Assembly (NCBI GenBank): GCA_016842085.1
Contig: JAEVEX010000049.1
Span: 62,001-126,000 of the forward strand
DNA length: 64,000 nt
Direction: 5' to 3'
Source of the DNA: Candidatus Thermoflexus tengchongensis
GTDB lineage: Bacteria; Chloroflexota; Anaerolineae; Thermoflexales; Thermoflexaceae
Shown: positions 1-64,000 of the stretch, one piece after another
How positions within the stretch are numbered: the first letter of the stretch is position 1
Layout: each line of letters begins with the position of its first letter
Made by a program: the position numbers and the translations under genes
Notes under the pieces: generated by a model
Database searches by the model: none
Told to the model about the DNA's origin: nothing
What the model saw: only the letters and a program-made list of their open reading frames with translations

Positions 1-2
1 GG

Positions 3-1988
3 CAGGAGCTGATGATCCGGGAATCCGATCTGCTTCAGGCCATGCTGCGCAACGTTGTGGGCTTCGATCTGAACCCCCTGGCGGTGACCACCGCCCGTGT
101 CAACTATCTCCTGGCCATCGCCGATCTGCTGCCCTACCGCAGGGAGAGCATCACGCTGCCGGTCTACCTGGCGGATTCCATCCGCACCCCGGCCATCGGC
201 GAGACCCTGGAGACGGCGGACGCTTATGAGTTCCCGACGGCAGTTGGCTCCTTTCTGGTGCCGGCAGCGCTCTGTCGGCCGGAGCGCTTCGATCGCTTCT
301 GCGACATGCTGGAGGAAAGCATCCGGGCGGGGCTCTCCCCGGAGAGTTTCATGAGGCGGATCGAGGCCGAGCTCCACCTCCTGCCTCCGGAGTGGACAGA
401 GAAGGACGTCCGCCGGACACGGGAGCTTTACGAGAAGGCGGTGGATCTTCACCGCAACGGCCTGAACGGGCTCTGGGCACGTCTGTTAAAGAACAACTTC
501 GCTCCCCTCACCGTGGGACGGTTCGATTACGTTGTGGGCAATCCTCCATGGGTGAACTGGGAGCATTTGCCCAACGGGTATCGGGAGAGCATCGCGGACC
601 TCTGGCGGAAGATGAGCGCGGGAGGGCCTGTCTACCTGGGCAAGAAGTGGGACATCTCGTTGCTCATGACCCAGGTGGCCCTTGCCAATCTGTTGAAGAA
701 TGGCGGACGGTTGGGTTTCGTGATCACCCAATCGGCCTTCAAAACCAACCTCGGGGGGCGGGACTTTCGAAAATTCCAGCTTCCGGATGGGACGCCGATC
801 CGCGTTGTGCATGTGGATGACATGGTCTCGTTGCAGCCTTTCGAAGGAGCCTCCAACCGGACTGCTGTGATGGTGCTGGAAAAGGGCAAGCCCACCCGCT
901 ACCCTGTGCCTTACACCATCTGGCGGAAAGCGCGGGGGGCCCGCTTCACCTATGATAGCACCCTGGCAGAGGTGATGCGCGCTACCCGGCGCCTGAATTT
1001 CGCCGCCGAGCCTGTTAACCCCAGCGATCCGACCTCCCCATGGCTCACGGCCCGGCGGACGGCTCTTAAAGCCCTCCGCAAGGTGCTGGGAAAGTCCGAT
1101 TACGAAGCACACGAGGGCGTTAACACCGGCGGGGCCAACGCCGTCTACTGGGTGGATATCGTCGACGAGCGCCCCGATGGGCTGATGGTGGTGCGCAACA
1201 TCACCGAGGGCGCGAAAGTGAAGGTGGACGAGGTCATCGAGCCGATTGAACCCGACCTGCTCTATCCGCTCCTGCGGGGGCGGGATGTCCAGCGGTGGCA
1301 GGCGAAGCCGTCGGCCTGGATCATCATGACCTACCTCGAAACCGGCGAAGGGCCCCGCATCATCGAGCTTTCGGAGATGGAATACCGTTACCCCCGGGTT
1401 CTGGCTTACTTCCGGCAATTTGAGTCCGTCCTTAAACGCCGAACTCACTACAGGCACTACTTCCAGCCATCAGGCAAACCCTTCTACGCCATGATGCCTA
1501 TGCCAGGCTCCTTCGCCCCGTGGAAGGTGGTGTGGCGGGAGGTGGCGCACACCCTTGATGCCGCTGTTGCTTCGCCTTTGGAGGGCAAGCCTGCCGTGCC
1601 GGCTCATACCCTTGTTCTCATTGGGTGTAAGAGCAAAGAAGAAGCCCATTACCTCTGCGCAGCGCTGAACTCTGCGCCAGCCCGCCTTGGGGTTCAAGCC
1701 TATATCGTGCTCCATCCCGATCCCCATATCCTGGAGCACATCCGCATTCCCCGCTATGATCCGAAGGACCCGGTGCATCGGCGGCTGGCGGAGTTATCCG
1801 TGGAGGCGCACCGGGCAGCGAAGGCGGGGGACAGGAAGCGCCTGGAGCGAATCGAGGCCGAAATCGATCGGGCCGCCGCGCGGCTCTGGGGGCTTACCCG
1901 GGAGGAGCTGGCGGAGATCCAGCGGAGCCTCGCCGAGCTTCGGGAAGCCACGGCTGAGGCAGAGGAGGAGAGGGAGGAACGCGGATGA
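3..1988 (+). CDS. N6-adenine-type DNA methyltransferase, 5'-truncated by window edge
   Basis: The frame is open from the first bases of the window and 661 residues are visible. The first in-frame ATG (base 12) is probably internal, because the SAM-binding motif I expected before 'GFDLNPLAVTTARVNYLLAI' is missing. The catalytic motif IV 'VGNPPWVNW' (NPPW, near residue 180) is that of N6-adenine or N4-cytosine amino-methylases, as in PglX, type IIG and DISARM-type enzymes. A long C-terminal half with 'LLRGRDVQRW' and 'NSAPARLGVQAYI' resembles the target-recognition part of such proteins. The C-terminus is a charged helix. The stop overlaps the next ATG by 4 bp, which implies translational coupling with the nuclease and ATPase genes. 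It probably modifies host DNA within a restriction or defence module. The modified base and target site cannot be read from the sequence. Confidence 0.85.
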   Translation, partial: QELMIRESDLLQAMLRNVVGFDLNPLAVTTARVNYLLAIADLLPYRRESITLPVYLADSIRTPAIGETLETADAYEFPTAVGSFLVPAALCRPERFDRFCDMLEESIRAGLSPESFMRRIEAELHLLPPEWTEKDVRRTRELYEKAVDLHRNGLNGLWARLLKNNFAPLTVGRFDYVVGNPPWVNWEHLPNGYRESIADLWRKMSAGGPVYLGKKWDISLLMTQVALANLLKNGGRLGFVITQSAFKTNLGGRDFRKFQLPDGTPIRVVHVDDMVSLQPFEGASNRTAVMVLEKGKPTRYPVPYTIWRKARGARFTYDSTLAEVMRATRRLNFAAEPVNPSDPTSPWLTARRTALKALRKVLGKSDYEAHEGVNTGGANAVYWVDIVDERPDGLMVVRNITEGAKVKVDEVIEPIEPDLLYPLLRGRDVQRWQAKPSAWIIMTYLETGEGPRIIELSEMEYRYPRVLAYFRQFESVLKRRTHYRHYFQPSGKPFYAMMPMPGSFAPWKVVWREVAHTLDAAVASPLEGKPAVPAHTLVLIGCKSKEEAHYLCAALNSAPARLGVQAYIVLHPDPHILEHIRIPRYDPKDPVHRRLAELSVEAHRAAKAGDRKRLERIEAEIDRAAARLWGLTREELAEIQRSLAELREATAEAEEEREERG

Positions 1989-2443
1989 ACGCCCTTCAGG
2001 ACCTCCGGGCCATCCTGCATGGGATCGCTCAGGAGATCGAGGTCCTCCCGGCCGTCGGCGGCGCGGTCGAAGATCTGGAACGGCCGGATTTCGAGGAGCG
2101 GGAGGATCAGGCGATCAACGAGGAAGAGCGGGTCTTCGAGATGATCTTCGAGACCGGCGAGGGAGGACGGGTTTCCCTTTACCGCCCTCTGGAGCCCATC
2201 GGGCGCGAGCGGGATCATCGCTATCGCTATTTTCTGGACGGCTCCTTCCGTTCCTATTTCCTGGGGACCATCCTGGAGCGGGAGCGGGAGTCGCCGGTGC
2301 ACTTCGCCCAGGTGGGGGCGTGTCTGCTGCGGCGGGAGGATGATGGCTCCGTCCGCCGGGAGGCCCTGGAGGTGCGGGCGCTGCTCCTGGTCGGCCGGCA
2401 GCGCCTGTCCGACGAGCTCTGGGAACGCCTGGAGCAGGAATAA
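1985..2443 (+). CDS. NurA-like nuclease, N-terminal part (motif I)
   Basis: This 152-residue frame overlaps the methylase stop by ATGA. Its distinctive stretch is 'YRYFLDGSFRSYFLG' (about residues 79-93). It matches the N-terminal motif of NurA 5'-3' nucleases, where the Asp of DGS binds the catalytic metal. The protein ends just where a NurA would continue. The next frame, starting 5 bases after this stop, carries the second DGS motif and the C-terminal motif. It is therefore either the first half of a genuinely two-polypeptide nuclease or the 5' part of one gene broken by a one-base shift near base 2441. No other domain is visible. Confidence 0.65.
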   Translation: MNALQDLRAILHGIAQEIEVLPAVGGAVEDLERPDFEEREDQAINEEERVFEMIFETGEGGRVSLYRPLEPIGRERDHRYRYFLDGSFRSYFLGTILERERESPVHFAQVGACLLRREDDGSVRREALEVRALLLVGRQRLSDELWERLEQE

Positions 2444-2447
2444 AAGG

Positions 2448-3110
2448 GTGGGCATCCGTCTGGTGGATCTCACCGCGCCGGATATCGTCAGCCGGGTGCT
2501 CTCGGATTTCGACCTGCGCAACAAGGCGGGGGGCAAGGTCCGCTATGAGATGCGTTGCCTGGAGGCGGAGCTGCTCCTCCAGGGGCTGAAGCAGGCCCCG
2601 CCGGACGCATGGATCGTTGCGGATGGCTCCCTGCTCTTCCAGCCCATTTTGAACGGCCTGCTCCAGGCCGAGGGGATCCCCCGAGTGATCGGGGTCTCCA
2701 AGAATTTCCGCAAGGATCCCCAGTTCGTCTTCGGCCGCGGCCCCCGGGCGGAGCGGCGGAGCATCTATCAGCTGCTGGCTGACCTCCCGGCGTCTCATCG
2801 GACCGCAGCCTTCAGTGCCCAGGGAGGGAAAGTTGTCTTCTGGTATGTGCGCCTGCGGGAGCAACGCCACCTGGATTACCCCATGATGGGCGTGGTCAAG
2901 GTGGAGCTGGCCAATCCCTCCCAGGAGCCGGTGGACTCTGCCATGCTGGATGCTCTCTCCGCGGCCCTTGTGGCCGAACGGAGCGTGACGCCCCATGGTC
3001 AGGATCGCCGCTGGCATGCCCATCTCTACCCGATCTTCCTCGCAGAACGCGCAGTCAGGGAAAGCCTGTTTGCCCGGGAAGTGGTCCAGCAGTTCGTGCG
3101 CTGGAGGTGA
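2448..3110 (+). CDS. NurA-like nuclease, C-terminal part
   Basis: The GTG at 2448 follows the previous stop by 4 nt. The same frame is open back to 2340, inside the upstream gene. The 220-residue product has 'DAWIVADGSLLFQPIL' (about residues 48-63), like the second metal-binding Asp motif of NurA. It then has 'IGVSKNF', a 'YQLLADLP' segment and a C-terminal 'WHAHLYPIFLAERAVRE', which resembles the YP-x-L-x-x-A region closing NurA domains. NurA partners the hexameric ATPase HerA in end resection and in several defence systems, and a HerA-like gene follows after 6 bp. The family assignment is by motif order only. It may function as one protein with the preceding frame. Confidence 0.65.
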   Translation: MGIRLVDLTAPDIVSRVLSDFDLRNKAGGKVRYEMRCLEAELLLQGLKQAPPDAWIVADGSLLFQPILNGLLQAEGIPRVIGVSKNFRKDPQFVFGRGPRAERRSIYQLLADLPASHRTAAFSAQGGKVVFWYVRLREQRHLDYPMMGVVKVELANPSQEPVDSAMLDALSAALVAERSVTPHGQDRRWHAHLYPIFLAERAVRESLFAREVVQQFVRWR

Positions 3111-3116
3111 GCAGCC

Positions 3117-4817
3117 ATGGCGGAACGGGAGGAACGACCGATTATCGGCCTGAGCTCAGCGACCGCCCATGAGCCAAACACTTCGGACGCGTTCTCTTTC
3201 TGGCTGACGCCGGGGGTTATCGTGAACCCCTTTGATATCGTGGAAGCGGAGCAGGTCGCCCCTGATGGCGCCAGCCGGACTTTCGGGATTGTGGTCGATC
3301 TGGAGCACAGCACCGATGCCCCCACCCATCTCTCGAATTTCATTTCCAACGACTTCGGGCAGGTCCATGTCAACCCGAACACTGTCCGGCAGGGCACGAC
3401 GGTTGCCCGGGCGGCGGTCCTTTCTAATAACCGGGATATCTATATGCCGGTGATGAACGATCGCCCGGTTCGCTTCGCGGATGCGGAGGGTATCCACATG
3501 GCCCTCGGACTGGATCAGATCCCGGAACGCTATCGGGTCCCGGCCGGGCTGATCCGCATGTCCAACGGCACGGAGGCTCCGGTCTATCTGGATCTGCGCT
3601 ATGTGCTGGGGCCAGAAGGGGCACACGTGAACATCACCGGCATCTCCGGCCTGGCCACCAAGACCAGCTACGCCATGTTCCTGCTTCAGGCCATCCTGCA
3701 GACCGCCGAGCGAACCGGCCAGCGGGGGAAGATCGCTGCAATCGTTCTGAACGTCAAGCATGGCGACCTGCTGAGCATCGATCAACCGCCGAAGAGGGGA
3801 CTGGAGCCGGAGCAGCATGAGCTGTGGGAGCGCCTGGGCCTTTCGCCGAAGCCCTTCAACAATGTCCGCTATCTCCTCCCCCATGGCAAAGACACCCCTC
3901 GCACCGGCCGGCCGAACAGCTTCCGCCTGCCAGATCGGAACTGGCGGATCTATGCCTACAGCCTCCAGGATGCTTATACCAAGCTGGATCTCCTCCTCTC
4001 CCAGATCCCGGATCCATGGGATACCCTCAGTGCCCTGATCGGGGAGATCGCCTCAGGGCTCTCGGATCCCAAAACCGGCCAATGGGGACCGCGGGGGAAA
4101 TGGGCCCAGGTCACAGACTGGCGCGGGTTGCTTTATGGGCCGCCCCTTGTGGACCCCCAGACCGGACAGAGTCAGAAGGTGGGCGAGGTTCCTGCGGTGA
4201 CCGTAGGCCGTTTCCGCCGCATCCTGCGCCGCATTGTGGAGACCCGGCAGAGCGGCATCTTCGTTGCCCAGCGCCGAAAGGGCATCGTCAGCATCAGCGA
4301 GGAGATCGCAAAAATCCGCGGGGGCGAGGTGGTGGTCGTGGATATCGCCAAACTGACTGATGACGAACAGACGCTGGTGTTTGGGGATATCCTGCGGACC
4401 ATCTATGCCCTCTACGCCGAGGGGACGGAAGAGGCCGATGAGCTTCCAGAAAAGGTGATCATCTTCGTGGATGAGCTCAACAAATACGCGCCGGCCCGGG
4501 AGCGGGAATCCCCGATCATCGAGCAGGTCCTGGATATCGCCGAGCGTGGCCGGTCTCTGGGGGTGGTGCTTTTCGGGGCTGAGCAATTCATGAGCGCGAT
4601 CCATGAGCGGGTGGCAGGCAACTGCGCCACCATGGTCATCGGCCGCAGCGGCTCCGCGGAGCTCTCTGCGCCCCATTATCGCTTCCTGAACCAGGAGGTG
4701 AAGGCGAATATCACCCGCCTGGAGAAGGGGGAGCTGGTGCTCAGCCACGCCATCTACCGGCAGCCAGTGAAGATCGTCTTCCCCAAGCCGGCTTATCTCC
4801 AGGAAGGGGTGGAGTAA
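3117..4817 (+). CDS. HerA-like P-loop ATPase (DUF87/FtsK-HerA type)
   Basis: This 566-residue protein starts at ATG 3117, 6 bp after the nuclease stop. Residues about 30-165 look like the beta-barrel (HAS-barrel) preceding the ATPase core of HerA. The P-loop is at about 175-184, 'GISGLATKTS', with Thr where the canonical Gly precedes Lys. A Walker B lies at about 446-455, 'VIIFVDELNK', with Asp-Glu followed by Asn-Lys-Tyr. The segment 'ERGRSLGVVLFGAEQF' resembles the sensor region of the family. HerA hexamers translocate DNA and drive the NurA nuclease, and the gene order here fits that. As inference, it would power DNA degradation in the methylase-NurA-HerA module. A role in housekeeping repair is possible but less likely next to a modification methylase. 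Confidence 0.82.
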   Translation: MAEREERPIIGLSSATAHEPNTSDAFSFWLTPGVIVNPFDIVEAEQVAPDGASRTFGIVVDLEHSTDAPTHLSNFISNDFGQVHVNPNTVRQGTTVARAAVLSNNRDIYMPVMNDRPVRFADAEGIHMALGLDQIPERYRVPAGLIRMSNGTEAPVYLDLRYVLGPEGAHVNITGISGLATKTSYAMFLLQAILQTAERTGQRGKIAAIVLNVKHGDLLSIDQPPKRGLEPEQHELWERLGLSPKPFNNVRYLLPHGKDTPRTGRPNSFRLPDRNWRIYAYSLQDAYTKLDLLLSQIPDPWDTLSALIGEIASGLSDPKTGQWGPRGKWAQVTDWRGLLYGPPLVDPQTGQSQKVGEVPAVTVGRFRRILRRIVETRQSGIFVAQRRKGIVSISEEIAKIRGGEVVVVDIAKLTDDEQTLVFGDILRTIYALYAEGTEEADELPEKVIIFVDELNKYAPARERESPIIEQVLDIAERGRSLGVVLFGAEQFMSAIHERVAGNCATMVIGRSGSAELSAPHYRFLNQEVKANITRLEKGELVLSHAIYRQPVKIVFPKPAYLQEGVE

Positions 4818-4894
4818 CGCTGGATTTAGCTGTGGGCCCGGAGTTCAGGTGGAGGGCTTTGATACGGCAAGGGCCGTTCCGGAAAACGGCTTTC

Positions 4895-5452
4895 CTACCC
4901 CAGGATCTCCTCGATCGCTACCGTGAGCCCGGGGATCAGGATGGGGCTTACGGTCTCACCCCGGCGAGCGATGCGTCGGCCCCGATAGCCCTCGGGGCCG
5001 GGCTGGCGGTAGATCTCGACGTGTTCTTCGGTGAGGTCCACGAGCCAGGCCTCGGGGATGCCGTGGCGGGCGTAGAGGGGGATCTTGACCGTGCGGTCGT
5101 AGTCGGCGGAGGTTTCGGCCACCTCCACGATGAGGAGGACGTCCTCCGGCCCCGGGTGGGCGGAGGCGTAAAAATCGGGGCGGTAGCGAAGCAGCGCTAC
5201 GTCCGGTTGCGGCTCGGAGTGCGGCCCCAGGCGGACCGGGTTCTGAACCCAAACAATGCCCCACCCTCCGATTCGGGAGAGCAGAGCGGTGAGTCGGGCG
5301 ACTGCCGCCGCGTGTCGGCTTCCGATGGGGCTCATGGCGATGAGCTCTCCCTCGATGAGTTCGACGCGGTCGTCCTCGGAGAGGATGCCGGCCTCGGCCA
5401 TTCGATGGTATTCCTCCACGGTGAACAGGCGTCGCTGCACCTGGACGCTCAT
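4895..5452 (-). CDS. Uma2 family endonuclease (copy 3 of tandem)
   Basis: This 185-residue protein has the Uma2 (DUF820) restriction-endonuclease-like fold. It shows the N-terminal 'FTVEEYHRMAEAGILSEDDR', then 'VELIEGELIAMSPIGSRH'. The PD-(D/E)xK elements are 'QPDVALLR', 'LLIVEVAETSADYDRTVK' and 'YARHGIPEAWLVDL'. It is last of three near-identical paralogues on the minus strand, separated by 18 bp from its neighbour, so they are probably co-transcribed. Residues about 49-80 differ from the siblings, whereas the first 48 and the catalytic core are almost identical. Uma2 proteins are common in cyanobacteria and Chloroflexota, and their biological role is not established. Confidence 0.88.
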   Translation of the reverse strand: MSVQVQRRLFTVEEYHRMAEAGILSEDDRVELIEGELIAMSPIGSRHAAAVARLTALLSRIGGWGIVWVQNPVRLGPHSEPQPDVALLRYRPDFYASAHPGPEDVLLIVEVAETSADYDRTVKIPLYARHGIPEAWLVDLTEEHVEIYRQPGPEGYRGRRIARRGETVSPILIPGLTVAIEEILG

Positions 5453-5470
5453 CGTTCGCCTCCCGATGTT

Positions 5471-6031
5471 CTATCCCAGGATATCCTCCACCGCGATGGT
5501 CAGCTCGGGCAGGGCGGTGGGGCGGAGCGTTTGGCCGCGCCGGGCGGTTCGGGTTTCCCGGTAGCCTTCCGGGCCGGGCTGGCGGTAGATCTCGATGTGT
5601 TCTTCAGTGAGGTCCACAAGCCAGGCCTCGGGGATGCCGTGGCGGGCGTAGAGGGGGATCTTGACGGCCCGGTCGTAGTCGGCGGAGGTTTCGGCCACCT
5701 CCACGATGAGGAGGACGTCCTCCGGCCCCGGGTGGGCGGAGGCGTAGAAATCGGGGCGGTAGCGGAGCAGCGTTAGATCCGGCTGGGGTTCGGAGTGCGC
5801 GCTGAGGCGAAGCGGGTTCTGAACCCGGACGATGATGGGCTCACGCGTGTGCCGGGAGAACAGGTAATTCAGCCGGTCCACAACGCCCGCGTGTCGGCTT
5901 CCGATGGGGCTCATGGCGATGAGCTCTCCCTCGATGAGTTCGACGCGGTCATCCTCGGAGAGGATGCCGGCCTCGGCCATTCGATGGTATTCCTCCACGG
6001 TGAACAGGCGCCGCTGCACCTGGACGCTCAT
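5471..6031 (-). CDS. Uma2 family endonuclease (copy 2 of tandem)
   Basis: This 186-residue middle member of the Uma2 triplet begins with the same 'MSVQVQRRLFTVEEYHRMAE' as the others. It keeps the catalytic elements 'QPDLTLLR', 'VLLIVEVAETSADYDRAVK' and 'ARHGIPEAWLVDLTEEH'. Its variable segment (about 49-80) contains 'LNYLFSRHTREPIIVRVQ', unlike either neighbour. The 18-bp gaps on both sides share the string ATGTTCTATCCCAG, which fits tandem duplication of a whole gene plus spacer. Function beyond a nuclease fold is unknown. Confidence 0.88.
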   Translation of the reverse strand: MSVQVQRRLFTVEEYHRMAEAGILSEDDRVELIEGELIAMSPIGSRHAGVVDRLNYLFSRHTREPIIVRVQNPLRLSAHSEPQPDLTLLRYRPDFYASAHPGPEDVLLIVEVAETSADYDRAVKIPLYARHGIPEAWLVDLTEEHIEIYRQPGPEGYRETRTARRGQTLRPTALPELTIAVEDILG

Positions 6032-6049
6032 CCCTGGCCTCCAGATGTT

Positions 6050-6610
6050 CTATCCCAGGATATCCTCCACGGCGATCGTCAGCCCGGGCAGGGCGATGGG
6101 GTGGAGCGTTTCGCCGCGCCGGGCGGTTCGGGTTTCCCGGTAGCCCTGGGGGGAGGGCTGGCGGTAGATCTCGATGTGTTCTTCAGTGAGGTCCACGAGC
6201 CAGGCTTCGGGGATGCCGTGGCGGGCGTAGAGGGGGATCTTGACCGTGCGGTCGTAGTCGGCGGAGGTCTCGGCCACCTCCACGATGAGGAGGACATCCT
6301 CCGGCCCCGGGTGGGCGGAGGCATAGAAATCCGGGCGATGGCGGAGCAGGGCCACATCGGGCTGCGGCTCCGAATGCCGCCCCAGGCGGATGGGATCCTG
6401 AGCGCTGACGATGGCTCGCTCCCCCACGGCTCGATCCAGGAGCCGGACGAGGCGCTTCACGCAGGCGGCGTGACGGCTGCCGATGGGGCTCATGGCGATG
6501 AGTTCTCCTTCGATGAGCTCGATACGATCGTCTTCGGAGAGGATGCCGGCCTCGGCCATTCGATGGTATTCTTCCACGGTGAACAGGCGCCGCTGCACCT
6601 GAACGCTCAT
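6050..6610 (-). CDS. Uma2 family endonuclease (copy 1 of tandem)
   Basis: This is the promoter-proximal member of the triplet, 186 residues from the ATG at 6610. That start was chosen because all three copies then begin with the same MSVQVQRR sequence; the frame stays open 12 codons further upstream. Catalytic PD-(D/E)xK elements are present ('QPDVALLRHR', 'LLIVEVAETSADYDRTVK'). The variable middle (about 49-80) reads 'LVRLLDRAVGERAIVSAQ'. The 283 bp between this gene and the divergent oxidase gene must hold promoters for both, but I see no convincing -35/-10 pair. Confidence 0.88.
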   Translation of the reverse strand: MSVQVQRRLFTVEEYHRMAEAGILSEDDRIELIEGELIAMSPIGSRHAACVKRLVRLLDRAVGERAIVSAQDPIRLGRHSEPQPDVALLRHRPDFYASAHPGPEDVLLIVEVAETSADYDRTVKIPLYARHGIPEAWLVDLTEEHIEIYRQPSPQGYRETRTARRGETLHPIALPGLTIAVEDILG

Positions 6611-6893
6611 CCCCTGCCTCCCTGGACGCTGATCTGGAAAGGCCATGCGAAGCCCGGCTTGCTTTCAGATTAACACCGAACCGGGATCCGGCCAAGGGAT
6701 GGCTCTTTCCCGTCGGAAACAGAAAAAACCAAACCATGGATGAGATCTGGACCATCTCCGGGATCTGCCATATCTTTGAAGGGGAGTGATTTTCAGCCTC
6801 CATCCGGCTCGAGCGGGAAGACTCTCCGGGCAGGGTGGAGGTCAGCCCCGTGAGCCATGTATCTTTCCACATTGCCTGGTAGGGGGAAGCGCC

Positions 6894-9194
6894 ATGATCA
6901 TCGGCCAGCGCATTCCAATGCGCGACGGTCATCTGAAGGTGACCGGGCGTTTGAAGTTCGGTGCCGACCTCCGGCTCCCCGATCTCCTGTATGCTCGTCT
7001 GGTCCTCAGCCCCTACGCCCACGGCCGCATCCGGCGGATCGAAACGGCGCGTGCCCGGTCGATCCCCGGCGTGGTTGCTGTGGTCACGGCGGCCGATCTG
7101 CCGTGGTTCCAGCGGGAACCCGAGAGCCACGCCCGCGCCCTGCTGGCGTGGGAGCGGGTGGTCTACTACGGCCAGCCGGTGGCGGTGGTGCTGGCGGAGA
7201 GCGAGGCCGCCGCGGCAGACGGGACCGCCCAGGTCGAGGTGGAGATCGATCCCCTTCCTGCCATCGTGGATCCGCTGGAGGCCATGTCCGAGGAGGCCCC
7301 ACGGATCTGGCCGGGCGGCCGCCCCGGGGTGCGATCAGACGCCGGAGCCCACGCGGCGGATGTCGGCGGCCCGGAGGAGACCCCACCCGCCCGACCTGGC
7401 AATGTCTCGGATCACGTCCGCTACACGCGAGGAGATATCGCCCAGGGCTTCCGGGAGGCGGACCTGATCCTGGAGTTCACCTATCGCACATCGTCCGTCC
7501 ATCAGGCTTACATCGAGCCTCATACCACGACAGCGGCCCTGGATCCGGCCACGGAGACGCTGACCATCTGGACCAGCACCCAGGATCCCTTTGGGGTGCG
7601 GGAGGAGGTGGCGGACTTCCTGGGCTGGCCGGAGAACCGGATCCGGGTGGTGCCGACGCCGGTGGGCGGCGGCTTCGGGGGGAAGTTCACCCTGCTGGAA
7701 CCCCTCGTCGCCGCCCTCGCGGTCCACACCCGACGCCCGGTGCGGTTGACGCTGACCCGTCAGGAGGAGTTCCTCATCGGGACGCCGGCCCACGCTTCCA
7801 TCATCACCCTGAAAACCGGCGTGAAGCGGGATGGGACGCTGACGGCCCTCCAGGCCCGGGTGATCTTCGACGCCGGGGCCTTCCCGGGCTCGCCCGCCCG
7901 CATCGCCGCAAATCTGCTCGGGAGCTTCTATCGCTTCCCCCATTATGAGATCGAGGCCTTTGAGGTGCTGACCAACAAGCCCGGGGTCGGCGCGTATCGC
8001 GCGCCGGGTGCGCCCCAGGCCCTCTTCGCCCTGGAATCCCAGATGGATGAGATGGCCCGGCAGCTGGGGCTGGACCCGCTGGAGTTCCGGTTGCGAAATG
8101 TAATGGAGGAAGGGGATGAATTGCCCAGCGGGAAGCGCTATGGCCCCATCGGCCTGCGGGCATGTCTGGAAGCCCTGAGGGAACACCCCATGTGGCGGGA
8201 GCCCCGTCGGGAGCCTGGTGAAGGCATCGGACTGGCGGTGGGCGGCTGGCACGGCGGCCTGGAGCCGGCTGCAGCGATGTGCCATGTGGACCGCGATGGG
8301 GTGGTGCGGATCTATGTGGGGGCGGTGGACCTGCAGGGCACTCACACGGCCATGGCCCAGCTGGCCGCGGAAATCCTAAGGGTGCCGGTGGAACAGGTCC
8401 GCATCCTCCAGGGCGATACCGATATGGCCCCCTATGCCGGGGCCAGCGGGGGCAGCAAAACCACGTATACGGTCGGCCTGGCCGTGCAGCGGGCGGCGGA
8501 GGAGGCTCGCCAGCAGATCCTGCGGATCGCTTCCGAACACCTGGAGGTCGCCCCGGAGGATCTCGAGATCCGCGATGGGCAGATCTACATCCGGGGGGTC
8601 CCGGAGCCCCGAATGAGCATCGGGGAGGTAGCCGGGCTCTCCCAGCGCTTCGGCGGGAAGTTCGAACCGGTGGTTGGCCGCGGCTCCTCCGCTCAGATCG
8701 AACAGGCCCCCGGCTTCGCCGCCATGCTGGTCCGGGTGCGGGTGGACCCCGAGACGGGCCACGTCACGGTACGGGAGGCGGTGATCGCTCAGGATGTGGG
8801 GCGGGCCATCAACCCCCTGCTGATCGAGGGCCAGATGCATGGCGGGGCCGCCCAGGGCCTGGGCTGGGGCCTGTGGGAGGCCCTGCGCTACGATGAGAAC
8901 GGCGTCGCCCTCGCCGCTTCCTTCGTGGATTACGCGCTACCCATTGCGACAGAGGTTCCGCCGATCGAAACCCACATCGTGGAGGTGCCCAGCCCGCATG
9001 GCCCCTTCGGGGCTCGAGGGGTGGGAGAGCCGCCGGTGGTGCCCGGCGCGGCGGCGGTGGCCAACGCCATCCGGGACGCGGTCGGCGTCCGAATCACGGA
9101 GCTGCCCATCACGCCGGAGCGACTGTGGAACACCCTGACCGCCCGGGTGATCGCCGAGACCCGCCTCCGGCATGAGTGGGGGGATCCCCCGTGA
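6894..9194 (+). CDS. Xanthine dehydrogenase-family molybdopterin-binding subunit
   Basis: This 766-residue large subunit belongs to the molybdenum hydroxylase family (xanthine/CO/aldehyde oxidases). Visible signatures are an N-terminal 'GRLKFGADLRLPDLLYARLV' domain, 'VGGGFGGKF' (Moco contact, about residue 260), 'GAYRAPGAPQALFALE' (substrate/Moco loop) and 'GARGVGEPPVVPGAAAVANA' near the C-terminus with the catalytic Glu. The ATG at 6894 has a purine-rich site (GGGGGAAG) 5 bp upstream. The usual FAD and [2Fe-2S] partner subunits are not next to it, so partners must be encoded elsewhere. The CO-dehydrogenase active-site loop with its Cys is not evident. The substrate is unknown. Confidence 0.88.
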   Translation: MIIGQRIPMRDGHLKVTGRLKFGADLRLPDLLYARLVLSPYAHGRIRRIETARARSIPGVVAVVTAADLPWFQREPESHARALLAWERVVYYGQPVAVVLAESEAAAADGTAQVEVEIDPLPAIVDPLEAMSEEAPRIWPGGRPGVRSDAGAHAADVGGPEETPPARPGNVSDHVRYTRGDIAQGFREADLILEFTYRTSSVHQAYIEPHTTTAALDPATETLTIWTSTQDPFGVREEVADFLGWPENRIRVVPTPVGGGFGGKFTLLEPLVAALAVHTRRPVRLTLTRQEEFLIGTPAHASIITLKTGVKRDGTLTALQARVIFDAGAFPGSPARIAANLLGSFYRFPHYEIEAFEVLTNKPGVGAYRAPGAPQALFALESQMDEMARQLGLDPLEFRLRNVMEEGDELPSGKRYGPIGLRACLEALREHPMWREPRREPGEGIGLAVGGWHGGLEPAAAMCHVDRDGVVRIYVGAVDLQGTHTAMAQLAAEILRVPVEQVRILQGDTDMAPYAGASGGSKTTYTVGLAVQRAAEEARQQILRIASEHLEVAPEDLEIRDGQIYIRGVPEPRMSIGEVAGLSQRFGGKFEPVVGRGSSAQIEQAPGFAAMLVRVRVDPETGHVTVREAVIAQDVGRAINPLLIEGQMHGGAAQGLGWGLWEALRYDENGVALAASFVDYALPIATEVPPIETHIVEVPSPHGPFGARGVGEPPVVPGAAAVANAIRDAVGVRITELPITPERLWNTLTARVIAETRLRHEWGDPP

Positions 9195-9197
9195 AAC

Positions 9198-9225
9198 GTA
9201 GGGCAACTGCTTGCAGTTGCCCTAC
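9198..9225. repeat. 28-nt dispersed palindrome, copy 1
   Basis: GTAGGGCAACTG, a CTTG loop and the perfect reverse complement form a 12-bp stem. It lies 4 bp after the molybdopterin-subunit stop and before the aldehyde dehydrogenase. Identical 28-mers occur at 40119 and 63815. There is no T-run after it, so it is not a typical intrinsic terminator. Confidence 0.9.
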
Positions 9226-9283
9226 CCCTTCCCCGGGGTTTGAACCCGGCGGCGGATACCCTATCTTCCTGCAGGAGGGGCGT

Positions 9284-10738
9284 ATGGGGATTGAGGTGCT
9301 GCGGAATTACATCGGTGGCGAGTGGGTGGCCTCAGCGACGGAGACTTTCCTCGAGGTTCGCAATCCCGCCCTGGATGAGGTCATCGCCCGTGTCCCCCTT
9401 TCCACCCCGGAAGAAGTCGATCGCGCGGTCGCTGCGGCTCAGGCTGCTTTCGAGACCTGGCGCCGTCTCCCCATCCAGGTTCGGGCTCGCTATCTCCTCC
9501 GTCTGCGAGATCAGGTGGAACGGCATTTCGACGACCTGGCCCGTACCATCGTCCAGGAGCACGGGAAAACCCTGGAGGAAGCCCGGGGGGAGATGCAGCG
9601 GACCCTGGAGAACATCGAGGCGGCCGCCGGGATGTTCGCCTCATTGATGGGCTATCACACGCCCCAGATCACGGATGGGATCGATGAGGAGTGCATCCTG
9701 GAGCCGGTGGGGGTCTTCTGCTGCATTGCGCCCTTCAATTTCCCCGCCATGATCCCCTCCTGGTTCTTTCCCTATGCCCTGGTGGCCGGAAACACCTACA
9801 TCGTTAAGCCCTCCGAGATCTGTCCCATCACCCAGACCCGTCTCTTCGAGCTGGTCCACGAGGTCGGCTTCCCGCCGGGGGTGATCAACATGGTCCACGG
9901 TGGGAAGGAGGTGGTGGATGCCCTGCTGGCCCACCCGGGGATCGCCGGCGTGTCTTTCGTGGGATCCACGCCTGTTGCGAAATATGTCTACGCGACCGCC
10001 ACCGCCCACGGCAAGCGAGCCCAGTGCCATGGCGGCGCCAAGAACGCGCTGGTGGTCATGCCGGATGCGGATCTGGAACGGACGGTCCCGGCGATCCTCT
10101 CTTCCGCCTTCGGGTCAGCGGGGCAGCGCTGTCTGGCCGGTTCCCTGGTGATCGCCGTGGGGGGGATCCACCGGCCGCTGACGGAGGCCCTGGTGGAAGA
10201 GGCCTCCCGGATCCGGGTAGGTTATGGGCTGGACGAGGGGGTGCAGATGGGGCCGGTGGTTTCCCGCAGGGCCCTGGAGCGGATCCATCGTTACATCGAG
10301 ATCGGCCTGCAGGAAGAGGCGGACCTCGTTCTGGACGGCCGGGGGATCCGGGTGCCCGGGTATCCGAACGGTTACTTCATCGGGCCGACGATCTTCGATG
10401 GCGTGCAGCCGAAGATGACCATTGCCTGTGAGGAGATCTTCGGTCCGGTGCTGGGGATCATTCCGGCAAAGGATCTGGAAGAGGCGCTGGCGATCATCAA
10501 TGGTTCACCCTACGGGAACGCCGCCTCGCTGTTCACCCGCGATGGGAAAGCCGCCCGGGAATTCAAGCTGCGGGTGCGGGCGGGCAATGTGGGGATCAAC
10601 ATCGGCGTGGCCGCTCCCATAGCCCCCTATCCCTTCTCCGGTCAGAAGAACTCCTTTTTCGGCGATCTCCACGGCCAGGGAATGGACACGCTGTATTTCT
10701 TCACCGATCGCAAAGTGGTGATCACCCGGTGGTTTTAG
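9284..10738 (+). CDS. mmsA: Methylmalonate-semialdehyde dehydrogenase (CoA-acylating)
   Basis: This 484-residue aldehyde dehydrogenase of the MmsA/IolA subgroup converts methylmalonate semialdehyde to propionyl-CoA, or malonate semialdehyde to acetyl-CoA. It acts in valine, inositol or beta-alanine breakdown. Diagnostic stretches are 'PFNFPAMIPSWFFPYALVAG' and 'KPSEICPITQTRL' (NAD site). The catalytic Cys is in 'GSAGQRCLAGS' (about residue 285), and the C-terminal 'FSGQKNSFFGDLHGQGMD' is typical of this subgroup. The ATG at 9284 is preceded by GGAGGGG. The B12-binding mutase subunit and MeaB at 52 kb could act later in the same propionyl-CoA route. The closest alternative is a malonate-semialdehyde-specific IolA. 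Confidence 0.9.
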   Translation: MGIEVLRNYIGGEWVASATETFLEVRNPALDEVIARVPLSTPEEVDRAVAAAQAAFETWRRLPIQVRARYLLRLRDQVERHFDDLARTIVQEHGKTLEEARGEMQRTLENIEAAAGMFASLMGYHTPQITDGIDEECILEPVGVFCCIAPFNFPAMIPSWFFPYALVAGNTYIVKPSEICPITQTRLFELVHEVGFPPGVINMVHGGKEVVDALLAHPGIAGVSFVGSTPVAKYVYATATAHGKRAQCHGGAKNALVVMPDADLERTVPAILSSAFGSAGQRCLAGSLVIAVGGIHRPLTEALVEEASRIRVGYGLDEGVQMGPVVSRRALERIHRYIEIGLQEEADLVLDGRGIRVPGYPNGYFIGPTIFDGVQPKMTIACEEIFGPVLGIIPAKDLEEALAIINGSPYGNAASLFTRDGKAAREFKLRVRAGNVGINIGVAAPIAPYPFSGQKNSFFGDLHGQGMDTLYFFTDRKVVITRWF

Positions 10739-10927
10739 AAGGTGTCAGGACTTACACAGGTTGTGCTCCCTTTGGGGAGGTGAGATGGTCCCCAGGAGGA
10801 AGCCAGCGGCGTAACCCCGTGTAAAGCATGTTTGGGGACCAGATGGAAAGCAGATGACGCAGGTCCTGAGAGCATGGAAAAGCCTTCCAGGGAGAAGGGA
10901 TGGGCAGAGGCGGAGAGGCACGGAAAG

Positions 10928-12505
10928 ATGCAGGAGAAAACCTGGATTCTGGCCATCGATCTGGGAACTACTGGGCCGAAGGTGGGTCTGGTTTCGCTGG
11001 AGGGGGAGATCCTGGGCTGGGAGAAGGAGCCAACCCGACTCATCCTTCTCCCCGGCGGGGGAGCGGAACAGGACCCGGCCGAATGGTGGGCGGCGATCCT
11101 CCGGGCCGCTCATCGCCTGCTGGACCCGATCCCGGGAGCTCGAGATCGGATCGCCGCCATTGGATGCACCGGTATGTGGTCCACGCTGGTTCCTGTCGAT
11201 CCTGGCGGCGCTCCGCTCGCGAACGCGATCCTCTGGATGGACACCCGTGGCGCTGAAGAGGTCCAGCGCCTGTGGGGAGGGTTCCCCTCGGTCGCCGGTT
11301 ACCGGCTGGATCGCCTGCTCCTCTGGCTTCGGCTGACGGGCGGAGTTCCCGGCCATTCCGGGAAGGATTCCATTGCTCATCTTCTGTATTTGCGCCGGTA
11401 TCATCCGGAGATCTACCGGGAGACCTGGAAGTTTCTGGAGGCCAAGGATTACCTGAACCTCCGCCTCACAGGATGCGCCGCCGCTTCTTATGATTCCATC
11501 GCCCTTTTCTGGTTGACGGATAACCGGAACATCCGCCGGGTGGATTATCATCCCCGCCTGCTTCAACAGGTGGGGGTGGAACGGGAAAAACTTCCGGACC
11601 TCCGCTCTGCGGTGGAGCTCCTGGGCCCCCTCCGGCCGGAGGCCGCGCGGGATCTGGGCCTTCCTCCCGGGATCCCTGTCATTGTGGGGACCCCGGATGT
11701 CCAGGCCAGCGCCATCGGATCCGGGGCGGTTCGGGACGAGGAACCCCATCTGTATCTGGGGACCTCCTCATGGCTGACCTGCCATGTTCCTTTCCGCAAG
11801 GTCGATCTGATCCGCAACATGACCACTCTTCCCTCCGCGATCCCGGGTCGCTACTTCATCGCGAATGAGCAGGAGACAGCGGGCGCGTGCCTTCAGGTGC
11901 TCCGTGCCATTCTCGAAGATCCGGACCTCTCCCTCGAGCTTCCCGAGCCGGTTCTGGATCAGATCGCCACGCGGGCACCGCCGGGAAGCGCAGGCCTCAT
12001 CTTCGCCCCCTGGTTGTATGGAGAGCGAACGCCGGTGGAGGACCGCTTCCTGCGGGGCGGGTTTTTTAATCTTTCGCTGGGGATTCAACGGGCGCACTTC
12101 ATCCGCGCGGTGTTTGAAGGGGTTGCTTACAACACTCGCTGGTTGCTGGAAGCGGTGGAAGCCTTCCTGGGGCATCGGTTGGAGGCGATCCGGTTCATCG
12201 GGGGAGGGGCTCGATCGGCCGTGTGGGGGCAGATCATGGCGGATGTGCTGAACCGGACGATCCTTCAGGTCCAGGAGCCCCAGCTGGCGGCCCTGCGGGG
12301 TGTGGCCCTGCTGGCCGGAGTCGCCCTGGGCGGATTGACCTGGGAGGCGATTCCAGAGCGGGTGCCCATTGCGGCTGCCTTCCGGCCGGATCCGGCCTAT
12401 CGCGCTCTGTATGATGCGATGTTCCGGGAGTTCCTCGCCTTCTATCGAGCGACCCGCAGGATCTACCGCAGGCTTCAGCGGACCATGGCTGGAGGGATGG
12501 TGTAA
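10928..12505 (+). CDS. FGGY-family carbohydrate kinase (xylulokinase-like)
   Basis: This 525-residue sugar kinase opens with the phosphate-binding '[16 protein letters not shown]'. It has '[17 protein letters not shown]' (substrate loop with Asp), '[15 protein letters not shown]', 'LGTSSWLT' and the C-terminal adenosine motif '[19 protein letters not shown]'. These are FGGY hallmarks and xylulokinase is the nearest look-alike, but the family also phosphorylates ribulose, gluconate, glycerol and others, so the substrate is open. The start at 10928 was preferred because the protein then begins three residues before the conserved strand. An ATG at 10874 would add 18 residues. The next gene begins 13 bp downstream. 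Confidence 0.85.
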
Positions 12506-12518
12506 ACGAGCGGGAGCG

Positions 12519-14060
12519 ATGGGGATGGAGCGAAAAGGTTGGGCTTTCTGGCCATGGCGGATGATCCTCGCCCTCCGGCAAACCGTGGGGCGCTGGATCC
12601 AGGCGCTTCTCTCCCGGCTTGAACGGCCATTGCGGGCCGTGCCGGGCATGGAGCGCCGCCTGGAGGCCGAGTATGCGGCTGTGCTCCAGGGGCTGGAGCC
12701 GATCCTGAAGCCGTATCAGGATCTCCCGGCCTTCTCCCGGCTTCCACCAGAGGGGGAGGCCCCGGACCGGGTGTTTCAACTTCTCCAGACGCTGGCGGCC
12801 CGGGAGGAGACCCGATGGCGGAAGGGATACGCTTCCGGCGCAGTATATCACGGGGGGGCCGCACATATCGAGTTCCTGAACCGGGTTTATGCGCTTTTCT
12901 CCCAGGCGAACCCCCTCCATCCGGATCTCTGGCCCAGCATCGCCCGATTTGAGGGGGAGATCGTGGCAATGACGGCGCGTATGCTGGGGGCGGATCAGGC
13001 CGATGAAGAGATCGTGGGCACGGTGACCTCATGCGGGACGGAAAGCACCCTGCTGGCGATGAAGGCCTATCGGGACTGGGCGCGAGAGGTCCGGGGGATC
13101 ACCCGGCCGGAGGTTGTGCTGCCCGTTACTGCCCACGCGGCCTTTGAGAAGGCTGCCCATCTCCTCGGCCTTCGCCTGGTTTACACCCCTGTGGATGAGG
13201 GTTATCGGGCGAATGTCCAGGCGATGGCGCGTGCCGTCACACGGCGCACCATCGTGCTGGTGGCATCGGCCCCCTCATTCCCTCATGGCGTGATCGATCC
13301 GATTCCGGAGATCGCCCGGCTGGCCCAGGCGCATGGCATCGGATGTCACGTGGATGCCTGTCTGGGTGGGTTTGTCCTTCCGTGGGCGGAGCGTCTGGGA
13401 TATCCTGTGCCGCCCTTTGATTTCCGGGTGCGCGGGGTGACTTCGATTTCGGTGGATCCCCATAAGTATGGATATGCGCCGAAGGGGATCTCGGTGATCC
13501 TGTATCGAGGAAGGCAGCTTCGCCATTATCAGTATTTCGCGGCTACCGATTGGCCGGGTGGTCTTTATGCGACCCCCACGCTTCTGGGGAGCCGCCCGGG
13601 GGGTCTGATCGCCGCGGCCTGGGCGGCGATGGTCACAATGGGGGAGCAGGGATATCTGGAAGCGACCCGGGCGATCCTGGAGACCGCTGCCCGGATCCGG
13701 GACGGAATCCGTCAGATCCCGGAGCTGGAGATCCTGGGGAACCCCCTCTGGGTGATCGCCTTCACATCGAAGACGATCGATATTTATCGGGTGCTGGAAC
13801 AGATGGGGCGGCGGGGATGGAGCCTGAACGCGCTTCAGCATCCGCCGGCCGTGCATCTGGCGGTCACTCTGCGGCACACCCAGCCAGGGGTGGCTGAGCG
13901 GTTCCTTGGGGATCTTCGGGATAGTGTGGCCTGGGTGCGGGAGCATCCGGAGGAGCGGGGGGAGCTGGCCCCGGTCTATGGAATGGCCGCCACGCTGCCT
14001 TTCCGGGGGGTGGTGCGAGATCTGCTGTATCGGTATCTGGATTTACTGTATGAGGTGTAG
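12519..14060 (+). CDS. PLP-dependent decarboxylase / sphingosine-1-phosphate-lyase-like
   Basis: This 513-residue fold-type I PLP enzyme of the group II decarboxylase family is most like sphingosine-1-phosphate lyases and glutamate decarboxylases. Key features are '[20 protein letters not shown]' (PLP phosphate loop), '[19 protein letters not shown]' (Asp under the pyridine ring) and '[15 protein letters not shown]' (Schiff-base Lys after His). The N-terminal about 60 residues form basic and amphipathic helices before the catalytic domain. It begins 13 bp after the sugar kinase and is probably co-transcribed. It may cleave a phosphorylated amino-alcohol or decarboxylate an amino acid. An ATG two codons on (12525) is an equal alternative start. 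Confidence 0.82.
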
Positions 14061-14093
14061 TCCCTGACTGCAGGGAAGGAGTATTGGGGAGGC

Positions 14094-14120
14094 GGGCAGG
14101 CCAGCGAAGGCGGCCTGCCC
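14094..14120. terminator. Hairpin between convergent decarboxylase and glucosidase genes
   Basis: GGGCAGGCC and GGCCTGCCC form a 9-bp stem around a 9-nt loop, midway between two convergent stop codons. No strong T-run follows on either strand. A shared bidirectional terminator is inferred from position. Confidence 0.5.
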
Positions 14121-14160
14121 ACCCCTCAGAATCCCTCACAGGAAAATCCAGGGAAGGCGG

Positions 14161-15891
14161 TCACGAAACCTCCCCCTGCGCATCTCCTGCCAGCTCCACG
14201 ATGGTGATTTCGAACGGCGCGAGGCGCAGCTCCTGCAGGTTTTCCTCCCTTCGTTCAGCGCGGTGCGTGGAGAACAGACAGCGCCCCCACGTCGTAAGGC
14301 CGGTGAGGACCCGGACCGGACGGTCGCTCATGTTCATGGCCACCAGACAGGCCTGGCTGTTCTGAGGAAGGCGGCGTAAGAAGATCAGGGCCTCCTCGGA
14401 ATCCTCCGCCAGGGGCCGATAATCCCCCGCCACCAGCGCAGGGGTCCGCTGGCGCAGATGGATCAGACGTCGATAAAACGAAAACAGCGAATCCGGATCC
14501 TCCAGCTGATCCGCGACGTTTACCCCTTCCGCATAATTGGGGTGCACCGGGAGCCACGGCTGAACCCCCGGCGGACAGAAGCCGGCGTTCGGCGCTCGCG
14601 ACCATTGCATCGGCGTGCGGCATTTGTCCCGCCCGAATCGGGCCCCACGGATCACCGCTTCTTCATGGCTCGTCCCGAACAGCTCCCGCTCCACCTGATA
14701 CCACCAGCGCCCCAGCGGGTCTTTGAATTGGGCGAGATCCGTCAGGATCAGATCTCGCATGCCGATCTCTTCTCCATAGTAAAGGAATGGTGTCCCCCGC
14801 AGGGTGAGCATCAGGGCCGCGGCGATCCGGGCGATTTCGAGATCGTGCTGGCCATCCCCGTATCGGCTGAGGACGCGGGAGAAATCATGGTTGCCCATGG
14901 TGTTGCACGGCCAGGCCCCCGCCGGCATGCCGCTCAGCCGCTCCCGCTGGTTCGCTCGCACGATCGCCGGGGTGAGCCGGGGTGCTTTCATCAGCGGGAA
15001 GTTGAACACCAGGTGCAGCTCATCCTGTCCGTTCCCGTAATAGGCCAGATCCTCCGTCTCCCCAACCAGCACGATGTCCCCATAGGTGTCCACCAGGGCC
15101 CGGAGCTCTCGCATCAGGTCGTGGACCTCAGGCAGGTCTTCCTGGTAGCGGAACATCTCCTGTCGGATGCGCCACAGGCGCTCGCGCTCCGCCTCCTCCG
15201 AAGCGGCGTTCCATGCCTTCAGCCACTCCGGATAGCTCATGGGCGCGGTCTGATCCGGGAGCCCGGGGTCCTCGAAGATCGTCCCCACCGCATCCAGGCG
15301 GAAGCCATCCACCCCCCGCTCCAGCCAGAAGCGCACCACGTCGAACATGGCGCGCTTCACCTCCGGGTTCCGCCAGTTCAGGTCCGGCTGCTCCTTAAAA
15401 AAGAAGTGGTAATAATACTGGCCGGTCCGCGGATCGTATTCCCAGGCGGAGCCCCCGAAGACCGAATACCAGTTGTTGGGCGGCCCGCCGTTCTTCCCAT
15501 CGCGCCAGATATACCAGTCCCGTTTCGGGCTATCCCGGCCGGATCGGGATTCCTGAAACCATGGATGCTGGTCCGAGGTATGGTTGAGGACCAGGTCCAG
15601 GATCACGCGGATGTGGCGGCGGTGCGCTTCATCCAGGAGGCGCTGGAAATCGGCCATGGTGCCGTATTCCGGAGCCACATCCGTGTAATCTGCCACGTCG
15701 TAGCCCCAATCCACCAGCGGCGACGGATAATGGGGGCAGAGCCAGATGGCCTCGATCCCCAGATCCTGGAGGTAATCCAGATGGCGGCGGATCCCCTCGA
15801 GGTCTCCGATGCCATCCCCGCTGGCATCCGCAAAGCTGCGCGGGTAGATCTGATAGAACACCGCCTTCTGCCACCACTTGAGCTCCGGCAT
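14161..15891 (-). CDS. GH13 alpha-glucosidase / oligo-1,6-glucosidase-like
   Basis: This 576-residue alpha-amylase-superfamily enzyme begins 'MPELKWWQKAVFYQIYPRSF', the classic opening of the oligo-1,6-glucosidase and trehalose-type subgroup. The barrel holds 'ILDLVLNHTSDQHPWF', the nucleophile Asp in 'GVDGFRLDAVGTIFED', the acid/base Glu in 'IVLVGETEDLAYY' and the transition-state Asp in 'TMGNHDFSRVLSRYG'. A C-terminal beta domain follows. There is no signal peptide, so it is cytoplasmic. It would hydrolyse imported alpha-glucosides. Trehalose synthase or sucrose hydrolase activity cannot be excluded from sequence alone. The start was chosen by alignment to the family; the open frame extends upstream without family features. 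Confidence 0.88.
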   Translation of the reverse strand: MPELKWWQKAVFYQIYPRSFADASGDGIGDLEGIRRHLDYLQDLGIEAIWLCPHYPSPLVDWGYDVADYTDVAPEYGTMADFQRLLDEAHRRHIRVILDLVLNHTSDQHPWFQESRSGRDSPKRDWYIWRDGKNGGPPNNWYSVFGGSAWEYDPRTGQYYYHFFFKEQPDLNWRNPEVKRAMFDVVRFWLERGVDGFRLDAVGTIFEDPGLPDQTAPMSYPEWLKAWNAASEEAERERLWRIRQEMFRYQEDLPEVHDLMRELRALVDTYGDIVLVGETEDLAYYGNGQDELHLVFNFPLMKAPRLTPAIVRANQRERLSGMPAGAWPCNTMGNHDFSRVLSRYGDGQHDLEIARIAAALMLTLRGTPFLYYGEEIGMRDLILTDLAQFKDPLGRWWYQVERELFGTSHEEAVIRGARFGRDKCRTPMQWSRAPNAGFCPPGVQPWLPVHPNYAEGVNVADQLEDPDSLFSFYRRLIHLRQRTPALVAGDYRPLAEDSEEALIFLRRLPQNSQACLVAMNMSDRPVRVLTGLTTWGRCLFSTHRAERREENLQELRLAPFEITIVELAGDAQGEVS

Positions 15892-16182
15892 GGCAAACCC
15901 TCCAGTCCGGTGGAATAAGAACTTGCACCAGGGAGGAGCACGAGCATCACCAGGTCGTGGCAACTTCGAGACCAGGTTCATACAGGGAGAGGATTTTAAA
16001 GAGGTTCGCAGGGATGGGCAATTGCACCAGCGCAGGACGCGTATGGATTTCCCAATCAGGGGCCTCGCTTGATCCTGCGGTGGGGGGAGAAGCCCTTTGC
16101 CTCCTGAAAGCTCCAGGCGGCCCATATCCGGAAGGCATAACGGAGCAACGGAGCAAGGCGTGAATCGCCTTGCGCGGCGGGC

Positions 16183-16902
16183 TCATTCTTTCTGGAACAG
16201 GCCCACCAGATGGATCCGCCATCCGCGAAGCGGGGGCAGGGCCGTGAGGCGTTCGTAGAGCGCGGCCAGGGCGAACAGCAAAGGGTGGAAGGCCAGATAG
16301 GTGGGGTCTTCGATCTCGAACCAGGCGATCTCCCGCAGGCCCGCTTCGTGGAGGAGGCGGCGCAGCTTCCCCGGGGTGTTGGCTCGATAGAAGACCGGGA
16401 AGGTATCCTGAGGAGCACGGCCGTAGAGGCGCTCCACCAGAGAAGGCCGCAATCTCTGGGGGATCCAGCGCCCGAGGATCATCAAAGGATGACGCACATT
16501 TGGGGTCAGCAGGAGGAAATGACCTCCGGGCCTCAGGGTGCGAACGATTTCCTGAAAAACCCGCTTCGGTTCCGGAAGGTGTTCAATCACCCAGGTGCAG
16601 AGAATCAAATCGAATGTATGCATCGGGAACGGCAGCGTTTCCAGTTGAGCCTGGACGCGAAGCGATAAGAGCGGATTCCCCCTCAGGGAGGGGAAATCCT
16701 GATCCACCCCGACCGCCAGACCCACCCGATCCTGAAAGCGACCCAGGACCCCAAACCGGCCGCATCCGGCGTCCAGCGCCCGGGTGGCTGGAGTGAGGAG
16801 CGGCTCCAGCAGGGCGTTGAAGACCTCCCCGGCGGGCCGCCAGCCCGGCCGTTGCGCCCGATATCGGGCTCGATAGAGCTCCTGGCGGGAGAGATCGAGC
16901 AT
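16183..16902 (-). CDS. Class I SAM-dependent methyltransferase
   Basis: This 239-residue methyltransferase of the methyltransf_11/UbiE type has motif I 'ALDAGCGRFGVLGRF' (about 41-55), acidic motif II 'AVGVDQDF', 'FDLILCTWVIEHLPEP' and 'GGHFLLLTPNVRHPLM'. The C-terminal region is hydrophobic and aromatic, as in lipid- or glycan-modifying members. It stands alone between the glucosidase and the HIT gene. The substrate cannot be assigned. Confidence 0.82.
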   Translation of the reverse strand: MLDLSRQELYRARYRAQRPGWRPAGEVFNALLEPLLTPATRALDAGCGRFGVLGRFQDRVGLAVGVDQDFPSLRGNPLLSLRVQAQLETLPFPMHTFDLILCTWVIEHLPEPKRVFQEIVRTLRPGGHFLLLTPNVRHPLMILGRWIPQRLRPSLVERLYGRAPQDTFPVFYRANTPGKLRRLLHEAGLREIAWFEIEDPTYLAFHPLLFALAALYERLTALPPLRGWRIHLVGLFQKE

Positions 16903-17135
16903 GAGAGGACCGAAGCGGCGATAAGGGAAAAGAATGGATGGCGTTCCCTCTCCTTTTTTTACATCCAGCTGCTCGTCAGAGGAAACCGGCGATGGATGGT
17001 AGGGGGCTCCAAAAAGCTCTGCTGGATGGGCGGTGGGGCGTAGCGATGGAGAGGGGACTCCCGCGTATGCCTGGCGTGATCCGGGGAGGAGAGTAAAAAT
17101 GGTTGAGAGAGGATCTTCCCCTGGGAGGAGCGTGG

Positions 17136-17552
17136 ATGGGTGCCTGCATCTTCTGTGCCATCGTGGCGCGCCGGCAGCCGGCGGAGATCGTCTACGAAGA
17201 CGAGCGGACGATGGCTTTCCTGGACATCAACCCGGCGAACCCGGGTCACACCCTGGTCATCCCCAAGCGCCATGCGGAGACCGTTTTCGACATCGATGAA
17301 GAGGACGCCGCGGCCGTGATGCGCACGGCGGTCCGGGTGGCCCGGGCGATCCGCCAGGCGCTGGCCCCGGATGGCCTGAACCTGGTGCAGAGCAACGGGC
17401 GGGCGGGGGGTCAGGAGATTTTCCATCTTCATGTTCACGTGATCCCCCGATGGGTGGGGGATGGGCTCCGATTGGCCCGGCCGCCGGTGGTGCGCCGGGA
17501 GCGCCCGCTCCCCGAGGTCGCGGCGGAGATCCGTCGGGCGCTGGGAGGATAG
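17136..17552 (+). CDS. HIT family nucleotide hydrolase/transferase
   Basis: This 138-residue histidine-triad protein carries the active-site motif 'FHLHVHVIPRW' (His-x-His-x-His, about 96-106). It also has an N-terminal zinc-type Cys pair 'CIFCAIV' and 'NPGHTLVIPKRHAETVFDID'. Members of this group (Hint/HinT) hydrolyse adenosine phosphoramidates and AMP-lysine adducts. The start at 17136 is fixed by GGGAGGAG 5 bp upstream. Confidence 0.92.
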   Translation: MGACIFCAIVARRQPAEIVYEDERTMAFLDINPANPGHTLVIPKRHAETVFDIDEEDAAAVMRTAVRVARAIRQALAPDGLNLVQSNGRAGGQEIFHLHVHVIPRWVGDGLRLARPPVVRRERPLPEVAAEIRRALGG

Positions 17553-17666
17553 CGGTAGCCCCCATTCCTTCTGGAGGAATTCATGGCATCCCTGTAAAGA
17601 GGTTGAGAAGGCATGGAAGGTGCCATTCCGGGCAATAGATGCTCTTCGCCTTCCAGGAGGACGGGA

Positions 17667-18278
17667 ATGCGCCGTCATGCTGTTTTTCTGGGGATGGCAT
17701 GGCTGCTAACGCTCGCGCTCGGTTGTGCCGTGACCGCCCCGGGGCCTCAAGCTGGAACCCCGCGCGCGGTACCCACTCCGAGCCCTGCGGGGTCGCCCGT
17801 CCCCGAAAGCGGGCTTCCGGATCTGCGCCTTCGGAGCCCCGCTTTCGCGGAGGGAGAAGCGATCCCCCGCGAATACACCTGTGATGGGCCGGACCGCTCG
17901 CCTCCGTTGCGCTGGGAGCTCCCTCCACCGGGTGCCCGAAGCCTGGCCCTGATCATGGACGATCCCGATGCGCCCGGTGGACGGTTCGTTCACTGGGTGC
18001 TGTATGCGATCCCGCCCGACCGGACGGAGCTGCCGGAGGGCATCCCGCAGGAGCCCGAAGTGGAGGGCATCGGGAAACAGGGGCGTAATGACTTTGGGCG
18101 CATGGGGTATGGGGGTCCATGCCCGCCTCCGGGACTCGCTCACCGGTATCGGTTCGTCCTCTACGCCCTCGACAGCGTCCCGGAGCTCCCTCCAGGGGCC
18201 AGCCCGGCCCAGGTGGAACAGGCGCTGCATGGGCATGTGCGGGCTGTTGGGCGTCTCACCGGGCGGTATGGACGATGA
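17667..18278 (+). CDS. YbhB/YbcL-type PEBP-like lipoprotein
   Basis: This 203-residue protein starts at ATG 17667, with AGGAGG 6 bp upstream. A hydrophobic leader ending 'LALGC' (Cys about 20) looks like a lipoprotein signal, followed by a Pro/Ser-rich linker. The domain from about 50 has 'YTCDGPDRSPPLRWELPPPG' and 'ALIMDDPDAPGGRFVHWVLY', the phosphate-binding signature of the phosphatidylethanolamine-binding/Raf-kinase-inhibitor family. It also has 'GYGGPCPPPGLAHRYRFVLY'. The bacterial role is unclear. The histidine kinase follows after 12 bp. Confidence 0.9.
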   Translation: MRRHAVFLGMAWLLTLALGCAVTAPGPQAGTPRAVPTPSPAGSPVPESGLPDLRLRSPAFAEGEAIPREYTCDGPDRSPPLRWELPPPGARSLALIMDDPDAPGGRFVHWVLYAIPPDRTELPEGIPQEPEVEGIGKQGRNDFGRMGYGGPCPPPGLAHRYRFVLYALDSVPELPPGASPAQVEQALHGHVRAVGRLTGRYGR

Positions 18279-18290
18279 GGGAAGCGTCGG

Positions 18291-19379
18291 ATGTGGACGG
18301 TGGACCTGCGGCTGGTGTGGCTCGCTCTGGCCCTCCTCCTGACGCTGGCCTTTATGCTGGGCCAATGGTCCGCTCGGGAATCCGCCCGGCGCGCCTTTTT
18401 ACAGATGGATCGGGCATCGCTCGGTTTCCTGCGGGTGCGCCCGGATGGGCGCTACGATGAGGCCAGCCCGCTCGCGCGCCAGTGGCTGGGGCTTCCGGAG
18501 GCCTCGGGCTTTCTGCCGGATGCGGAATGGCGGCCCTTCCTGGAGGAAGATGTTCGAGCGGCGCAGGCCAGTGGAGCGGGGCGTTCCCGTTTCCTGGCCC
18601 TCGCCGGAGGCCAGTCCCTGCGCTGGTGGATCGTTCCCGTGGGAGATGCCCTCTGGGTCCTGGTGGCGGATGCAGGGGAAGGCTATCGGAGCATGCAGAT
18701 GCTGCGCCGCCTGTTGGCCGGGCTGGCCCACGAGCTTCGAACGCCCCTGGCGACCATGCTGACCCATCTGGAAGTCCTCAAACTCCCCGCGCTCGCTCCG
18801 GAAATCCGTTCCCAGTCCATGCGCATCCTGGAGGAGGAAACCCGTCGCATGCTCCGTATGGTCCACGGCGTGCTGGAGCTGGGTCGTCTGACCAGCGGGG
18901 AGCCGCTGATCGTTCATCCCCTCTCCATCGTAGCCGTGGCGGAGGCCGCCATCGCAGAGAAGCTCCCGGAGGCTCAGGCCCGCCAGCAATCCCTGAGCCT
19001 TGAAGCGGAGGAAGGATTGCCGCTGGTTCAGGGGGACGCGGATCGGCTGAAGCAGGTCTTCCTGAACCTGCTGGATAATGCCATCCGCTATAGCCGACCC
19101 GGCGATCGCATCCTCGTTTCCCTCCGATCCGTCCCCGAAGGCGTGCGGTGTGAAGTGAGCGACACCGGCCCGGGGATCCCCGCCGAGCATCTTCCCTATG
19201 TCACTGAGCCGTTTTATCGGGGGGAAGCCCCCGAGGCCACCGGAGCCGGGCTGGGGCTGGCTATCGTGGCCGAGATCCTCCGCCAGCACGGATCCAGCCT
19301 GGAGATCGAGAGCCGGGTCGAGGGAGAAACCGGCACATGGATCCGGTTCACGCTGCCCGCATGGCGGGGGAGCGAATGA
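18291..19379 (+). CDS. PhoR-like sensor histidine kinase
   Basis: This 362-residue kinase has one N-terminal membrane helix (about 8-25). A PAS-like region of about 90 residues follows ('GFLRVRPDGRYDEASPLARQ'). The H-box is 'LAHELRTPLATML', with phospho-acceptor His at about 147. The ATPase domain shows N-box 'NLLDNAIRYSRPGD', G1 'DTGPGIP' and G2 'GAGLGLAIVAEILRQHGS'. No response regulator is adjacent; the only one in the window is NarL-type, 7.5 kb away, and not the usual partner class for this kinase type. The stop overlaps the next ATG, so the downstream exported protein is translationally coupled and may be functionally related. Confidence 0.92.
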   Translation: MWTVDLRLVWLALALLLTLAFMLGQWSARESARRAFLQMDRASLGFLRVRPDGRYDEASPLARQWLGLPEASGFLPDAEWRPFLEEDVRAAQASGAGRSRFLALAGGQSLRWWIVPVGDALWVLVADAGEGYRSMQMLRRLLAGLAHELRTPLATMLTHLEVLKLPALAPEIRSQSMRILEEETRRMLRMVHGVLELGRLTSGEPLIVHPLSIVAVAEAAIAEKLPEAQARQQSLSLEAEEGLPLVQGDADRLKQVFLNLLDNAIRYSRPGDRILVSLRSVPEGVRCEVSDTGPGIPAEHLPYVTEPFYRGEAPEATGAGLGLAIVAEILRQHGSSLEIESRVEGETGTWIRFTLPAWRGSE

Positions 19380-20836
19380 AAGGTCCGTGGTTTTCTTTGT
19401 GGCGTCGCTGGCGCGGCTGGATGATCCTCGCAGGGTTGCTCCTGCTGCTGGGGATTCTGGCCCCATCGGGGGAAGTGACGCTGCGCATCGGGCCGAAGCG
19501 CGAGGGGCCATGGCCTCAGTTCCGGGTGATCCCATCCGCGCCCCGGCCCGGCGATCCGGTGATCGTGGAGGTTCAGGATCGGGTTCCGTGGGGCCATATC
19601 CTGCTTACGGTCAACGGGGAGCCCGCCGCGCTAGAGCGAATCGAAGCCCGGCCAGAGCTCATGCTCTGGCGCTGGGTCTGGCGCTTCCCGATGCCTGCCG
19701 GATCGGTGACCGTAGCGTTCTATCGAGACTGCCATGAGGGATGCCGGCTGCGGGGGCGCCTCGCGCTCGGAGATCCCGAGCCCACCCCTGCACCCCTCGC
19801 CATCCCCACCAAGCTGGGCCTGGTCTTTCCGCACCCTGAGCGAGACTGGAAGGGGCGCGCTGGATGGGCCGTGGAGCTGACCTACGCGCAACGAGCGGAG
19901 GACCCGGATTGGGGAATCAACGCCCTGGCCGCCCGCGTCGCCCGGCATCAGCGCCGCGGCCTGCGGGTCCTGGTGCGGGTGGATTACGACCGGGGGCAGA
20001 CCCTTCCCCCTCCCGGGGATCTGGAAGGGCTAACGCGCTATCTGCGCTATCTGGAGCGCCTGGGCCGGGACGAACGGCTCCAGGGGGTTTACGCCTATTT
20101 CCTGGGGAGTGGCCCCAACGAGGCCCTGAGCAACCGCATGAGCCCCGATCGTCCGATCTCCCCGGCCTGGTATGCCCGGGTCTTCAACGGCTACGGCGAA
20201 TCACCGGTCCGCACCGACAACGCGGCCGCGGTCCTCCGGGCGGCGAACCCCCAGGCGCGTCTCCTGGTGGGGCCGGTGCGGCCCTATGTTCGGGATCAGG
20301 ATGGGGAACGACGGCACCGCGTGGATGTCCCCTGGCTGAACTACTTCAACACCCTGGTGGCCTTCATCGATGAAACCACACGGGCGAGGGCGGCGATGGG
20401 GCAGTGGAACCCCGGCCCGGATGGCTTCGCCCTGCACGTGCCTGGACGGCCGGAGGCGGCCCGCGCCGCGGGCTATCCGGAGGCGGAGGAGCCGCGTCTG
20501 GATCTTCGGGACGCGATGGGGGCGCGGGTCGGATTCCAGGCGCTGTATGACTGGCTGGAGATCATCAACGCATATCCCTCGACCCGCGGGCGGCCTGTTT
20601 ACATCACATCGTCCAACACCTACACACCGGATGAAGGCGTTACCCCGGCGCACAACTATCCGCGGGGATGGTTAACGGCGGCATGGTCTGTGGTCGCGGG
20701 GGAGCCCCAGGTGGAGGCCTTCTGCTGGTTTCTGGACTGGGATCCCCAGTGGGCCGATTTCAGCCTGTGGCAGGGGAAAGGACGCCTGCGGGATGCCGCC
20801 GCGGAGTTCGAAGCCCTGCTGGGCCATGAGCCATAA
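19376..20836 (+). CDS. Membrane-anchored protein with glycosidase-like (TIM-barrel-type) domain
   Basis: This 486-residue protein's start ATG overlaps the kinase stop (ATGA). A short basic N-terminus and one transmembrane helix (about 15-30) would anchor an extracytoplasmic domain. Beyond a beta-rich segment, residues about 150-480 contain 'LRVLVRVDYDRGQTLPP', 'YAYFLGSGPNEALS' and 'VEAFCWFLDWDPQWADF'. The strand/loop rhythm and Asn-Glu pair recall clan-A glycoside hydrolases, but I do not recognise a specific family. It could be a non-catalytic sensor partner of the kinase, given the coupling. Fold assignment is tentative. Confidence 0.6.
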   Translation: MKGPWFSLWRRWRGWMILAGLLLLLGILAPSGEVTLRIGPKREGPWPQFRVIPSAPRPGDPVIVEVQDRVPWGHILLTVNGEPAALERIEARPELMLWRWVWRFPMPAGSVTVAFYRDCHEGCRLRGRLALGDPEPTPAPLAIPTKLGLVFPHPERDWKGRAGWAVELTYAQRAEDPDWGINALAARVARHQRRGLRVLVRVDYDRGQTLPPPGDLEGLTRYLRYLERLGRDERLQGVYAYFLGSGPNEALSNRMSPDRPISPAWYARVFNGYGESPVRTDNAAAVLRAANPQARLLVGPVRPYVRDQDGERRHRVDVPWLNYFNTLVAFIDETTRARAAMGQWNPGPDGFALHVPGRPEAARAAGYPEAEEPRLDLRDAMGARVGFQALYDWLEIINAYPSTRGRPVYITSSNTYTPDEGVTPAHNYPRGWLTAAWSVVAGEPQVEAFCWFLDWDPQWADFSLWQGKGRLRDAAAEFEALLGHEP

Positions 20837-20911
20837 GGGAAGCGCGTGAACATGACGGATCTTCCTTGAGAGACTCATGGACTGTGGGAAGGGGAGAGCC
20901 ACCTCGTCTGT

Positions 20912-21553
20912 TCAGCCGGATCCCGGTCGACCCAGCCCCGATCGCCGGATCAGACATCCGGCGGTTTGATCGTGCACCCAGAAGAGCGCGGCACTCGCAG
21001 CGATGAACACCGTGGCGATGATGCCCCACCACAGGGCCATACGAACAGGTGCGGGAACCGACGAGAAACAATCCAGACCCGGGCACAGGCGCCCAATCAG
21101 AGAAGCGCTTGTCCAGAGGATAAAGCCGCCCGCGATCCAGCTGAGCGCCGTCACCGCGGCCCATCCCACGGCCTTCCATAAAAGCACAGGCCGTGAACCG
21201 TAGATTCCCCAAATCAGCCCCATGGTCCATCCGAATAACAGAAACTGGAACATCGGATCCAGGCTGGCTGGGGGAGAAATCTGCAGGAGACCATGCAAGC
21301 TGAGCCACAACGCATCACTGACCCCTCCACTCAACATCCCAGCTCCGATACCCCCAACCCACCCCCATCGAGATCGCAGACAATCGGAGTGGAAGCTCCG
21401 TCGTTCCTCCAGCCAGCCCCACGCTCCACCAACTCCAGCCCAGTAAATCATCCTAAACAGTGAAGGATGAAGGCCAAAAAGCGAAATGATATTCCATGCA
21501 ATATCACGCCACAACCACCAGAATATACCGAAATAAATAATTTTTGGTTCCAT
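20912..21553 (-). CDS. Hypothetical polytopic membrane protein
   Basis: This 213-residue, Trp- and Gly-rich protein has about five hydrophobic helices, for example '[12 protein letters not shown]', '[18 protein letters not shown]', '[20 protein letters not shown]' and '[20 protein letters not shown]'. No family is recognised. It is followed 15 bp upstream by a secreted-protein gene on the same strand. A similar pairing of a membrane protein with a small secreted protein recurs at 34.7-36.0 kb. Function unknown. Confidence 0.7.
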
Positions 21554-21568
21554 ATCTCCTCCGCATGT

Positions 21569-22036
21569 TTATTGGTGCAAATAAACCGCGTTCATTAAAG
21601 AAGAAAGCGGCGACAAATCGATTAACGTTCCAACACAAACATGAACTTTATCCCAGGTATATGAATATCCTTTTAGAGCGGATGGCCCAAACCACTGGAT
21701 CAAAGGATCCTCAGAATAATATCTTAAGCTGTCCGGATTCTGACTGTAGCTCATGTTATAGACCATTGTATAATCTATATCAGGGTCATTATCGCAGTAA
21801 TATTGGCCATGATAGTAATAAGATGGATACTTCTTGTTCGTGCCTCCTGGCTCTTTTTCGATCATTTGAGCCCATAGCCATCCTCCTCCGCCGCCGGGAT
21901 CCTCGGCCATCGGTCCAGGGGAAGAGGGGGAAGGTAGGTCTGCCCGGGCAGGAGGTAAAGGAGCCAGACCTGCAACCCCGAGGCCTGTCAGAAGGATCCA
22001 CTGGGCGATCTTCTTCGTATACCATAGGCCTCCCAT
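21569..22036 (-). CDS. Hypothetical secreted protein
   Basis: This 155-residue protein starts at ATG 22036. The signal peptide is '[20 protein letters not shown]' with an Ala-x-Ala-like site. After a Pro/Gly linker the mature part is Tyr- and Asp-rich ('[20 protein letters not shown]') and ends at about 'NAVYLHQ'. Codon use is more AT-rich than the flanking metabolic genes, as for the other small secreted genes in 21-34 kb. No family is recognised. The 257-bp gap to zwf is divergent. Confidence 0.6.
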
Positions 22037-22293
22037 CGGATTCCTCCCATCCCTGGAGTTATGGGGATCTATTTCCATCTTATCTTTTGCCTTTCAATTC
22101 CACCACGGGATTTTCCCCAGGGCCCCCCTGTGGCTTTCCCGAGGGGGCGTTGGGGAACTCCCCGGGGATCGTTCGACAGGCCGGGCGCACGGTGGGGAGG
22201 GCCATGGGCGGGGCTCCTGGCGATGGCGGATGGGTGCAGGATGCCGGATTCCCCGTTATCATGTCCCGTAAAGCTCGGATCTTGGGGGCCGGG

Positions 22294-23820
22294 ATGACTC
22301 CACACATGTCCTATCCGCCGATCGCTTTGATTCTCTTCGGCGCCAGCGGCGACCTGGTCTGGCGCAAGCTGGCCCCGGCCCTCTTCGACCTCTACCGCGA
22401 CGGCTGGCTGCCGGCGCGCTGGGCGATTATCGGCATCGCGCGGAGCCCGATGGACGACGCGTCCTTCCGCGCCCGTCTTCTGGACGGCGTCCAGCGCTTT
22501 GCCCGCCATCGCCTCGATGAATCCGCCTGGACGAGCTTCGCGGAACGCCTTTTCTATCTGCGGGGCGATTACGATGACCCCACCCTCTATGCCGCCCTCA
22601 GCCAGCGGCTCCAGACCATGGATGGCGCGGACCCGGAGGCGACCCATCATATCTTCTATCTGGCGGTTCCTCCGGGCGTCACGGAGACCATCGTGGACCA
22701 TCTGAGCGCGGCCGGCCTGGTGCGGGATCCCTCGCGCCACCGCGTGGTGATCGAGAAGCCCTTCGGTCACGACCTGCCTTCCGCCCGCCGGCTCAACGCG
22801 CGCCTGCGCCAGTTTCTGACGGAAAGCCAGGTCTACCGCCTGGACCACTACCTGGGCAAGGACACGGTCCAGAACATCCTGGCCCTGCGCTTCGCCAACG
22901 CCTTCTTCGAGCCGGTGTGGAACCGCCAGTATATCGATCATGTGCAGATCACCGTCGCCGAGACCGTGGGGGTCGAGCACCGGGGCGGCTACTATGACCA
23001 GACCGGCGCCCTCCGCGATATGGTCCAGAGCCACCTCCTCCAGCTCCTCTGCCTGATCGCGATGGAGCCCCCGGTCTCCCTCACCCCGGAGGAGATCCAC
23101 CACAAGAAGCTCGAGGTGCTCCGGGCCATCCGCCCCATCCCGGGGGACCAGGTGGATGTTTACGCCGTGCGCGGCCAGTATGGGCGAGGCCGCCTGGATG
23201 GGGAGGAGGTCCCTGCCTATCGGGAGGAGCCCGGGGTGGATCCACGTTCGAACACCGAGACTTACGTGGCCCTCAAGCTCTTCGTGGACAACTGGCGCTG
23301 GCAGGGGGTGCCCTTTTACCTGCGCACCGGGAAGCGCCTCCCGGTCCGGGCCTCGGAGGTCTCCATCACCTTTCGGCCGGTGCCCCATCGGGCCTTCCCC
23401 GAGTCCGCCGTCCGCTCCTGGCAGCCCAACCGGTTGATCCTCCGCCTGCAGCCTGCGGAGGGCGTCCTCTTCCGCTTCCAGGCCAAGGTCCCGGGCCCGG
23501 TGATGCGGCTGCAGCCGGTGGATATGCATTTCCTGTATGAGGAGATGTTCGGGAACCGTCCGCCGGAAGCGTATGAGACGCTGCTCCTGGATCTCATCCG
23601 CGGGGACACTACCCAATCCCTGGAGGCGGCGTGGGTGGAGGCCGCCTGGGAGGTGATCCAGCCCATCCTGGAGGCCTGGGCGGCCCGGCCGCCTGCGGAT
23701 TTCCCCAACTACCCGGCCGGCACCTGGGGCCCGCCGGCAGCGGAGGAGCTGATCGCCCGGGACGGCCGATCCTGGGATCTCCCTACCATCCTGGATCCCG
23801 TGGGAGCGACGCCCGGATGA
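22294..23820 (+). CDS. zwf: Glucose-6-phosphate 1-dehydrogenase
   Basis: This 508-residue enzyme catalyses the first step of the oxidative pentose phosphate pathway. The NADP fold '[20 protein letters not shown]' is at about 9-28. The substrate and catalytic signature '[20 protein letters not shown]' has the Lys and following residues intact. '[18 protein letters not shown]' and '[15 protein letters not shown]' complete the family pattern. The start ATG 22294 was chosen for family length; an ATG at 22306 is possible. Its stop overlaps the 6-phosphogluconolactonase start by ATGA, giving a two-gene operon that converts glucose-6-phosphate to 6-phosphogluconate. Confidence 0.97.
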
Positions 23821-24539
23821 TCCGCGTCTTCCCCGATGCGGAGGCGCTGAGCCGGGCCGCGGCGGCCCTCTTCGCCCGCGCCGCGCAGCGCGCCGCCCGG
23901 CGCGCCGGACGGTTCGTCGTGGCCCTTGCCGGGGGCCAGACTCCCCGTCGGGCCTATGAATGGCTGGCCCACCTGGAATGCCAGGGAACGGTCCCCTGGG
24001 AGGCGGTGCACGTCTTCTGGGGGGATGAGCGCTGCGTGCCCTTCGAGGATCCCCGGAGCAACGCCCGGATGGCGCACGAGGCCATGTTGCAGCATGTTCC
24101 TATTCCACCCCACCAGATCCATCCCATCCGGTGCGAGGGGGATCCGGAGGCGGCCGCCGATCGCTATGAGGCCGTGTTGCGGGCGTTTTTCCGGGAAGCG
24201 CCCCCGCAGTTCGATCTGATCCTCCTGGGCCTGGGGGAGGACGGCCATACGGCTTCCCTTTTCCCCTTTCATCCGGCGGTGACGGAGCAGAGGCGCTGGG
24301 TGGCCGCCGTGCCGGAAGCGGATCCCCCGCGGGTGACCCTGACGCTGCCGATCCTGAACCAGGCGCATCGGGTGGTCTTCCTGGTGGCCGGGGCGCGCAA
24401 AGCGGAGATCCTGCGGACCGTGTGGGAGGGACCTTTCGATCCCCTCCGCTGGCCCGCGCAGGGGGTCCGCCCGGGCCCCGGGCGGATCCTGTGGATGGTG
24501 GACGCCGAAGCGGCGGCCGGGCTTTCCCGGATCCGGTAG
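23817..24539 (+). CDS. pgl: 6-phosphogluconolactonase
   Basis: This 240-residue enzyme of the DevB/SOL glucosamine-6-phosphate isomerase-like family has '[18 protein letters not shown]', '[20 protein letters not shown]', '[18 protein letters not shown]' (His of the active site) and '[19 protein letters not shown]'. It hydrolyses 6-phosphogluconolactone made by the coupled upstream zwf product. The start overlaps the zwf stop. Confidence 0.96.
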
Positions 24540-24686
24540 GGATCGGCCGCGCAACGACCAGCCAGCTGCCGGGCCATCTTTGTGGTCGCTTACTTGTTCC
24601 AGGACTGTAGCGGGCGCTAATCGTTGAAAGATCGCTATCAATACAAACCACTACGTTCCTTCGTTCTGAATACATTTTCGCGCCCT

Positions 24687-25094
24687 TTATCGCCTTTTCT
24701 CAGACAGCGATCCCTTGGCCCTATTCAGAATGATAGTTGCTAATGAAGGAAATAGGAATAAGAGTAACGTGATCCATACTCCCAACCACCGGAGGTGCTC
24801 CATTCTCCATTTGTTCAATCCAACCAAAATACTGATAACAGAAGCCAGAAACGCACAGAATAAGCTCATAAATTTCTTCATTATAAAGCTTGAAATGATA
24901 AAAAAGAATCCCCAAAGGATTATCAGAAGAAGTATGACATCTCCGATAATCCACTCAAAATGGCGCGGTGCTTTGAGTAGCATCACATCGTCATGAGCGA
25001 ACAGAAATATGAAATAGCTTCCAAAAACCAGAAAAATGATGGCACCATAGGCGCGCATCGCGACTTTGAGAAACTTGAAGGTGAGATTTTCCAT
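24687..25094 (-). CDS. Hypothetical membrane protein
   Basis: This 135-residue protein has four hydrophobic helices ('AIIFLVFGSYFIFLFAH', 'IGDVILLLIILWGFFFIIS', 'FMSLFCAFLASVISILVGL', 'LGVWITLLLFLFPSLATIIL'). The start at 25094 was chosen because GGAGG lies 8 bp upstream; the ATG at 25100 is too close. Base composition is clearly AT-richer than the chromosome around it. No family is recognised. It may be acquired DNA together with the secreted-protein gene upstream. Confidence 0.6.
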   Translation of the reverse strand: MENLTFKFLKVAMRAYGAIIFLVFGSYFIFLFAHDDVMLLKAPRHFEWIIGDVILLLIILWGFFFIISSFIMKKFMSLFCAFLASVISILVGLNKWRMEHLRWLGVWITLLLFLFPSLATIILNRAKGSLSEKRR

Positions 25095-25183
25095 TCTCAT
25101 TTCCTCCGAAATCCCGGTTGATTGACAAATCGCCCGGTCTCCCACCCTGCTTGAACATCCAGATTGGGCCGGGCTTCTAACCA

Positions 25184-25825
25184 CTATCGCAGTGGGTGGT
25201 CTGGCCAAGAACCTTCGGGAGAGTTATTGTCACAAGGGTTTACCCATTTGGGACAATGGCCTAACACCGCACATGCGAAGGCGTTGTAGCAAACCTCCCA
25301 CGATTCTGCACTATAGAAAGTCGCTGTAGCGCTATCCGGAATCTTGTAGGCGATACAACTTCCCCAGCTAGCCCGGTATATTCCATCCACATTCTGTTCT
25401 GGTGGTTGTGCCCAAATCAGAGAGTAGCCGTTTTCCGGCAAAACCGAGTACTTGGCTCCATTTTGGCCCGGATTAGAAAACGCCCACACCACCTTGCCTG
25501 GTCCCCAAATCGGGCGTATACATAGACTAACTCCTAGGGGCTGGGCTTGCTTCATAGATGCCACTACCTTAATCCTAATCCCGAGAAGTTTCGCCTTTTC
25601 GCTCTTCTCATTAGCAATCATTTTCTGTAATTCGTCCACAGAGACCTGATGGGAGGCAAGTAGATGGCTGTATTTTTCCCATAGCGCTATCAGCTCCGGG
25701 TCTTGTGTTACCTGACAATCAGAACTGGAAGGCAGTGGTCCTTGTGCTTGCACTGGATATGTCCAGGGACACTGTACTAACGCTAACAGGACAAGTAAGG
25801 TGGATAGCAAATTGGCCTTATACAT
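25184..25825 (-). CDS. Hypothetical secreted protein
   Basis: This 213-residue protein starts at ATG 25825. The signal peptide is 'LLSTLLVLLALVQCPW', with cleavage near 'PVQAQG'. The mature chain has a short helical region ('LASHQVSVDELQKMIANEKS') and a Cys-rich C-terminal half (at least six Cys) with 'GPGKVVWAFSNPGQNGAKYS'. AT-rich relative to core genes. No recognised domain. Confidence 0.55.
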   Translation of the reverse strand: MYKANLLSTLLVLLALVQCPWTYPVQAQGPLPSSSDCQVTQDPELIALWEKYSHLLASHQVSVDELQKMIANEKSEKAKLLGIRIKVVASMKQAQPLGVSLCIRPIWGPGKVVWAFSNPGQNGAKYSVLPENGYSLIWAQPPEQNVDGIYRASWGSCIAYKIPDSATATFYSAESWEVCYNAFACAVLGHCPKWVNPCDNNSPEGSWPDHPLR

Positions 25826-26003
25826 CCTAACCCCTTTATAGTTTGAGCTGATTTGAGTCTCGCGGTTCCTCATTCAATCAGTGGTATATCAAGGATATCA
25901 CGTCTTATGCCTACTGGCCCGTTAAGTTTGTATTCAGGAATCAGAACTGCCTATATACAGGGCATGTAGACTAAAAAATCGAGTTGACCGACTAATAGAT
26001 CTA

Positions 26004-26320
26004 AAATGCATGTTCATTAACATCACTGCTGCCGCAACCTTTGAGAACCTTTGAGAAATGGTAGATGATCTGTAAGTTCCACGGTGGAGGCTGGCTAGCA
26101 TAGACTGGACACCTGCAAACGGTCATAGGAGGTTCCCGCATCCGGATTATAATCCTCTTGTTCGAAACGATATTTCTTCCAGGGGAAGTTACTATAACCT
26201 GATAACCTGAATGTAATTCGCTGGCCCCCGACGGAGTCCAGAGATCATTGATGTCCCACTACGGGTAGGTGCTATTCCACCACTACCAGTTCCCCCAGTA
26301 TAGTTGTTCAGCTCCGATGG
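26004..26320 (-). pseudogene. Decayed paralogue of the secreted-protein gene at 31962
   Basis: Reading the minus strand across several frames recovers fragments such as 'NDLWTPSG', 'FEQEDYNPD' and 'QPPPWNLQ'. They line up in order with 'DDLWTPSG', 'FEQEAYNPG' and 'QPPTWNLP' of the intact protein at 31962-32585. Stops and frameshifts interrupt it and no start or signal peptide remains. It is a dead copy of a family still intact 6 kb away. Confidence 0.7.
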
Positions 26321-26900
26321 TGTATTCAACAATACCACAGATCAGATTGGCTGTCACTGTGGAAATCCACAGTTCTCATCCTGTGGTTTTCCGCAAATCG
26401 CCTGGAGGGTTTGTGTATGGGGGATATAGCGCTCTTGGATTATCCTCTCTAACATCACCGCAAAGCCCTTCGACTTCCGCCCGGACTCCAGATGGAGGTA
26501 GGAGTCACGCAGTTAAGGCGAAATCCAACCCCTTGAATGGCCATATATGAGGGTGACGATGAATTACCTGCCATTCATTAGGGGACGCACCTGCCAGCTG
26601 CGTAAGTGCTGAAGAACTGGTGGACCGCCGCCTCACCCGGGAATTGATAATCTCATACCGCATCTCCTGGGTGAGCCGCTCAATCTGGTTCGTGAGCCGA
26701 AGTTCGGGCCACAAGGTCTCCTACCGTTTCCCTCATCACCTCCCTTAAAATCGTTCACATGGTATCCTGGTCCAGGGGGTGCTCCCTTCGCGCCTTGGAT
26801 GCCCCCGCTTTCTACGCAAACTCCTTCCTTAACACGAACCATCCCATGGATAGAGGGATGGGACGATCTGTCAGACGCGTAACTCCTATCCGAAGCTGGT
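26321..26900. other. Gene-free stretch with a possible transposase 3' remnant
   Basis: No convincing gene is present. On the minus strand around 26580-26714, 'LRLTNQIERLTQEMR' resembles the Thr-Asn...Glu-Arg region near the C-terminus of mutator/IS256 transposases. It is short and not flanked by terminal inverted repeats. The remainder shows nothing I can name, and it lies upstream of a response regulator whose promoter I could not locate. Confidence 0.3.
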
Positions 26901-26907
26901 GAGCCGA

Positions 26908-27558
26908 ATGGAATCCATTCGCGTTCTGGTTGCGGATGATCATCCACCGCTGCGCCTGGGCTTGCGGGCCCTGCTGGAGCGGCGGCCTGAGATTCAGGTG
27001 GTCGCCGAAGCTGGGGATGGGGAAACCGCCCTCGCCATGCTGGAGATATTCCAGCCTGATGTCGCCATCCTCGATATCCGCCTCCCCCGGCGCGATGGCC
27101 TCGCCCTCGCGCGGGAGATCCGGCGGCGCGGGTGGCCGATCCGCATCCTGCTGCTCAGCGCCTACGATGACGAGGCGCTGATCCGGGAGGCCATGGCCGT
27201 TGGGGTGGAGGGTTATCTTCTCAAAAGCGAAGGTCTGGAGGCCATCGCCACGGCGGTCCAGAGCGTGGCCCGGGGCCTGACCGCCTTCAGCCCGGAGATC
27301 CTGGCCCGGGCGCGGGGGCTTCTGGAGCGGGGCGGGGGAGGCCTGACGGAGCGGGAGCGGGAGATCCTGGAACTGGTGGCCGAGGGGCTGACCAACCGGG
27401 CCATCGCGCAGCGCCTGGGGCTCTCCCCGCGGACCGTGGAATATCATCTGGGCCAGATCTTCCAGCGGCTGGGGGTGAACAGCCGGGCGGCGGCCGTGAA
27501 GGAAGCGATGCGGCGGGGATGGCTTCATGGGATGAGGCACCCCGGTGAGGGCGAATAG
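26908..27558 (+). CDS. NarL/FixJ-type response regulator
   Basis: This 216-residue regulator's receiver domain opens 'IRVLVADDHPPLRLGLRALL' with the acidic pair. It has 'PDVAILDIRLPRRDGLALA' (phosphorylated Asp at about residue 54), and 'ILLLSAYDDEAL' and 'GYLLKSEGLEAI' supply the Ser and Lys. The C-terminal LuxR helix-turn-helix is 'LTEREREILELVAEGLTNRA' followed by 'LGLSPRTVEYHLGQIFQRLG'. No cognate HisKA_3 kinase is in the window, so it is an orphan here. A GTG at 26899, three codons upstream, is an alternative start. Confidence 0.92.
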   Translation: MESIRVLVADDHPPLRLGLRALLERRPEIQVVAEAGDGETALAMLEIFQPDVAILDIRLPRRDGLALAREIRRRGWPIRILLLSAYDDEALIREAMAVGVEGYLLKSEGLEAIATAVQSVARGLTAFSPEILARARGLLERGGGGLTEREREILELVAEGLTNRAIAQRLGLSPRTVEYHLGQIFQRLGVNSRAAAVKEAMRRGWLHGMRHPGEGE

Positions 27559-27915
27559 GCCCTGCAGGCTCTTCGGGAACCGGCTTGCCGGGTCCGGAAC
27601 AGGATCTCCTTACCTTAACGCTTCGCAGAGGGAAGGGGTCCCTCAATGCCCCTCGGGCAGCGGCTGCCCACGCGCGTTCTACGCAGGGTTGGCTATTTCT
27701 GGAGTAAATCTGGAGAGCTCAGGTTACCCATTGGGCTCCTCGCTGGATCCCCGACGGAGGGAGCCTCGTAATCCCCCGGAACAGGACCTGTGGAAATCCA
27801 CAGGGAGACTCCTGAGGAAAATACGGTGGTGAAGTGACCCCTGGATGCTTATTATAAGATTGCGTGAGGCATCATAAGCACAAGAGATGGATGCATCTCC
27901 GGCCTAACATCCTCA
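27559..27915. other. Gene-free stretch downstream of response regulator
   Basis: No open frame with family features is seen on either strand. The sequence is followed directly by the DCC-domain gene remnant at about 27916. Confidence 0.4.
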
Positions 27916-28037
27916 TCCATAGAATCGAGGGGGAGCGCGTCCGGGTCTTCACCGGGCTCGCGATGCGGGCGTATCTCACGCCGATTCTGGATCTTGAAGA
28001 TCCGCCTTCCCTTGACGAGGAGTTCCTCAAAAAGTGA
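27916..28037 (+). pseudogene. Remnant of DCC-domain gene (short internal piece)
   Basis: The frame reads 'IEGERVRVFTGLAMR' and ends shortly after 'PSLDEEFLKK'. The first part matches 'IEGEHVRVFAGLAMR' in the intact gene that starts 100 bp downstream and 'IEGERIRVFMGLAMR' in the truncated copy at 31.6 kb. No start codon or CxxC motif remains. It is likely the leftover of a duplication or recombination event. Confidence 0.6.
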
Positions 28038-28074
28038 GGAAGGCCGGATGGCTTTTTCCTCAAAAAATGAGGAA
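28023..28074. promoter_or_regulatory. Two tandem 19-nt inverted repeats upstream of the DCC gene
   Basis: TTCCTCA-N5-TGAGGAA occurs twice (28023-28041 and 28056-28074). Stems are perfect and the centres are 33 bp apart, about three helical turns. They end 62 bp before the DCC gene start. The arrangement suggests paired operator sites for a dimeric regulator. No promoter boxes could be fixed. Confidence 0.5.
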
Positions 28075-28136
28075 GCGCGAGGAGAATGAAGGGGCTAAGA
28101 TGAAGAGCGAAGTCTTTCCTCTTTGGAGGTGAGGCC

Positions 28137-29135
28137 ATGACCGAGCGCTATCTCTTATTCGACAGCGGGTGTTCCGTGTGCGCCGCCCTGGCCCAGGAGG
28201 TGGAGGCCTCAAGCGGCGGGCGGCTGGGGGTGCGCTCCCTGCGCGATCCCGAGGTCCAGGCGATGCTGAACCGGGCGAAACCGGGCTGGCGCTGGGAGCC
28301 GATGCTTCTGGAGATTGAGGGGGAGCACGTCCGGGTCTTCGCGGGTCTCGCGATGCGCTGGCGCCTCGTGCAGATCCTGGGCCCCGTGCGGGCCCTGCGG
28401 GTGGCCCAGGCCGTGGCCCGGCACGGCGGGCCGGTGCTGGGCGTGGATTGGGGGCGGCGCGATTTCCTCCGCCGCGCCACAGGCGCCCTGGCCGGATGGA
28501 TCGCCCTCTGGGGCCTGGGCCCGAACGCCGAGACCGCGGCTCCCACTCCCCCACCCCCCACGGATCGCGAGGGGGAGCTGTGGGAAGGCTTCCTGCTGCT
28601 GCCCCCCGGCGCCCCCATTCCTCAATGGGTCCAGCACACGCCAGCGCCGATCCTGTGCCAGACCGCAGACCCCCAGGCGGAGGCTGAGCTGCGCGGCGAT
28701 ACCCACCCGATGGAGCCCCTGGAGGCCTGGCTCCCCCGCCTGAACTTCCCCCTCTACTGGCCCACGCCGCCTCCCCCGGGCCTGGAGTTCCAGGGGGCCT
28801 GGGCTACGGTGTTCCGGAAATCCGGCGCTATCTTTTCGATCTCGCTGGCTTTCGGGGAGCCGGGCGGCGAACCCAGGGTGCGTCTGGTGGCGCAGCCGCT
28901 TTATCCCCGTCCGTATCCCGTGTGGCCGGTCTATCGGCCGGAGGGGCCGGAGGAGCCCATCTGGCCGGAGAAGGTGTTCTTCACCCCCCGGCCAGGGCTG
29001 CTGCTCCCCAGCGTGCGGGGGCATCCGGCGCTCTGGCAGGAGGCGGGCGTGCTTTACACCCTGATCGCTGAGCACGATCCCCACCGAGAAACCATCGCCG
29101 CTCTCACTCAATCGCTACAAAAGATCAATCAATAA
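28137..29135 (+). CDS. DCC-domain protein fused to a Tat-like signal and C-terminal exported domain
   Basis: This 332-residue protein starts at ATG 28137, with GGAGGTGAGG upstream. Residues 1-95 form a DCC-type thioredoxin-like domain with the CxxC 'LFDSGCSVCAALAQEV' and 'VFAGLAMRWRLVQILGP'. At about 102-125, 'RRDFLRRATGALAGW' looks like a twin-arginine export signal sitting internally. A Pro-rich linker and a domain of about 190 residues rich in Pro, Trp and Tyr follow, ending 'HRETIAALTQSLQKINQ'. An internal Tat motif could instead be a membrane anchor leaving the DCC domain in the cytoplasm. Two broken copies of its N-terminal part flank it. Confidence 0.65.
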   Translation: MTERYLLFDSGCSVCAALAQEVEASSGGRLGVRSLRDPEVQAMLNRAKPGWRWEPMLLEIEGEHVRVFAGLAMRWRLVQILGPVRALRVAQAVARHGGPVLGVDWGRRDFLRRATGALAGWIALWGLGPNAETAAPTPPPPTDREGELWEGFLLLPPGAPIPQWVQHTPAPILCQTADPQAEAELRGDTHPMEPLEAWLPRLNFPLYWPTPPPPGLEFQGAWATVFRKSGAIFSISLAFGEPGGEPRVRLVAQPLYPRPYPVWPVYRPEGPEEPIWPEKVFFTPRPGLLLPSVRGHPALWQEAGVLYTLIAEHDPHRETIAALTQSLQKINQ

Positions 29136-29147
29136 GGAGGAATTGCC

Positions 29148-29686
29148 ATGCCTACGGTAAGTGTATATGCCCAGTATCCGGAACTGTTACTCGTTGCAAT
29201 ACATCAAATCACTGCCCATGCACAGACTCTTGTCAATGTGGCGGTTGTTTTGCTGTAGATATCTCAGCTCCAGCAGGAACAGCAATCAAATTGTATGTTA
29301 ATTATCCTTATATTAAGAGCATATATTGGGAAGAAGACACCTCCGGATCTTTTGAGTGTTGCGACAGTCAGAACGTGCCAGTTGATTTAAAAAGAGCGGT
29401 AAGAATACACTTATATGACTATAACAATTGTTATGTAGGATGGGTTCTATTTGGGCATGTAGATCCAACTGGACGAAATTTACCAAATGGTAGCATATCC
29501 GGCAGCGAAGTTGGAATAGTAGGTCGGGTTCCATCTGGAAGCGGATACGTGTGTTATTCCGGACCGCACGTTCATATGGAGATCAACCCTAGTTGGGGCT
29601 ATGGGTTCTCTTGTGCAAGCGGAGTTACTGTGACAGCAGGCACAACAATTATATATCAACGAAGTTATTCTACATGCCCAATATAA
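29148..29686 (+). pseudogene. M23-peptidase-like gene, start and body out of frame
   Basis: A strong site (AAGGAGG) precedes ATG 29148, but that frame stops at about 29260. The neighbouring frame, open from about 29150, reads 'CICPVSGTVTR', 'GGCFAVDISAPAGTAIKLYV' and 'GHVDPTGRNLPNG', then 'SGPHVHMEI'. This is the order of LytM/M23 zinc endopeptidase motifs, although the first motif His is replaced by Cys/Phe context. There is no signal peptide and no start codon in the body frame. Either one base is lost or gained near the ATG, or this is a decaying fragment. Low GC compared with the preceding gene. Confidence 0.55.
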
Positions 29687-29714
29687 TTGATCTTGGGGTA
29701 AAATACTAAAAAGC

Positions 29715-29932
29715 GGCCTTCCCCCAGCCTCTCTATCGCCAGCGGGCGCTGGTGGAGACGGTCTTCTCAGTCGTGAAACGGAAGGGTGGCCCGCCGGGTC
29801 GCCCATCCCTCCGGACCCCGGATCATTCCCTGGAGACCCAGCAGCGCCAGGCCCTCCGGCTGGTTGGCCTATAGCCTCTATCGTCTGAAATTTTGTGGCT
29901 CGCTTCAGCGGGCCCATGGCCTCCTTTTCTAG
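29715..29932 (+). pseudogene. Decayed DDE transposase, C-terminal fragment
   Basis: The frame gives 'LYRQRALVETVFSVVKRK', then 'SLETQQRQALRLVGL' and, after a one-base shift, 'AYSLYRLKFCGS'. This is the familiar C-terminal region of IS4/IS5-type transposases, with the catalytic Glu in 'LVETVFSVVKRK'. No N-terminal half and no terminal inverted repeats are seen. It is direct evidence that an insertion sequence once occupied this accessory zone. Confidence 0.7.
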
Positions 29933-30029
29933 GATGTCAACAGAGCCTTGCTCTATTTAGCTGGCCCGTGATCTCCTGGCCTTTCCACAAGCCTGAAAAG
30001 GATATCAACAAAGCCAGGGAGGAAGGGAA

Positions 30030-31487
30030 ATGGGCTCCGCATCCATCCTAACGTTGAAACGCAAGATGTGGTTCGTTTTGAGGACAGGCATCTTGGGCGT
30101 GCTGGTGGCCTGTCAGACAACGGCCGGCGAACCGTCGCTTCCCTCCCCAACCCCGGGGGAGACCGGCCGTTCCACCCCTGCGCCGTCCCCAACCCCGGTC
30201 CCCATTCATCTGCTCAGTCAGGATGCCCAGGGCCAACCGATGTTCGGCTCTGCTCCTCGCCTCTCCGCCGACGGCCGCCGTGCCGTGTGGGCCGATCGGG
30301 AACGGATCTTCCTGTGGGACTCGACGCGAGGGACAGCTGAACCCCTGCGGATCGGTGCCGGGGCGGAAACGGCCGGATTCGGCCCCACGCTCTCTGGGGA
30401 CGGACGGGTCATTGCCTTCTTCGCCTCCGCACCCCGCCCCGAAACGGCCCCCGCGGATCTGGATTGTGCTCCCCTCGCCGTCTACGATCTCCACACCCAG
30501 CGCCTGGAGTGGACCCCTGGCTCCGCCCCTCGAACCAGCATCCCCGGCCTCACGGGGCCAGCCCTCTCGGCCGACGGCCGCTGGCTGGCCTGGGCCAATG
30601 ATTCCCGTTGCCCCCCCGGCCCCGGCGTCTTCCTCTACGACCGGCAAACCCAACAGCTTGACCGGGTGCATCCCCGCACCGGGGGGCAATCCCTCACCGG
30701 CGGCTCCCTGGTCGCCCTCTCCGCCGACGGCCGCTTCCTGGCCTTCGTCACTCGGGACGATGGGGTCGTCCCCGACGATCACAACGGCCAGTTCGACGTT
30801 TTCCTCTACGACCGGGAGACCCGAGCGGTCCGCTGGGTCAGCCAGCCCCCCCACCCGGAGGATCCCCCCCAGCCCAGCGGCGTGCAGCTCGTCCCGGGCA
30901 CCGATGGCGCATGGGAGGGCGGCATCGCCCTCTCCGCCGACGGCCGTTTCCTGGCCTTCGCCTCGGCCGCTCGCCTGGTGGACCAGCCGTTGCCGCCGTG
31001 CACCCCCTGGCCATGGGCAGAACCCCTGCCGTTCTGCCGCCATATTTACCTTTATGACCGGGAGGCCGGGACCCTCACCCTGGTGGACCGGAATGCAGCC
31101 GGCGAGCCCGGGGACGGGGCGGCCGAGGGGCCAGCGCTGTCTGGCGACGGCCGCCGGCTGGCCTTCGTCACCCGCGCCCGCAACCTGGGGGCGTCCGGCC
31201 AGACGCCATGCCCATCCCGGCCGGTGTGGGGGCGGCCTTGCGACCTGTGGCTGGCGCTGTGGGACCGAACTCAGGGCTCCCTGGTGGTCCTGAGCCGGGG
31301 CGGGGGCGGCCGGCTGACCGGGCCTAGTTACGCGCCGGCCCTTTCCGGCAACGGGCGGTGGCTGGCCTGGACCTCTGAGGCCCTGGAGTGGCTCCCGAAC
31401 CCCTTGCCCATTCCGTCCGATCGCCCAGCGGAATACCTCTACCTGGCCGAATGGGAGGCCCTCCTGCGCCTGCAAGGGGAACCGTGA
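30030..31487 (+). CDS. Lipoprotein with WD40/TolB-like beta-propeller
   Basis: This 485-residue protein starts at ATG 30030, fixed by GGAGGAAGG 6 bp upstream. The leader contains a lipobox 'LGVLVAC' (Cys about 28), followed by a Pro/Ser/Thr linker. The body has repeated blades built on 'LSADGRRAVWADRERIFLWD', 'ALSADGRWLAWAN', 'ALSADGRFLAFVTRD', 'ALSADGRFLAFASAAR', 'ALSGDGRRLAFVTRAR' and 'ALSGNGRWLAWTSEA', interspersed with 'VFLYDRQTQQLDRV'-type strands. These are PD40/TolB-like propeller repeats, about seven. It would be anchored outside the membrane. Ligand unknown. Confidence 0.85.
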   Translation: MGSASILTLKRKMWFVLRTGILGVLVACQTTAGEPSLPSPTPGETGRSTPAPSPTPVPIHLLSQDAQGQPMFGSAPRLSADGRRAVWADRERIFLWDSTRGTAEPLRIGAGAETAGFGPTLSGDGRVIAFFASAPRPETAPADLDCAPLAVYDLHTQRLEWTPGSAPRTSIPGLTGPALSADGRWLAWANDSRCPPGPGVFLYDRQTQQLDRVHPRTGGQSLTGGSLVALSADGRFLAFVTRDDGVVPDDHNGQFDVFLYDRETRAVRWVSQPPHPEDPPQPSGVQLVPGTDGAWEGGIALSADGRFLAFASAARLVDQPLPPCTPWPWAEPLPFCRHIYLYDREAGTLTLVDRNAAGEPGDGAAEGPALSGDGRRLAFVTRARNLGASGQTPCPSRPVWGRPCDLWLALWDRTQGSLVVLSRGGGGRLTGPSYAPALSGNGRWLAWTSEALEWLPNPLPIPSDRPAEYLYLAEWEALLRLQGEP

Positions 31488-31531
31488 AAGAAGAGATAAC
31501 CCCGTAGCCGATTGGACCAATCCGGGTAGGG

Positions 31532-31810
31532 CAGCGGGTGTTCGGTGTGCGCGGCCCTGGCGCGGGAGGTGGAGGCCCGGAGCGGCGGGCGGCTGGGGGT
31601 GCGTTCCCTGCGGGAGCCCGAGGTCCAGGCGATGCTGAACCGGGCGAAACCAGGCTGGCGTTGGGAGCTGATGTTCCTGGTGATCGAGGGGGAGCGCATC
31701 CGGGTCTTCATGGGTCTCGCAATGCGCTGGCGCCTGGTGCAGATCCTGGGTCCAGCGCGGGCCCTGTGAGTGGCCCAGGCCGTGGCCCGGCACGGCGGGC
31801 CGATGTTGAT
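31532..31810 (+). pseudogene. Truncated copy of the DCC-domain gene
   Basis: The nucleotide sequence closely follows the 5' part of the gene at 28137, from 'GCSVCAALAREVEARSGG' through 'FMGLAMRWRLVQILGPARAL', then a stop (TGA at 31768) where the intact gene has CGG. Homology continues past the stop to about 31810 and ends abruptly. There is no start codon or C-terminal domain. It is a recent partial duplication. Confidence 0.8.
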
Positions 31811-31961
31811 GGGCCGACCGATCATATCTGGACGGTTCAAGAGCTATTGACGACCATACCCCTGCCTGCCGGAAACACTTAACAGGGAGACTACCTGAGT
31901 ATCGGAATTGAGGATGCCACCGGAGAGACCGGGGAACATCATAGGATGCAGGAGGTGCGAA

Positions 31962-32585
31962 ATGCGCAGGTGTGGAATGCAGAAGATGAAGTTTCTCTTA
32001 ATGTTGGTGTCAGCAATCGTGATCACTGCGCTAATGACTTCCATTGCCTATGCCTATGCAGCTTATCACGGCAACTGGTCGGAACAACCCTATTGGGGAA
32101 ATTGGTGGTGGTATAACTATAGCTACCTTTACTGGGATGTCGACGATCTCTGGACTCCATCCGGGGTCAATGCATTGCGTTCTGGCCACAATAACTTCCC
32201 TTGGAAGGAGTATCGCTTCGAACAAGAGGCTTACAATCCTGGCTTGGGAACTTCCTGCGATCGTCTAAAAGTATATGCCGTCTATGCTGGCCAGCCTCCG
32301 ACATGGAATTTGCCAATTACTTCCTATTCAATTCTCAATGGTTGTGGGAGCAGCGCTATCAAGGAGTTGGTACACCTGGAATTAGACGAAAATAGTATCA
32401 GCGCAAATGTGTGGTATCGGCACCGAGTGGTTTATCAAAAACAGAATCCAGGAAGCGGAGGTGATGGTGAGGTTAACTACTCCTTTACCCACAACTGGAC
32501 GTGGAGCGATAGCTGGCTGGGCAAAGTAGTATATGATCAATGGTTTAACAAGAAATATAGTGATCCACCAGGCTTGGTTAATTAG
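31962..32585 (+). CDS. Hypothetical secreted protein, Trp/Tyr-rich
   Basis: This 207-residue protein starts at ATG 31962, with AGGAGGT 7 bp upstream. The signal peptide is 'FLLMLVSAIVITALMTSIAY', with cleavage near 'AYAYA'. The mature part is rich in Trp and Tyr ('GNWWWYNYSYLYWDVDDLW') and has a C-terminal 'FTHNWTWSDSWLGKVVYDQW'. No known family is recognised. A decayed paralogue lies at 26.0-26.3 kb. It is followed by another small exported protein after 47 bp. Confidence 0.65.
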   Translation: MRRCGMQKMKFLLMLVSAIVITALMTSIAYAYAAYHGNWSEQPYWGNWWWYNYSYLYWDVDDLWTPSGVNALRSGHNNFPWKEYRFEQEAYNPGLGTSCDRLKVYAVYAGQPPTWNLPITSYSILNGCGSSAIKELVHLELDENSISANVWYRHRVVYQKQNPGSGGDGEVNYSFTHNWTWSDSWLGKVVYDQWFNKKYSDPPGLVN

Positions 32586-32632
32586 GGAATTCAGATCTCT
32601 TATGCTAAAATTTAATTTGAAGGAGGTTGGAG

Positions 32633-33295
32633 ATGAAGAGCAAGATAATCTGGATCAGCATCGCTCTTACGGGATTGATGTTGATGGTGGCATTGACAGC
32701 AACTTTGTTTCAGAAGCTGCGCGAGGTCTATGCCGGAAAACCTATTTTCTTTCACGGTGAAACCCCAACTTATCGTTACTCAGGAAAGGTGTTAGATGAT
32801 GGAAATGTTCTGGTAAGCGTTTACTATCTCGGGAATAGTGAAACCATACAAGCCTATCGAGAAGCCAATATTCAGCGAAACCAGGTCCTCCTCGCTCGAA
32901 GAGAACCCCAGCGCGTATATGTGCAGGTGACCTTTACACACCCGGTTCCTGTCCCTGAGGTGCGTGCCCTGGTTGAAGAGACAGGCTTTCAGGTGGAAGA
33001 TTTTCTGATGGTCCGACGACCCAGGGAACAGAGGAGCTGGTGCATAGAAGCAACCGGCAACCTTATTAAACCATTCTGCGCCGATGCAGGTTTTGAAGGG
33101 GTTATGGTCCTGAAAGGCTGGGTGGAGACAACCGAACAAGGACTAGGCCGCTGGATAGCAGATGATCGCGTTTATATGGTAGATAGTGTTGCCGTGGAGA
33201 TCGGAGAACTTCTTACCCAAAAGCACGCAGATATAGTGGCTGGTAAGCAGATTGTTGTGAGCTCTGAGTACCCCATCTGGGAACTCGATTGGTAG
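32633..33295 (+). CDS. Hypothetical exported protein, paralogue of the 34728 gene
   Basis: This 220-residue protein starts at ATG 32633, with AGGAGG 6 bp before it. One N-terminal hydrophobic segment is 'IIWISIALTGLMLMVALTAT'. The region 'IQAYREANIQRNQVLL' to 'VYVQVTFTHPVPVPEVRALV' aligns with 'LEAYRKANAVRLRRLQ' to 'PVQITFRGPLSLRAVRALL' in the protein at 34728. 'WIADDRVYMVDSVAVEIGEL' likewise matches 'WLGRPEVELVDALGAELEAW'. The two are diverged members of one unnamed exported family. Function unknown. Confidence 0.65.
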   Translation: MKSKIIWISIALTGLMLMVALTATLFQKLREVYAGKPIFFHGETPTYRYSGKVLDDGNVLVSVYYLGNSETIQAYREANIQRNQVLLARREPQRVYVQVTFTHPVPVPEVRALVEETGFQVEDFLMVRRPREQRSWCIEATGNLIKPFCADAGFEGVMVLKGWVETTEQGLGRWIADDRVYMVDSVAVEIGELLTQKHADIVAGKQIVVSSEYPIWELDW

Positions 33296-33395
33296 CGCAA
33301 GCAACAGGGTCCTGGGCAGAGGATGCCATATCCCCAACCTTTGAAAGATTTCCGGGGTATATCTTAATGAGAAAACTTTGCGAGGAGGGTTTACG

Positions 33396-33926
33396 ATGCG
33401 TGCAGGCAAAATCATGACCGCTGTGGTGTTTTTGTTGCTCATGCTAACAATAAAAGTCCATCCCGCTTTCGCTCAGGAGCTGTTCCCAACACCTGGTACG
33501 CCTGAGCCATCACCCAACTTTCAACCAGCCAGCCCTCCTTAGCCTGAAATTACTCCAGAGCATCTAAGGGACTTCGAGCTCACATCATTTCGAGCTACCG
33601 GACGTCTCATTATATGTGGAGATGGCCAGCAAACCTACGATTCTACGCAGTATGCGCTGATCTCGCGTGGGTGGACACTCTCTTATGCGGCCTATAAGAG
33701 TGTTGAAATATGGGTGTGGTGGTGGGATGGAACCCGCTGGACGCTGATGGACTGGCGCAAAGGCGAAACAAATACGGGAACCTATGTTGAGATCACAAGC
33801 CGGCTGGGAAACGAATGGATCCCAAGCGGGTGGTATACGATGACCTCCCGTCATTATGCCCGGAATTCCCTGTTCGATCAGGAAACCATCGATATCACCT
33901 CCTATCCATTGGTGTGGGTGCCATAA
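33396..33926 (+). pseudogene. Secreted-protein gene with one in-frame amber codon
   Basis: ATG 33396 follows GAGGAGG. The signal peptide is 'MTAVVFLLLMLTIKVHPAFA', then a Pro-rich stretch 'ELFPTPGTPEPSPN'. A single TAG at 33540 interrupts the frame after 48 codons. The same frame then stays open for 127 codons to TAA at 33924, with 'TYDSTQYALISRGWTLSYAA' and 'EITSRLGNEWIPSGWYTM'. Without the TAG this would be a 176-residue exported protein like its neighbours. It may be a fresh null allele, a read-through codon or a base-call error. Confidence 0.65.
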
Positions 33927-33947
33927 TGTCATAAAAGGAGGCCAATA

Positions 33948-34538
33948 ATGAATCGTGTTTACCGGTTGATGATTACACTTTTGATTGGTCTCTCGACGAT
34001 TGGGATCACCGGCTGGGCGAATGAACGAATTCCTCGTCCATCTCCTCTGCTAACTATGCAGGAGGTCCAGGCTAAGTTTCCCCTTCTACGGATGCCCACG
34101 GCTCTTCCTCCGGGGGTGGTAGGGCCAGCCTTTGCCCTTCAAACTCTGGAAGGACAGCCAGTGCTCAGCCTCTTTTACGGTTACAGCAGCGGTCAAGAGA
34201 TCCGCGGATTTCAGCTGCTGGAGGCTCCCGCTTCGCTCTCCCATGCGCTCTCTCCCAGGACACTGGCCATGCCTCCGGCACGGAGCGCTCTGGGATTAAT
34301 CCGCGGGATTCCTTCTTCCCGGGCCATGATGGGAGAAGTCGCTCACCCTCGCCGGGAAATTTATGAAGGGTTGCCAGTGACCCTCCTAAGCACTCCAGTC
34401 TGTGCAAGCCCGATTTGCGAGGAGCGCATCTCATATGTAACTGCGATGGCGTGCGATGCGGAGTTGTGCGTCCGGATCGAGGGAAACATGGAGGAGAAAT
34501 CCGCGCTTCAGATTCTGCTCTCAGCGCTCAAAAAGTGA
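33948..34538 (+). CDS. Hypothetical secreted protein
   Basis: This 196-residue protein starts at ATG 33948, with AAGGAGG at an ideal distance. The signal peptide is 'LMITLLIGLSTIGITGWANE'. The mature part 'MQEVQAKFPLLRMPTALPPG' and 'QPVLSLFYGYSSGQEIRGFQ' recalls small exported domains such as DUF4367, but the match is weak. Two Cys pairs are near the C-terminus. Part of the run of exported-protein genes from 31.9 to 36.0 kb. Confidence 0.6.
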   Translation: MNRVYRLMITLLIGLSTIGITGWANERIPRPSPLLTMQEVQAKFPLLRMPTALPPGVVGPAFALQTLEGQPVLSLFYGYSSGQEIRGFQLLEAPASLSHALSPRTLAMPPARSALGLIRGIPSSRAMMGEVAHPRREIYEGLPVTLLSTPVCASPICEERISYVTAMACDAELCVRIEGNMEEKSALQILLSALKK

Positions 34539-34727
34539 AGACCCGCTGGGGGCCTGCGGTTTTCCTTTACGTCGTTCAGCTTCCATTTGCAGCGCTTCAC
34601 GGGATAAGTAATGAGAGGTGGTCTTCAGGCCATTTAACTCCTGGCAAGGTCTTTGTTTGGGGAGAAGAATACAGCGCTGGGCGGGATGTCTGATGGGCTC
34701 TCACCCGAGCGATTGCAGGAGTTGGCG

Positions 34728-35414
34728 ATGAAGAGGGTGTGCCTCTGTTTGCTGTTCGGCGCCGTGTTGATCGGCGCTACGTTTCCTTATGCGGGGGCCG
34801 TTCCGCTTTACTGGCAAACCGAAACCGAGCAGGCGACGGCGGTCCGGGAGCCGGAAGGGCTGTGGGTGATCCGCGCGGAGCTACCCGCCAACACCCCTGC
34901 GCATCTGGAAGCTTACCGGAAGGCGAACGCTGTCCGCCTGCGCCGCCTGCAGGAGAGCCCGTGGCCTGGCCCCATCCCGGTTCAAATCACCTTCCGGGGG
35001 CCGCTCTCACTGCGCGCGGTTCGGGCGCTGCTGGAGGCCGGCCATCTGGAGTTCGAGAGCGTGGCGGGGGTGCTGGCGCCGGACTTCGCATGGGGTGGCT
35101 GGGTGGATCCTCGAACATGGCGCCGGGAGGATATCGACCCCACCTGGCTGGAGCGCGCGGGATGGTCCGGGGATCCGGAGGAGGCGCCCCTCATCACTCA
35201 TCTGACGGGGTGGCTGCATCAACCGGAGGATCTGGAGTTCTGGTTGGGCCGCCCGGAGGTGGAGCTGGTGGATGCCCTGGGGGCCGAGCTGGAAGCCTGG
35301 GTGCAGGCCCATGCGGTTTACCGGTTGTGGGGCGGCCGGATCGGCTATCGGGACCGCGTGATGCCGGTCTTCCCCTGGATCGAATACGCCCGCTTCGCCG
35401 GAGAGCGGCCATGA
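34728..35414 (+). CDS. Hypothetical exported protein, paralogue of the 32633 gene
   Basis: This 228-residue protein starts at ATG 34728, with AGGAG 7 bp upstream. The signal peptide is 'VCLCLLFGAVLIGATFPYAG'. The conserved core shared with the protein at 32633 runs from 'AYRKANAVRLRRLQ' through 'VRALLEAGHLEFESV' to 'VELVDALGAELEAW'. It is GC-rich here but AT-rich in the paralogue, so the two copies have lived in different genomic contexts or ages. The stop overlaps the start of the next membrane protein gene, so the two are translationally coupled. Confidence 0.65.
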   Translation: MKRVCLCLLFGAVLIGATFPYAGAVPLYWQTETEQATAVREPEGLWVIRAELPANTPAHLEAYRKANAVRLRRLQESPWPGPIPVQITFRGPLSLRAVRALLEAGHLEFESVAGVLAPDFAWGGWVDPRTWRREDIDPTWLERAGWSGDPEEAPLITHLTGWLHQPEDLEFWLGRPEVELVDALGAELEAWVQAHAVYRLWGGRIGYRDRVMPVFPWIEYARFAGERP

Positions 35415-36028
35415 GGGGATGGCGTCGGTTCGGGCGCTGGCTAAGCGCGCATCTGTTCGTGGGCGCCCTTGGGATCAGCGGGATGGTCGGGCTGGATATG
35501 GGGCTGACCGTCCTGAAGCGCTGGATCTTTCTGCCGGGCCCCCATGATGTCACCCTCTGGCTGGGGCTGGGCGGGCTATGGCTGGGGGCGCTGCTGGGCG
35601 GAGGCCAGCGATGGGCCCTGAGATCCCCGGAGGGATCGGCTCTCCAGTGGATGTTCTGGAGCGGCCTGGGGGGCGCGCTGGGATGGCTGGGATTGTGGGG
35701 GGTGTTCTGGGCCATCGGGCCGGAGCGGCTGATCCCACCGGGAGCCCCCGGGATGCAGGCCTGGGCCTGGATCCTGAGCGGGCTGGGGCTGGGGGCTGGT
35801 TTGGCGGCGGGGGCAGTCCAGAGGATCTGGCTGGGGCAATCGTGGGGATGGGCAGCCCTCAGCGGGCTGGGAGGCGGCGTAGCCGGCTGGGGGATCGGCG
35901 TGGCGATGATCCAGCTGGGGCAAGAGACGCTGGAGCGGTGGGGGATGCTGGGCTGGGCCCTCCTCGGGGCGATCGGAGGAGGGATCTTCGGGCTGCTCAC
36001 CGCACCGGGTCCCCCATCGCCGGAGTAG
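35411..36028 (+). CDS. Hypothetical Gly/Trp-rich membrane protein
   Basis: This 205-residue polytopic protein overlaps the preceding stop (ATGA). About six helices are packed with Gly and Trp, for example 'LWLGLGGLWLGALLGGG', 'GLGGALGWLGLWGVFWAIG' and 'WAALSGLGGGVAGWGIGVAM'. The Gly-zipper pattern suggests tight helix packing. It recalls the membrane protein at 20912 in style, but I cannot show homology. Coupled to the exported protein at 34728. Confidence 0.65.
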   Translation: MRGWRRFGRWLSAHLFVGALGISGMVGLDMGLTVLKRWIFLPGPHDVTLWLGLGGLWLGALLGGGQRWALRSPEGSALQWMFWSGLGGALGWLGLWGVFWAIGPERLIPPGAPGMQAWAWILSGLGLGAGLAAGAVQRIWLGQSWGWAALSGLGGGVAGWGIGVAMIQLGQETLERWGMLGWALLGAIGGGIFGLLTAPGPPSPE

Positions 36029-37684
<1,656 letters not shown>

Positions 37685-37730
37685 GCGCAGCTCCTGATCC
37701 ATGCCCAGCCGGTCGATCCCCGGAGCACGC

Positions 37731-37769
37731 GGGGCCCGGGAGGGCGCCGAAGGAGCCCTCCCGGGCCCC
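37731..37769 (+). terminator. Intrinsic terminator of enolase
   Basis: A perfect 15-bp GC stem (GGGGCCCGGGAGGGC with its complement) closes a 9-nt loop, followed by CTTTTCT. It lies 47 bp after the eno stop. Confidence 0.85.
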
Positions 37770-37816
37770 ATGCTTTTCTGAGCCCTTTTGGGCCCACGTT
37801 AAGGATCGATAGGACC

Positions 37817-38215
37817 TCACCGGAGATAAGGACCGATTTGCTCAATGAATCGCTGGAAGTCGTCGATCCGCTCCAGGAGCGAATATAAGCGGGTTCGATC
37901 CACCAGCGCATATTCATGGACGAGGATGTTGCGCAGGCCTACCATTCCCAGCAATGTTTTCCGCAGAGGGTCATCGAGATATCCAGCGCGATACAGCTGT
38001 TCTATGCACTCCGCATAGGTGGCTGGAACTCCCAGATTATCCCGGCTCACCAGATGGCAACTGATGTCGATGACCATCTGGATGGCCTCCAGCAGGCCAT
38101 AGCGCAACGCCCACTCCAGGTGGGGATCCCGATCGATATCCTCCAGGGTGTAGCGCTGTCGGAAGCGCCGGAGCTCCCGGAGGGTGCCTTCCAGTCGTTG
38201 CAGGCGCTCACGCAT
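37817..38215 (-). CDS. hepT: HepT-like ribonuclease toxin (DUF86)
   Basis: This 132-residue protein starts at ATG 38215. The HEPN active motif is 'MVGLRNILVHEYALVD' (R-x4-H-x-Y) near the C-terminus. 'ALRYGLLEAIQMVIDISCHL' and 'YAECIEQLYRAGYLDD' are typical helices of the family. Such proteins act as RNases and are held in check by the minimal nucleotidyltransferase MntA, whose gene lies immediately upstream and overlaps by 8 bp. Confidence 0.88.
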   Translation of the reverse strand: MRERLQRLEGTLRELRRFRQRYTLEDIDRDPHLEWALRYGLLEAIQMVIDISCHLVSRDNLGVPATYAECIEQLYRAGYLDDPLRKTLLGMVGLRNILVHEYALVDRTRLYSLLERIDDFQRFIEQIGPYLR

Positions 38216-38681
38216 CTTCCGGCCTCTCATGGAGCGGGCGGGCTCGCAGGCGTTCCCGGAACGCCTGCTCCACGATCGCCCGCAGGTATGCGGTGTCCAG
38301 ATAGCGCAGGATGGCCTGGCGCTTGAATTCAACGAACCGCTGGGGATCCCTGCAGAAGAGCAGGATGCCCCTGGCGATCGCCTGATAAGCCAGAGCCGGA
38401 TTATGCTCCAGCGCGGCGTCCAGGGGGATCAGATCCACATCCCGCCCGAGGGCCTGCTCCAGCAACGCGATCAGCTCTCCGAGCTCCAGCGGCGAGAGGG
38501 AGGTGGAGGGGTAAATTCCGATGTCGATGTCGCTCCATGGCCGTTCGACCCCCCGGGAGAAAGATCCAAAGAGCAGGGCGAACTCAATCCCATGGGCCGA
38601 TAGAAGATCCTGGAGCTCTTTGAGCCTGGAGCGCAGCGCCGATGGGAGTTCGGGCGGATCCGGAGATCGAAGGGATCGCAC
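38208..38681 (-). CDS. mntA: MntA-like minimal nucleotidyltransferase antitoxin
   Basis: This 157-residue protein has the nucleotidyltransferase signature 'FALLFGSFSRGVERPWSDID' (GSxxRG...SDxD) and 'RDVDLIPLDAAL' with the third acid. In MntA/HepT systems this enzyme AMPylates the HepT toxin to neutralise it. All catalytic residues expected are visible. Overlap with the toxin gene fits a coupled toxin-antitoxin operon. Confidence 0.88.
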   Translation of the reverse strand: MRSLRSPDPPELPSALRSRLKELQDLLSAHGIEFALLFGSFSRGVERPWSDIDIGIYPSTSLSPLELGELIALLEQALGRDVDLIPLDAALEHNPALAYQAIARGILLFCRDPQRFVEFKRQAILRYLDTAYLRAIVEQAFRERLRARPLHERPEDA

Positions 38682-38832
38682 GGTTTCATCCTCCGAACCA
38701 GCAGGATCAGGACCTGCGCGGCGGGAATCGAATTCCAGAGAGGTGAAATCTCCCTCGCAGGCCTCTCATCGGAACATCCATCTCCCCATGATAACCCAGC
38801 CGGCTTCCCGCGAGGGTCTCCCCCGACGCGCC

Positions 38833-38860
38833 TTGACAAAATCCGCGCCCTCATTAGGAT
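38833..38860 (+). promoter_or_regulatory. Sigma-70-type promoter of the ygeY operon
   Basis: TTGACA (38833-38838) and TAGGAT (38855-38860) are separated by 16 bp, ending 35 bp before the ygeY start. Confidence 0.55.
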
Positions 38861-38895
38861 TGCCAGCTGTCCACCCTTTCCAGAGGAGAGCCTCC

Positions 38896-40110
38896 ATGAG
38901 CACCGAAACCGTTACCCGGATCCGCCAGGCGATGGAAGCGCGCCGCGAGGAGATCCTGCGCTTCTTCTTCGATATCGTGGCCATTCCCAGCTATGACGCC
39001 CAGCTCCGGGCAGTGGGGGAGCGGGTGGCGGAGGAGATGGCCCGCCTGGGCTTTGAGGAGATCGGCTTCGATGTGATGGGAAACATCCGGGGGCGCATCG
39101 GCCACGGCCCTCGCGTGCTGGTGTATGACAGCCATCTCGACACCGTCGGGATCGGAGACCCCGAACAGTGGGCCTGGGATCCCTTCCGGGGCCGCCTCGA
39201 AGGGGATCGCTTCTACGCCCGGGGGGCGTGCGATGAGAAAGGATCCACCCCCGGGATGATCTACGGCCTGGCCATCGCCCGGGACCTGGGGCTGCTGGAG
39301 GGCTGGACGGTGTATTACTTCGGGAATATGGAGGAATGGTGTGATGGGCTGGCCCCCAATGTCTTCGTCGAGGTCGATCCGAAGATCCGGCCCGACGCAG
39401 TGGTCATCGGGGAGCCCACACGCCTGCGGGTCTACCGGGGTCACCGGGGGCGGGTGGAACTGAAGGTGGTGGCGAAAGGACGCAGCGCCCATGCCGCCTC
39501 CAGCTGGCTGGGGGATAACGCGATTTACAAGATGCTACCGGTCATCGCTGCGATCCGCGATCTGGATCCCCATCTGAAATCCCACGACTTCCTGGGCCGG
39601 GGCACCATCACGGTCACCATGATCGAAAGCCGCACCCCGTCGATCAACGCCGTCCCGGACGAATGCACCATCTACATCGACCGCCGGCTCACGTTTGGGG
39701 AGACCAAAGAGGAAGCGCTGGCCCAGGTCGAGGCGTGCATCCCCCCCGAGCACCGGGAGGCGATCCGGGTGGAGATCCTGCAGTATGAAGATCCCAGCTA
39801 CACCGGCTTCCGGTATCCGGTGGAGAAATACTTCCCGGCCTGGGCGCTGGAGGAATCCCACCCCCTGGTCCAGGCGGGCCAGGCGGCCATCGAGGCCCTC
39901 TGGGGGGAGCGGCGGCCCACCGGGAAATGGGATTTCTCCACGAACGGCACTTACTGGGCCGGGAAAGCCGGCATCCCCAGCATCGGCTTCGGGCCGGGGG
40001 ATGAAACGTATGCCCATCGGGTGGACGAGCATATCTCCCTGAGCGAGGTGGTGGAGGCCACGGCGTTCTATGCGCTGTTCCCTTCCGTGCTCCAGCGCCA
40101 TTTTCCTTAA
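38896..40110 (+). CDS. ygeY: YgeY-family M20 hydrolase
   Basis: This 404-residue zinc hydrolase of the M20/ArgE family has 'LVYDSHLDTVGIGDPEQWAW' (first metal His and Asp), 'ARGACDEKGSTPGMIYGLAI' (bridging Asp), 'YYFGNMEEWCDGLAPNVFVE' (Glu), 'VIGEPTRLRVYRGHRGRVEL' and 'IGFGPGDETYAHRVDEHISL' (last His). It matches the YgeY group named for selenium-linked and purine catabolism clusters. In E. coli it belongs to the gene set tied to anaerobic uric-acid breakdown. It heads a three-gene run with the carbamoyltransferase and carbamate kinase below. Its exact substrate is not established from sequence. Confidence 0.9.
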   Translation: MSTETVTRIRQAMEARREEILRFFFDIVAIPSYDAQLRAVGERVAEEMARLGFEEIGFDVMGNIRGRIGHGPRVLVYDSHLDTVGIGDPEQWAWDPFRGRLEGDRFYARGACDEKGSTPGMIYGLAIARDLGLLEGWTVYYFGNMEEWCDGLAPNVFVEVDPKIRPDAVVIGEPTRLRVYRGHRGRVELKVVAKGRSAHAASSWLGDNAIYKMLPVIAAIRDLDPHLKSHDFLGRGTITVTMIESRTPSINAVPDECTIYIDRRLTFGETKEEALAQVEACIPPEHREAIRVEILQYEDPSYTGFRYPVEKYFPAWALEESHPLVQAGQAAIEALWGERRPTGKWDFSTNGTYWAGKAGIPSIGFGPGDETYAHRVDEHISLSEVVEATAFYALFPSVLQRHFP

Positions 40111-40116
40111 ATACTA

Positions 40117-40148
40117 CGGTAGGGCAACTGCTTGCAGTTGCCCTACCG
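40117..40148. repeat. 28-nt dispersed palindrome, copy 2
   Basis: The same GTAGGGCAACTG/CTTG/complement palindrome as at 9198, here extended to a 14-bp stem by flanking CG/CG bases. It lies between ygeY and ygeW, 6 bp after the ygeY stop. A TATAAT at 40157 follows, so the element may border a second promoter. Confidence 0.9.
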
Positions 40149-40206
40149 CGAGCTTCTATAATTCAAACGCGATGCGATCATCATAAAATCTCTCAGGAGG
40201 CCTCTC

Positions 40207-41187
40207 ATGCAAACCCATCTGCGCGGCCGCGATGTCATCAGCGACCTGGATCTCTCGGTGGAGGAGGTCCAGACGGTGCTGGAGGTGGCCTTCGATCTGA
40301 AGATGAAGCAGGCCATGGGGATCCCCCATCGCTATCTGGAGGGGAAGACCATGGCGATGCTCTTCTTCTACAGCAGCACCCGCACCCGTGCCTCCTTCGA
40401 GGCCGGCCTGGCCCAGCTCGGCGGGCACCCCGCCTTCATCGAATCCAAGACCACCCAGATCGCCCACGGCGACACGGCCAAGGAGATCGGGGAGATCTAC
40501 GGCCGCTACTTCGACGCCATCGCCATCCGTCACGTGGACTGGGGGGTGGGGAATCGATATATCACGGAGGTCGCCCGCTACAGCCGGGCGCCCGTCCTGA
40601 ACATGCAGTGCGACATCTACCATCCCTTCCAGATCCTCGCTGACCTCATGACCCTGGTGGAGAAGAAGGGGCGGGATCTGCGGGGGAAGAAGATCGCCGT
40701 CACATGGGCCTATGCCGCCAGCTATCAGAAACCCCTCTCGGTCCCGCAATCCCTGATCCTGCAGCTCACCCGCTTCGGGATGCACGTGGTGCTGGCTCAT
40801 CCCCCCGAGTTCAAACTGATGCCCGACATCGTGGAGCAGGCGCGGGAGAACGCCCGGCGCTTCGGCGGGGCCTTCGAGATCACCGACCGCATGGACGAAG
40901 CTTTCCGGGACGCCGATGCGGTCTACCCCAAGAGCTGGGGGTGCTGGCTGACCACCACCGATCCGGAGGAAAGCGCCCGCATCGCCCGCAAGTATCAGGA
41001 CTGGATTGCCGATGAGCGGCGGATGCAGCTGGCCCGCCCCGACGCCATCTATATGCACTGCCTGCCGGCAGACCGCGGCCTGGAGGTCACCGACGCGGTG
41101 ATCGACGGCCCCCAGTCGGTGGTCTACGATCAGGCGGAAAACCGGCTGCACGTCCAGAAAGCCGTGATGGCCCTGGTCATGCGCTGA
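40207..41187 (+). CDS. ygeW: YgeW-type knotted carbamoyltransferase
   Basis: This 326-residue protein of the aspartate/ornithine carbamoyltransferase superfamily has the carbamoyl-phosphate loop 'MLFFYSSTRTRASFEAGLAQ' and the YgeW-like 'STRTRASFE' variant. It also has 'QIAHGDTAKEIGEIYGRYFD', 'HPFQILADLMTLVEKKG' and the C-terminal 'YMHCLPADRGLEVTDAVIDG'. It differs from ornithine transcarbamylase in the substrate loops. Being next to carbamate kinase, it probably works in the catabolic direction, passing carbamoyl phosphate to ATP synthesis. SD AGGAGG fixes the start. Confidence 0.92.
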   Translation: MQTHLRGRDVISDLDLSVEEVQTVLEVAFDLKMKQAMGIPHRYLEGKTMAMLFFYSSTRTRASFEAGLAQLGGHPAFIESKTTQIAHGDTAKEIGEIYGRYFDAIAIRHVDWGVGNRYITEVARYSRAPVLNMQCDIYHPFQILADLMTLVEKKGRDLRGKKIAVTWAYAASYQKPLSVPQSLILQLTRFGMHVVLAHPPEFKLMPDIVEQARENARRFGGAFEITDRMDEAFRDADAVYPKSWGCWLTTTDPEESARIARKYQDWIADERRMQLARPDAIYMHCLPADRGLEVTDAVIDGPQSVVYDQAENRLHVQKAVMALVMR

Positions 41188-41207
41188 ACCTGCCCCTGGA
41201 GGCTCGG

Positions 41208-42164
41208 ATGCGTCTGCAACCCGGACTGGCCGTCGTGGCCGTCGGCGGCAATTCCCTGATCAAAGGGCCGGACCGGATGACCGTTCCCGATCAGTATGAG
41301 GCGGCCTGCGAGACTATGGTTCACATCGCGGAGATGATCGCTCAGGGCTGGCGGGTGGTCATCACCCACGGGAACGGCCCTCAGGTGGGCTTCATCCTCC
41401 GGCGCAGCGAGCTCTCCCTTCACGAGCTCCACCCGGTCCCCCTGGACGCTGCGGATGCGGACACGCAGGGGGCGATCGGCTACATGTTCCAGAAGGCCCT
41501 TTACAATGAATTTCGGCGCCGGGGGCTGAACCGGCTGGCGGTGACGGTGGTTACCCAGGTGCTTGTGGATCGGAATGACCCCGCCTTTCAGAACCCGACC
41601 AAACCCATCGGCTCCTGGATGGATGAGGAAACGGCTCGACGGCGGGCGGCCGAGCAGGGATGGGTGGTCCGGGAAGACGCCGGCCGGGGATGGCGACGGG
41701 TGGTTCCCTCCCCGCGCCCCCGGCGGATCATCGAGCTGCCCGCTATCCGGGCCCTGCTGGAGGATGGCTTCGTCGTGATCGCGGTGGGCGGCGGGGGGAT
41801 CCCGGTGGTGGAGGATGAAGCGGGGAACCTGGTGGGCGTTGAGGCGGTCATCGACAAGGATCTGGCCAGTGCGCTGCTGGCGATTGAGATCCAGGCGGAT
41901 CTCTTCCTGATCTCGACGGCGGTGGAGAAGGTGGCGCTGCACTATGGGAAGCCGGAACAGCGCTGGCTGGATCGGCTCACGATCTCCGAGGCCCGCCGTT
42001 ATCTGGCGGAGGGCCATTTCCCCCCAGGCTCCATGGGGCCCAAGATCGAGGCCATCCTGCAATATCTGGAGCACGGCGGGAAAGCCGCCCTCATCACCGA
42101 TCCGCCCCACATCCCGGCCGCCCTGCGAGGCGAGACCGGCACGTGGTTTGTCCGGGATGAATGA
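41208..42164 (+). CDS. arcC: Carbamate kinase
   Basis: This 318-residue amino-acid-kinase-fold enzyme has 'VVAVGGNSLIKGPDRMTVPD', 'VVITHGNGPQVGFILRRSEL' and 'GAIGYMFQKALYNEFRRRGL'. It also has 'IAVGGGGIPVVEDEAGNLVG', 'EAVIDKDLASALLAIEIQAD' and the C-terminal 'GSMGPKIEAILQYLEHGGKA'. It makes ATP from carbamoyl phosphate and ADP, releasing ammonia and CO2. The upstream YgeW-type enzyme would supply the carbamoyl phosphate; the equivalent gene of the E. coli cluster is yqeA. ATG 41208 has GGAGG upstream. Confidence 0.95.
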   Translation: MRLQPGLAVVAVGGNSLIKGPDRMTVPDQYEAACETMVHIAEMIAQGWRVVITHGNGPQVGFILRRSELSLHELHPVPLDAADADTQGAIGYMFQKALYNEFRRRGLNRLAVTVVTQVLVDRNDPAFQNPTKPIGSWMDEETARRRAAEQGWVVREDAGRGWRRVVPSPRPRRIIELPAIRALLEDGFVVIAVGGGGIPVVEDEAGNLVGVEAVIDKDLASALLAIEIQADLFLISTAVEKVALHYGKPEQRWLDRLTISEARRYLAEGHFPPGSMGPKIEAILQYLEHGGKAALITDPPHIPAALRGETGTWFVRDE

Positions 42165-42174
42165 TTCTCCGGTT

Positions 42175-42201
42175 GGGGAGGCGGCCTATGGCCGCCTCCC
42201 C
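42175..42201. terminator. Hairpin after carbamate kinase
   Basis: GGGGAGGCGGCC, a TAT loop and the exact complement form a 12-bp stem 10 bp after the stop. No T-run follows, so termination strength is uncertain. Confidence 0.5.
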
Positions 42202-42385
42202 TCCGAATGGGGATGGGACAGCGGATCCCCTTCTCCCGGTGCGGCCGGATGGTTTGCCCTGGATCATGAGCGTCCTCCAACCTCCCAGCGGACTCCCCCG
42301 GCTTCCTCCATGGAAACCGAACTTGCCGGGCTGATTACAGCATGTTAGCATGCCTGCACGCTGTGGCTTCGGGGGGCGAAATCGG

Positions 42386-42625
42386 ATGAAGCGGACCCAG
42401 GTGCAGCTGGAAGAGGAGCTTTACGAACTGCTGCGGCGGGAGGCCTTTGAACGGGGGGTGTCCATCTCGGAGCTGGTGCGCTCCATTCTCCGCCAGCACC
42501 TGATGGCGGGCGGGAAGCCCCAGGGCTCGCTGGGTTTTGTCGGAATGGGGGAGAGCGAGCAGGGTTCCCTCGCGCCGGTTTCCGAACGGCACGATGAGGC
42601 GCTGGAGGAGGCCGGGTGGGGTTGA
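42386..42625 (+). CDS. Ribbon-helix-helix antitoxin
   Basis: This 79-residue protein has the N-terminal RHH strand 'MKRTQVQLEEELYELLRREA' and 'RGVSISELVRSILRQHL', typical of CopG/MetJ-type DNA-binding antitoxins. The acidic, unstructured C-terminus probably wraps the toxin. The stop overlaps the PIN toxin start at 42616, giving a VapBC-like pair. Confidence 0.85.
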   Translation: MKRTQVQLEEELYELLRREAFERGVSISELVRSILRQHLMAGGKPQGSLGFVGMGESEQGSLAPVSERHDEALEEAGWG

Positions 42626-43014
42626 TTTTACTGGACACTTCCGCGATTTATGCCCTGGCCGACCGGGGCGATCCGAATCACCGCGTTGCGGTGGAGCGAT
42701 TGCGTCAGGTGGAGGCCCAGGGCCATACCCTGTTTGTGCATAGTTACATCCTGGCGGAGTCGACCGCGTTGTTGCAGCGACGGCTGGGCCTGGCGGTCGC
42801 CTTACGCTTTCTGGAGGATGCTCGGGCCTTCCGCATCCACTGGGTGATCAGCCGGGATCACGAAGAGGCCGTTCGCCTGCTGACGACCCGGGGAAAGCCT
42901 GCGCTCAGCCTGGTGGATTGTGTAAGCTTTGTCCTGATGAAGAGATATGGGATCACCACCGCCTTCGCCTTCGATGAAGACTTCGAGCGGGAGGGATTTC
43001 AGCTTCTGAGATGA
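42616..43014 (+). CDS. PIN-domain RNase toxin (VapC-like)
   Basis: This 132-residue PIN domain starts at a GTG overlapping the antitoxin stop. Acidic residues are in 'LLDTSAIYALADRGD', 'ILAESTALL' and 'PALSLVDCVSFVLMKRYG'. The final acid is in 'TAFAFDEDFEREGFQLL'. It is a Mg-dependent RNase presumed to be blocked by the RHH protein upstream. Confidence 0.9.
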   Translation: MGLILLDTSAIYALADRGDPNHRVAVERLRQVEAQGHTLFVHSYILAESTALLQRRLGLAVALRFLEDARAFRIHWVISRDHEEAVRLLTTRGKPALSLVDCVSFVLMKRYGITTAFAFDEDFEREGFQLLR

Positions 43015-43184
43015 CCCCCTCGGGGCTCATGAACGATTCGTGCCTTCGAATGCATCGGGTCGCTCTCCCTGGGCCCATGACCGGGTTGGGGGGAAACCGA
43101 TGGGTCCGAACTGGCGTTTCCTTCCGGGGCTTTTGGGGCGAGGAGCTCAAGGGTACGATGTCTGCCTGAATGGTGGAGTGACGC

Positions 43185-43910
43185 ATGCGTCTTCACGGGA
43201 AGGTCGCGTTGATCACCGGGGCCAGCCGGGGCATCGGGCTGGCGATCGCCCGGGCTTACCTGCAGGAGGGCGCGGCCGTCGCCCTCTGCGCCCGGGATGC
43301 TGTTGCCCTGGCGGCGGCGGCCGAGACCCTGCGCTCCCCGGGCGATGAACTCCGGGTTCTGGCCCGGCCGTGCGATGTGACCCGACCGGAGGAGGTCGAG
43401 GCGCTGATCGCCGCCGTGGAAGCCGCCTTCGGCCGCCTGGACGTGCTGGTCAACAACGCCGCGGTGCTGGGGCCTCGTGTGCCGATCGCCGAATACCCTC
43501 TGGAGGCCTGGCGCGAGGTCCTGGAGGTGAACGTGACGGGCGTCTTCCTGGTCACCCGCGCGGCGCTTCCCCTGATGCGCCGGACCGGGGGTGGATCGAT
43601 CATCCTCCTCTCCTCCGGGGTGGGCCGCCGGGGGCGGGCGCGCTGGGGGGCCTATGCCGTCTCCAAAGGCGCGGTGGAGATCCTGACTCAGGTCCTGGCC
43701 GAGGAGCTGGCCCCCGAGGGCATCCGGGTGAACGCGGTCAACCCCGGCCCCACCCGCACCCGGATGCGCGCCCAGGCCTATCCGGAGGAGGATCCCCTCT
43801 CCCTGCCCGCGCCGGAGGAGATCGTCCCCATTTTCATTTACCTGGCCTCCGATGAGAGCCGGGCGATCACCGGGCAGAGTCTGGATGCGCGTTCCTTCCG
43901 CTGGCCCTGA
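43185..43910 (+). CDS. SDR family NAD(P)-dependent oxidoreductase
   Basis: This 241-residue classical short-chain dehydrogenase has 'ALITGASRGIGLAIARAYLQ' (cofactor), 'DVLVNNAAVLGP' (NNAG-type), catalytic Ser in 'SIILLSSGVGRRG', and Tyr/Lys in 'WGAYAVSKGAVEIL'. Substrate unknown. It overlaps no neighbour and sits 2 bp before NAD kinase, so the pair is likely co-transcribed. Confidence 0.9.
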   Translation: MRLHGKVALITGASRGIGLAIARAYLQEGAAVALCARDAVALAAAAETLRSPGDELRVLARPCDVTRPEEVEALIAAVEAAFGRLDVLVNNAAVLGPRVPIAEYPLEAWREVLEVNVTGVFLVTRAALPLMRRTGGGSIILLSSGVGRRGRARWGAYAVSKGAVEILTQVLAEELAPEGIRVNAVNPGPTRTRMRAQAYPEEDPLSLPAPEEIVPIFIYLASDESRAITGQSLDARSFRWP

Positions 43911-43912
43911 AT

Positions 43913-44791
43913 ATGGAGAGGAGATACCCTGTGCCGGAAGTTCGCTTCCAGCGCATCGGACTGGTTCTCCACCCCCAGCGCCCCCATGCCCGGGGGCTGG
44001 CCGAGGTGGTCGCGGAGCATCTCCAGCAGACCGGCCGGGAGCCGATCCTGATCCCGGCCGAAGCCCTGGATCGCATGGAGATCGTCGCCGGGTGGGATCT
44101 GGCGATCACGTTCGGAGGGGATGGGCTGGTGCTGCGGGTCGCCCGCTACGCCGCCCCTGCCGGCGTGCCCATCCTGGGGATCAACCTGGGGCGGGTCGGG
44201 TTCCTGACGGAGATCCAGCCGGAGGAATGGCTGGAGCAGCTGAGCCGGATATGGGAGGGCCATTACTGGGAGGAGCGCCGGCTGATGCTGGAGGCCTGCT
44301 GGATCCGGGAGGATCAGCGTCAGGGGCCCTTTTACGCCCTGAACGATGTGGTGGTGGGCCGGATGGGGTTAGGGCGCATTGTGCGGGTTCGGGTGGAGAT
44401 CGATGGCCGTTACTTCACCACTTACATCGGGGACGGCCTGATCGTGGCGACGCCGACCGGCAGCACGGCCTATGCCCTGGCCGCCGGCGGCCCCATCCTT
44501 CCCCCCGAGCTCAAGAATATCGTTCTGGTCCCCATCGCGCCCCATCTCAGCCTGGATCGGGCCGTGGTGCTGGATGAGAGGGTTCGGCTCACCCTCACCG
44601 TGCACACCGAGGGCAAAGCCGCCCTGACCATCGATGGGGCCGGGGATGAGCCCATGGCGGAAGGGGATCGGGTGGAGATCGCGGCGGCGCCGTTCAGTGC
44701 GCGCTTCCTTCGACTTCGGGATCGCTCGTATTTCTACCGTCTCCTCGCGGCCCGCCTCCGGCGCATGGTCGCGGATGAAAACAACCCCTGA
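43913..44791 (+). CDS. nadK: NAD kinase
   Basis: This 292-residue enzyme makes NADP from NAD and ATP (or polyphosphate). The signature 'LAITFGGDGLVLRVAR' (GGDG), 'ILGINLGRVGFLTEIQPEEW' and 'YFTTYIGDGLIVATPTGSTA' are all present. The C-terminal 'KAALTIDGAGDEPMAEGDRV' is family-typical. A GTG at 43931 is an alternative start. Confidence 0.95.
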   Translation: MERRYPVPEVRFQRIGLVLHPQRPHARGLAEVVAEHLQQTGREPILIPAEALDRMEIVAGWDLAITFGGDGLVLRVARYAAPAGVPILGINLGRVGFLTEIQPEEWLEQLSRIWEGHYWEERRLMLEACWIREDQRQGPFYALNDVVVGRMGLGRIVRVRVEIDGRYFTTYIGDGLIVATPTGSTAYALAAGGPILPPELKNIVLVPIAPHLSLDRAVVLDERVRLTLTVHTEGKAALTIDGAGDEPMAEGDRVEIAAAPFSARFLRLRDRSYFYRLLAARLRRMVADENNP

Positions 44792-44929
44792 TTCTCCCCG
44801 GATCGCCCCCCCGCATCGGCTATCATCATTTCAGGGGAACTGTTCATCCGCCTGAGCGGATGGACCCACGGGCCTTCCTCATCTCTCCTTTCCCTCGCCT
44901 GGGGGAGGAATTCATAACGGAGAGTTCCC

Positions 44930-46009
44930 ATGGAGGATCTGGGCTACTGGCTGGCGTTCAACCGGGTGGTGGGGATCGGGCCGGCGCGCCTGCGGGCCCT
45001 GTTGCAGTATTTCGGGAATCTGCGGGCGGCGTGGGAAGCGGATGAGGGAGCATGGCGGGCCGCCGGGCTGGATCAGCGGACGATCCGGAATCTGGCGGAA
45101 GCGAGGCGACGGCTCCATCCGGATCGGGAGCGGGAGCGGCTGGAGCGGTCGGGGGCGAAGGCCCTCACATGGGAAGATCCCGCCTATCCCCTGCTGTTGC
45201 GCCGCATCCCGGATCCGCCGCCGGTGCTGTTCATCCGGGGCCATCTGGCCGAGGCGGATCGATGGGCGCTGGCCATCGTGGGGACCCGCCGGCCGACGGC
45301 TTATGGGCGGCAGGCGGCGGAGTGGTTTGCCGGGGAGCTGGCGCGATCCGGGATCCCCATTGTCAGCGGGCTGGCCCGGGGGATCGATGCCCTCGCCCAT
45401 GAGGCCGCGCTGAAGGCGGGGGGGCGAACCCTGGCGGTGCTGCCGTGTGGGGTGGACCGGGTGTATCCCCTGGAGCATGCCCGTCTGGCGGCGCGGATCC
45501 TGGAGAGCGGCGCGCTGGTCTCCGAGCTCCCCCTGGGGGCGCCGGCCGAACCGGGGAACTTCCCGGCCCGGAACCGTCTGATCAGCGGCCTGGCGGTGGG
45601 CGTGCTCGTGGTGGAGGCGGGGGCGACCAGCGGGGCGCTGATCACGGCATCCCATGCGGCGGATCAGGGGCGGGAGGTCTTTGCCATCCCGGGGAGCATC
45701 TTCTCCCCGGCCAGCCAGGGGACCAACCGGCTGATCCGCGATGGGGCGATCCCGGTGACTTCCCCGCAGGAACTTCTGGAGGCCCTCAACTGGTCCACAG
45801 CAGCCCAGCAGGTGGAAGCCCAGCTCCAGCTGCCCGCGGATCCGATTGAAGCGCGCCTGCTGGAGGTGCTCAGCCGGGAGCCGCAGCATATCGATGACAT
45901 TGCGCGGGCGGCCGGGCTGCCGGTGGCGCAGGTGAGCAGCGCGCTGACGATGATGGAGCTGAAGGGGATGGCCCGCCACCTCGGCGCCATGCATTACGTG
46001 CGCGCATGA
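44930..46009 (+). CDS. dprA: DNA processing protein DprA
   Basis: This 359-residue single-stranded-DNA-binding protein loads RecA during natural transformation. The N-terminal helix-hairpin-helix region 'FNRVVGIGPARLRALLQYFG' precedes the Rossmann core 'ALAIVGTRRPTAYGRQAAEW' and 'VSGLARGIDALAHEAAL'. This continues with 'VLPCGVDRVYPLEHARLAAR' and 'PARNRLISGLAVGVLVVEAG'. A C-terminal winged helix is 'IDDIARAAGLPVAQVSSALT'. Length and domain order are standard. Confidence 0.96.
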   Translation: MEDLGYWLAFNRVVGIGPARLRALLQYFGNLRAAWEADEGAWRAAGLDQRTIRNLAEARRRLHPDRERERLERSGAKALTWEDPAYPLLLRRIPDPPPVLFIRGHLAEADRWALAIVGTRRPTAYGRQAAEWFAGELARSGIPIVSGLARGIDALAHEAALKAGGRTLAVLPCGVDRVYPLEHARLAARILESGALVSELPLGAPAEPGNFPARNRLISGLAVGVLVVEAGATSGALITASHAADQGREVFAIPGSIFSPASQGTNRLIRDGAIPVTSPQELLEALNWSTAAQQVEAQLQLPADPIEARLLEVLSREPQHIDDIARAAGLPVAQVSSALTMMELKGMARHLGAMHYVRA

Positions 46010-46104
46010 TCGGGAAGGAACAGGCCCGGAGGCCGGGTCCAGGAGGAGATACGGAAAAGACCCTGCGAGCGCAGATCACGATCTTGACAGCACGCTATCG
46101 TTTG

Positions 46105-46132
46105 TTGCTAAATAGTAGTAAGCCTGTATACT
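46105..46132 (+). promoter_or_regulatory. Probable promoter of the cyclase gene
   Basis: TTGCTA (46105-46110) and TATACT (46127-46132), spacer 16 bp, end 21 bp before the start codon. A TTGACA at 46084 without a matching -10 at 17 bp is an alternative. Confidence 0.4.
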
Positions 46133-46153
46133 GGACCCGGACAAGGAGGGGCC

Positions 46154-47350
46154 ATGTGTGGGCCGCAGGTCTATGAGGCGATGGCGCGGGCCTGGAGCCG
46201 TCGGGATTTCCTCAAGATGCTGGGCGGTGCAATGGCCGCTGTGGTCCTTCCCCAACCCCAGCCGACGGTCTGGCCCTGGCTGGCCGTGGAGATCCACGGC
46301 GCTCGCGAAGGCGATCTGGTCTCCTTCACCCTCACCGTCCGAAACCTCACCGAAGAAACGATCTCCGACCTCTACGTCGCTGGCCACGTCCCTCGCAACG
46401 CCGATTTCGTCGCTGCCACCGCCACTCCTGCCCGGGCATGGTTCCGGGGCTTTGAGGCGGAAGGCGGGGACCTCCAGTCCGCGGTCTGGCTGGCGGAGGA
46501 GATCCCCCCCAAAGGCACCCTGGGACCCTTCCGCTATCAGGTGGCTCCTCACCCGGCGGCCACCATGGTGAGCGCCCACGGGTTTGTCTCCTGGCGGAAG
46601 CCCGCCTACGGTGAGGCAGCCTCCGCCCCTGTCGGCGTGATGGTGCGGACCGCGGTCCGGGTGTTCCAGCGCAAGGTGGACCTCACCTACGTACAGAACC
46701 CTCGCTTCCCCATCTGGCCCGGTGCCCCCCGGCTGGAAATCGAGAACGTCTTCAATCACGCGCAGCACGGCTTCTACGCCAACCGCTGGCACATCTACGA
46801 GCACCACGGTACCCACATGGACGCCCCCGTCCACTTCGGGAAGAACGCCCTCACCATCGAACGGCTCCCCGCGGAGGTCCTGGTCGCCCCCGCGGCGGTC
46901 ATCGACATCCGGGACCGGGCCCGGCGGAACCCCGATGCCCAGGTGACCCCGGAGGACATCCGGGCCTGGGAGCGGCGCTACGGGCGATTGCCAGATGGCG
47001 CGGTGGTGTTCATGTGGAGCGGATGGGGCGCCCGGGTGGGCGATGAGGCCGCCTACCGCAATATGGACGCCCAGGGGGTGATGCACTTCCCGGGCTTCCA
47101 TCCCGACACGGCGGAGTTCCTCCTGCGGGAGCGGAACATTGTGGGCATCGGCGTGGACACGCTGAGCCTGGATTACGGGGCCTCCCGGGATTTCAAGACT
47201 CACTACACCATCCTCCCCGCCAACAAGTGGGGGCTGGAGAACGTGGCCAATTTGGGCCGTATCCCGCCCGCGGGGGCCATGGTCTTCGTGGGGGCGCTCC
47301 GCATCGAAGGCGCCTCCGGGGGACCGGTCCGGCTGATCGCGGTGTGGTGA
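46154..47350 (+). CDS. Tat-exported cyclase-family (kynurenine-formamidase-like) protein
   Basis: This 398-residue protein starts at ATG 46154, with AAGGAGGGG. The Tat signal '[19 protein letters not shown]' is at about 14-32. Residues about 45-160 form a beta-sandwich with '[18 protein letters not shown]' like DUF11/CARDB-type domains. The cyclase domain has the metal motif '[17 protein letters not shown]' (HxGTHxDAP), '[20 protein letters not shown]' and '[17 protein letters not shown]'. This family hydrolyses amides and lactones using divalent metals. Export and the added sandwich domain are unusual for it. A terminator follows 20 bp after the stop. Confidence 0.85.
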
Positions 47351-47369
47351 GGAGTGCGGGGCATCGTCA

Positions 47370-47406
47370 CAGGGGCGCAGTGGTGCTGCGCCCCTGCTAT
47401 TTATTT
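47370..47406 (+). terminator. Intrinsic terminator of the cyclase gene
   Basis: CAGGGGCGCAG and CTGCGCCCCTG form an 11-bp stem with a 5-nt loop, followed by CTATTTATTT. It ends before the acs ribosome-binding site. Confidence 0.8.
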
Positions 47407-47426
47407 CATCTTCTGAGGAGGGTGCC

Positions 47427-49340
47427 ATGGCGGTGAAGGAGCTGATCGCGGACATCCGTCATCTCAGCGGCGAGGTGTATTATCCTTCCCCCGAGGTCCT
47501 GGAGCGCGCTTACATCAAAGATTACCCCTCCCTTTATCAGCGGGCGATGCAGGACCTGGAGGCCTTCTGGGCCGAGCGCGCCGAGGAGCTGGACTGGTTC
47601 CAGAAATGGGACCGCGTTCTGGATGACAGCGGGCGGCCCTTCTACAAGTGGTTCGTGGGCGGCAAGATCAATATCTGCTATAACGCCGTGGACCGCCACA
47701 TGAAGACCTGGCGCAAGAACAAGGTAGCCCTCTACTGGGAATCGGAGAACGGGGAACGCCGGGTTCTCAGCTATTATGATCTTTACAAAGAAGTCAACCG
47801 CTTCGCCAACGTCCTGAAAGCCCTGGGCGTGCGCAAGGGCGATCGGGTGACCATCTACATGCCCCGTATCCCCGAACTGCCCATCGCCATGCTGGCCTGC
47901 GCCCGCATCGGGGCGATCCACAGCGTGGTCTTCGCCGGCTTCTCGGTGGAAGCCCTCCACACCCGCATCGAGGATTCCAAGTCCCGCCTGGTGATCACCG
48001 CCGACGGCGGATACATGAACGGACGCATCGTGGAGACCAAGCGCACGGTCGATGAGGCTGTCCGGCGCGCTCCTTCCGTGGAGCATGTGCTGGTGGTCCG
48101 CCGCACCCGCCACGAGGTGCCGATGGAGCCCGGGCGGGATTATTTCTACGATGAGCTGGCGCGGCTCCCCTTCGCCCAAGGCGAGTGCCCGGTGGAGGTC
48201 ACCGACGCGGAGGATCCCCTCTATATCCTCTACACCTCCGGCACCACCGGCGCCCCCAAGGGCCAGGTCCACGTGCACGGGGGCTACGCGGTTTTCATCT
48301 ACACCACGATGAAGTGGGTCTTCGACATCAAGGACGACGATATCTGGTGGTGCACGGCGGATCCGGGATGGGTAACCGGGCATTCTTATATTGTCTACGC
48401 CCCGCTGATGCTGGGGGCCACCAGCGTGATGTATGAAGGGGCGCCGACGTATCCCTATCCGGATCGCTGGTGGAGCATTGTGGAAAAATACGGGGTGACG
48501 GTGCTCTACACCACCCCCACGGCGATCCGGGGGTTGATGCGCTTCGGGGATGAATGGCCCAACCGGCGCAACCTCTCCTCCCTGCGCCTGCTGGGCACGG
48601 TGGGCGAGCCGATCAACCCGGAGGCCTGGCGCTGGTATTACCGGGTGATCGGGAAGGAGCGCTGCCCGATTATGGACACCTGGTGGATGACGGAGACCGG
48701 GGGCTTCATGATCACCCCCATGCCCTGCATCCCCCTCAAGCCCGGCTCGGCGACCCTCCCCTTCCCGGGCATCCGGGCGGATGTGGTGGATGAGAACGGC
48801 AATTCCTGCCCGCCCGGGGTGGAGGGCTACCTGGTGATCCAGACGCCGTGGCCCGGGATGACCCGCACCCTCTACGGCGACCCTGAGCGCTATGTGAAGA
48901 CCTACTGGTCGAAGTATCCCGGCTGGTTCTTCACCGGCGATTCCGCCCGGCGGGATGAGGACGGCTACTTCTACATCATCGGGCGGGTGGACGATGTGCT
49001 CAAGGTGAGCGGATACCGGCTGGGGACGGCGGAGATCGAGTCGGCGCTGGTCGCTCATCCAGCAGTGGCCGAAGCGGCGGCCATCGGCCTGCCCCACGAG
49101 GTGAAGGGCGAGGGGATCCACTGCTATGTGATCCTCAAGGCGGGCTACAGCCCGAGCGATGCCCTGGCTGAGGAGCTCCGTCAGCACGTGGCCCAGCTGA
49201 TCGGCCCCATCGCCCGACCGGAGGCCATTCACTTTGTGGACAAGCTCCCCAAGACCCGGTCGGGGAAGATCATGCGCCGGGTGCTGCGGGCCCGCGCCCT
49301 GGGCCTGCCGGAGGGGGATCTCTCCACGCTGGAGGAGTGA
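47427..49340 (+). CDS. acs: Acetyl-CoA synthetase
   Basis: This 637-residue AMP-forming ligase converts acetate, ATP and CoA to acetyl-CoA. Visible are '[20 protein letters not shown]', the P-loop '[20 protein letters not shown]', '[20 protein letters not shown]', '[18 protein letters not shown]' (acyl site), '[20 protein letters not shown]' and '[20 protein letters not shown]'. The acylation Lys motif is '[14 protein letters not shown]'. Start fixed by GAGGAGG. The long first-helix opening fits the bacterial Acs family. A terminator and the hairpin array follow. Confidence 0.95.
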
Positions 49341-49377
49341 GGGGAAGGCGGCTCGTCGGTTCCGGGGGGATGACAAC

Positions 49378-49418
49378 GGGGGGTCGGCGGCGCATCGGCC
49401 GACCCCCCCGCTTTTTTC
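49378..49418 (+). terminator. Intrinsic terminator of acs
   Basis: GGGGGGTCGGC and its complement form an 11-bp stem around a 9-nt loop, followed by GCTTTTTT. It lies 37 bp after the acs stop and before the hairpin array. Confidence 0.88.
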
Positions 49419-49446
49419 CGGCTGGCACGGATCCCCGATCTCTGGC

Positions 49447-50129
49447 GCCGATGGAAATCGGCCTTGCGAGGCGCTTTGCGCCGGGCGTCGGCCTGCGCCG
49501 ACGCGGAAGGCGTTTTCAGCCGGCGGAGGCCGGCTGCCTCTCACGCCGATTGAAATCGGCCTTCATGGGCGCTTTCGCGCCCCATGTCGGCCTTCGCCGA
49601 CACGAAATGCTTTCTGGCCGGCGGAGGCCGGCCATGGGCCGGAGGCCTTTTGAGGTCGAATTCATTCGACGCCCTCCGCGCCGGGCATCGACGAGTGCGC
49701 CGATGGAAATTGGCCTCGTGAGGCGCTTTGCGCCGGGCGTCGGCCTTCGCCGACGCGAAATGCTTTCTGGCCGGCGGAGGCCGGCCATCGGCCGGAGGCC
49801 TTTTGAGGTCGAATTCATTCGACGCCCTCCGCGCCGGGCATCGACGAGTGCGCCGATGGAAATTGGCCTCGTGAGGCGCTTTGCGCCGGGCGTCGGCCTT
49901 CGCCGACACGAAATGCTTTCTGGCCGGCGCCGGCCGGCCATTGGCCGAAGGCCTTTGAGGTCGAATTCATTCGACGCCCTCCGCGCCGGGCATCGGCCTC
50001 TCACGCCGATTGAAATCGGCCTTCATGGGCGCTTTGCGCCGGGCGTCGGCCTTCGCCGACGCGAAAAGGCTTTTCGGCCGGCGCAGGCCGGCCATTGGCC
50101 GAAGGCCTTTGAGGTCGAATTCGTTCGAC
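49447..50129. repeat. Tandem array of hairpins, period about 153 bp
   Basis: This approximately 680-bp intergenic block sits between convergent genes. The palindrome GTCGGCCTTCGCCGAC recurs at 49586, 49739, 49892 and 50045 (exactly 153 bp apart), with a variant at 49487 (99 bp before). Each unit also has GGCGC-TTT-GCGCC, TGGCCGGC-GGAG-GCCGGCCA, GTCGAAT-TC-ATTCGAC and ATCGG-type stems, so four or five stems per unit. The last stem ends 1 bp before the stop codon of the next gene. Frames stay open because 153 and 99 are multiples of three, not because of coding. Confidence 0.88.
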
Positions 50130-50130
50130 T

Positions 50131-51621
50131 TCAGCGGGGCTCGCCCCACCACACCTCGAGGAGCGGGCGGCCCTCTGTGTTCCAGTCCTCCGTATCCGAA
50201 GACACGAAGTATTTGCCGCTGTGATAGGCCCCATCGGCGCTGTAAAGGATCAGACGCAGCGGCTCGCCCCGGGCATAGGCCCGGGCTACCGCATACGAGA
50301 CATCCCAGACCCGGGGGACGCCGGGCCAGCCCGGCCAGTCCATGAGGGGATCCACCCACGTGCCGCCGATGTTCTCCCGGGCCAGCGGCGCGTTGTTCCA
50401 CGTGATGGTCTCTTCATCCCAGTCCCCGGAGGCGATCAGCACCTGGATCCATGAGGGCTGCGCCTGGCCAGGTGCTCCGGCGTTGCCGAATTGATGCAGG
50501 GTCAATGTGGCCGAAAGGATCACCTGGCCCGGCGGGATCGCATCCAGGGGAAAGGTCACATAGTATTTGGCGAAGCACGGCCAGTCGGCGACATCGGACT
50601 GGTTCTGGATGTTGAGATCGGGCGCGTGGTTGTCGTTGCGATTGCCCCATTCGTTCCAGATCTCGTATTCGTCGCCAGGGCACTGGCGCGCGGTGATCCC
50701 CCCCACGTTGGCGTCTGGGACCAGCGGGCTGTTTCGGGTGGGGCGGCGGATCCGAACGTAGCCGGTCGGTGTGCCTTCGGCGCGGTAGACAGGAAGCCCG
50801 AACTGCAGGAATCCCCAGCACGCCGGGCTTTCCGGAGAAGCGGCGGGCGGCCAGGAGGTATCGCCGATAGGGGGATCGGTGGGGGAATCCCGGTCGTGGA
50901 CCTGGATGGCCAGCCGCCAGCGGGTGCCCTCGGGGGGCGCGGTGGCCAGGCCCAGGCTGGCGAAGGGGATGGTGAAACCCATGGCCCATCCCCGGTCGCT
51001 TTCGCGATCGTTGTTGAGGGCGTTCCCGCGCCAGCCCGGAACGGCCTGGAAGGGCGGGTCGGCTGGCTGCCAGCCGGAGGCGCTTCCCCGATAAGCGGCG
51101 CGCCGGTCAGGGCTGGGCTCGCCGTAGAGCTGGGCGACGAAGCGCCATGATGTCGGGGAAAGCGTGCCGCCTCCCGACGTATCCAGCAGCACCGTCGCGG
51201 CGTCCCATTGCGTCAGCGTCTGGGGTGCTGGATTCTCATCATACCAGAGGTGACGATCGAAGACGGCGAGGTAGATATAGAGCTCCTGCTCGTTATAGCC
51301 CACGCGGATATCCGTGTAATTTCGCGTGGGGGAAACCTGGCCGAACCAGGCGATGGCGGTCTGCTCGAAGGGGATGGGGCCTTTGAAACGAGGGGCGTTG
51401 ATACGCGGTAGCGTCTCCGGGGCGCATGGTTTCCCGCTGGCGTGGGTGGGCGCCGGCTCCGGAGGTGTGGAAGGAATCGGCGTCCCTTCGGCGAGGCGCG
51501 CGGACGGCCGCGGGGGGCGACCGGAGCAGGCGGCGGGAAGGAGCAACATCAGCGTCACCAGATTCCGCAACGCCATCCCTCTGATGGGACCCACATGAGC
51601 CCTCCGGAGATTGGCCGCCAT
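50131..51621 (-). CDS. Lipoprotein with CBM9-like and DNRLRE-like domains
   Basis: This 496-residue protein starts at ATG 51621, with GGAGGAGGGG upstream; ATG 51576 is the alternative. The lipobox 'LMLLLPAACSG' is followed by a Pro/Ser/Thr linker. Residues about 85-265 have 'YTDIRVGYNEQELYIYLAVF' and 'GWAMGFTIPFASLGLATAPP', the pattern of CBM9-type sugar-binding sandwiches. Residues about 320-495 have 'CFAKYYVTFPLDAIPPG', 'ATLTLHQFGNAG', 'ASGDWDEETITWNNAP' and 'DVSYAVARAYARGEPLRLIL', typical of DNRLRE domains. It is anchored on the outer face of the membrane, probably for carbohydrate or surface binding. No catalytic domain is seen. Confidence 0.82.
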   Translation of the reverse strand: MAANLRRAHVGPIRGMALRNLVTLMLLLPAACSGRPPRPSARLAEGTPIPSTPPEPAPTHASGKPCAPETLPRINAPRFKGPIPFEQTAIAWFGQVSPTRNYTDIRVGYNEQELYIYLAVFDRHLWYDENPAPQTLTQWDAATVLLDTSGGGTLSPTSWRFVAQLYGEPSPDRRAAYRGSASGWQPADPPFQAVPGWRGNALNNDRESDRGWAMGFTIPFASLGLATAPPEGTRWRLAIQVHDRDSPTDPPIGDTSWPPAASPESPACWGFLQFGLPVYRAEGTPTGYVRIRRPTRNSPLVPDANVGGITARQCPGDEYEIWNEWGNRNDNHAPDLNIQNQSDVADWPCFAKYYVTFPLDAIPPGQVILSATLTLHQFGNAGAPGQAQPSWIQVLIASGDWDEETITWNNAPLARENIGGTWVDPLMDWPGWPGVPRVWDVSYAVARAYARGEPLRLILYSADGAYHSGKYFVSSDTEDWNTEGRPLLEVWWGEPR

Positions 51622-51848
51622 CGTCCCCTCCTCCCCACACGGGGCGTCGATAGACTATGCTCCCATCGTTCTTTTCTCAACGCAAGTGGACCTCCCCTTC
51701 TCACGGATTTGCAGCGGTATGGCTCCTCCTGGAAGGGGAGCCCAACAGTGGATGTCTGGAAGGAGAATAGGAGAACTCGGGAATGGGGTGGGTTAAAATT
51801 AAATAGGCTGGGCAAACGCTGGCTCGATCCCATCCGGCGAGGTCCGCT

Positions 51849-52286
51849 ATGGGTCGTAAAATCCGCGTGCTCATTGCGAAGCCGGGGCTGGACGGCCATG
51901 ATCGGGGCGCCAAGGTGATCGCCCGCGCCCTGCGGGATGCGGGGTTCGAGGTGATCTACACGGGCCTGCGGCAGACCCCCGAGATGATCGCCGAGGCGGC
52001 GTTGCAGGAGGATGTGGATGTGGTAGGCCTCTCGATCCTCTCCGGAGCCCATATGACGCTGCTCCCCCGGGTGGTGGAGGAGCTCCGGAAGCGGGGGCTG
52101 GACGATGTGCTGGTGATCGCCGGGGGGATCATCCCCGAGGAAGATATCCCCGCCCTGAAGGCTGCTGGCATCCGGGAGGTTTTCGGGCCCGGCACCAGCA
52201 CCGAGACCATCGTGCAATTCATCTGCGAGCACTTCGGCATCCGGCCGGAGGATCTCAAAGCGGCCGGCGAACCGGCGCTCCCCTGA
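51849..52286 (+). CDS. Methylmalonyl-CoA mutase small (B12-binding) subunit
   Basis: This 145-residue cobalamin-binding domain has the base-off B12 motif '[20 protein letters not shown]' (DxHxxG) and '[20 protein letters not shown]' (the SxL element). It also has '[20 protein letters not shown]'. It is the separate C-terminal subunit found in thermophilic and archaeal mutases. The large catalytic subunit is not in the window. The MeaB chaperone gene follows after 37 bp. Together they would isomerise methylmalonyl-CoA to succinyl-CoA. Confidence 0.92.
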
Positions 52287-52323
52287 GCGGGCCGGGGAAT
52301 CCGATTTTCCCCTTTGTGGAGGG

Positions 52324-53367
52324 ATGTCCTTGACGCGAGATCCGATCACTCTCTTTGAACGCGCCCGCGCGGGGGATCGCCGGGCGCTGGCGCGATTGCT
52401 TTCCCTGCTGGAAGAGGGCGGCGAAGCCGCCGTTCAGCTCAGCGCGCGCCTCTTCCCCCACACAGGGAACGCCTATGTCATCGGGATCACGGGCCCGCCG
52501 GGCTCCGGGAAGAGCACGCTGGTCAACGCCTTAACCCGTGCTTACCGGGAGCGGGGGGAGACCGTCGGGATCGTCGCGGTGGACCCCAGCAGCCCCTTCA
52601 CGGGGGGGGCCCTTCTGGGGGATCGCATCCGGATGCAGGATGCGGCCGGAGATCCGGGGGTGTTTATCCGCAGCATGGCCACGCGGGGCAGCCTGGGCGG
52701 CCTGGCCCGCGCCACCCGGGAGATCATCCGGGCGCTGGATGCGGTCGGCTTCCAGCGGATCCTGGTGGAGACGGTGGGGGCGGGACAGGTCGAGGTCGAT
52801 ATCGCCCAGGCCGCGGATACGGTCATTGTGGTCCAGGCCCCGGGGCTTGGGGATGATATCCAGGCCATCAAAGCGGGGATCCTGGAGATCGCGGACATCC
52901 TGGTGGTCAATAAGGCGGACCGGGAGGGGGCGGCGGCTACCCTTCACATCCTGCGGTCCATGCTCTCCCTGGGTCAGCCCGCCGTGGTTCGTCACCACGG
53001 GCAGGCGATGGCCATCCAGCGCGTGGAGCCATCCCGGGAAGGATGGACCCCGCCGATCCTTCAGACCGTGGCGACTTCCGGCAAGGGGATCCCGGAGCTG
53101 GTGGAGGCCATTGAGCGCCACCGGGCTTATCTGGAGGAAAGCGGGGAGGGGGAAGCCCGGAGGCGGCGGCGGATCGCCGAGGAGCTGGCTGCCCTCACCC
53201 GGGAGCGTCTGTGGGCGCGGGTGGTGCATCAGGTCGGCCGCGCCCGCCTGGATGGCCTGGTGGATCAGCTCCTTCGCCGGGAGATCGATCTGCACACCGC
53301 CGTGGAACGGTTGCTGGAGGAGATCCAGCCGTGCATCGAGGAAAGGGATTTCCCCCGGGAGGCTTGA
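52324..53367 (+). CDS. meaB: Methylmalonyl-CoA mutase-associated GTPase MeaB
   Basis: This 347-residue G3E GTPase protects and loads cobalamin on the mutase. The P-loop is 'GITGPPGSGKSTLVNALTRA', followed by 'VAVDPSSPFTGGALLGDRIR', 'ILVETVGAGQVEVDIAQAAD' (switch II) and 'VVNKADREGA' (NKxD). The in-frame TTG at 52330 is 6 bp downstream of the ATG and has GGAGGG at a better distance, so translation may begin there. Partner of the preceding mutase subunit. Confidence 0.94.
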   Translation: MSLTRDPITLFERARAGDRRALARLLSLLEEGGEAAVQLSARLFPHTGNAYVIGITGPPGSGKSTLVNALTRAYRERGETVGIVAVDPSSPFTGGALLGDRIRMQDAAGDPGVFIRSMATRGSLGGLARATREIIRALDAVGFQRILVETVGAGQVEVDIAQAADTVIVVQAPGLGDDIQAIKAGILEIADILVVNKADREGAAATLHILRSMLSLGQPAVVRHHGQAMAIQRVEPSREGWTPPILQTVATSGKGIPELVEAIERHRAYLEESGEGEARRRRRIAEELAALTRERLWARVVHQVGRARLDGLVDQLLRREIDLHTAVERLLEEIQPCIEERDFPREA

Positions 53368-53408
53368 GGTTTGGTCCCTGAACGAACCGGAGATGGAGCA
53401 ACGCCCCA

Positions 53409-54515
53409 ATGACCGTTCGAGTGGTCCTGGATGCGATGGGAGGCGATCACGCCCCCCGGGTCCCGGTAGAGGGGGCGCTATGGGCCCTGCGGGAGATCCC
53501 GGGGCTTCACGTGATCCTGGTCGGCCAGGAAGAGCGGATCCGCGCGGAGCTGGCCCGCCATTCCGTGAAAGACCTCTCGTTTTCCATTGTTCATGCCTCC
53601 CAGGTCGTGGAGATGCATGAGCGCACCATCGCCGTGAAAGCCAAGCGGGATGCCTCCATGGTGGTGGGGATGCGTCTGGTGCGCTCGGGGGAGGCGGAGG
53701 CCTTCGTTTCCATGGGAAACACCGGGGCGGTGATGGCAGCGGCCCTGTTCCATCTGGGTCGGATCCCGGGCATTGATCGTCCCGCCCTGGCCACGGTGTA
53801 TCCCACCGCTCATCGGCCGTGCCTCCTCCTCGATATCGGCGCGAACACCGATCCCCAGCCATGGCATTTGCTCCAGTTCGCCGTGATGGGCGTCATCTAT
53901 GCGGAGCGGGTGCTGGGCTGGCCGAACCCGCGGGTGGGGATCCTCTCCAACGGCGAGGAGCCGGGCAAGGGATCCATCCGGGTTCAGGAGGCTTACCGTC
54001 TCCTTCAGGAAAGCGGATTGAATTTTATCGGGAACGTGGAGGGGAAGGATCTATCCCGTGGTCTGGCGGAGGTGGTGGTCACGGACGGCTTCACCGGGAA
54101 CGTGGTGATCAAGCATCTCGAGGGCACGGTATCCTTCCTGGCCCGCTTCCTGAAAGCGCAGCTGACCGATGGGGCGCTGGATCGGCTCGGCCTGGCGCTG
54201 GCGTTGCCGGGCCTGATCCTCGCCGCGCCCGGGCTGTTGTGCCTGCTGCCCAGCCTTCGGCGGGTCTTCCAGCATCTGGATTATCGGGAATACGGAGGCG
54301 CGCCGCTGCTGGGGGTGAACGGCGTGGTGGTGATCGGGCACGGGCGCTCGGATGCCAAAGCCGTCAAAAACGCCATCCGCGTGGCGGTCCGGGCGGTGAG
54401 GGAGGGAATGCTGGAGCGGATCCGGGAAGGTCTGGAGTCGATCCCCCCGGCGCGCTCCCCGCATGGAGCCGGCGTAGAGGGCGCGCGGATTCAGGGGCAG
54501 CGCCAATCCTGCTGA
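53409..54515 (+). CDS. plsX: Phosphate acyltransferase PlsX
   Basis: This 368-residue enzyme makes acyl-phosphate from acyl-ACP for phospholipid synthesis. It has 'VVLDAMGGDHAPRVPVEGAL', 'AFVSMGNTGAVMAAALFHLG', 'LLDIGANTDPQPWHLLQFAV', 'LSNGEEPGKGSIRVQEAYRL' and 'VEGKDLSRGLAEVVVTDGFT'. The C-terminal 'GAPLLGVNGVVVIGHGRSDA' completes the family pattern. Its 3' end overlaps the convergent gene by 25 bp. Confidence 0.95.
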   Translation: MTVRVVLDAMGGDHAPRVPVEGALWALREIPGLHVILVGQEERIRAELARHSVKDLSFSIVHASQVVEMHERTIAVKAKRDASMVVGMRLVRSGEAEAFVSMGNTGAVMAAALFHLGRIPGIDRPALATVYPTAHRPCLLLDIGANTDPQPWHLLQFAVMGVIYAERVLGWPNPRVGILSNGEEPGKGSIRVQEAYRLLQESGLNFIGNVEGKDLSRGLAEVVVTDGFTGNVVIKHLEGTVSFLARFLKAQLTDGALDRLGLALALPGLILAAPGLLCLLPSLRRVFQHLDYREYGGAPLLGVNGVVVIGHGRSDAKAVKNAIRVAVRAVREGMLERIREGLESIPPARSPHGAGVEGARIQGQRQSC

Positions 54516-55324
54516 AGCGTTCCCTCCCCGGGGGACCATCGGGTGATCCGCCAGCGGCCTCCCTGGGCGGCCAGCCGGTAGATTTCGCTCGGGTAGGTGA
54601 CCACGCGGTCGACGATCACGCGCTGGCCTGGCGGGCAGACCAGGCTCGCCCGGTAGATCCAGGTTTCCTCCGTTCGCACCTCGATGAGATCAGGGCCGGG
54701 TGGCGAAGCGGGAGCGCACGAGCGGATCTCCCACTGGATGTCCTGGATCGTGGCCCGGATCGCCTGGGCGGCCTGTCGCAGGCGATCTCCCTGCCGTCGG
54801 GCCTCCGGTGCGGCATCCCCCCATGCGGCGGCGAGCTGCTCCAGCGTTCCCTGGCCCACGATGTAGGCTTCCTGAGCGGCGTTCGCCCGTTCGATCACCT
54901 GCAGCACGTCGGGGTCGCACATGAGCGATGAAGGCGTGGGCGAGGCCGGGATCGGGGAGGGCGACGCGACCCGTGTGAGCATAGGAGGGGATGGCTCCGG
55001 AGAGCGCGGAGGGATGGGGGATGGGGAGGGCTGGGGACTCGGGGAAGGGATGGGAGCCTGCGCCACGCCCGGCGGGGTCGGCGAAGGCCGGAGGGGAGAT
55101 GGACCCATAAAGTATGGATAGAGGAGAAGTCCGTAGCCCACGCTTGCGATCAGGAAACTGAAGCCGGTCAGCATCACCTGCCACTCCCGGCGATCGAGAA
55201 GGTCAAGCAGCGCTTTCCCCCGTCGCCCCTGAAAGATCCGGGCCCATTCGGGTCGAGTCAGAAGGAATAAGATCACGCCCAGCCCGATGAACAGGATGCC
55301 GGTCAGCTGCTCCAGCCCTCGCAT
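54491..55324 (-). CDS. Membrane protein with IMS-like C-terminal domain
   Basis: This 277-residue protein starts at ATG 55324. Two hydrophobic helices ('LTGILFIGLGVILFLLT' and 'VMLTGFSFLIASVGYGLLLY') are followed by a long Pro/Ser linker. Residues about 160-275 have 'VIERANAAQEAYIVGQGTLE' and 'VDRVVTYPSEIYRLAAQGGR'. They resemble the small ARC6/IMS-type (DUF4101) domain that occurs after transmembrane segments in cyanobacteria and Chloroflexota, but the match is by eye only. The 3' end overlaps plsX by 25 bp. Function unknown. Confidence 0.6.
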   Translation of the reverse strand: MRGLEQLTGILFIGLGVILFLLTRPEWARIFQGRRGKALLDLLDRREWQVMLTGFSFLIASVGYGLLLYPYFMGPSPLRPSPTPPGVAQAPIPSPSPQPSPSPIPPRSPEPSPPMLTRVASPSPIPASPTPSSLMCDPDVLQVIERANAAQEAYIVGQGTLEQLAAAWGDAAPEARRQGDRLRQAAQAIRATIQDIQWEIRSCAPASPPGPDLIEVRTEETWIYRASLVCPPGQRVIVDRVVTYPSEIYRLAAQGGRWRITRWSPGEGTLQQDWRCP

Positions 55325-55830
55325 CGTGGATCCCCCTCTTCCCAGAGTGATGCAGGAATCCTTCTCTGCAATCCCTTCGTCGCGGAGAGGAGACAAAGGG
55401 ACATATGCGTTCACGGAAGCGGGCCGCTGGCTCCGCCACCTTTGCGCCGGTTCTTATTCCTCCGGTAGGAGGGGCTTCAGCCCCGACGGCTTCAGCTTCC
55501 GCCCCGACGGCTTCCGCCCCGACCCTCGAGCAGTTTCTGTTCTGGCGCTACGCTGAGCGACCCGCCGACGCCTGAAGGATCCCGATAGCCGGTATCTGGA
55601 ATTCGCACAGGTGGTTGCAGGGCGCTGCGCGAATCCGTTTGGTGCCTTTCATCATGCGGACGAACGCCTGGAGATGCAAGCGATCTGCATCCGGTGTCTG
55701 CCCGCCCTCAAACCTCTCTTCCTCGTTGTCCAGAGTCCAGCGAAACCGCTCTGCGGGAGAACCGGGGGAAGACAGCCCTCGCCGCCGGGATGCCCGGTAG
55801 CCCCATTGTGTTAAAGGGGAGATCACCGGT
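55325..55830. other. Intergenic region with short repeats
   Basis: No convincing gene. Around 55471-55523 the string CCCCGAC recurs at 55481, 55502 and 55517, with a small hairpin GGGGCTTCAGCCCC at 55471-55484. An open minus-strand frame of 92 codons at 55548-55826 has no recognised domain and no clear ribosome-binding site. Confidence 0.45.
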
Positions 55831-55859
55831 TTGGTTTCGCAACTCGGATCCTTTATAAT
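55831..55859 (+). promoter_or_regulatory. Probable clpC promoter
   Basis: TTGGTT (55831-55836), a 17-bp spacer and TATAAT (55854-55859). It lies about 240 bp before the clpC start, which implies a long leader. No CIRCE-like inverted repeat was seen. Confidence 0.5.
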
Positions 55860-56098
55860 GAAGTTGGATGGTCCAATTCGAGATAGACTCCGGGCATCTC
55901 GCCTGGACGCTTACAATAGAAAGCCGGGATGGTGGGGAACCCTTCGGGTATTTCCCCATACCCCTGAAAGGGTTTTTCTTCCTCCCCGATATCCCCTGAA
56001 CCTCGGGGAGGGGGAAGAAGGGGGAGGGCCTGCGCTGCCTCCCCGAGTTTGAGTCCAGCGATGCAGTCCCATCTTTTCAGGAAGAAAGGCTTCCCACA

Positions 56099-58573
56099 AT
56101 GATGCGCTTCGATCATTTCACGGAACGGGCTCAGGACGCAGCCGCGAGGGCCTACGAGATCCTCCAGCGCTATGGCCACAATCAGGTGGATACGGAGCAT
56201 CTCCTCCTGGCCCTCCTGGAACAGCCGGATGGGGTGGTGCCCCAGTTGCTCCAGCGGATGGGGATCAGCGTGGACTGGATGCGGGGCCGGCTGGACGAAG
56301 TGCTCCGGGCCAGCCCGCGGGCCTCGATCTACGGATTCGGGGGCACCGGACAGGTGTTCATCACCCCCCGCGTGAAGCGTATCCTGGACCTGGCGAATGA
56401 GGAGGCGCGCCGCCTGGGGGATGATTACATCTCCACCGAGCATCTCTTCCTGGCCATTGCCACCGAGCGGAACACCCCGGCGGCCCGCATCCTGATGGAT
56501 GCCGGCGTCACCCGGGATCGGATCTATGAGGCCATCAAGGATCTGCGGGGCGGGGCCCGGGTGACGGATCCGGGGGCAGAGGGCCGCTACCGGATGCTGG
56601 ATCGCTATGGGCGGGATCTCACCCGACTGGCCCGCCAGGGGAAATTGGATCCGGTGATCAACCGGGAGGCGGAGATCCTGCGGGTGATCCAGGTGCTGTG
56701 CCGGCGGACCAAAAACAATCCGGTGCTGATCGGGGAGGCAGGGGTCGGGAAGACGGCCATTGTGGAGGGGCTGGCCCAGCGGATCGTCGCCAATGATGTC
56801 CCCGAGCTGTTAATGGGCAAGCGCATCGTGCAGCTGGACCTGGCGGCCATGGTCGCCGGGGCCCGGTTCCGGGGCGAGTTTGAGGAGCGCCTGAAGGCGG
56901 TCATCGAGGAGGTGCAGCGGGCGGAGGGGGAGGTCATCCTTTTCATCGATGAGATCCACACGGTGGTGGGCGCGGGGGCGGCCTCCGGAGCCCTGGACGC
57001 GGCTTCGATGTTGAAGCCCGCTCTGGCCCGGGGGGAGCTGCGCTGCATCGGCGCCACCACCCTGGATGAGTATCGCAAATACATCGAGAAGGATCTGGCC
57101 CTGGAGCGACGGTTCGCGCCGATCTTCGTGGAAGAGCCATCCGTGGAGTCCGCGATCCAGATGTTGCAGGGCCTGCGGGAGCGCTACGAGGCTCATCATC
57201 AGGTCCGCATCAGCGATGAGGCGATCGTGGCCGCGGTCCGTCTTTCCCATCGTTACATTACCGATCGCCGGCTCCCGGATAAGGCCATCGACCTGATCGA
57301 TGAGGCGGCGGCCCGGCTGCGGGTGGCGCTGAACACCCTTCCGCCGGAGCTCAAGGCCCTTAAGACGGAGATCGAGCGCCTGATGCAGGAAGAAGAGCAT
57401 GCCGGGTTGAACCGGGATTACGAACGGGCGGCGCAGATCCGCATGCGCCGCCTGCGCCTTCAGAAGGAGTTCGAGGCCCGTCGGGCCCAGTGGCAGCGGG
57501 AGCGCAACCTGGATGAGGTGGTTTCCGAAGAGGATGTCGCTCAGGTGGTGGCGGCGTGGACGGGCATCCCGGTGGCTCAGGTGATGGAGACTGAGGCGGA
57601 GAAGCTGCTCCACATGGAGGAGCGGTTGCGAGAGCGGGTGGTGGGGCAGGACGAAGCCATCGCAGTGGTGGCCGACGCCATCCGGCGGGCCCGGGCGGGC
57701 CTGAAGGACCCCCGGCGGCCCATCGGCTCGTTCCTGTTCCTCGGGCCCACCGGCGTGGGGAAGACCGAGCTGGCGAAGGCGCTGGCGGAGTATCTCTTCG
57801 GCGACGAGGATGCCCTGGTCCGGCTGGATATGAGCGAGTATCGGGAATATCACACCGTCTCCCGCCTCTTCGGGGCGCCGCCGGGGTATGTGGGCTATGA
57901 GGAGGGCGGTCAGCTGACGGAAGCGGTGCGCCGCCGGCCTTACCGGGTGATTCTGTTCGACGAGATCGAGAAAGCCCATCCCGATGTCTGGAACGCGCTG
58001 CTTCAGATCCTCGACGACGGCCGTCTGACGGATGGCCAGGGCCACACGGTGGATTTCCGCAACACGATCATCATCATGACCTCCAATGTGGGCACCGAAT
58101 ATCTCCGCCGCAGCGGGACCATCGGGTTTATCCCTGCGGCTTCGGAGCGCGAGCGGATGGAGGAGCGACAGCGGATCGAGCGGGCGCTCCGGGAGACCTT
58201 CCGGCCGGAGTTCCTGAACCGGATCGACGAGATTGTGATCTTCAACCGGCTGACGCCGGAGCATGTGATGCAGATCGTGGATATCCAGATGCGCCAGATC
58301 CAGGCCCGTCTGGCCGAGCACGGCCTGCAGGTGGTCCTGACGGATGCCGCCCGCCGCTGGCTGGCCGAAGAGGGCTACGATCCCGCCTTCGGAGCGCGCC
58401 CGCTCAAGCGGGTGCTTCAGAAACAGGTGGAGAGCCCCCTGGCGGTCCGACTGCTCCGCGGGGAATTCCGGGCAGGCGATGTGATCGTGGTTGAGGTGGG
58501 GGAGCAGGGGTTGATCTTCCAGCGACAATCGGCGGAAGCGCTTCCGCTGGTGGAGCGGGTGCCGCAGATGTAG
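56099..58573 (+). CDS. clpC: ATP-dependent Clp protease ATPase subunit ClpC
   Basis: This 824-residue AAA+ unfoldase has an N-terminal Clp-N repeat ('[20 protein letters not shown]', '[16 protein letters not shown]'). AAA-1 has P-loop '[18 protein letters not shown]' (about residue 214) and '[20 protein letters not shown]'. A short UVR/M-domain is '[20 protein letters not shown]'. AAA-2 has P-loop '[18 protein letters not shown]' (about 551) and '[20 protein letters not shown]'. The short middle domain identifies ClpC rather than ClpB. It feeds proteins to ClpP, whose gene is not here. ATG 56099 or 56102. Confidence 0.94.
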
Positions 58574-58673
58574 GGGATCCAGAAACGGGCCGGTCGATTC
58601 CCTCGGGGAGTGGGGATGGGGAGAGACGATGTGGCCTCCATCCAGGAGGCCAATCTGGAGCCGGGAGCGATCC

Positions 58674-59150
58674 ATGCCGTTCCTGATCGATGGGCACAAT
58701 CTGATCGGGGCGATGCCGGATCTTCATCTGGAGGATCCGGATGATGAGGCGCGCCTGGTGGAGCGGCTCCAGCGCCTGGCGATGCGGACAGGGCGGCGGA
58801 TCCTGGTCGTGTTCGATCGAGGTGCTCCGGGCAGTATCTCTTCCCTCTCCCGGGGTGGGGTGACCGTGCGCTTTGCTCCCGCCGGCGTGACGGCGGATGA
58901 GCTCCTGATCCGGCAGATCTTATCGGAGCGCAACCCTCGGGGGCTGATCATCGTTTCTTCGGATCGGAGCGTGCAGGAGGCGGCCCGACGTCATGGCGCA
59001 TCCGTCTGGTCAGCCGCGGAGTTCCTGGCCTATATGCGGCGCCATCTGGGGGAAGCCCCTCCCTCAACCGGTGTGGAGGAAGAGAAGCCGGGCGAAGTCG
59101 ATAAGGCCGAGCTGGACTACTGGTTGCGGTTGTTCCAGGGAAAGCGTTGA
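58674..59150 (+). CDS. NYN-domain RNase (YacP/Rae1-like)
   Basis: This 158-residue protein has the PIN-like NYN fold: 'FLIDGHNLIGAMPDLHLEDP', 'RRILVVFDRGAPGS', 'FAPAGVTADELLIRQILSER' and 'LIIVSSDRSVQEAARRHGAS'. These match the YacP group, including B. subtilis Rae1, which cleaves mRNA on the ribosome. Acidic residues of the active site (Asp-5, Asp about 83, Asp about 102) are visible. It ends with a charged tail. Follows clpC after 100 bp. Confidence 0.87.
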   Translation: MPFLIDGHNLIGAMPDLHLEDPDDEARLVERLQRLAMRTGRRILVVFDRGAPGSISSLSRGGVTVRFAPAGVTADELLIRQILSERNPRGLIIVSSDRSVQEAARRHGASVWSAAEFLAYMRRHLGEAPPSTGVEEEKPGEVDKAELDYWLRLFQGKR

Positions 59151-59287
59151 GCTCTACAGGTGACAGGCGACCTGCCGGGAGGCCGATCTCTTTGGCCTGG
59201 AGAGCCGCGAGAAGGGGGCATCCGGCCTCCCGAGTGGGAGTCCTATTGCGGAAGTCCTATCGAAACGATCTCAGCAGGAGGCCCTCG

Positions 59288-59512
59288 ATGTTTGAGGACA
59301 TCCGTCAACATCTTTCGGAGGTCCCGGAGGGGGAGATCATCGAAGAGAGTCTTGAGGAGCGATCCTCTTCCCCTTTGCTGGATCGTCTCTCCTCCTTTCT
59401 CCAGCAACTCACCCCCTCCCAGCGCCTGGTCCTGCTGGGGCTGCTGCTGATCGATCTGTTCCTGCTGGGGTTCTTCCTCCTCCTCATCGCCGGGATCCTT
59501 CGCCTGGGGTGA
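59288..59512 (+). CDS. Small single-pass membrane protein
   Basis: This 74-residue protein starts at ATG 59288, with AGGAGG. An acidic N-terminal half ('VPEGEIIEESLEERSSSPL') precedes a C-terminal membrane segment 'LVLLGLLLIDLFLLGFFLLL'. No family is recognised. It ends a possible clpC-NYN transcript. Confidence 0.6.
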   Translation: MFEDIRQHLSEVPEGEIIEESLEERSSSPLLDRLSSFLQQLTPSQRLVLLGLLLIDLFLLGFFLLLIAGILRLG

Positions 59513-59527
59513 ACCTTCGCTCTGGTT

Positions 59528-59557
59528 TTGTCGGGGAGTGAGCAGGTCTGCTACAAT
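59528..59557 (+). promoter_or_regulatory. Probable promoter of the 59621 gene
   Basis: TTGTCG (59528-59533), 18-bp spacer and TACAAT (59552-59557), 63 bp before the start codon. Confidence 0.5.
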
Positions 59558-59620
59558 ATAAGCAACCTGAGCGTGCGGCACCCGTGCAGGAGCCCCCGTG
59601 TGGATGGAGGGAGCGCTGCG

Positions 59621-59932
59621 ATGGCGGAGATGGTGAAGCTGCTGATGGCCTGGGACATCAAACCCGGCCACGAACAGGAATATTTTGAGTTCATCGTCCG
59701 GGAGTTCGCGCCCGGGATGATGCGCCTGGGGATGGAGCCCACGGACGCCTGGTATACGATGTATGGGGAAGGCCCCCAGATCCTCACCGGCGCCATCGCC
59801 CAGGACATGGAAACCCTGCAGCGCATCCTCGCCAGCCCGGAGTGGCAGGAGCTCAAAAAGAAGCTCTTCCGCCACGTCCGGAACTACAAGGAGAAAATCG
59901 TCCGGGCCACCGGCCGCTTCCAGGTCATCTGA
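59621..59932 (+). CDS. Small ferredoxin-like-fold protein (dimeric alpha/beta-barrel type)
   Basis: This 103-residue protein has the beta-alpha-beta rhythm of stress-responsive barrel proteins: 'VKLLMAWDIKPGHEQEYFEF', 'MEPTDAWYTMYGEGPQILTG', then 'LQRILASPEWQELKKKLF'. The start at 59621 has GGAGG upstream and the 93 bp before it contain a promoter rather than coding. The role is unknown; NIPSNAP/DUF-like alternatives are possible. Confidence 0.7.
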   Translation: MAEMVKLLMAWDIKPGHEQEYFEFIVREFAPGMMRLGMEPTDAWYTMYGEGPQILTGAIAQDMETLQRILASPEWQELKKKLFRHVRNYKEKIVRATGRFQVI

Positions 59933-60074
59933 ACTCCCGGATTCTTCCATCTTCTGCATCTCATGGGATCCAGCGTGGGGTTCCGGATCCGGGCGAGGCT
60001 GACGGCCTGGGTCCTCCCTGCGGGTCAGGCGGATCGGCGGATCGCTCTGGAGAGGGCATTGGGGTGAACCGATG

Positions 60075-60299
60075 GCTTCAGAAAGGCGGTGAAGGGGAGG
60101 AGTAGGCGCGGGCGGCGACGCCAGCGAGGGGGATCCGGTGCAAGCCCCTGTCGTTCGCCCCGCTGAAGGTCGCCCCGGAGCCGGTCGGGTGAACGCCGGA
60201 AGCCCCGGCCTCAGCCCGACCCGGGCGCTGCCCGTTACCGCAGCCCGAGGGCAGGGGGATCCTCCATCCCCCTGAAGCAAGGTGGTACCGCGGGAGGTC
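60075..60299 (+). promoter_or_regulatory. T-box riboswitch (tRNA-Val-sensing) leader of valS
   Basis: A stem-I-like region begins near GGAGGAGTAG and includes the GGTGCAAGCCCC loop. The specifier region GAAGGTCGCCCCGGAGC places GTC (valine codon, 60169-60171) at the position used for decoding. The T-box core AAGCAAGGTGGTACCGCG spans 60275-60292, with TGGT pairing to a tRNA acceptor end of discriminator A. Uncharged tRNA-Val would stabilise the antiterminator and turn on valS. Start of the leader is approximate. Confidence 0.85.
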
Positions 60300-60336
60300 C
60301 GCCCCCTCTCGTCCTTGTGACGGGAGGGGGCGTTTT
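60300..60336 (+). terminator. T-box-controlled terminator
   Basis: A 14-bp stem (60300-60313 with 60319-60332; one G-U pair) closes a 5-nt loop, followed by TTTT. It directly abuts the T-box core and is the regulated terminator. Confidence 0.88.
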
Positions 60337-60442
60337 CATTTCAGGACATCCGCCGCTGGGATCATGGATAGCCTCCAGAGCCCCCAGGAAAAGGCTCGCT
60401 GAACGGCGGTTGGCGCACGGAGTTCGTTCGAGGAGGTGAAGG

Positions 60443-63160
<2,718 letters not shown>

Positions 63161-63168
63161 AAAAACGT

Positions 63169-63194
63169 GGGGGGCGCCCAAAGGAGCGCCCCCC
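63169..63194 (-). terminator. Shared terminator of valS and Hsp20
   Basis: GGGGGGCGC and GCGCCCCCC form a 9-bp stem around 8 nt. A-rich bases precede it, giving a T-run for the minus strand, so it ends the Hsp20 transcript best. Confidence 0.75.
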
Positions 63195-63211
63195 CGCATC
63201 CGTAAGGCCCT

Positions 63212-63670
63212 TCAACGGGCCACCTGCACCTTGATCACCCGCGGCCGGACGGACTCGGCCTTCGGGACCACGAGGTGCAGGACGCCGTTCTCCAGCCGGG
63301 CGTCGATGTGCTCGGCGTCGATGGGATCGCCGAACTCAATCGTCCGGGCGAAGCGCCCGCCAGCCCAATCGCGGCGCAGGACGGCAACGTTCTTCTCGTT
63401 CTCAATCTCCGGCAGGGCGACCTCGCCCCGGATGGTCAGGGAGGAACCCAGCGCCTGCACCTCCAGGCTCTCCGGCCGCACGCCCGGCATCAGGATGGCC
63501 ACGTGATAGCGATCGGGCAGCTCGTAGATGTTCACCGGCATCCCCACGCCCAGAGTGGTGAACCCGTCGAAGGGCCGCACAAACGCCTGATCGAACAGGC
63601 GGTCGATCGCCTCGCGCAGGGTCATGAACGCCGCATCGAACGGATCCCGGATCATCAGCTCGCGCGCCAT
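63212..63670 (-). CDS. Hsp20/alpha-crystallin small heat shock protein
   Basis: This 152-residue chaperone's N-terminal arm is 'DPFDAAFMTLREAIDRLFDQ'. The alpha-crystallin domain runs from about 45 ('GMPVNIYELPDRYHVAILMP') with 'GVRPESLEVQALGSSLTIRG', 'RFARTIEFGDPIDAEHIDAR' and 'LENGVLHLVVPKAESVRPRV'. The usual C-terminal I-x-I is represented by 'VIKVQVAR'. The start at 63670 has AGGAGGTG at the ideal spacing. Confidence 0.93.
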   Translation of the reverse strand: MARELMIRDPFDAAFMTLREAIDRLFDQAFVRPFDGFTTLGVGMPVNIYELPDRYHVAILMPGVRPESLEVQALGSSLTIRGEVALPEIENEKNVAVLRRDWAGGRFARTIEFGDPIDAEHIDARLENGVLHLVVPKAESVRPRVIKVQVAR

Positions 63671-63814
63671 AGGCCTCACCTCCTTTCGGTGGTGGTCTTG
63701 CCTGCACCCCTGGGGTTTTTCCAGCCTTCATCGTAGGCGGGAGGCCTTAGAGGAGCGTTAGCAGGAGATAAAAGATCCGCAAACGTTGAGTTAAAGGATC
63801 GTCAGCAGCTCCCC

Positions 63815-63842
63815 GTAGGGCAACTGCTTGCAGTTGCCCTAC
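63815..63842. repeat. 28-nt dispersed palindrome, copy 3
   Basis: Identical to the copy at 9198. It lies in the 250-bp gap between the Hsp20 gene and the last, minus-strand gene. Confidence 0.9.
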
Positions 63843-63917
63843 GCCAGGAATCCGGAATCAGGTCAGCTCCGTGGGCCCCATCCGGAGTTCAGTGGAGGAG
63901 CTCCCGCGGGGTGCTCC

Positions 63918-64000
63918 CTACGAGAGGATCCACTCCAGCCCCAGTTCCCGGAGTTTCTCCGGGGTGGGCATCCCGGTCTGGGGATCCCAGCCGGCCATTT
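63918..64000 (-). CDS. C-terminal fragment, probable aldehyde:ferredoxin oxidoreductase
   Basis: Only the last 27 codons are in the window. 'GWDPQTGMPTPEKLRELGLE' followed by a few residues and TAG matches the standard ending of tungsten-containing aldehyde:ferredoxin oxidoreductases (GWD...G.PT..KL.ELGL). The call rests on this short match. Confidence 0.55.
   Translation of the reverse strand, partial: MAGWDPQTGMPTPEKLRELGLEWILS

Follow-up and report, generated by a model that had tools for sequence, protein, structure and literature searches.

The window, the 64,000-nucleotide stretch of DNA analysed here, comes from a thermophilic Chloroflexota bacterium, probably Thermoflexus, and begins inside a mobile cassette of the tdtA-operon kind, in which a type IIG restriction-methylation (RM) enzyme, a NurA-like nuclease and a HerA-like ATPase are encoded in that order. 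We put the chance that this cassette acts in the restriction of foreign DNA at about even; a restriction-based defence is plausible, though unproven. The three co-directional genes were confirmed at the coordinates first noted for them:

1..1988, + strand: type IIG RM enzyme, C-terminal part (residues ~450-1112), from the Eco57I profile and PADLOC
1985..2443, + strand: NurA-like N-terminal fragment, 152 aa, with the first catalytic-type Asp (FLDGS)
2430..2450, + strand: frameshift site, with TAA at 2441-2443 and ~2 nt missing relative to intact relatives
2448..3110, + strand: NurA-like C-terminal fragment, 220 aa, with the rest of the conserved residues (E, second DG, K, WHAHLYP)
3117..4817, + strand: HerA/FtsK-type ATPase, 566 aa, TdtA/HerA kin, from profile and fold
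4818..4888, no strand: right end of the cassette; in the related genome G102, hutI runs straight into the sequence at 4889

The RM frame, which ends at 1988, overlaps the NurA-like ATG at 1985 by 4 bp, and a 6-bp gap separates the end of the second NurA frame (3110) from the start of the HerA gene (3117). This agrees with the tight operon described in an earlier reading of the letters without database searches (the sequence-only reading), and indicates that the three genes are translationally coupled. The first gene, called a methylase in that reading, does encode a modification enzyme (Eco57I methylase profile, E 4.7e-13), but it is the window-cut part of a 1,112-aa type IIG enzyme. The window holds the C-terminal 60%, and the start is at contig position 60653 (TTG) or 60671 (ATG), 1,348 or 1,330 bp before base 1. 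PADLOC type II/IIG restriction enzyme models (REase_II/IIG) matched the protein with up to 885 bits. Methylase motif IV (NPPW) is at 540-551, while the N-terminal nuclease motif and methylase motif I (DPACGSG) lie upstream of base 1; residues E35, D71 and E80 and both methylase motifs were invariant in 49/49 relatives. These motifs indicate a bifunctional single chain with a PD-(D/E)xK-like nuclease, an N6-type methylase and a specificity region, the last of which we infer at the C-terminus from the family match. At the last position of the nuclease motif, 32 of the 49 relatives have E instead of K, suggesting that DNA cutting may be weak in many of them; the window copy has K. Glutamate at this position was rejected as a mark of NurA-dependent RM enzymes, since K and E both occur in both gene orders and also without NurA-HerA. 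The window enzyme matches type IIG enzymes of the TspDTI/Tth111II kind (PADLOC PDLC03630/PDLC03580) over the full length and in all catalytic motifs. In contrast to the window enzyme, which has a dedicated nuclease-translocase, these usually work alone. Homologous IIG enzymes were also found without NurA-HerA, so these enzymes can do without the motor.

The second gene had been rightly recognised as NurA-like, but it is not one open frame: the frame 1985-2443 stops at TAA, and the rest continues in another frame to 3110. A profile of intact NurA relatives matched the N-terminal fragment (positions 1-153, E 4.7e-61) and the C-terminal fragment (E 8.5e-98). The NurA Pfam model, in contrast, matched the C-terminal fragment at 17.6 bits (E 0.0028), below its 21-bit cut-off, so that the profile check proposed for these frames succeeded with the family profile and fell short with Pfam. 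A model of an intact relative gave Z-scores of 18.0 to D. radiodurans NurA (7f6d_G), 17.0 to TM1739 and 14.4 to SsoNurA. The predicted RNase H-like NurA fold and the conserved acidic residues confirm the identity of the nuclease.

The third gene product has the HAS-barrel, the Walker A and B motifs and the HerA-type ATPase core. Its Walker A variant, GISGLATKTS, is at 3639-3668 and the Walker B acidic pair, D452/E453, at 4470-4475; motif residues were invariant in 11/11 sequences, with one S/G exception in the P-loop. It was matched by the D. radiodurans HerA profile (E 8.2e-59) and in fold (Z 25.9-26.3, 31-33% identity), which bears out the HerA-like label given to it from the letters. The D. 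radiodurans NurA-HerA complex (PDB 7f6d) is the closest solved complex and the best sequence and fold match for both proteins, and its HerA shares the Walker A Lys-Thr and the Walker B pair with the window HerA. In D. radiodurans, however, nurA-herA is a stand-alone operon for end processing, whereas the window pair is tied to a restriction enzyme.

Extension of the contig upstream revealed hutI (histidine breakdown, from reading of its translation) where a helicase gene had been guessed. The left end of the cassette comes directly after the hutI stop, 1,531 bp ahead of base 1, and the HerA gene is followed by Uma2 genes encoded on the opposite strand. Housekeeping genes upstream had been named as a sign against a defence system, yet here the cassette is an insertion next to hutI: in G102 an empty site lacks 6,420 bp, exactly these three genes. 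In two other genomes, G122 and G159, hutI adjoins a CO-dehydrogenase gene, and G122 has its own cassette copy at another place. The clean empty site means that the 6,420-bp three-gene cassette is gained or lost as a unit, a result that is new here. The insert is bare, with no integrase, att repeats or tRNA near the window cassette and no tRNA gene in the 64-kb window. In the tree, the window HerA falls in a clade of three-gene thermophile cassettes and clusters with Thermodesulfobacterium and Thermokryptus (support 100/95), apart from its genus mate. Nearest kin in other phyla point to horizontal transfer of HerA, with the cassette evidently moving between very different bacteria.

The gene set had been proposed as an undescribed defence system, but it is already described as the tdtA-type operon of Thermus ICETh1, of which the window cassette is a relative. 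The T. thermophilus ICETh1 order is TTC1877 (Tth111II/TthHB27I), TTC1878 (NurA-like), TTC1879 (TdtA) and TTC1880 (410-aa methylase) (PMC5365140, PMC7767461). The two share gene families, order and coupling as a unit, with products of 1,106/377/568 aa in ICETh1 and 1,112/~374/566 aa in the window. As in ICETh1, a bifunctional IIG enzyme of ~1,100 aa comes first and the NurA-like gene is directly upstream of the HerA/FtsK ATPase, with the NurA frame broken in the window. In contrast, the fourth ICETh1 gene, a ~410-aa N4/N6 methylase, is absent from the window, where Uma2 genes come next, and ICETh1 is an ICE with an integrase and direct repeats at a tRNA gene, which the window cassette is not. 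The link to the T. thermophilus HB27 operon runs via published gene sizes and T. scotoductus DSM 8553, whose cluster, named as tdtA-like in a 2017 paper (PMC5365140), is locus L041 here and has an intact three-gene form with no fourth methylase.

The gene order recurs in related genomes. In the best-scoring 80 of 490 relatives, NurA adjoins HerA in 76/80 loci, at a spacing of <=30 nt in 75 of these 76, and an RM enzyme is nearby in 58/80, typically overlapping NurA by 4 bp. This grouping is conserved across many phyla, far beyond chance. The ~410-aa N4/N6 methylase kind of fourth gene is present in 28 of the 80; Moorella sulfitireducens (L074) has an intact cassette of four genes. No RM enzyme was found within six genes in 22 loci, some of them cut by contig ends, and in nine of these 22 Hsp90-like and radical-SAM genes replace it. 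Clostridium mobile and Ruminiclostridium hungatei are examples with such Hsp90/radical-SAM loci. NurA-HerA is also found with a second methylase, or with a radical-SAM enzyme that may or may not be accompanied by an Hsp90-like ATPase. PADLOC matches among 102 neighbour genes of relatives included AriA, AbiLi, Old, GajA and HEC-01, many of them AAA/OLD-type ATPases, which PADLOC models catch broadly; a small control of 40 window genes, from one genome, matched six families with one gene each. The defence-like lifestyle suggested for the cassette holds in that it is mobile, patchy and accompanied in relatives by defence-like genes.

The kinds of system suggested for it, HMA and BREX/DISARM, did not hold. 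The operon contains no helicase gene, as HMA would, and is flanked by hutI and Uma2; no PglZ or BrxC/PglY gene adjoins it, and the RM part scored only 17 bits against PglX; no DrmA helicase or DrmB (DUF1998) was found among the cassette and flanking genes. An archaeal-type repair cluster was likewise rejected, as there is no mre11/rad50 beside the cassette between hutI and Uma2. In thermophiles, TdpAB provides the restriction function of an RM system based on phosphorothioate. Its HerA-like ring (Z 17.4-17.9) and NurA-like nuclease (Z 12.2-12.7; PDB 8wet/8wfd) resemble the window pair in fold but are distant in sequence, with no profile match, and the TdpAB partner makes phosphorothioate instead of methylation. 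The anti-phage systems HerA-DUF4297 and SIR2-HerA (Nezha) also combine a HerA ring with a partner enzyme, but this is another nuclease or an NADase, there is no methylase, and HerA identity is 11-14% by structural alignment.

If the cassette restricts foreign DNA, the type IIG enzyme would methylate its own recognition sequence in host DNA and nick or cut unmethylated DNA. A HerA hexamer would load at these breaks and pump duplex into a NurA dimer, which would degrade both strands. Restriction by a slow enzyme acting at single sites would thereby become processive destruction of foreign DNA. Cutting at IIG sites followed by HerA-NurA translocation or processing is more secure than the purpose it serves, since the Thermus ICETh1 machine serves donation. 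Restriction is favoured by the gene identities, the neighbourhood conserved across phyla, mobility as a unit, horizontal transfer and the defence-like neighbours. Known activities agree: the HerA-NurA of T. kodakarensis breaks down both strands, with an antiviral role proposed for it, and D. radiodurans NurA-HerA also cuts the 3' tail (PMC9960219, PMC12977600); the IIG enzyme TthHB27I/Tth111II is active and bifunctional (PMC5365140, PMC7767461). Against it count the T. thermophilus genetics, the only genetics there is, the broad AAA/OLD matches with their small control, the E for K in 32/49 RM enzymes, the frameshifted window NurA and the IIG homologues that live without NurA-HerA. Our literature search found no phage-defence experiment on any member of the family.

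The experimentally supported rival, carried over from T. thermophilus genetics, is DNA donation, in which the tdtA operon, reported as a DNA-donation machine, would make nicks at IIG sites in the donor chromosome and pump DNA out to competent neighbours (transjugation). In T. thermophilus, deletion of tdtA abolishes donation, that of nurA lowers it by 4-5 logs and that of Tth111II by ~3 logs (PMC5365140, PMC7767461). The matching ICETh1 genes and order, the L041 cluster named in that work and the ComEC and DprA genes of the host genome are consistent with such a role. However, the window copy is bare, only ~3 integrase-domain genes occur among the 102 neighbours of relatives, and defence-like genes stand beside many of them; donation here is possible, at well under even chances. 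Alternatively, a selfish type IIG RM enzyme may carry NurA-HerA as an attached repair pair that mends or processes RM breaks in its own host. NurA-HerA does act in end processing elsewhere (archaea, D. radiodurans), the IIG family is also found alone, and the host has two further NurA-domain proteins. Yet NurA-HerA is the constant core and RM the variable part, Hsp90-like and radical-SAM genes take its place in nine of the 22 RM-less loci, and no Mre11/Rad50 genes adjoin the cassette, making this reading improbable.

A further possibility concerns the window copy only and is compatible with any of these roles: nurA may be pseudogenised and the locus an inactive remnant. The frameshift favours this, as do the intact single-frame copies in other genomes, including a same-genus one (L033). 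In contrast, RM and HerA are open over their whole length, both NurA fragments retain low dN/dS against the same-genus copy (0.135/0.74; 0.089/0.82), and an assembly in 100 contigs may contain a sequence error. Moreover, a GTG at 2448, 5 nt past the stop and with a good ribosome-binding site (AGGA, 8 nt ahead of it), could allow re-initiation. The window nurA is either recently crippled, or split but re-initiated, or carries an assembly error, and a dead locus seems doubtful. Programmed frameshifting is not favoured, as the frame is unbroken in nearly all relatives; sporadic breaks in NurA, HerA or RM each occur in single loci.

Until now the tdtA operon had been known only for gene donation, in a single Thermus element. 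Relatives of it are spread over many phyla, move as a bare cassette of three genes and adjoin defence-like genes, which raises the question of whether the operon is a restriction system that became a DNA exporter in Thermus or is an exporter everywhere. NurA-HerA also joins TdpAB, HerA-DUF4297 and SIR2-HerA as a motor reused with different partners. More speculatively, and in our view rather unlikely, NurA-HerA could be a general restriction motor with exchangeable DNA markers: IIG, a second methylase or a (B12-type) radical-SAM enzyme. If so, self DNA would be marked in the radical-SAM forms through a chemistry that, in a limited literature search, is undescribed for restriction systems. In plasmid and phage collections, only distant HerA homologues were found, including a NurA-HerA pair encoded by Marinitoga camini virus 1 and a plasmid homologue (26%) that does sit beside mre11/rad50. 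The candidate radical-SAM marking partner was observed in Clostridia and others together with the Hsp90-like ATPase and with no methylase nearby.

The cassette is preceded by hutI. Beyond this gene, a 1,112-aa frame encoding the restriction-methylation (RM) enzyme enters the window and stops at 1988. The 17 kb of sequence 5' of the window carry ordinary genes, and the assembly comprises 3.89 Mb in 100 contigs. The features are as follows (window positions unless a contig is given; G000 is the window genome, and the window spans G000:C20:62001-126000).

C20:59143-60462, hutI (imidazolonepropionase), from its translation
1985-2443, NurA-like gene, N-terminal piece, start at 1985 and stop at 2443
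ending at 3110, NurA-like gene, C-terminal piece, in a different frame, possible re-initiation GTG at 2448
3117-4817, HerA-type ATPase, 566 aa, by profile and fold match to D. radiodurans HerA
4895-6646 (-), Uma2-like gene, tandem array of three near-copies of 185-198 aa, by Pfam (first copy tested)
G000:C9:41635-42468, further NurA-domain protein, above the Pfam cut-off
G000:C100:3182-4006, further NurA-domain protein, above the Pfam cut-off

The sequence-only reading called the first gene a methylase. The methylase part was borne out, but it is the C-terminal portion of the RM protein that begins upstream of the window. This protein scored 885 and 806 bits against the PADLOC type II and type IIG restriction enzyme models, and a full-length relative aligned to the IIG model across 1,091 residues. 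Across 49 sequences, no variation was seen at E35, D71 and E80 in the N-terminal part, nor in the residues of the methylase motifs D430-P-x-C-G-S-G and NPPW; position 82 was K in 17, including the window, and E in 32. The window HerA matched D. radiodurans HerA by profile (E 8e-59) and, with a model whose confidence is no more than moderate (pLDDT 65), by fold (Z about 26, identity 31-33%). Its P-loop variant GISGLATKTS aligned with GISGVATKTS of the D. radiodurans protein (drHerA), which would make its K and T the counterparts of K175/T176, the drHerA residues that bind nucleotide and Mg (PMC9960219). A profile search of the window genome revealed no second HerA of this kind.

Pfam NurA scored 18 bits on the window gene, slightly below cut-off. 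A profile of intact relatives found both pieces (positions 1-153 and 157-371), and the gene is ~2 nucleotides shorter than intact genes by a count on the alignment. The fold model of an intact relative (L020, mean pLDDT 77) matched NurA of D. radiodurans (Z 18.0), Thermotoga TM1739 (17.0) and Sulfolobus NurA (14.4), and the TdpAB nuclease at Z 12.2-12.7. The gene is a single open frame in L033, a genome of the same genus, and in almost all other relatives. Since both window pieces still appear constrained (dN/dS about 0.18 and 0.11), the break may be recent, an assembly error, or tolerated via re-initiation at GTG 2448. With NurA broken, the window cassette may at present work only as a stand-alone IIG enzyme; the two extra NurA-domain proteins are probably ordinary repair copies.

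In another genome of the genus, G102, hutI (93% DNA identity) abuts sequence starting at window 4889. The 6,420-bp segment absent from G102 contains exactly RM, NurA and HerA, with no transposase or integrase within it. In G122 and G159 hutI adjoins a CO-dehydrogenase gene, and G122 has its own RM-NurA-HerA copy at a different location. The HerA tree clusters the window with Thermodesulfobacterium and Thermokryptus (100/95), apart from its genus mate. The Uma2-like tandem directly follows the cassette; G010 and G102 have matching sequence at the corresponding position, G122 and G159 do not.

Window-type HerA is carried by 15 of 298 genomes of the class. Scanning one genome per species (84,980 species) gave 490 relatives, of which the best 80 were studied. 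Of the 80 loci, 76 have NurA (74 of them directly 5' of HerA) and 58 have the RM enzyme; 28 have a second, ~410-aa methylase, always immediately 3' of HerA, 17 have radical-SAM proteins and 10 have Hsp90-like ATPases. Contig ends truncate some loci, making counts of absence upper limits. Core genes are separated by median gaps of -4 to +14 nt. Four layouts were seen: RM-NurA-HerA (the window, Armatimonadota, Thermus scotoductus L041 and others), L041 being the DSM 8553 cluster named by the Thermus authors; RM-NurA-HerA-methylase (Moorella L074 among others); NurA-HerA-RM, in which RM is often followed by a radical-SAM gene; and NurA-HerA-Hsp90-radical SAM, which lacks an RM enzyme (Clostridia among others).

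T. thermophilus HB27 ICETh1 holds the same operon: TTC1877 (Tth111II, type IIG, 1,106 aa), TTC1878 (NurA-like, 377 aa), TTC1879 (TdtA, 568 aa) and TTC1880 (410-aa methylase) (PMC5365140); TTC1877 was later named TthHB27I (PMC7767461). The window cassette is therefore one more case of a described operon kind. In transjugation, DNA donation needs TdtA, and drops 4-5 logs without nurA and about 3 logs without Tth111II (PMC5365140). The published model is that the RM enzyme cuts and TdtA then exports with NurA's help (PMC7767461).

For the cassette itself, the analysis establishes which genes it holds, their catalytic motifs and coupling, that it moves as a unit and that it has spread widely by horizontal transfer; IIG activity, a ring ATPase and the requirement of all three genes for full donation come from the homologues' literature. 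We give restriction-type defence about an even chance. The IIG enzyme would mark host sites and nick or cut unmarked DNA, and HerA-NurA would load at the break and destroy the DNA. Thermococcus HerA-NurA degrades both DNA strands, and an antiviral role has been proposed (PMC12977600). Neighbours of the relatives frequently match PADLOC defence models (AriA, AbiLi, Old, GajA, HEC-01); in a small control, 40 window genes matched six families, one gene each. No paper proposing defence for a tdtA-type operon was found in the one open-access library searched. DNA donation is the less probable role, yet the ComEC and DprA genes of the window genome keep donation to competent neighbours a real possibility.

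Several relatives carry additional genes. In L075, L088 and L092, an AAA_21/OLD-like ATPase and a ~240-aa partner lie immediately 5' of NurA-HerA-methylase, in a neighbour set that matches PADLOC HEC-01A/B. An Hsp90-like (GHKL) ATPase follows NurA-HerA in nine tightly coupled operons (L105:11665-14924, L106, L107, L108, L111-L114 and L102), with no methylase nearby. A radical-SAM protein with CxxxCxxC comes next in eight, and in L102 the radical-SAM gene is immediately 5' of NurA. Radical-SAM proteins also follow NurA-HerA-RM (L056:9516-11090, L067, L082, L094, L101, L110), with 60-72% identity to the L056 copy across phyla and a B12-binding domain match in L056; no paper describing radical-SAM forms of NurA-HerA loci was found in the one open-access library searched. 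Between RM and NurA, L070, L073, L078 and L080 have three genes (~360, ~400 and ~270 aa), the second a STAND/BrxC-D-like ATPase and the third PIN-like, and one Chloroflexota relative has a DUF3800 gene (L043:7959-8858, the same gene as L022:7609-8508). A NurA-HerA pair of the window's family is also found in Marinitoga camini virus 1 (KP836355.1:38501-41209; L158).

Follow-up and report, generated by a model that had tools for sequence, protein, structure and literature searches.

The window analyzed here, a 64,000-nucleotide stretch of contig C20 in the 3.89-Mb, 95% complete assembly of Candidatus Thermoflexus tengchongensis, carries an acetyl-CoA synthetase-like gene with AMP-binding and ACAS_N domains (positions 47427–49340, plus strand) that converges on a gene with a CBM96-like domain (50131–51621, minus strand). 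The former ends in an intrinsic terminator (49378–49416, plus strand), which we read directly from the sequence as a stem at approximately 49378–49408 (GGGGGGTCGGC...GCCGACCCCCC) followed by a T run to 49416, and which does not figure in our hairpin list, a scan limited to loops of up to 8 nt. Outside this terminator lies a hairpin array of five head-to-tail units in A-to-F orientation (49446–50130, plus strand). An earlier note had described an array with a period of 153 bp between convergent genes, and this description is borne out: the units are in register, with start-to-start distances of 99, 153, 153 and 153 bp, and TRF reports a period of 153, 3.8 copies and 91% matches. Of the limits given there, the right end does abut the opposite gene's stop codon, whereas 30 bp separate the terminator from the array on the other side.

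Unit 1 (49446–49544, 99 bp) is shortened to hairpins A, B, C and D, with a TCTCAC joint to the next A; units 2 (49545–49697, 153 bp), 3 (49698–49850) and 4 (49851–50003) each hold the full set A–F plus a linker, and unit 5 (50004–50130), likewise complete, ends at the convergent gene's stop codon. All units lie on the plus strand, as do the hairpins of unit 5, which are A (GCCGATTGAAATCGGC, 50005–50020; 7 bp, 2-nt loop), B (GGCGCTTTGCGCC, 50028–50040; 5 bp, 3-nt loop), C (GCGTCGGCCTTCGCCGACGC, 50043–50062; 8 bp, 4-nt loop), D (GGCCGGCGCAGGCCGGCC, 50076–50093; 7 bp, 4-nt loop), E (GGCCGAAGGCC, 50097–50107; 4 bp, 3-nt loop) and F (GTCGAATTCGTTCGAC, 50114–50129; 6 bp). The four or five stems per unit counted previously must be corrected to six for a full unit, and only unit 1 is reduced to A–D. 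Nor does the recurrent palindrome, GTCGAATTCRTTCGAC of hairpin F, return exactly every 153 bp as had been claimed: it is found at 49655, 49808, 49960 and 50114, at spacings of 153, 152 and 154 bp, with none expected in shuffles. Folded as single-stranded DNA, the array reaches −230.8 kcal/mol, compared with −183.3 ± 5.7 kcal/mol for dinucleotide shuffles (z = −8.35). A protein-coding repeat was considered, as reading frames are open across the array (295 aa), but was rejected because unit spacings elsewhere (154 and 155 in L035) are not multiples of three. In a separate part of the window (4895–6731), a segment of about 578 bp occurs in three tandem copies that are 85–90% alike over 300 bp.

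Mirror plan and compensatory changes

The consensus of the left half of the unit reads GCCGAT(T)-GA-(A)ATCGGC for hairpin A, GGCGC-TTN-GCGCC for B and GTCGGC-CTNC-GCCGAC for C; after a spacer follow GGCCGGC-GNRG-GCCGGCC for D, GGCC-GAA-GGCC for E and GTCGAA-TTCA-TTCGAC for F, which mirror C, B and A, respectively, in inverted form. The full unit is thus an inverted dimer of a three-hairpin half unit. Indeed, comparison of the left half with the reverse complement of the right yields a mean score of 28.7; the direct orientation scores 15.4, and the best wrong order of hairpins averages 25.0, with the true order scoring higher in 44 of the 68 units and tying in 9. The underlying loop plan of 2-3-4 nt, spacer, 4-3-2 nt recurs in the units of other genomes with different stem sequences, although single units depart from it, for example one of G248 and those with 4-nt loops in E of G239 and in both B and E of G333.

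Across the 68 units, 97.6% of cells are paired and changes occur on both sides in 13 of 36 base pairs; none of 500 shuffles reaches the observed percentage paired, number of pairs or covariation score, and shifting the partner by 1–3 columns abolishes the covariation signal. Paired (double) substitutions in the stems are species-specific: of the full units, 65 of 75 in the window's own genome have D arms GGCCGGC/GCCGGCC, whereas 87 of 95 in the relative G004 have GGTCGGC/GCCGACC; the F arms are GTCGAA/TTCGAC (66 of 75) and GCCGAA/TTCGGC (71 of 95), respectively, and G002 carries F arms GACGAC/GTCGGC. Among mismatched cells, GT, a wobble on the A-to-F strand, is found 31 times and AC, a wobble on the other strand, 34 times. 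As neither strand is favored, the data point to stems that act as DNA rather than RNA hairpins. An RNA, one of the possibilities raised in the earlier note, accordingly lacks support, and a search of Rfam returned no family near its gathering score.

Covariation by itself is no proof of selection, since quasipalindrome correction by template switching could add to it. We also considered that the repeats might be inactive, their palindromes being kept solely by template switching and gene conversion, with neither selection nor a current transposase. Inverted loops of the kind that such exchanges leave do occur: hairpin C has the same stem in L058 (4006–4231) and L061 (236–702) with the 4-nt loop inverted (GAAG for CTTC), which is a trace of template switching or hairpin inversion. 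Furthermore, units resemble one another more within than between arrays (0.855 versus 0.781 in the own genome, 0.905 versus 0.836 in G004), and the candidate enzyme discussed below is missing from the own assembly. Mutational upkeep leaves unexplained, however, both the linkage of the repeats to Y1 genes in several bacterial families and the retention of a shared 2-3-4/4-3-2 plan through changed stems, and we regard it as very unlikely to be the whole explanation.

Genomic spread and placement of the arrays

A search for the stems elsewhere, which the earlier note had proposed, revealed similar arrays throughout the genome and in relatives. The own genome (G000) holds at least 35 arrays with about 142 unit or part-unit matches, totaling 15.6 kb or approximately 0.4% of the assembly, and the six-hairpin family is dispersed in arrays genus-wide in Thermoflexus; an exact match of 27 bases was obtained in Candidatus Thermoflexus japonica HRbin22. 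A covariance model built from the 68 units, with about 150 candidates scored per genome so that high counts are lower bounds, gave at least 142 matches in G000, at least 126 in G003, at least 151 in the single-contig G004 and at least 128 in G008, together with 79 in G006, 38 in G002, 13 in G001, 2 in G005 and none in G007. Diverged relatives of the repeat extend across the phylum, with matches in 22 of 301 sampled Chloroflexota genomes; a plasmid search found no homologs of the repeat DNA. Like arrays exist in G004 and, in further assemblies, at orthologous positions, which makes an assembly artifact, the refutation foreseen in the earlier note, unlikely for the family. The family accounts for a genome-wide repeat in this hot-spring lineage and is a source of spurious open reading frames.

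Each array keeps a single orientation throughout (70 of the 70 examined in G000 and G004). Part-units, such as A-B alone, E-F alone or B-F, are common, and the arrays are therefore mosaics. Nearly all are placed between predicted genes. A six-hairpin unit at L132 1500–1622 (G118) apparently lies inside a coding region, aminotransferase-like by inspection, and recalls the palindromic elements known to occur inside genes in Rickettsia.

Gene context, computed with a simple ORF scorer on the stretches around arrays, reveals a marked asymmetry. Of 65 arrays flanked by predicted genes on either side, 42 have their F end toward the 3′ end of a gene. A stop codon lies no more than 30 bp from the F end in 29 and a start codon in only 4, and the A end is near a stop codon in 13; the window array, in which F abuts the stop codon, conforms. 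Where the neighboring genes are in tandem, 29 arrays run opposite to them and 12 in the same orientation. Taken with the compensatory changes that conserve the stems, this placement might be indicative of host-maintained 3′-end or nucleoid elements that stabilize mRNA, end transcription or bind proteins or gyrase, roles that have been suggested for the BIMEs of E. coli. Against such a role, neither strand shows the wobble bias that would signal selection at the RNA level, the arrays carry no typical terminator tail in the hairpin scan (loops of up to 8 nt), and some are found between divergent genes or upstream of genes, or are missing at orthologous sites. We consequently give host maintenance a low, though appreciable, probability as the primary explanation; a host role is compatible with mobility and could be a secondary function.

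Comparison of orthologous sites reveals both presence with differing length and outright absence. Arrays L046, L049 and L032 have orthologs of different length in G004, as does L056 in G008, while at the site of L038 the G004 array is absent and about 13 bp separate the genes. Although presence and absence are clear, the flanks at empty sites are too diverged to define an insertion junction or target site. Several arrays, including that of the window, sit at synteny breaks, their flanking genes not being adjacent in G004; this fits recombination between arrays and could also result from draft assembly or general rearrangement. By eye, no orientation bias between replication arms is seen in the single-contig G004, where the minus strand is commoner on both arms. 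At about 360 kb in that genome (end of L100, start of L101), the site orthologous to the own-genome array L047 features other palindromic repeats (GTAGGAGGGGCTTCAGCCC / GCTGAAGCCGCTCCTAC). Genomes also share direct repeats that recur about every 67 bp (L042 7250–9001, L060 20–2250, L073 2980–8000, L218 16360–20000); these are probably CRISPR arrays.

A Y1 transposase among the repeats of relatives

A search with the Pfam Y1_Tnp model and its follow-up located genes for HUH/Y1 proteins of 140–150 aa between repeat units in three relatives: G004 (C1:1827597–1828028), G008 (C14:36652–37077) and G002 (C380:2119–2544). These loci differ, as the sequences flanking the G008 site correspond to about 0.51 Mb in G004, whose own gene lies at 1.83 Mb, and the G002 gene neighbors an ORF that is acyl-CoA dehydrogenase-like by inspection. 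In all three, the units on both sides share one orientation relative to the transposase gene. In at least four genomes of other families (G218, G044, G333 and G239) a Y1 gene of the same type likewise adjoins units built from that genome's own stems, and matches to the transposase protein occur in 51 of 400 genomes of the phylum. A TW[DQ]R motif is found in twelve proteins, which share one part of the tree with G098; all twelve display a Y---Q--HH motif, and His55, His57, Tyr115, Gln119, His122 and His123 are invariant among them. Perfect stems number 1–10 upstream of their genes and 1–11 downstream (the latter omitting one of the twelve, too near a contig end), compared with 0.2–1.4 in shuffles and 0–1 inside the gene; the hairpin excess is weak on one side in G406 (one stem upstream) and G044 (one downstream).

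The protein scores 58 and 67 bits with the NCBIfam IS200 model NF033573 (cut-off 55) and remains below threshold with the REP-associated tyrosine transposase model NF047646 (25 bits against a cut-off of 80); its solved-structure relatives, judged by sequence, are IS200/IS605-type transposases. Such scores, and the IS200/IS605 transposase name that NCBIfam assigns, invite the view that the gene belongs to an ordinary IS200-type insertion sequence with a preference for hairpin repeats that spread or persist by other means, and REP-targeting insertion sequences are described, for example ISPpu9 of Pseudomonas putida, in the available text of PMC8450116. This appears unlikely, as each Thermoflexus genome that has the gene has a single subclass-1.2-type copy with no ends of its own seen, the gene lies among units carrying the same genome's stems at three Thermoflexus loci and in other families, and the flanking units keep the same orientation relative to it in G004, G008 and G002.

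The motif itself suggests that the enzyme belongs to a published group. Y---Q--HH is the signature of TnpA-Y1 subclass 1.2, whose members, in the portions of the classification available (Quentin et al. 2018, PMC6006769), are low-copy, occur mostly in Cyanobacteria and Bacteroidetes, generally lack IS200-type terminal structures and have no REP partner named. The enzyme described here agrees with that account in its motif, short length, lack of a visible partner gene and proximity to IS200 TnpA; it differs in occurring in Chloroflexota among six-hairpin repeats. The accessible text of the same source also describes, for class 3 and subclass 2.6, non-GTAG "atypical secondary structures" that flank Y1 genes and recur in the genome; these enzymes differ in their Y motifs, the foot of class 3 is CnGA, and no six-hairpin mirror unit figures in that text. 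In our repeats the class 3 foot is absent or rare, CnGA occurring at just 7 of 83 copies of F and at none of 84 copies of A.

The canonical GTAG REP is excluded in the same manner: GT[AG]G within 0–2 nt 5′ of the hairpin foot is found at 8 of 83 copies of F and at none of 84 copies of A in the own genome, and at 1 of 114 and 1 of 132 in G004. Even so, a REP cluster remains the closest of the options that the earlier note had listed. Like REPIN/RAYT systems and BIMEs, the repeats are high-copy, mostly intergenic palindromes in tandem mosaic arrays, with an inverted dimer as the unit and a species-specific sequence, and in relatives, albeit not in the own assembly, a Y1 HUH gene is flanked by cognate repeats as in a REPtron. 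They depart from REPIN/RAYT in that the half unit comprises three hairpins where a REP has one, in the missing GT[AG]G foot and in a transposase that scores as IS200 rather than RAYT and carries Y---Q--HH; unlike in REPINs and BIMEs, all units within an array share one orientation. BOX elements of Streptococcus are modular as well, with internal modules in variable number; they have other modules and are not known to follow a mirror six-hairpin plan. What emerges is a REP-like repeat/transposase system whose likely substrate is built in a new way, from six mirror-ordered hairpins that keep their loop sizes; we found no earlier description of such a system. The literature, searched as open-access text and hence weak evidence on this point, gives no account of six-hairpin elements in Chloroflexota or of Thermoflexus repeats, and GTAG repeats in Chloroflexi receive only a general mention (PMC3733652).

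The own genome encodes two other Y1 genes, on contigs C77 and C97, each with its own repeat, so that Y1-repeat pairing is the rule in this genome. The RAYT-like C77 gene (NHVH) adjoins a GTAG palindrome (GTAGGGCAACTGC...GCAGTTGCCCTAC) with 54 matches per strand genome-wide at up to two mismatches; this GTAG-footed palindrome, GTAGGGCAACTGCTTGCAGTTGCCCTAC, is present in three exact copies in the window (9197–9228, 40118–40149 and 63814–63845). The C97 Y1_Tnp-domain gene (L080 1365–2200, YIHFNP motif) has long GGGAGTGCGGCGCCTTGGCGCCGC...GCACTCC repeats on both sides, a third repeat family of this genome, and a piece resembling them lies inside array L038. Because canonical GTAG REPs surround a different Y1 gene in the same genome, the six-hairpin family represents a separate system.

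Interpretation as mobile elements and wider implications

We favor, with fair confidence, a model in which non-autonomous, REPIN-like mobile elements, clustered in tandem, make up the array; they would be mobilized by a Y---Q--HH Y1 transposase that probably copies or moves the six-hairpin repeats, and then be amplified in tandem. The mobile unit would be the inverted dimer of a three-hairpin "REP" (A-B-C/C′-B′-A′). A stand-alone Y---Q--HH HUH/Y1 enzyme, encoded between repeat copies in relatives, would recognize hairpins folded in single-stranded DNA, which replication or transcription probably exposes. By cutting and rejoining the strand it could deliver units to further intergenic positions, frequently right after a stop codon, and the arrays would then grow or shrink as units are duplicated in tandem and recombine into mosaics. 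Cutting, mobilization and a single-stranded stage are what we infer from the known biochemistry of IS200/IS605 TnpA and of TnpAREP, which cuts and rejoins folded single-stranded DNA according to the available text of PMC8266576 and serves as the model for the mechanism; a target site and a function for the three-hairpin code we likewise propose by inference.

Several observations count against this model. The Y---Q--HH transposase is absent from the window's own assembly and from the repeat-rich G003 and G006; in the own genome, it may have been lost or may be hidden in an assembly gap between arrays. Its IS200 rather than RAYT score, the missing GTAG foot, the lack of a replication-arm bias and of a definable insertion junction, and the uneven hairpin excess in G406 and G044 weigh in the same direction.

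Should the model hold, the repeats would provide a likely substrate for those Y1 transposases that bear the subclass 1.2 motif, none having been named when the group was published. Chances are about even that Y---Q--HH Y1 enzymes constitute a further repeat-mobilizing class, with a composite substrate of mirrored three-hairpin halves, 2-3-4/4-3-2 loops and lineage-wise coevolution of stems and enzyme across Chloroflexota. With stems that vary by lineage and loops that stay fixed, such enzyme–repeat pairs would form a natural series on how HUH enzymes read folded DNA. The class possibly extends beyond Chloroflexota, as the Persicobacter plasmid gene below may illustrate.

Among subclass-1.2-type genes on plasmids, the two cyanobacterial matches examined are without the Y---Q--HH motif, and a Bernardetia gene has the motif with only two AT-rich stems, both downstream. 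On the Persicobacter plasmid CP012861.1 (Bacteroidota), similar hairpins, CGATGGGT...ACCCATCG, stand on either side of a Y1 gene with the motif YIQNQKFHH (L227 1380–1425 and 1996–2015).
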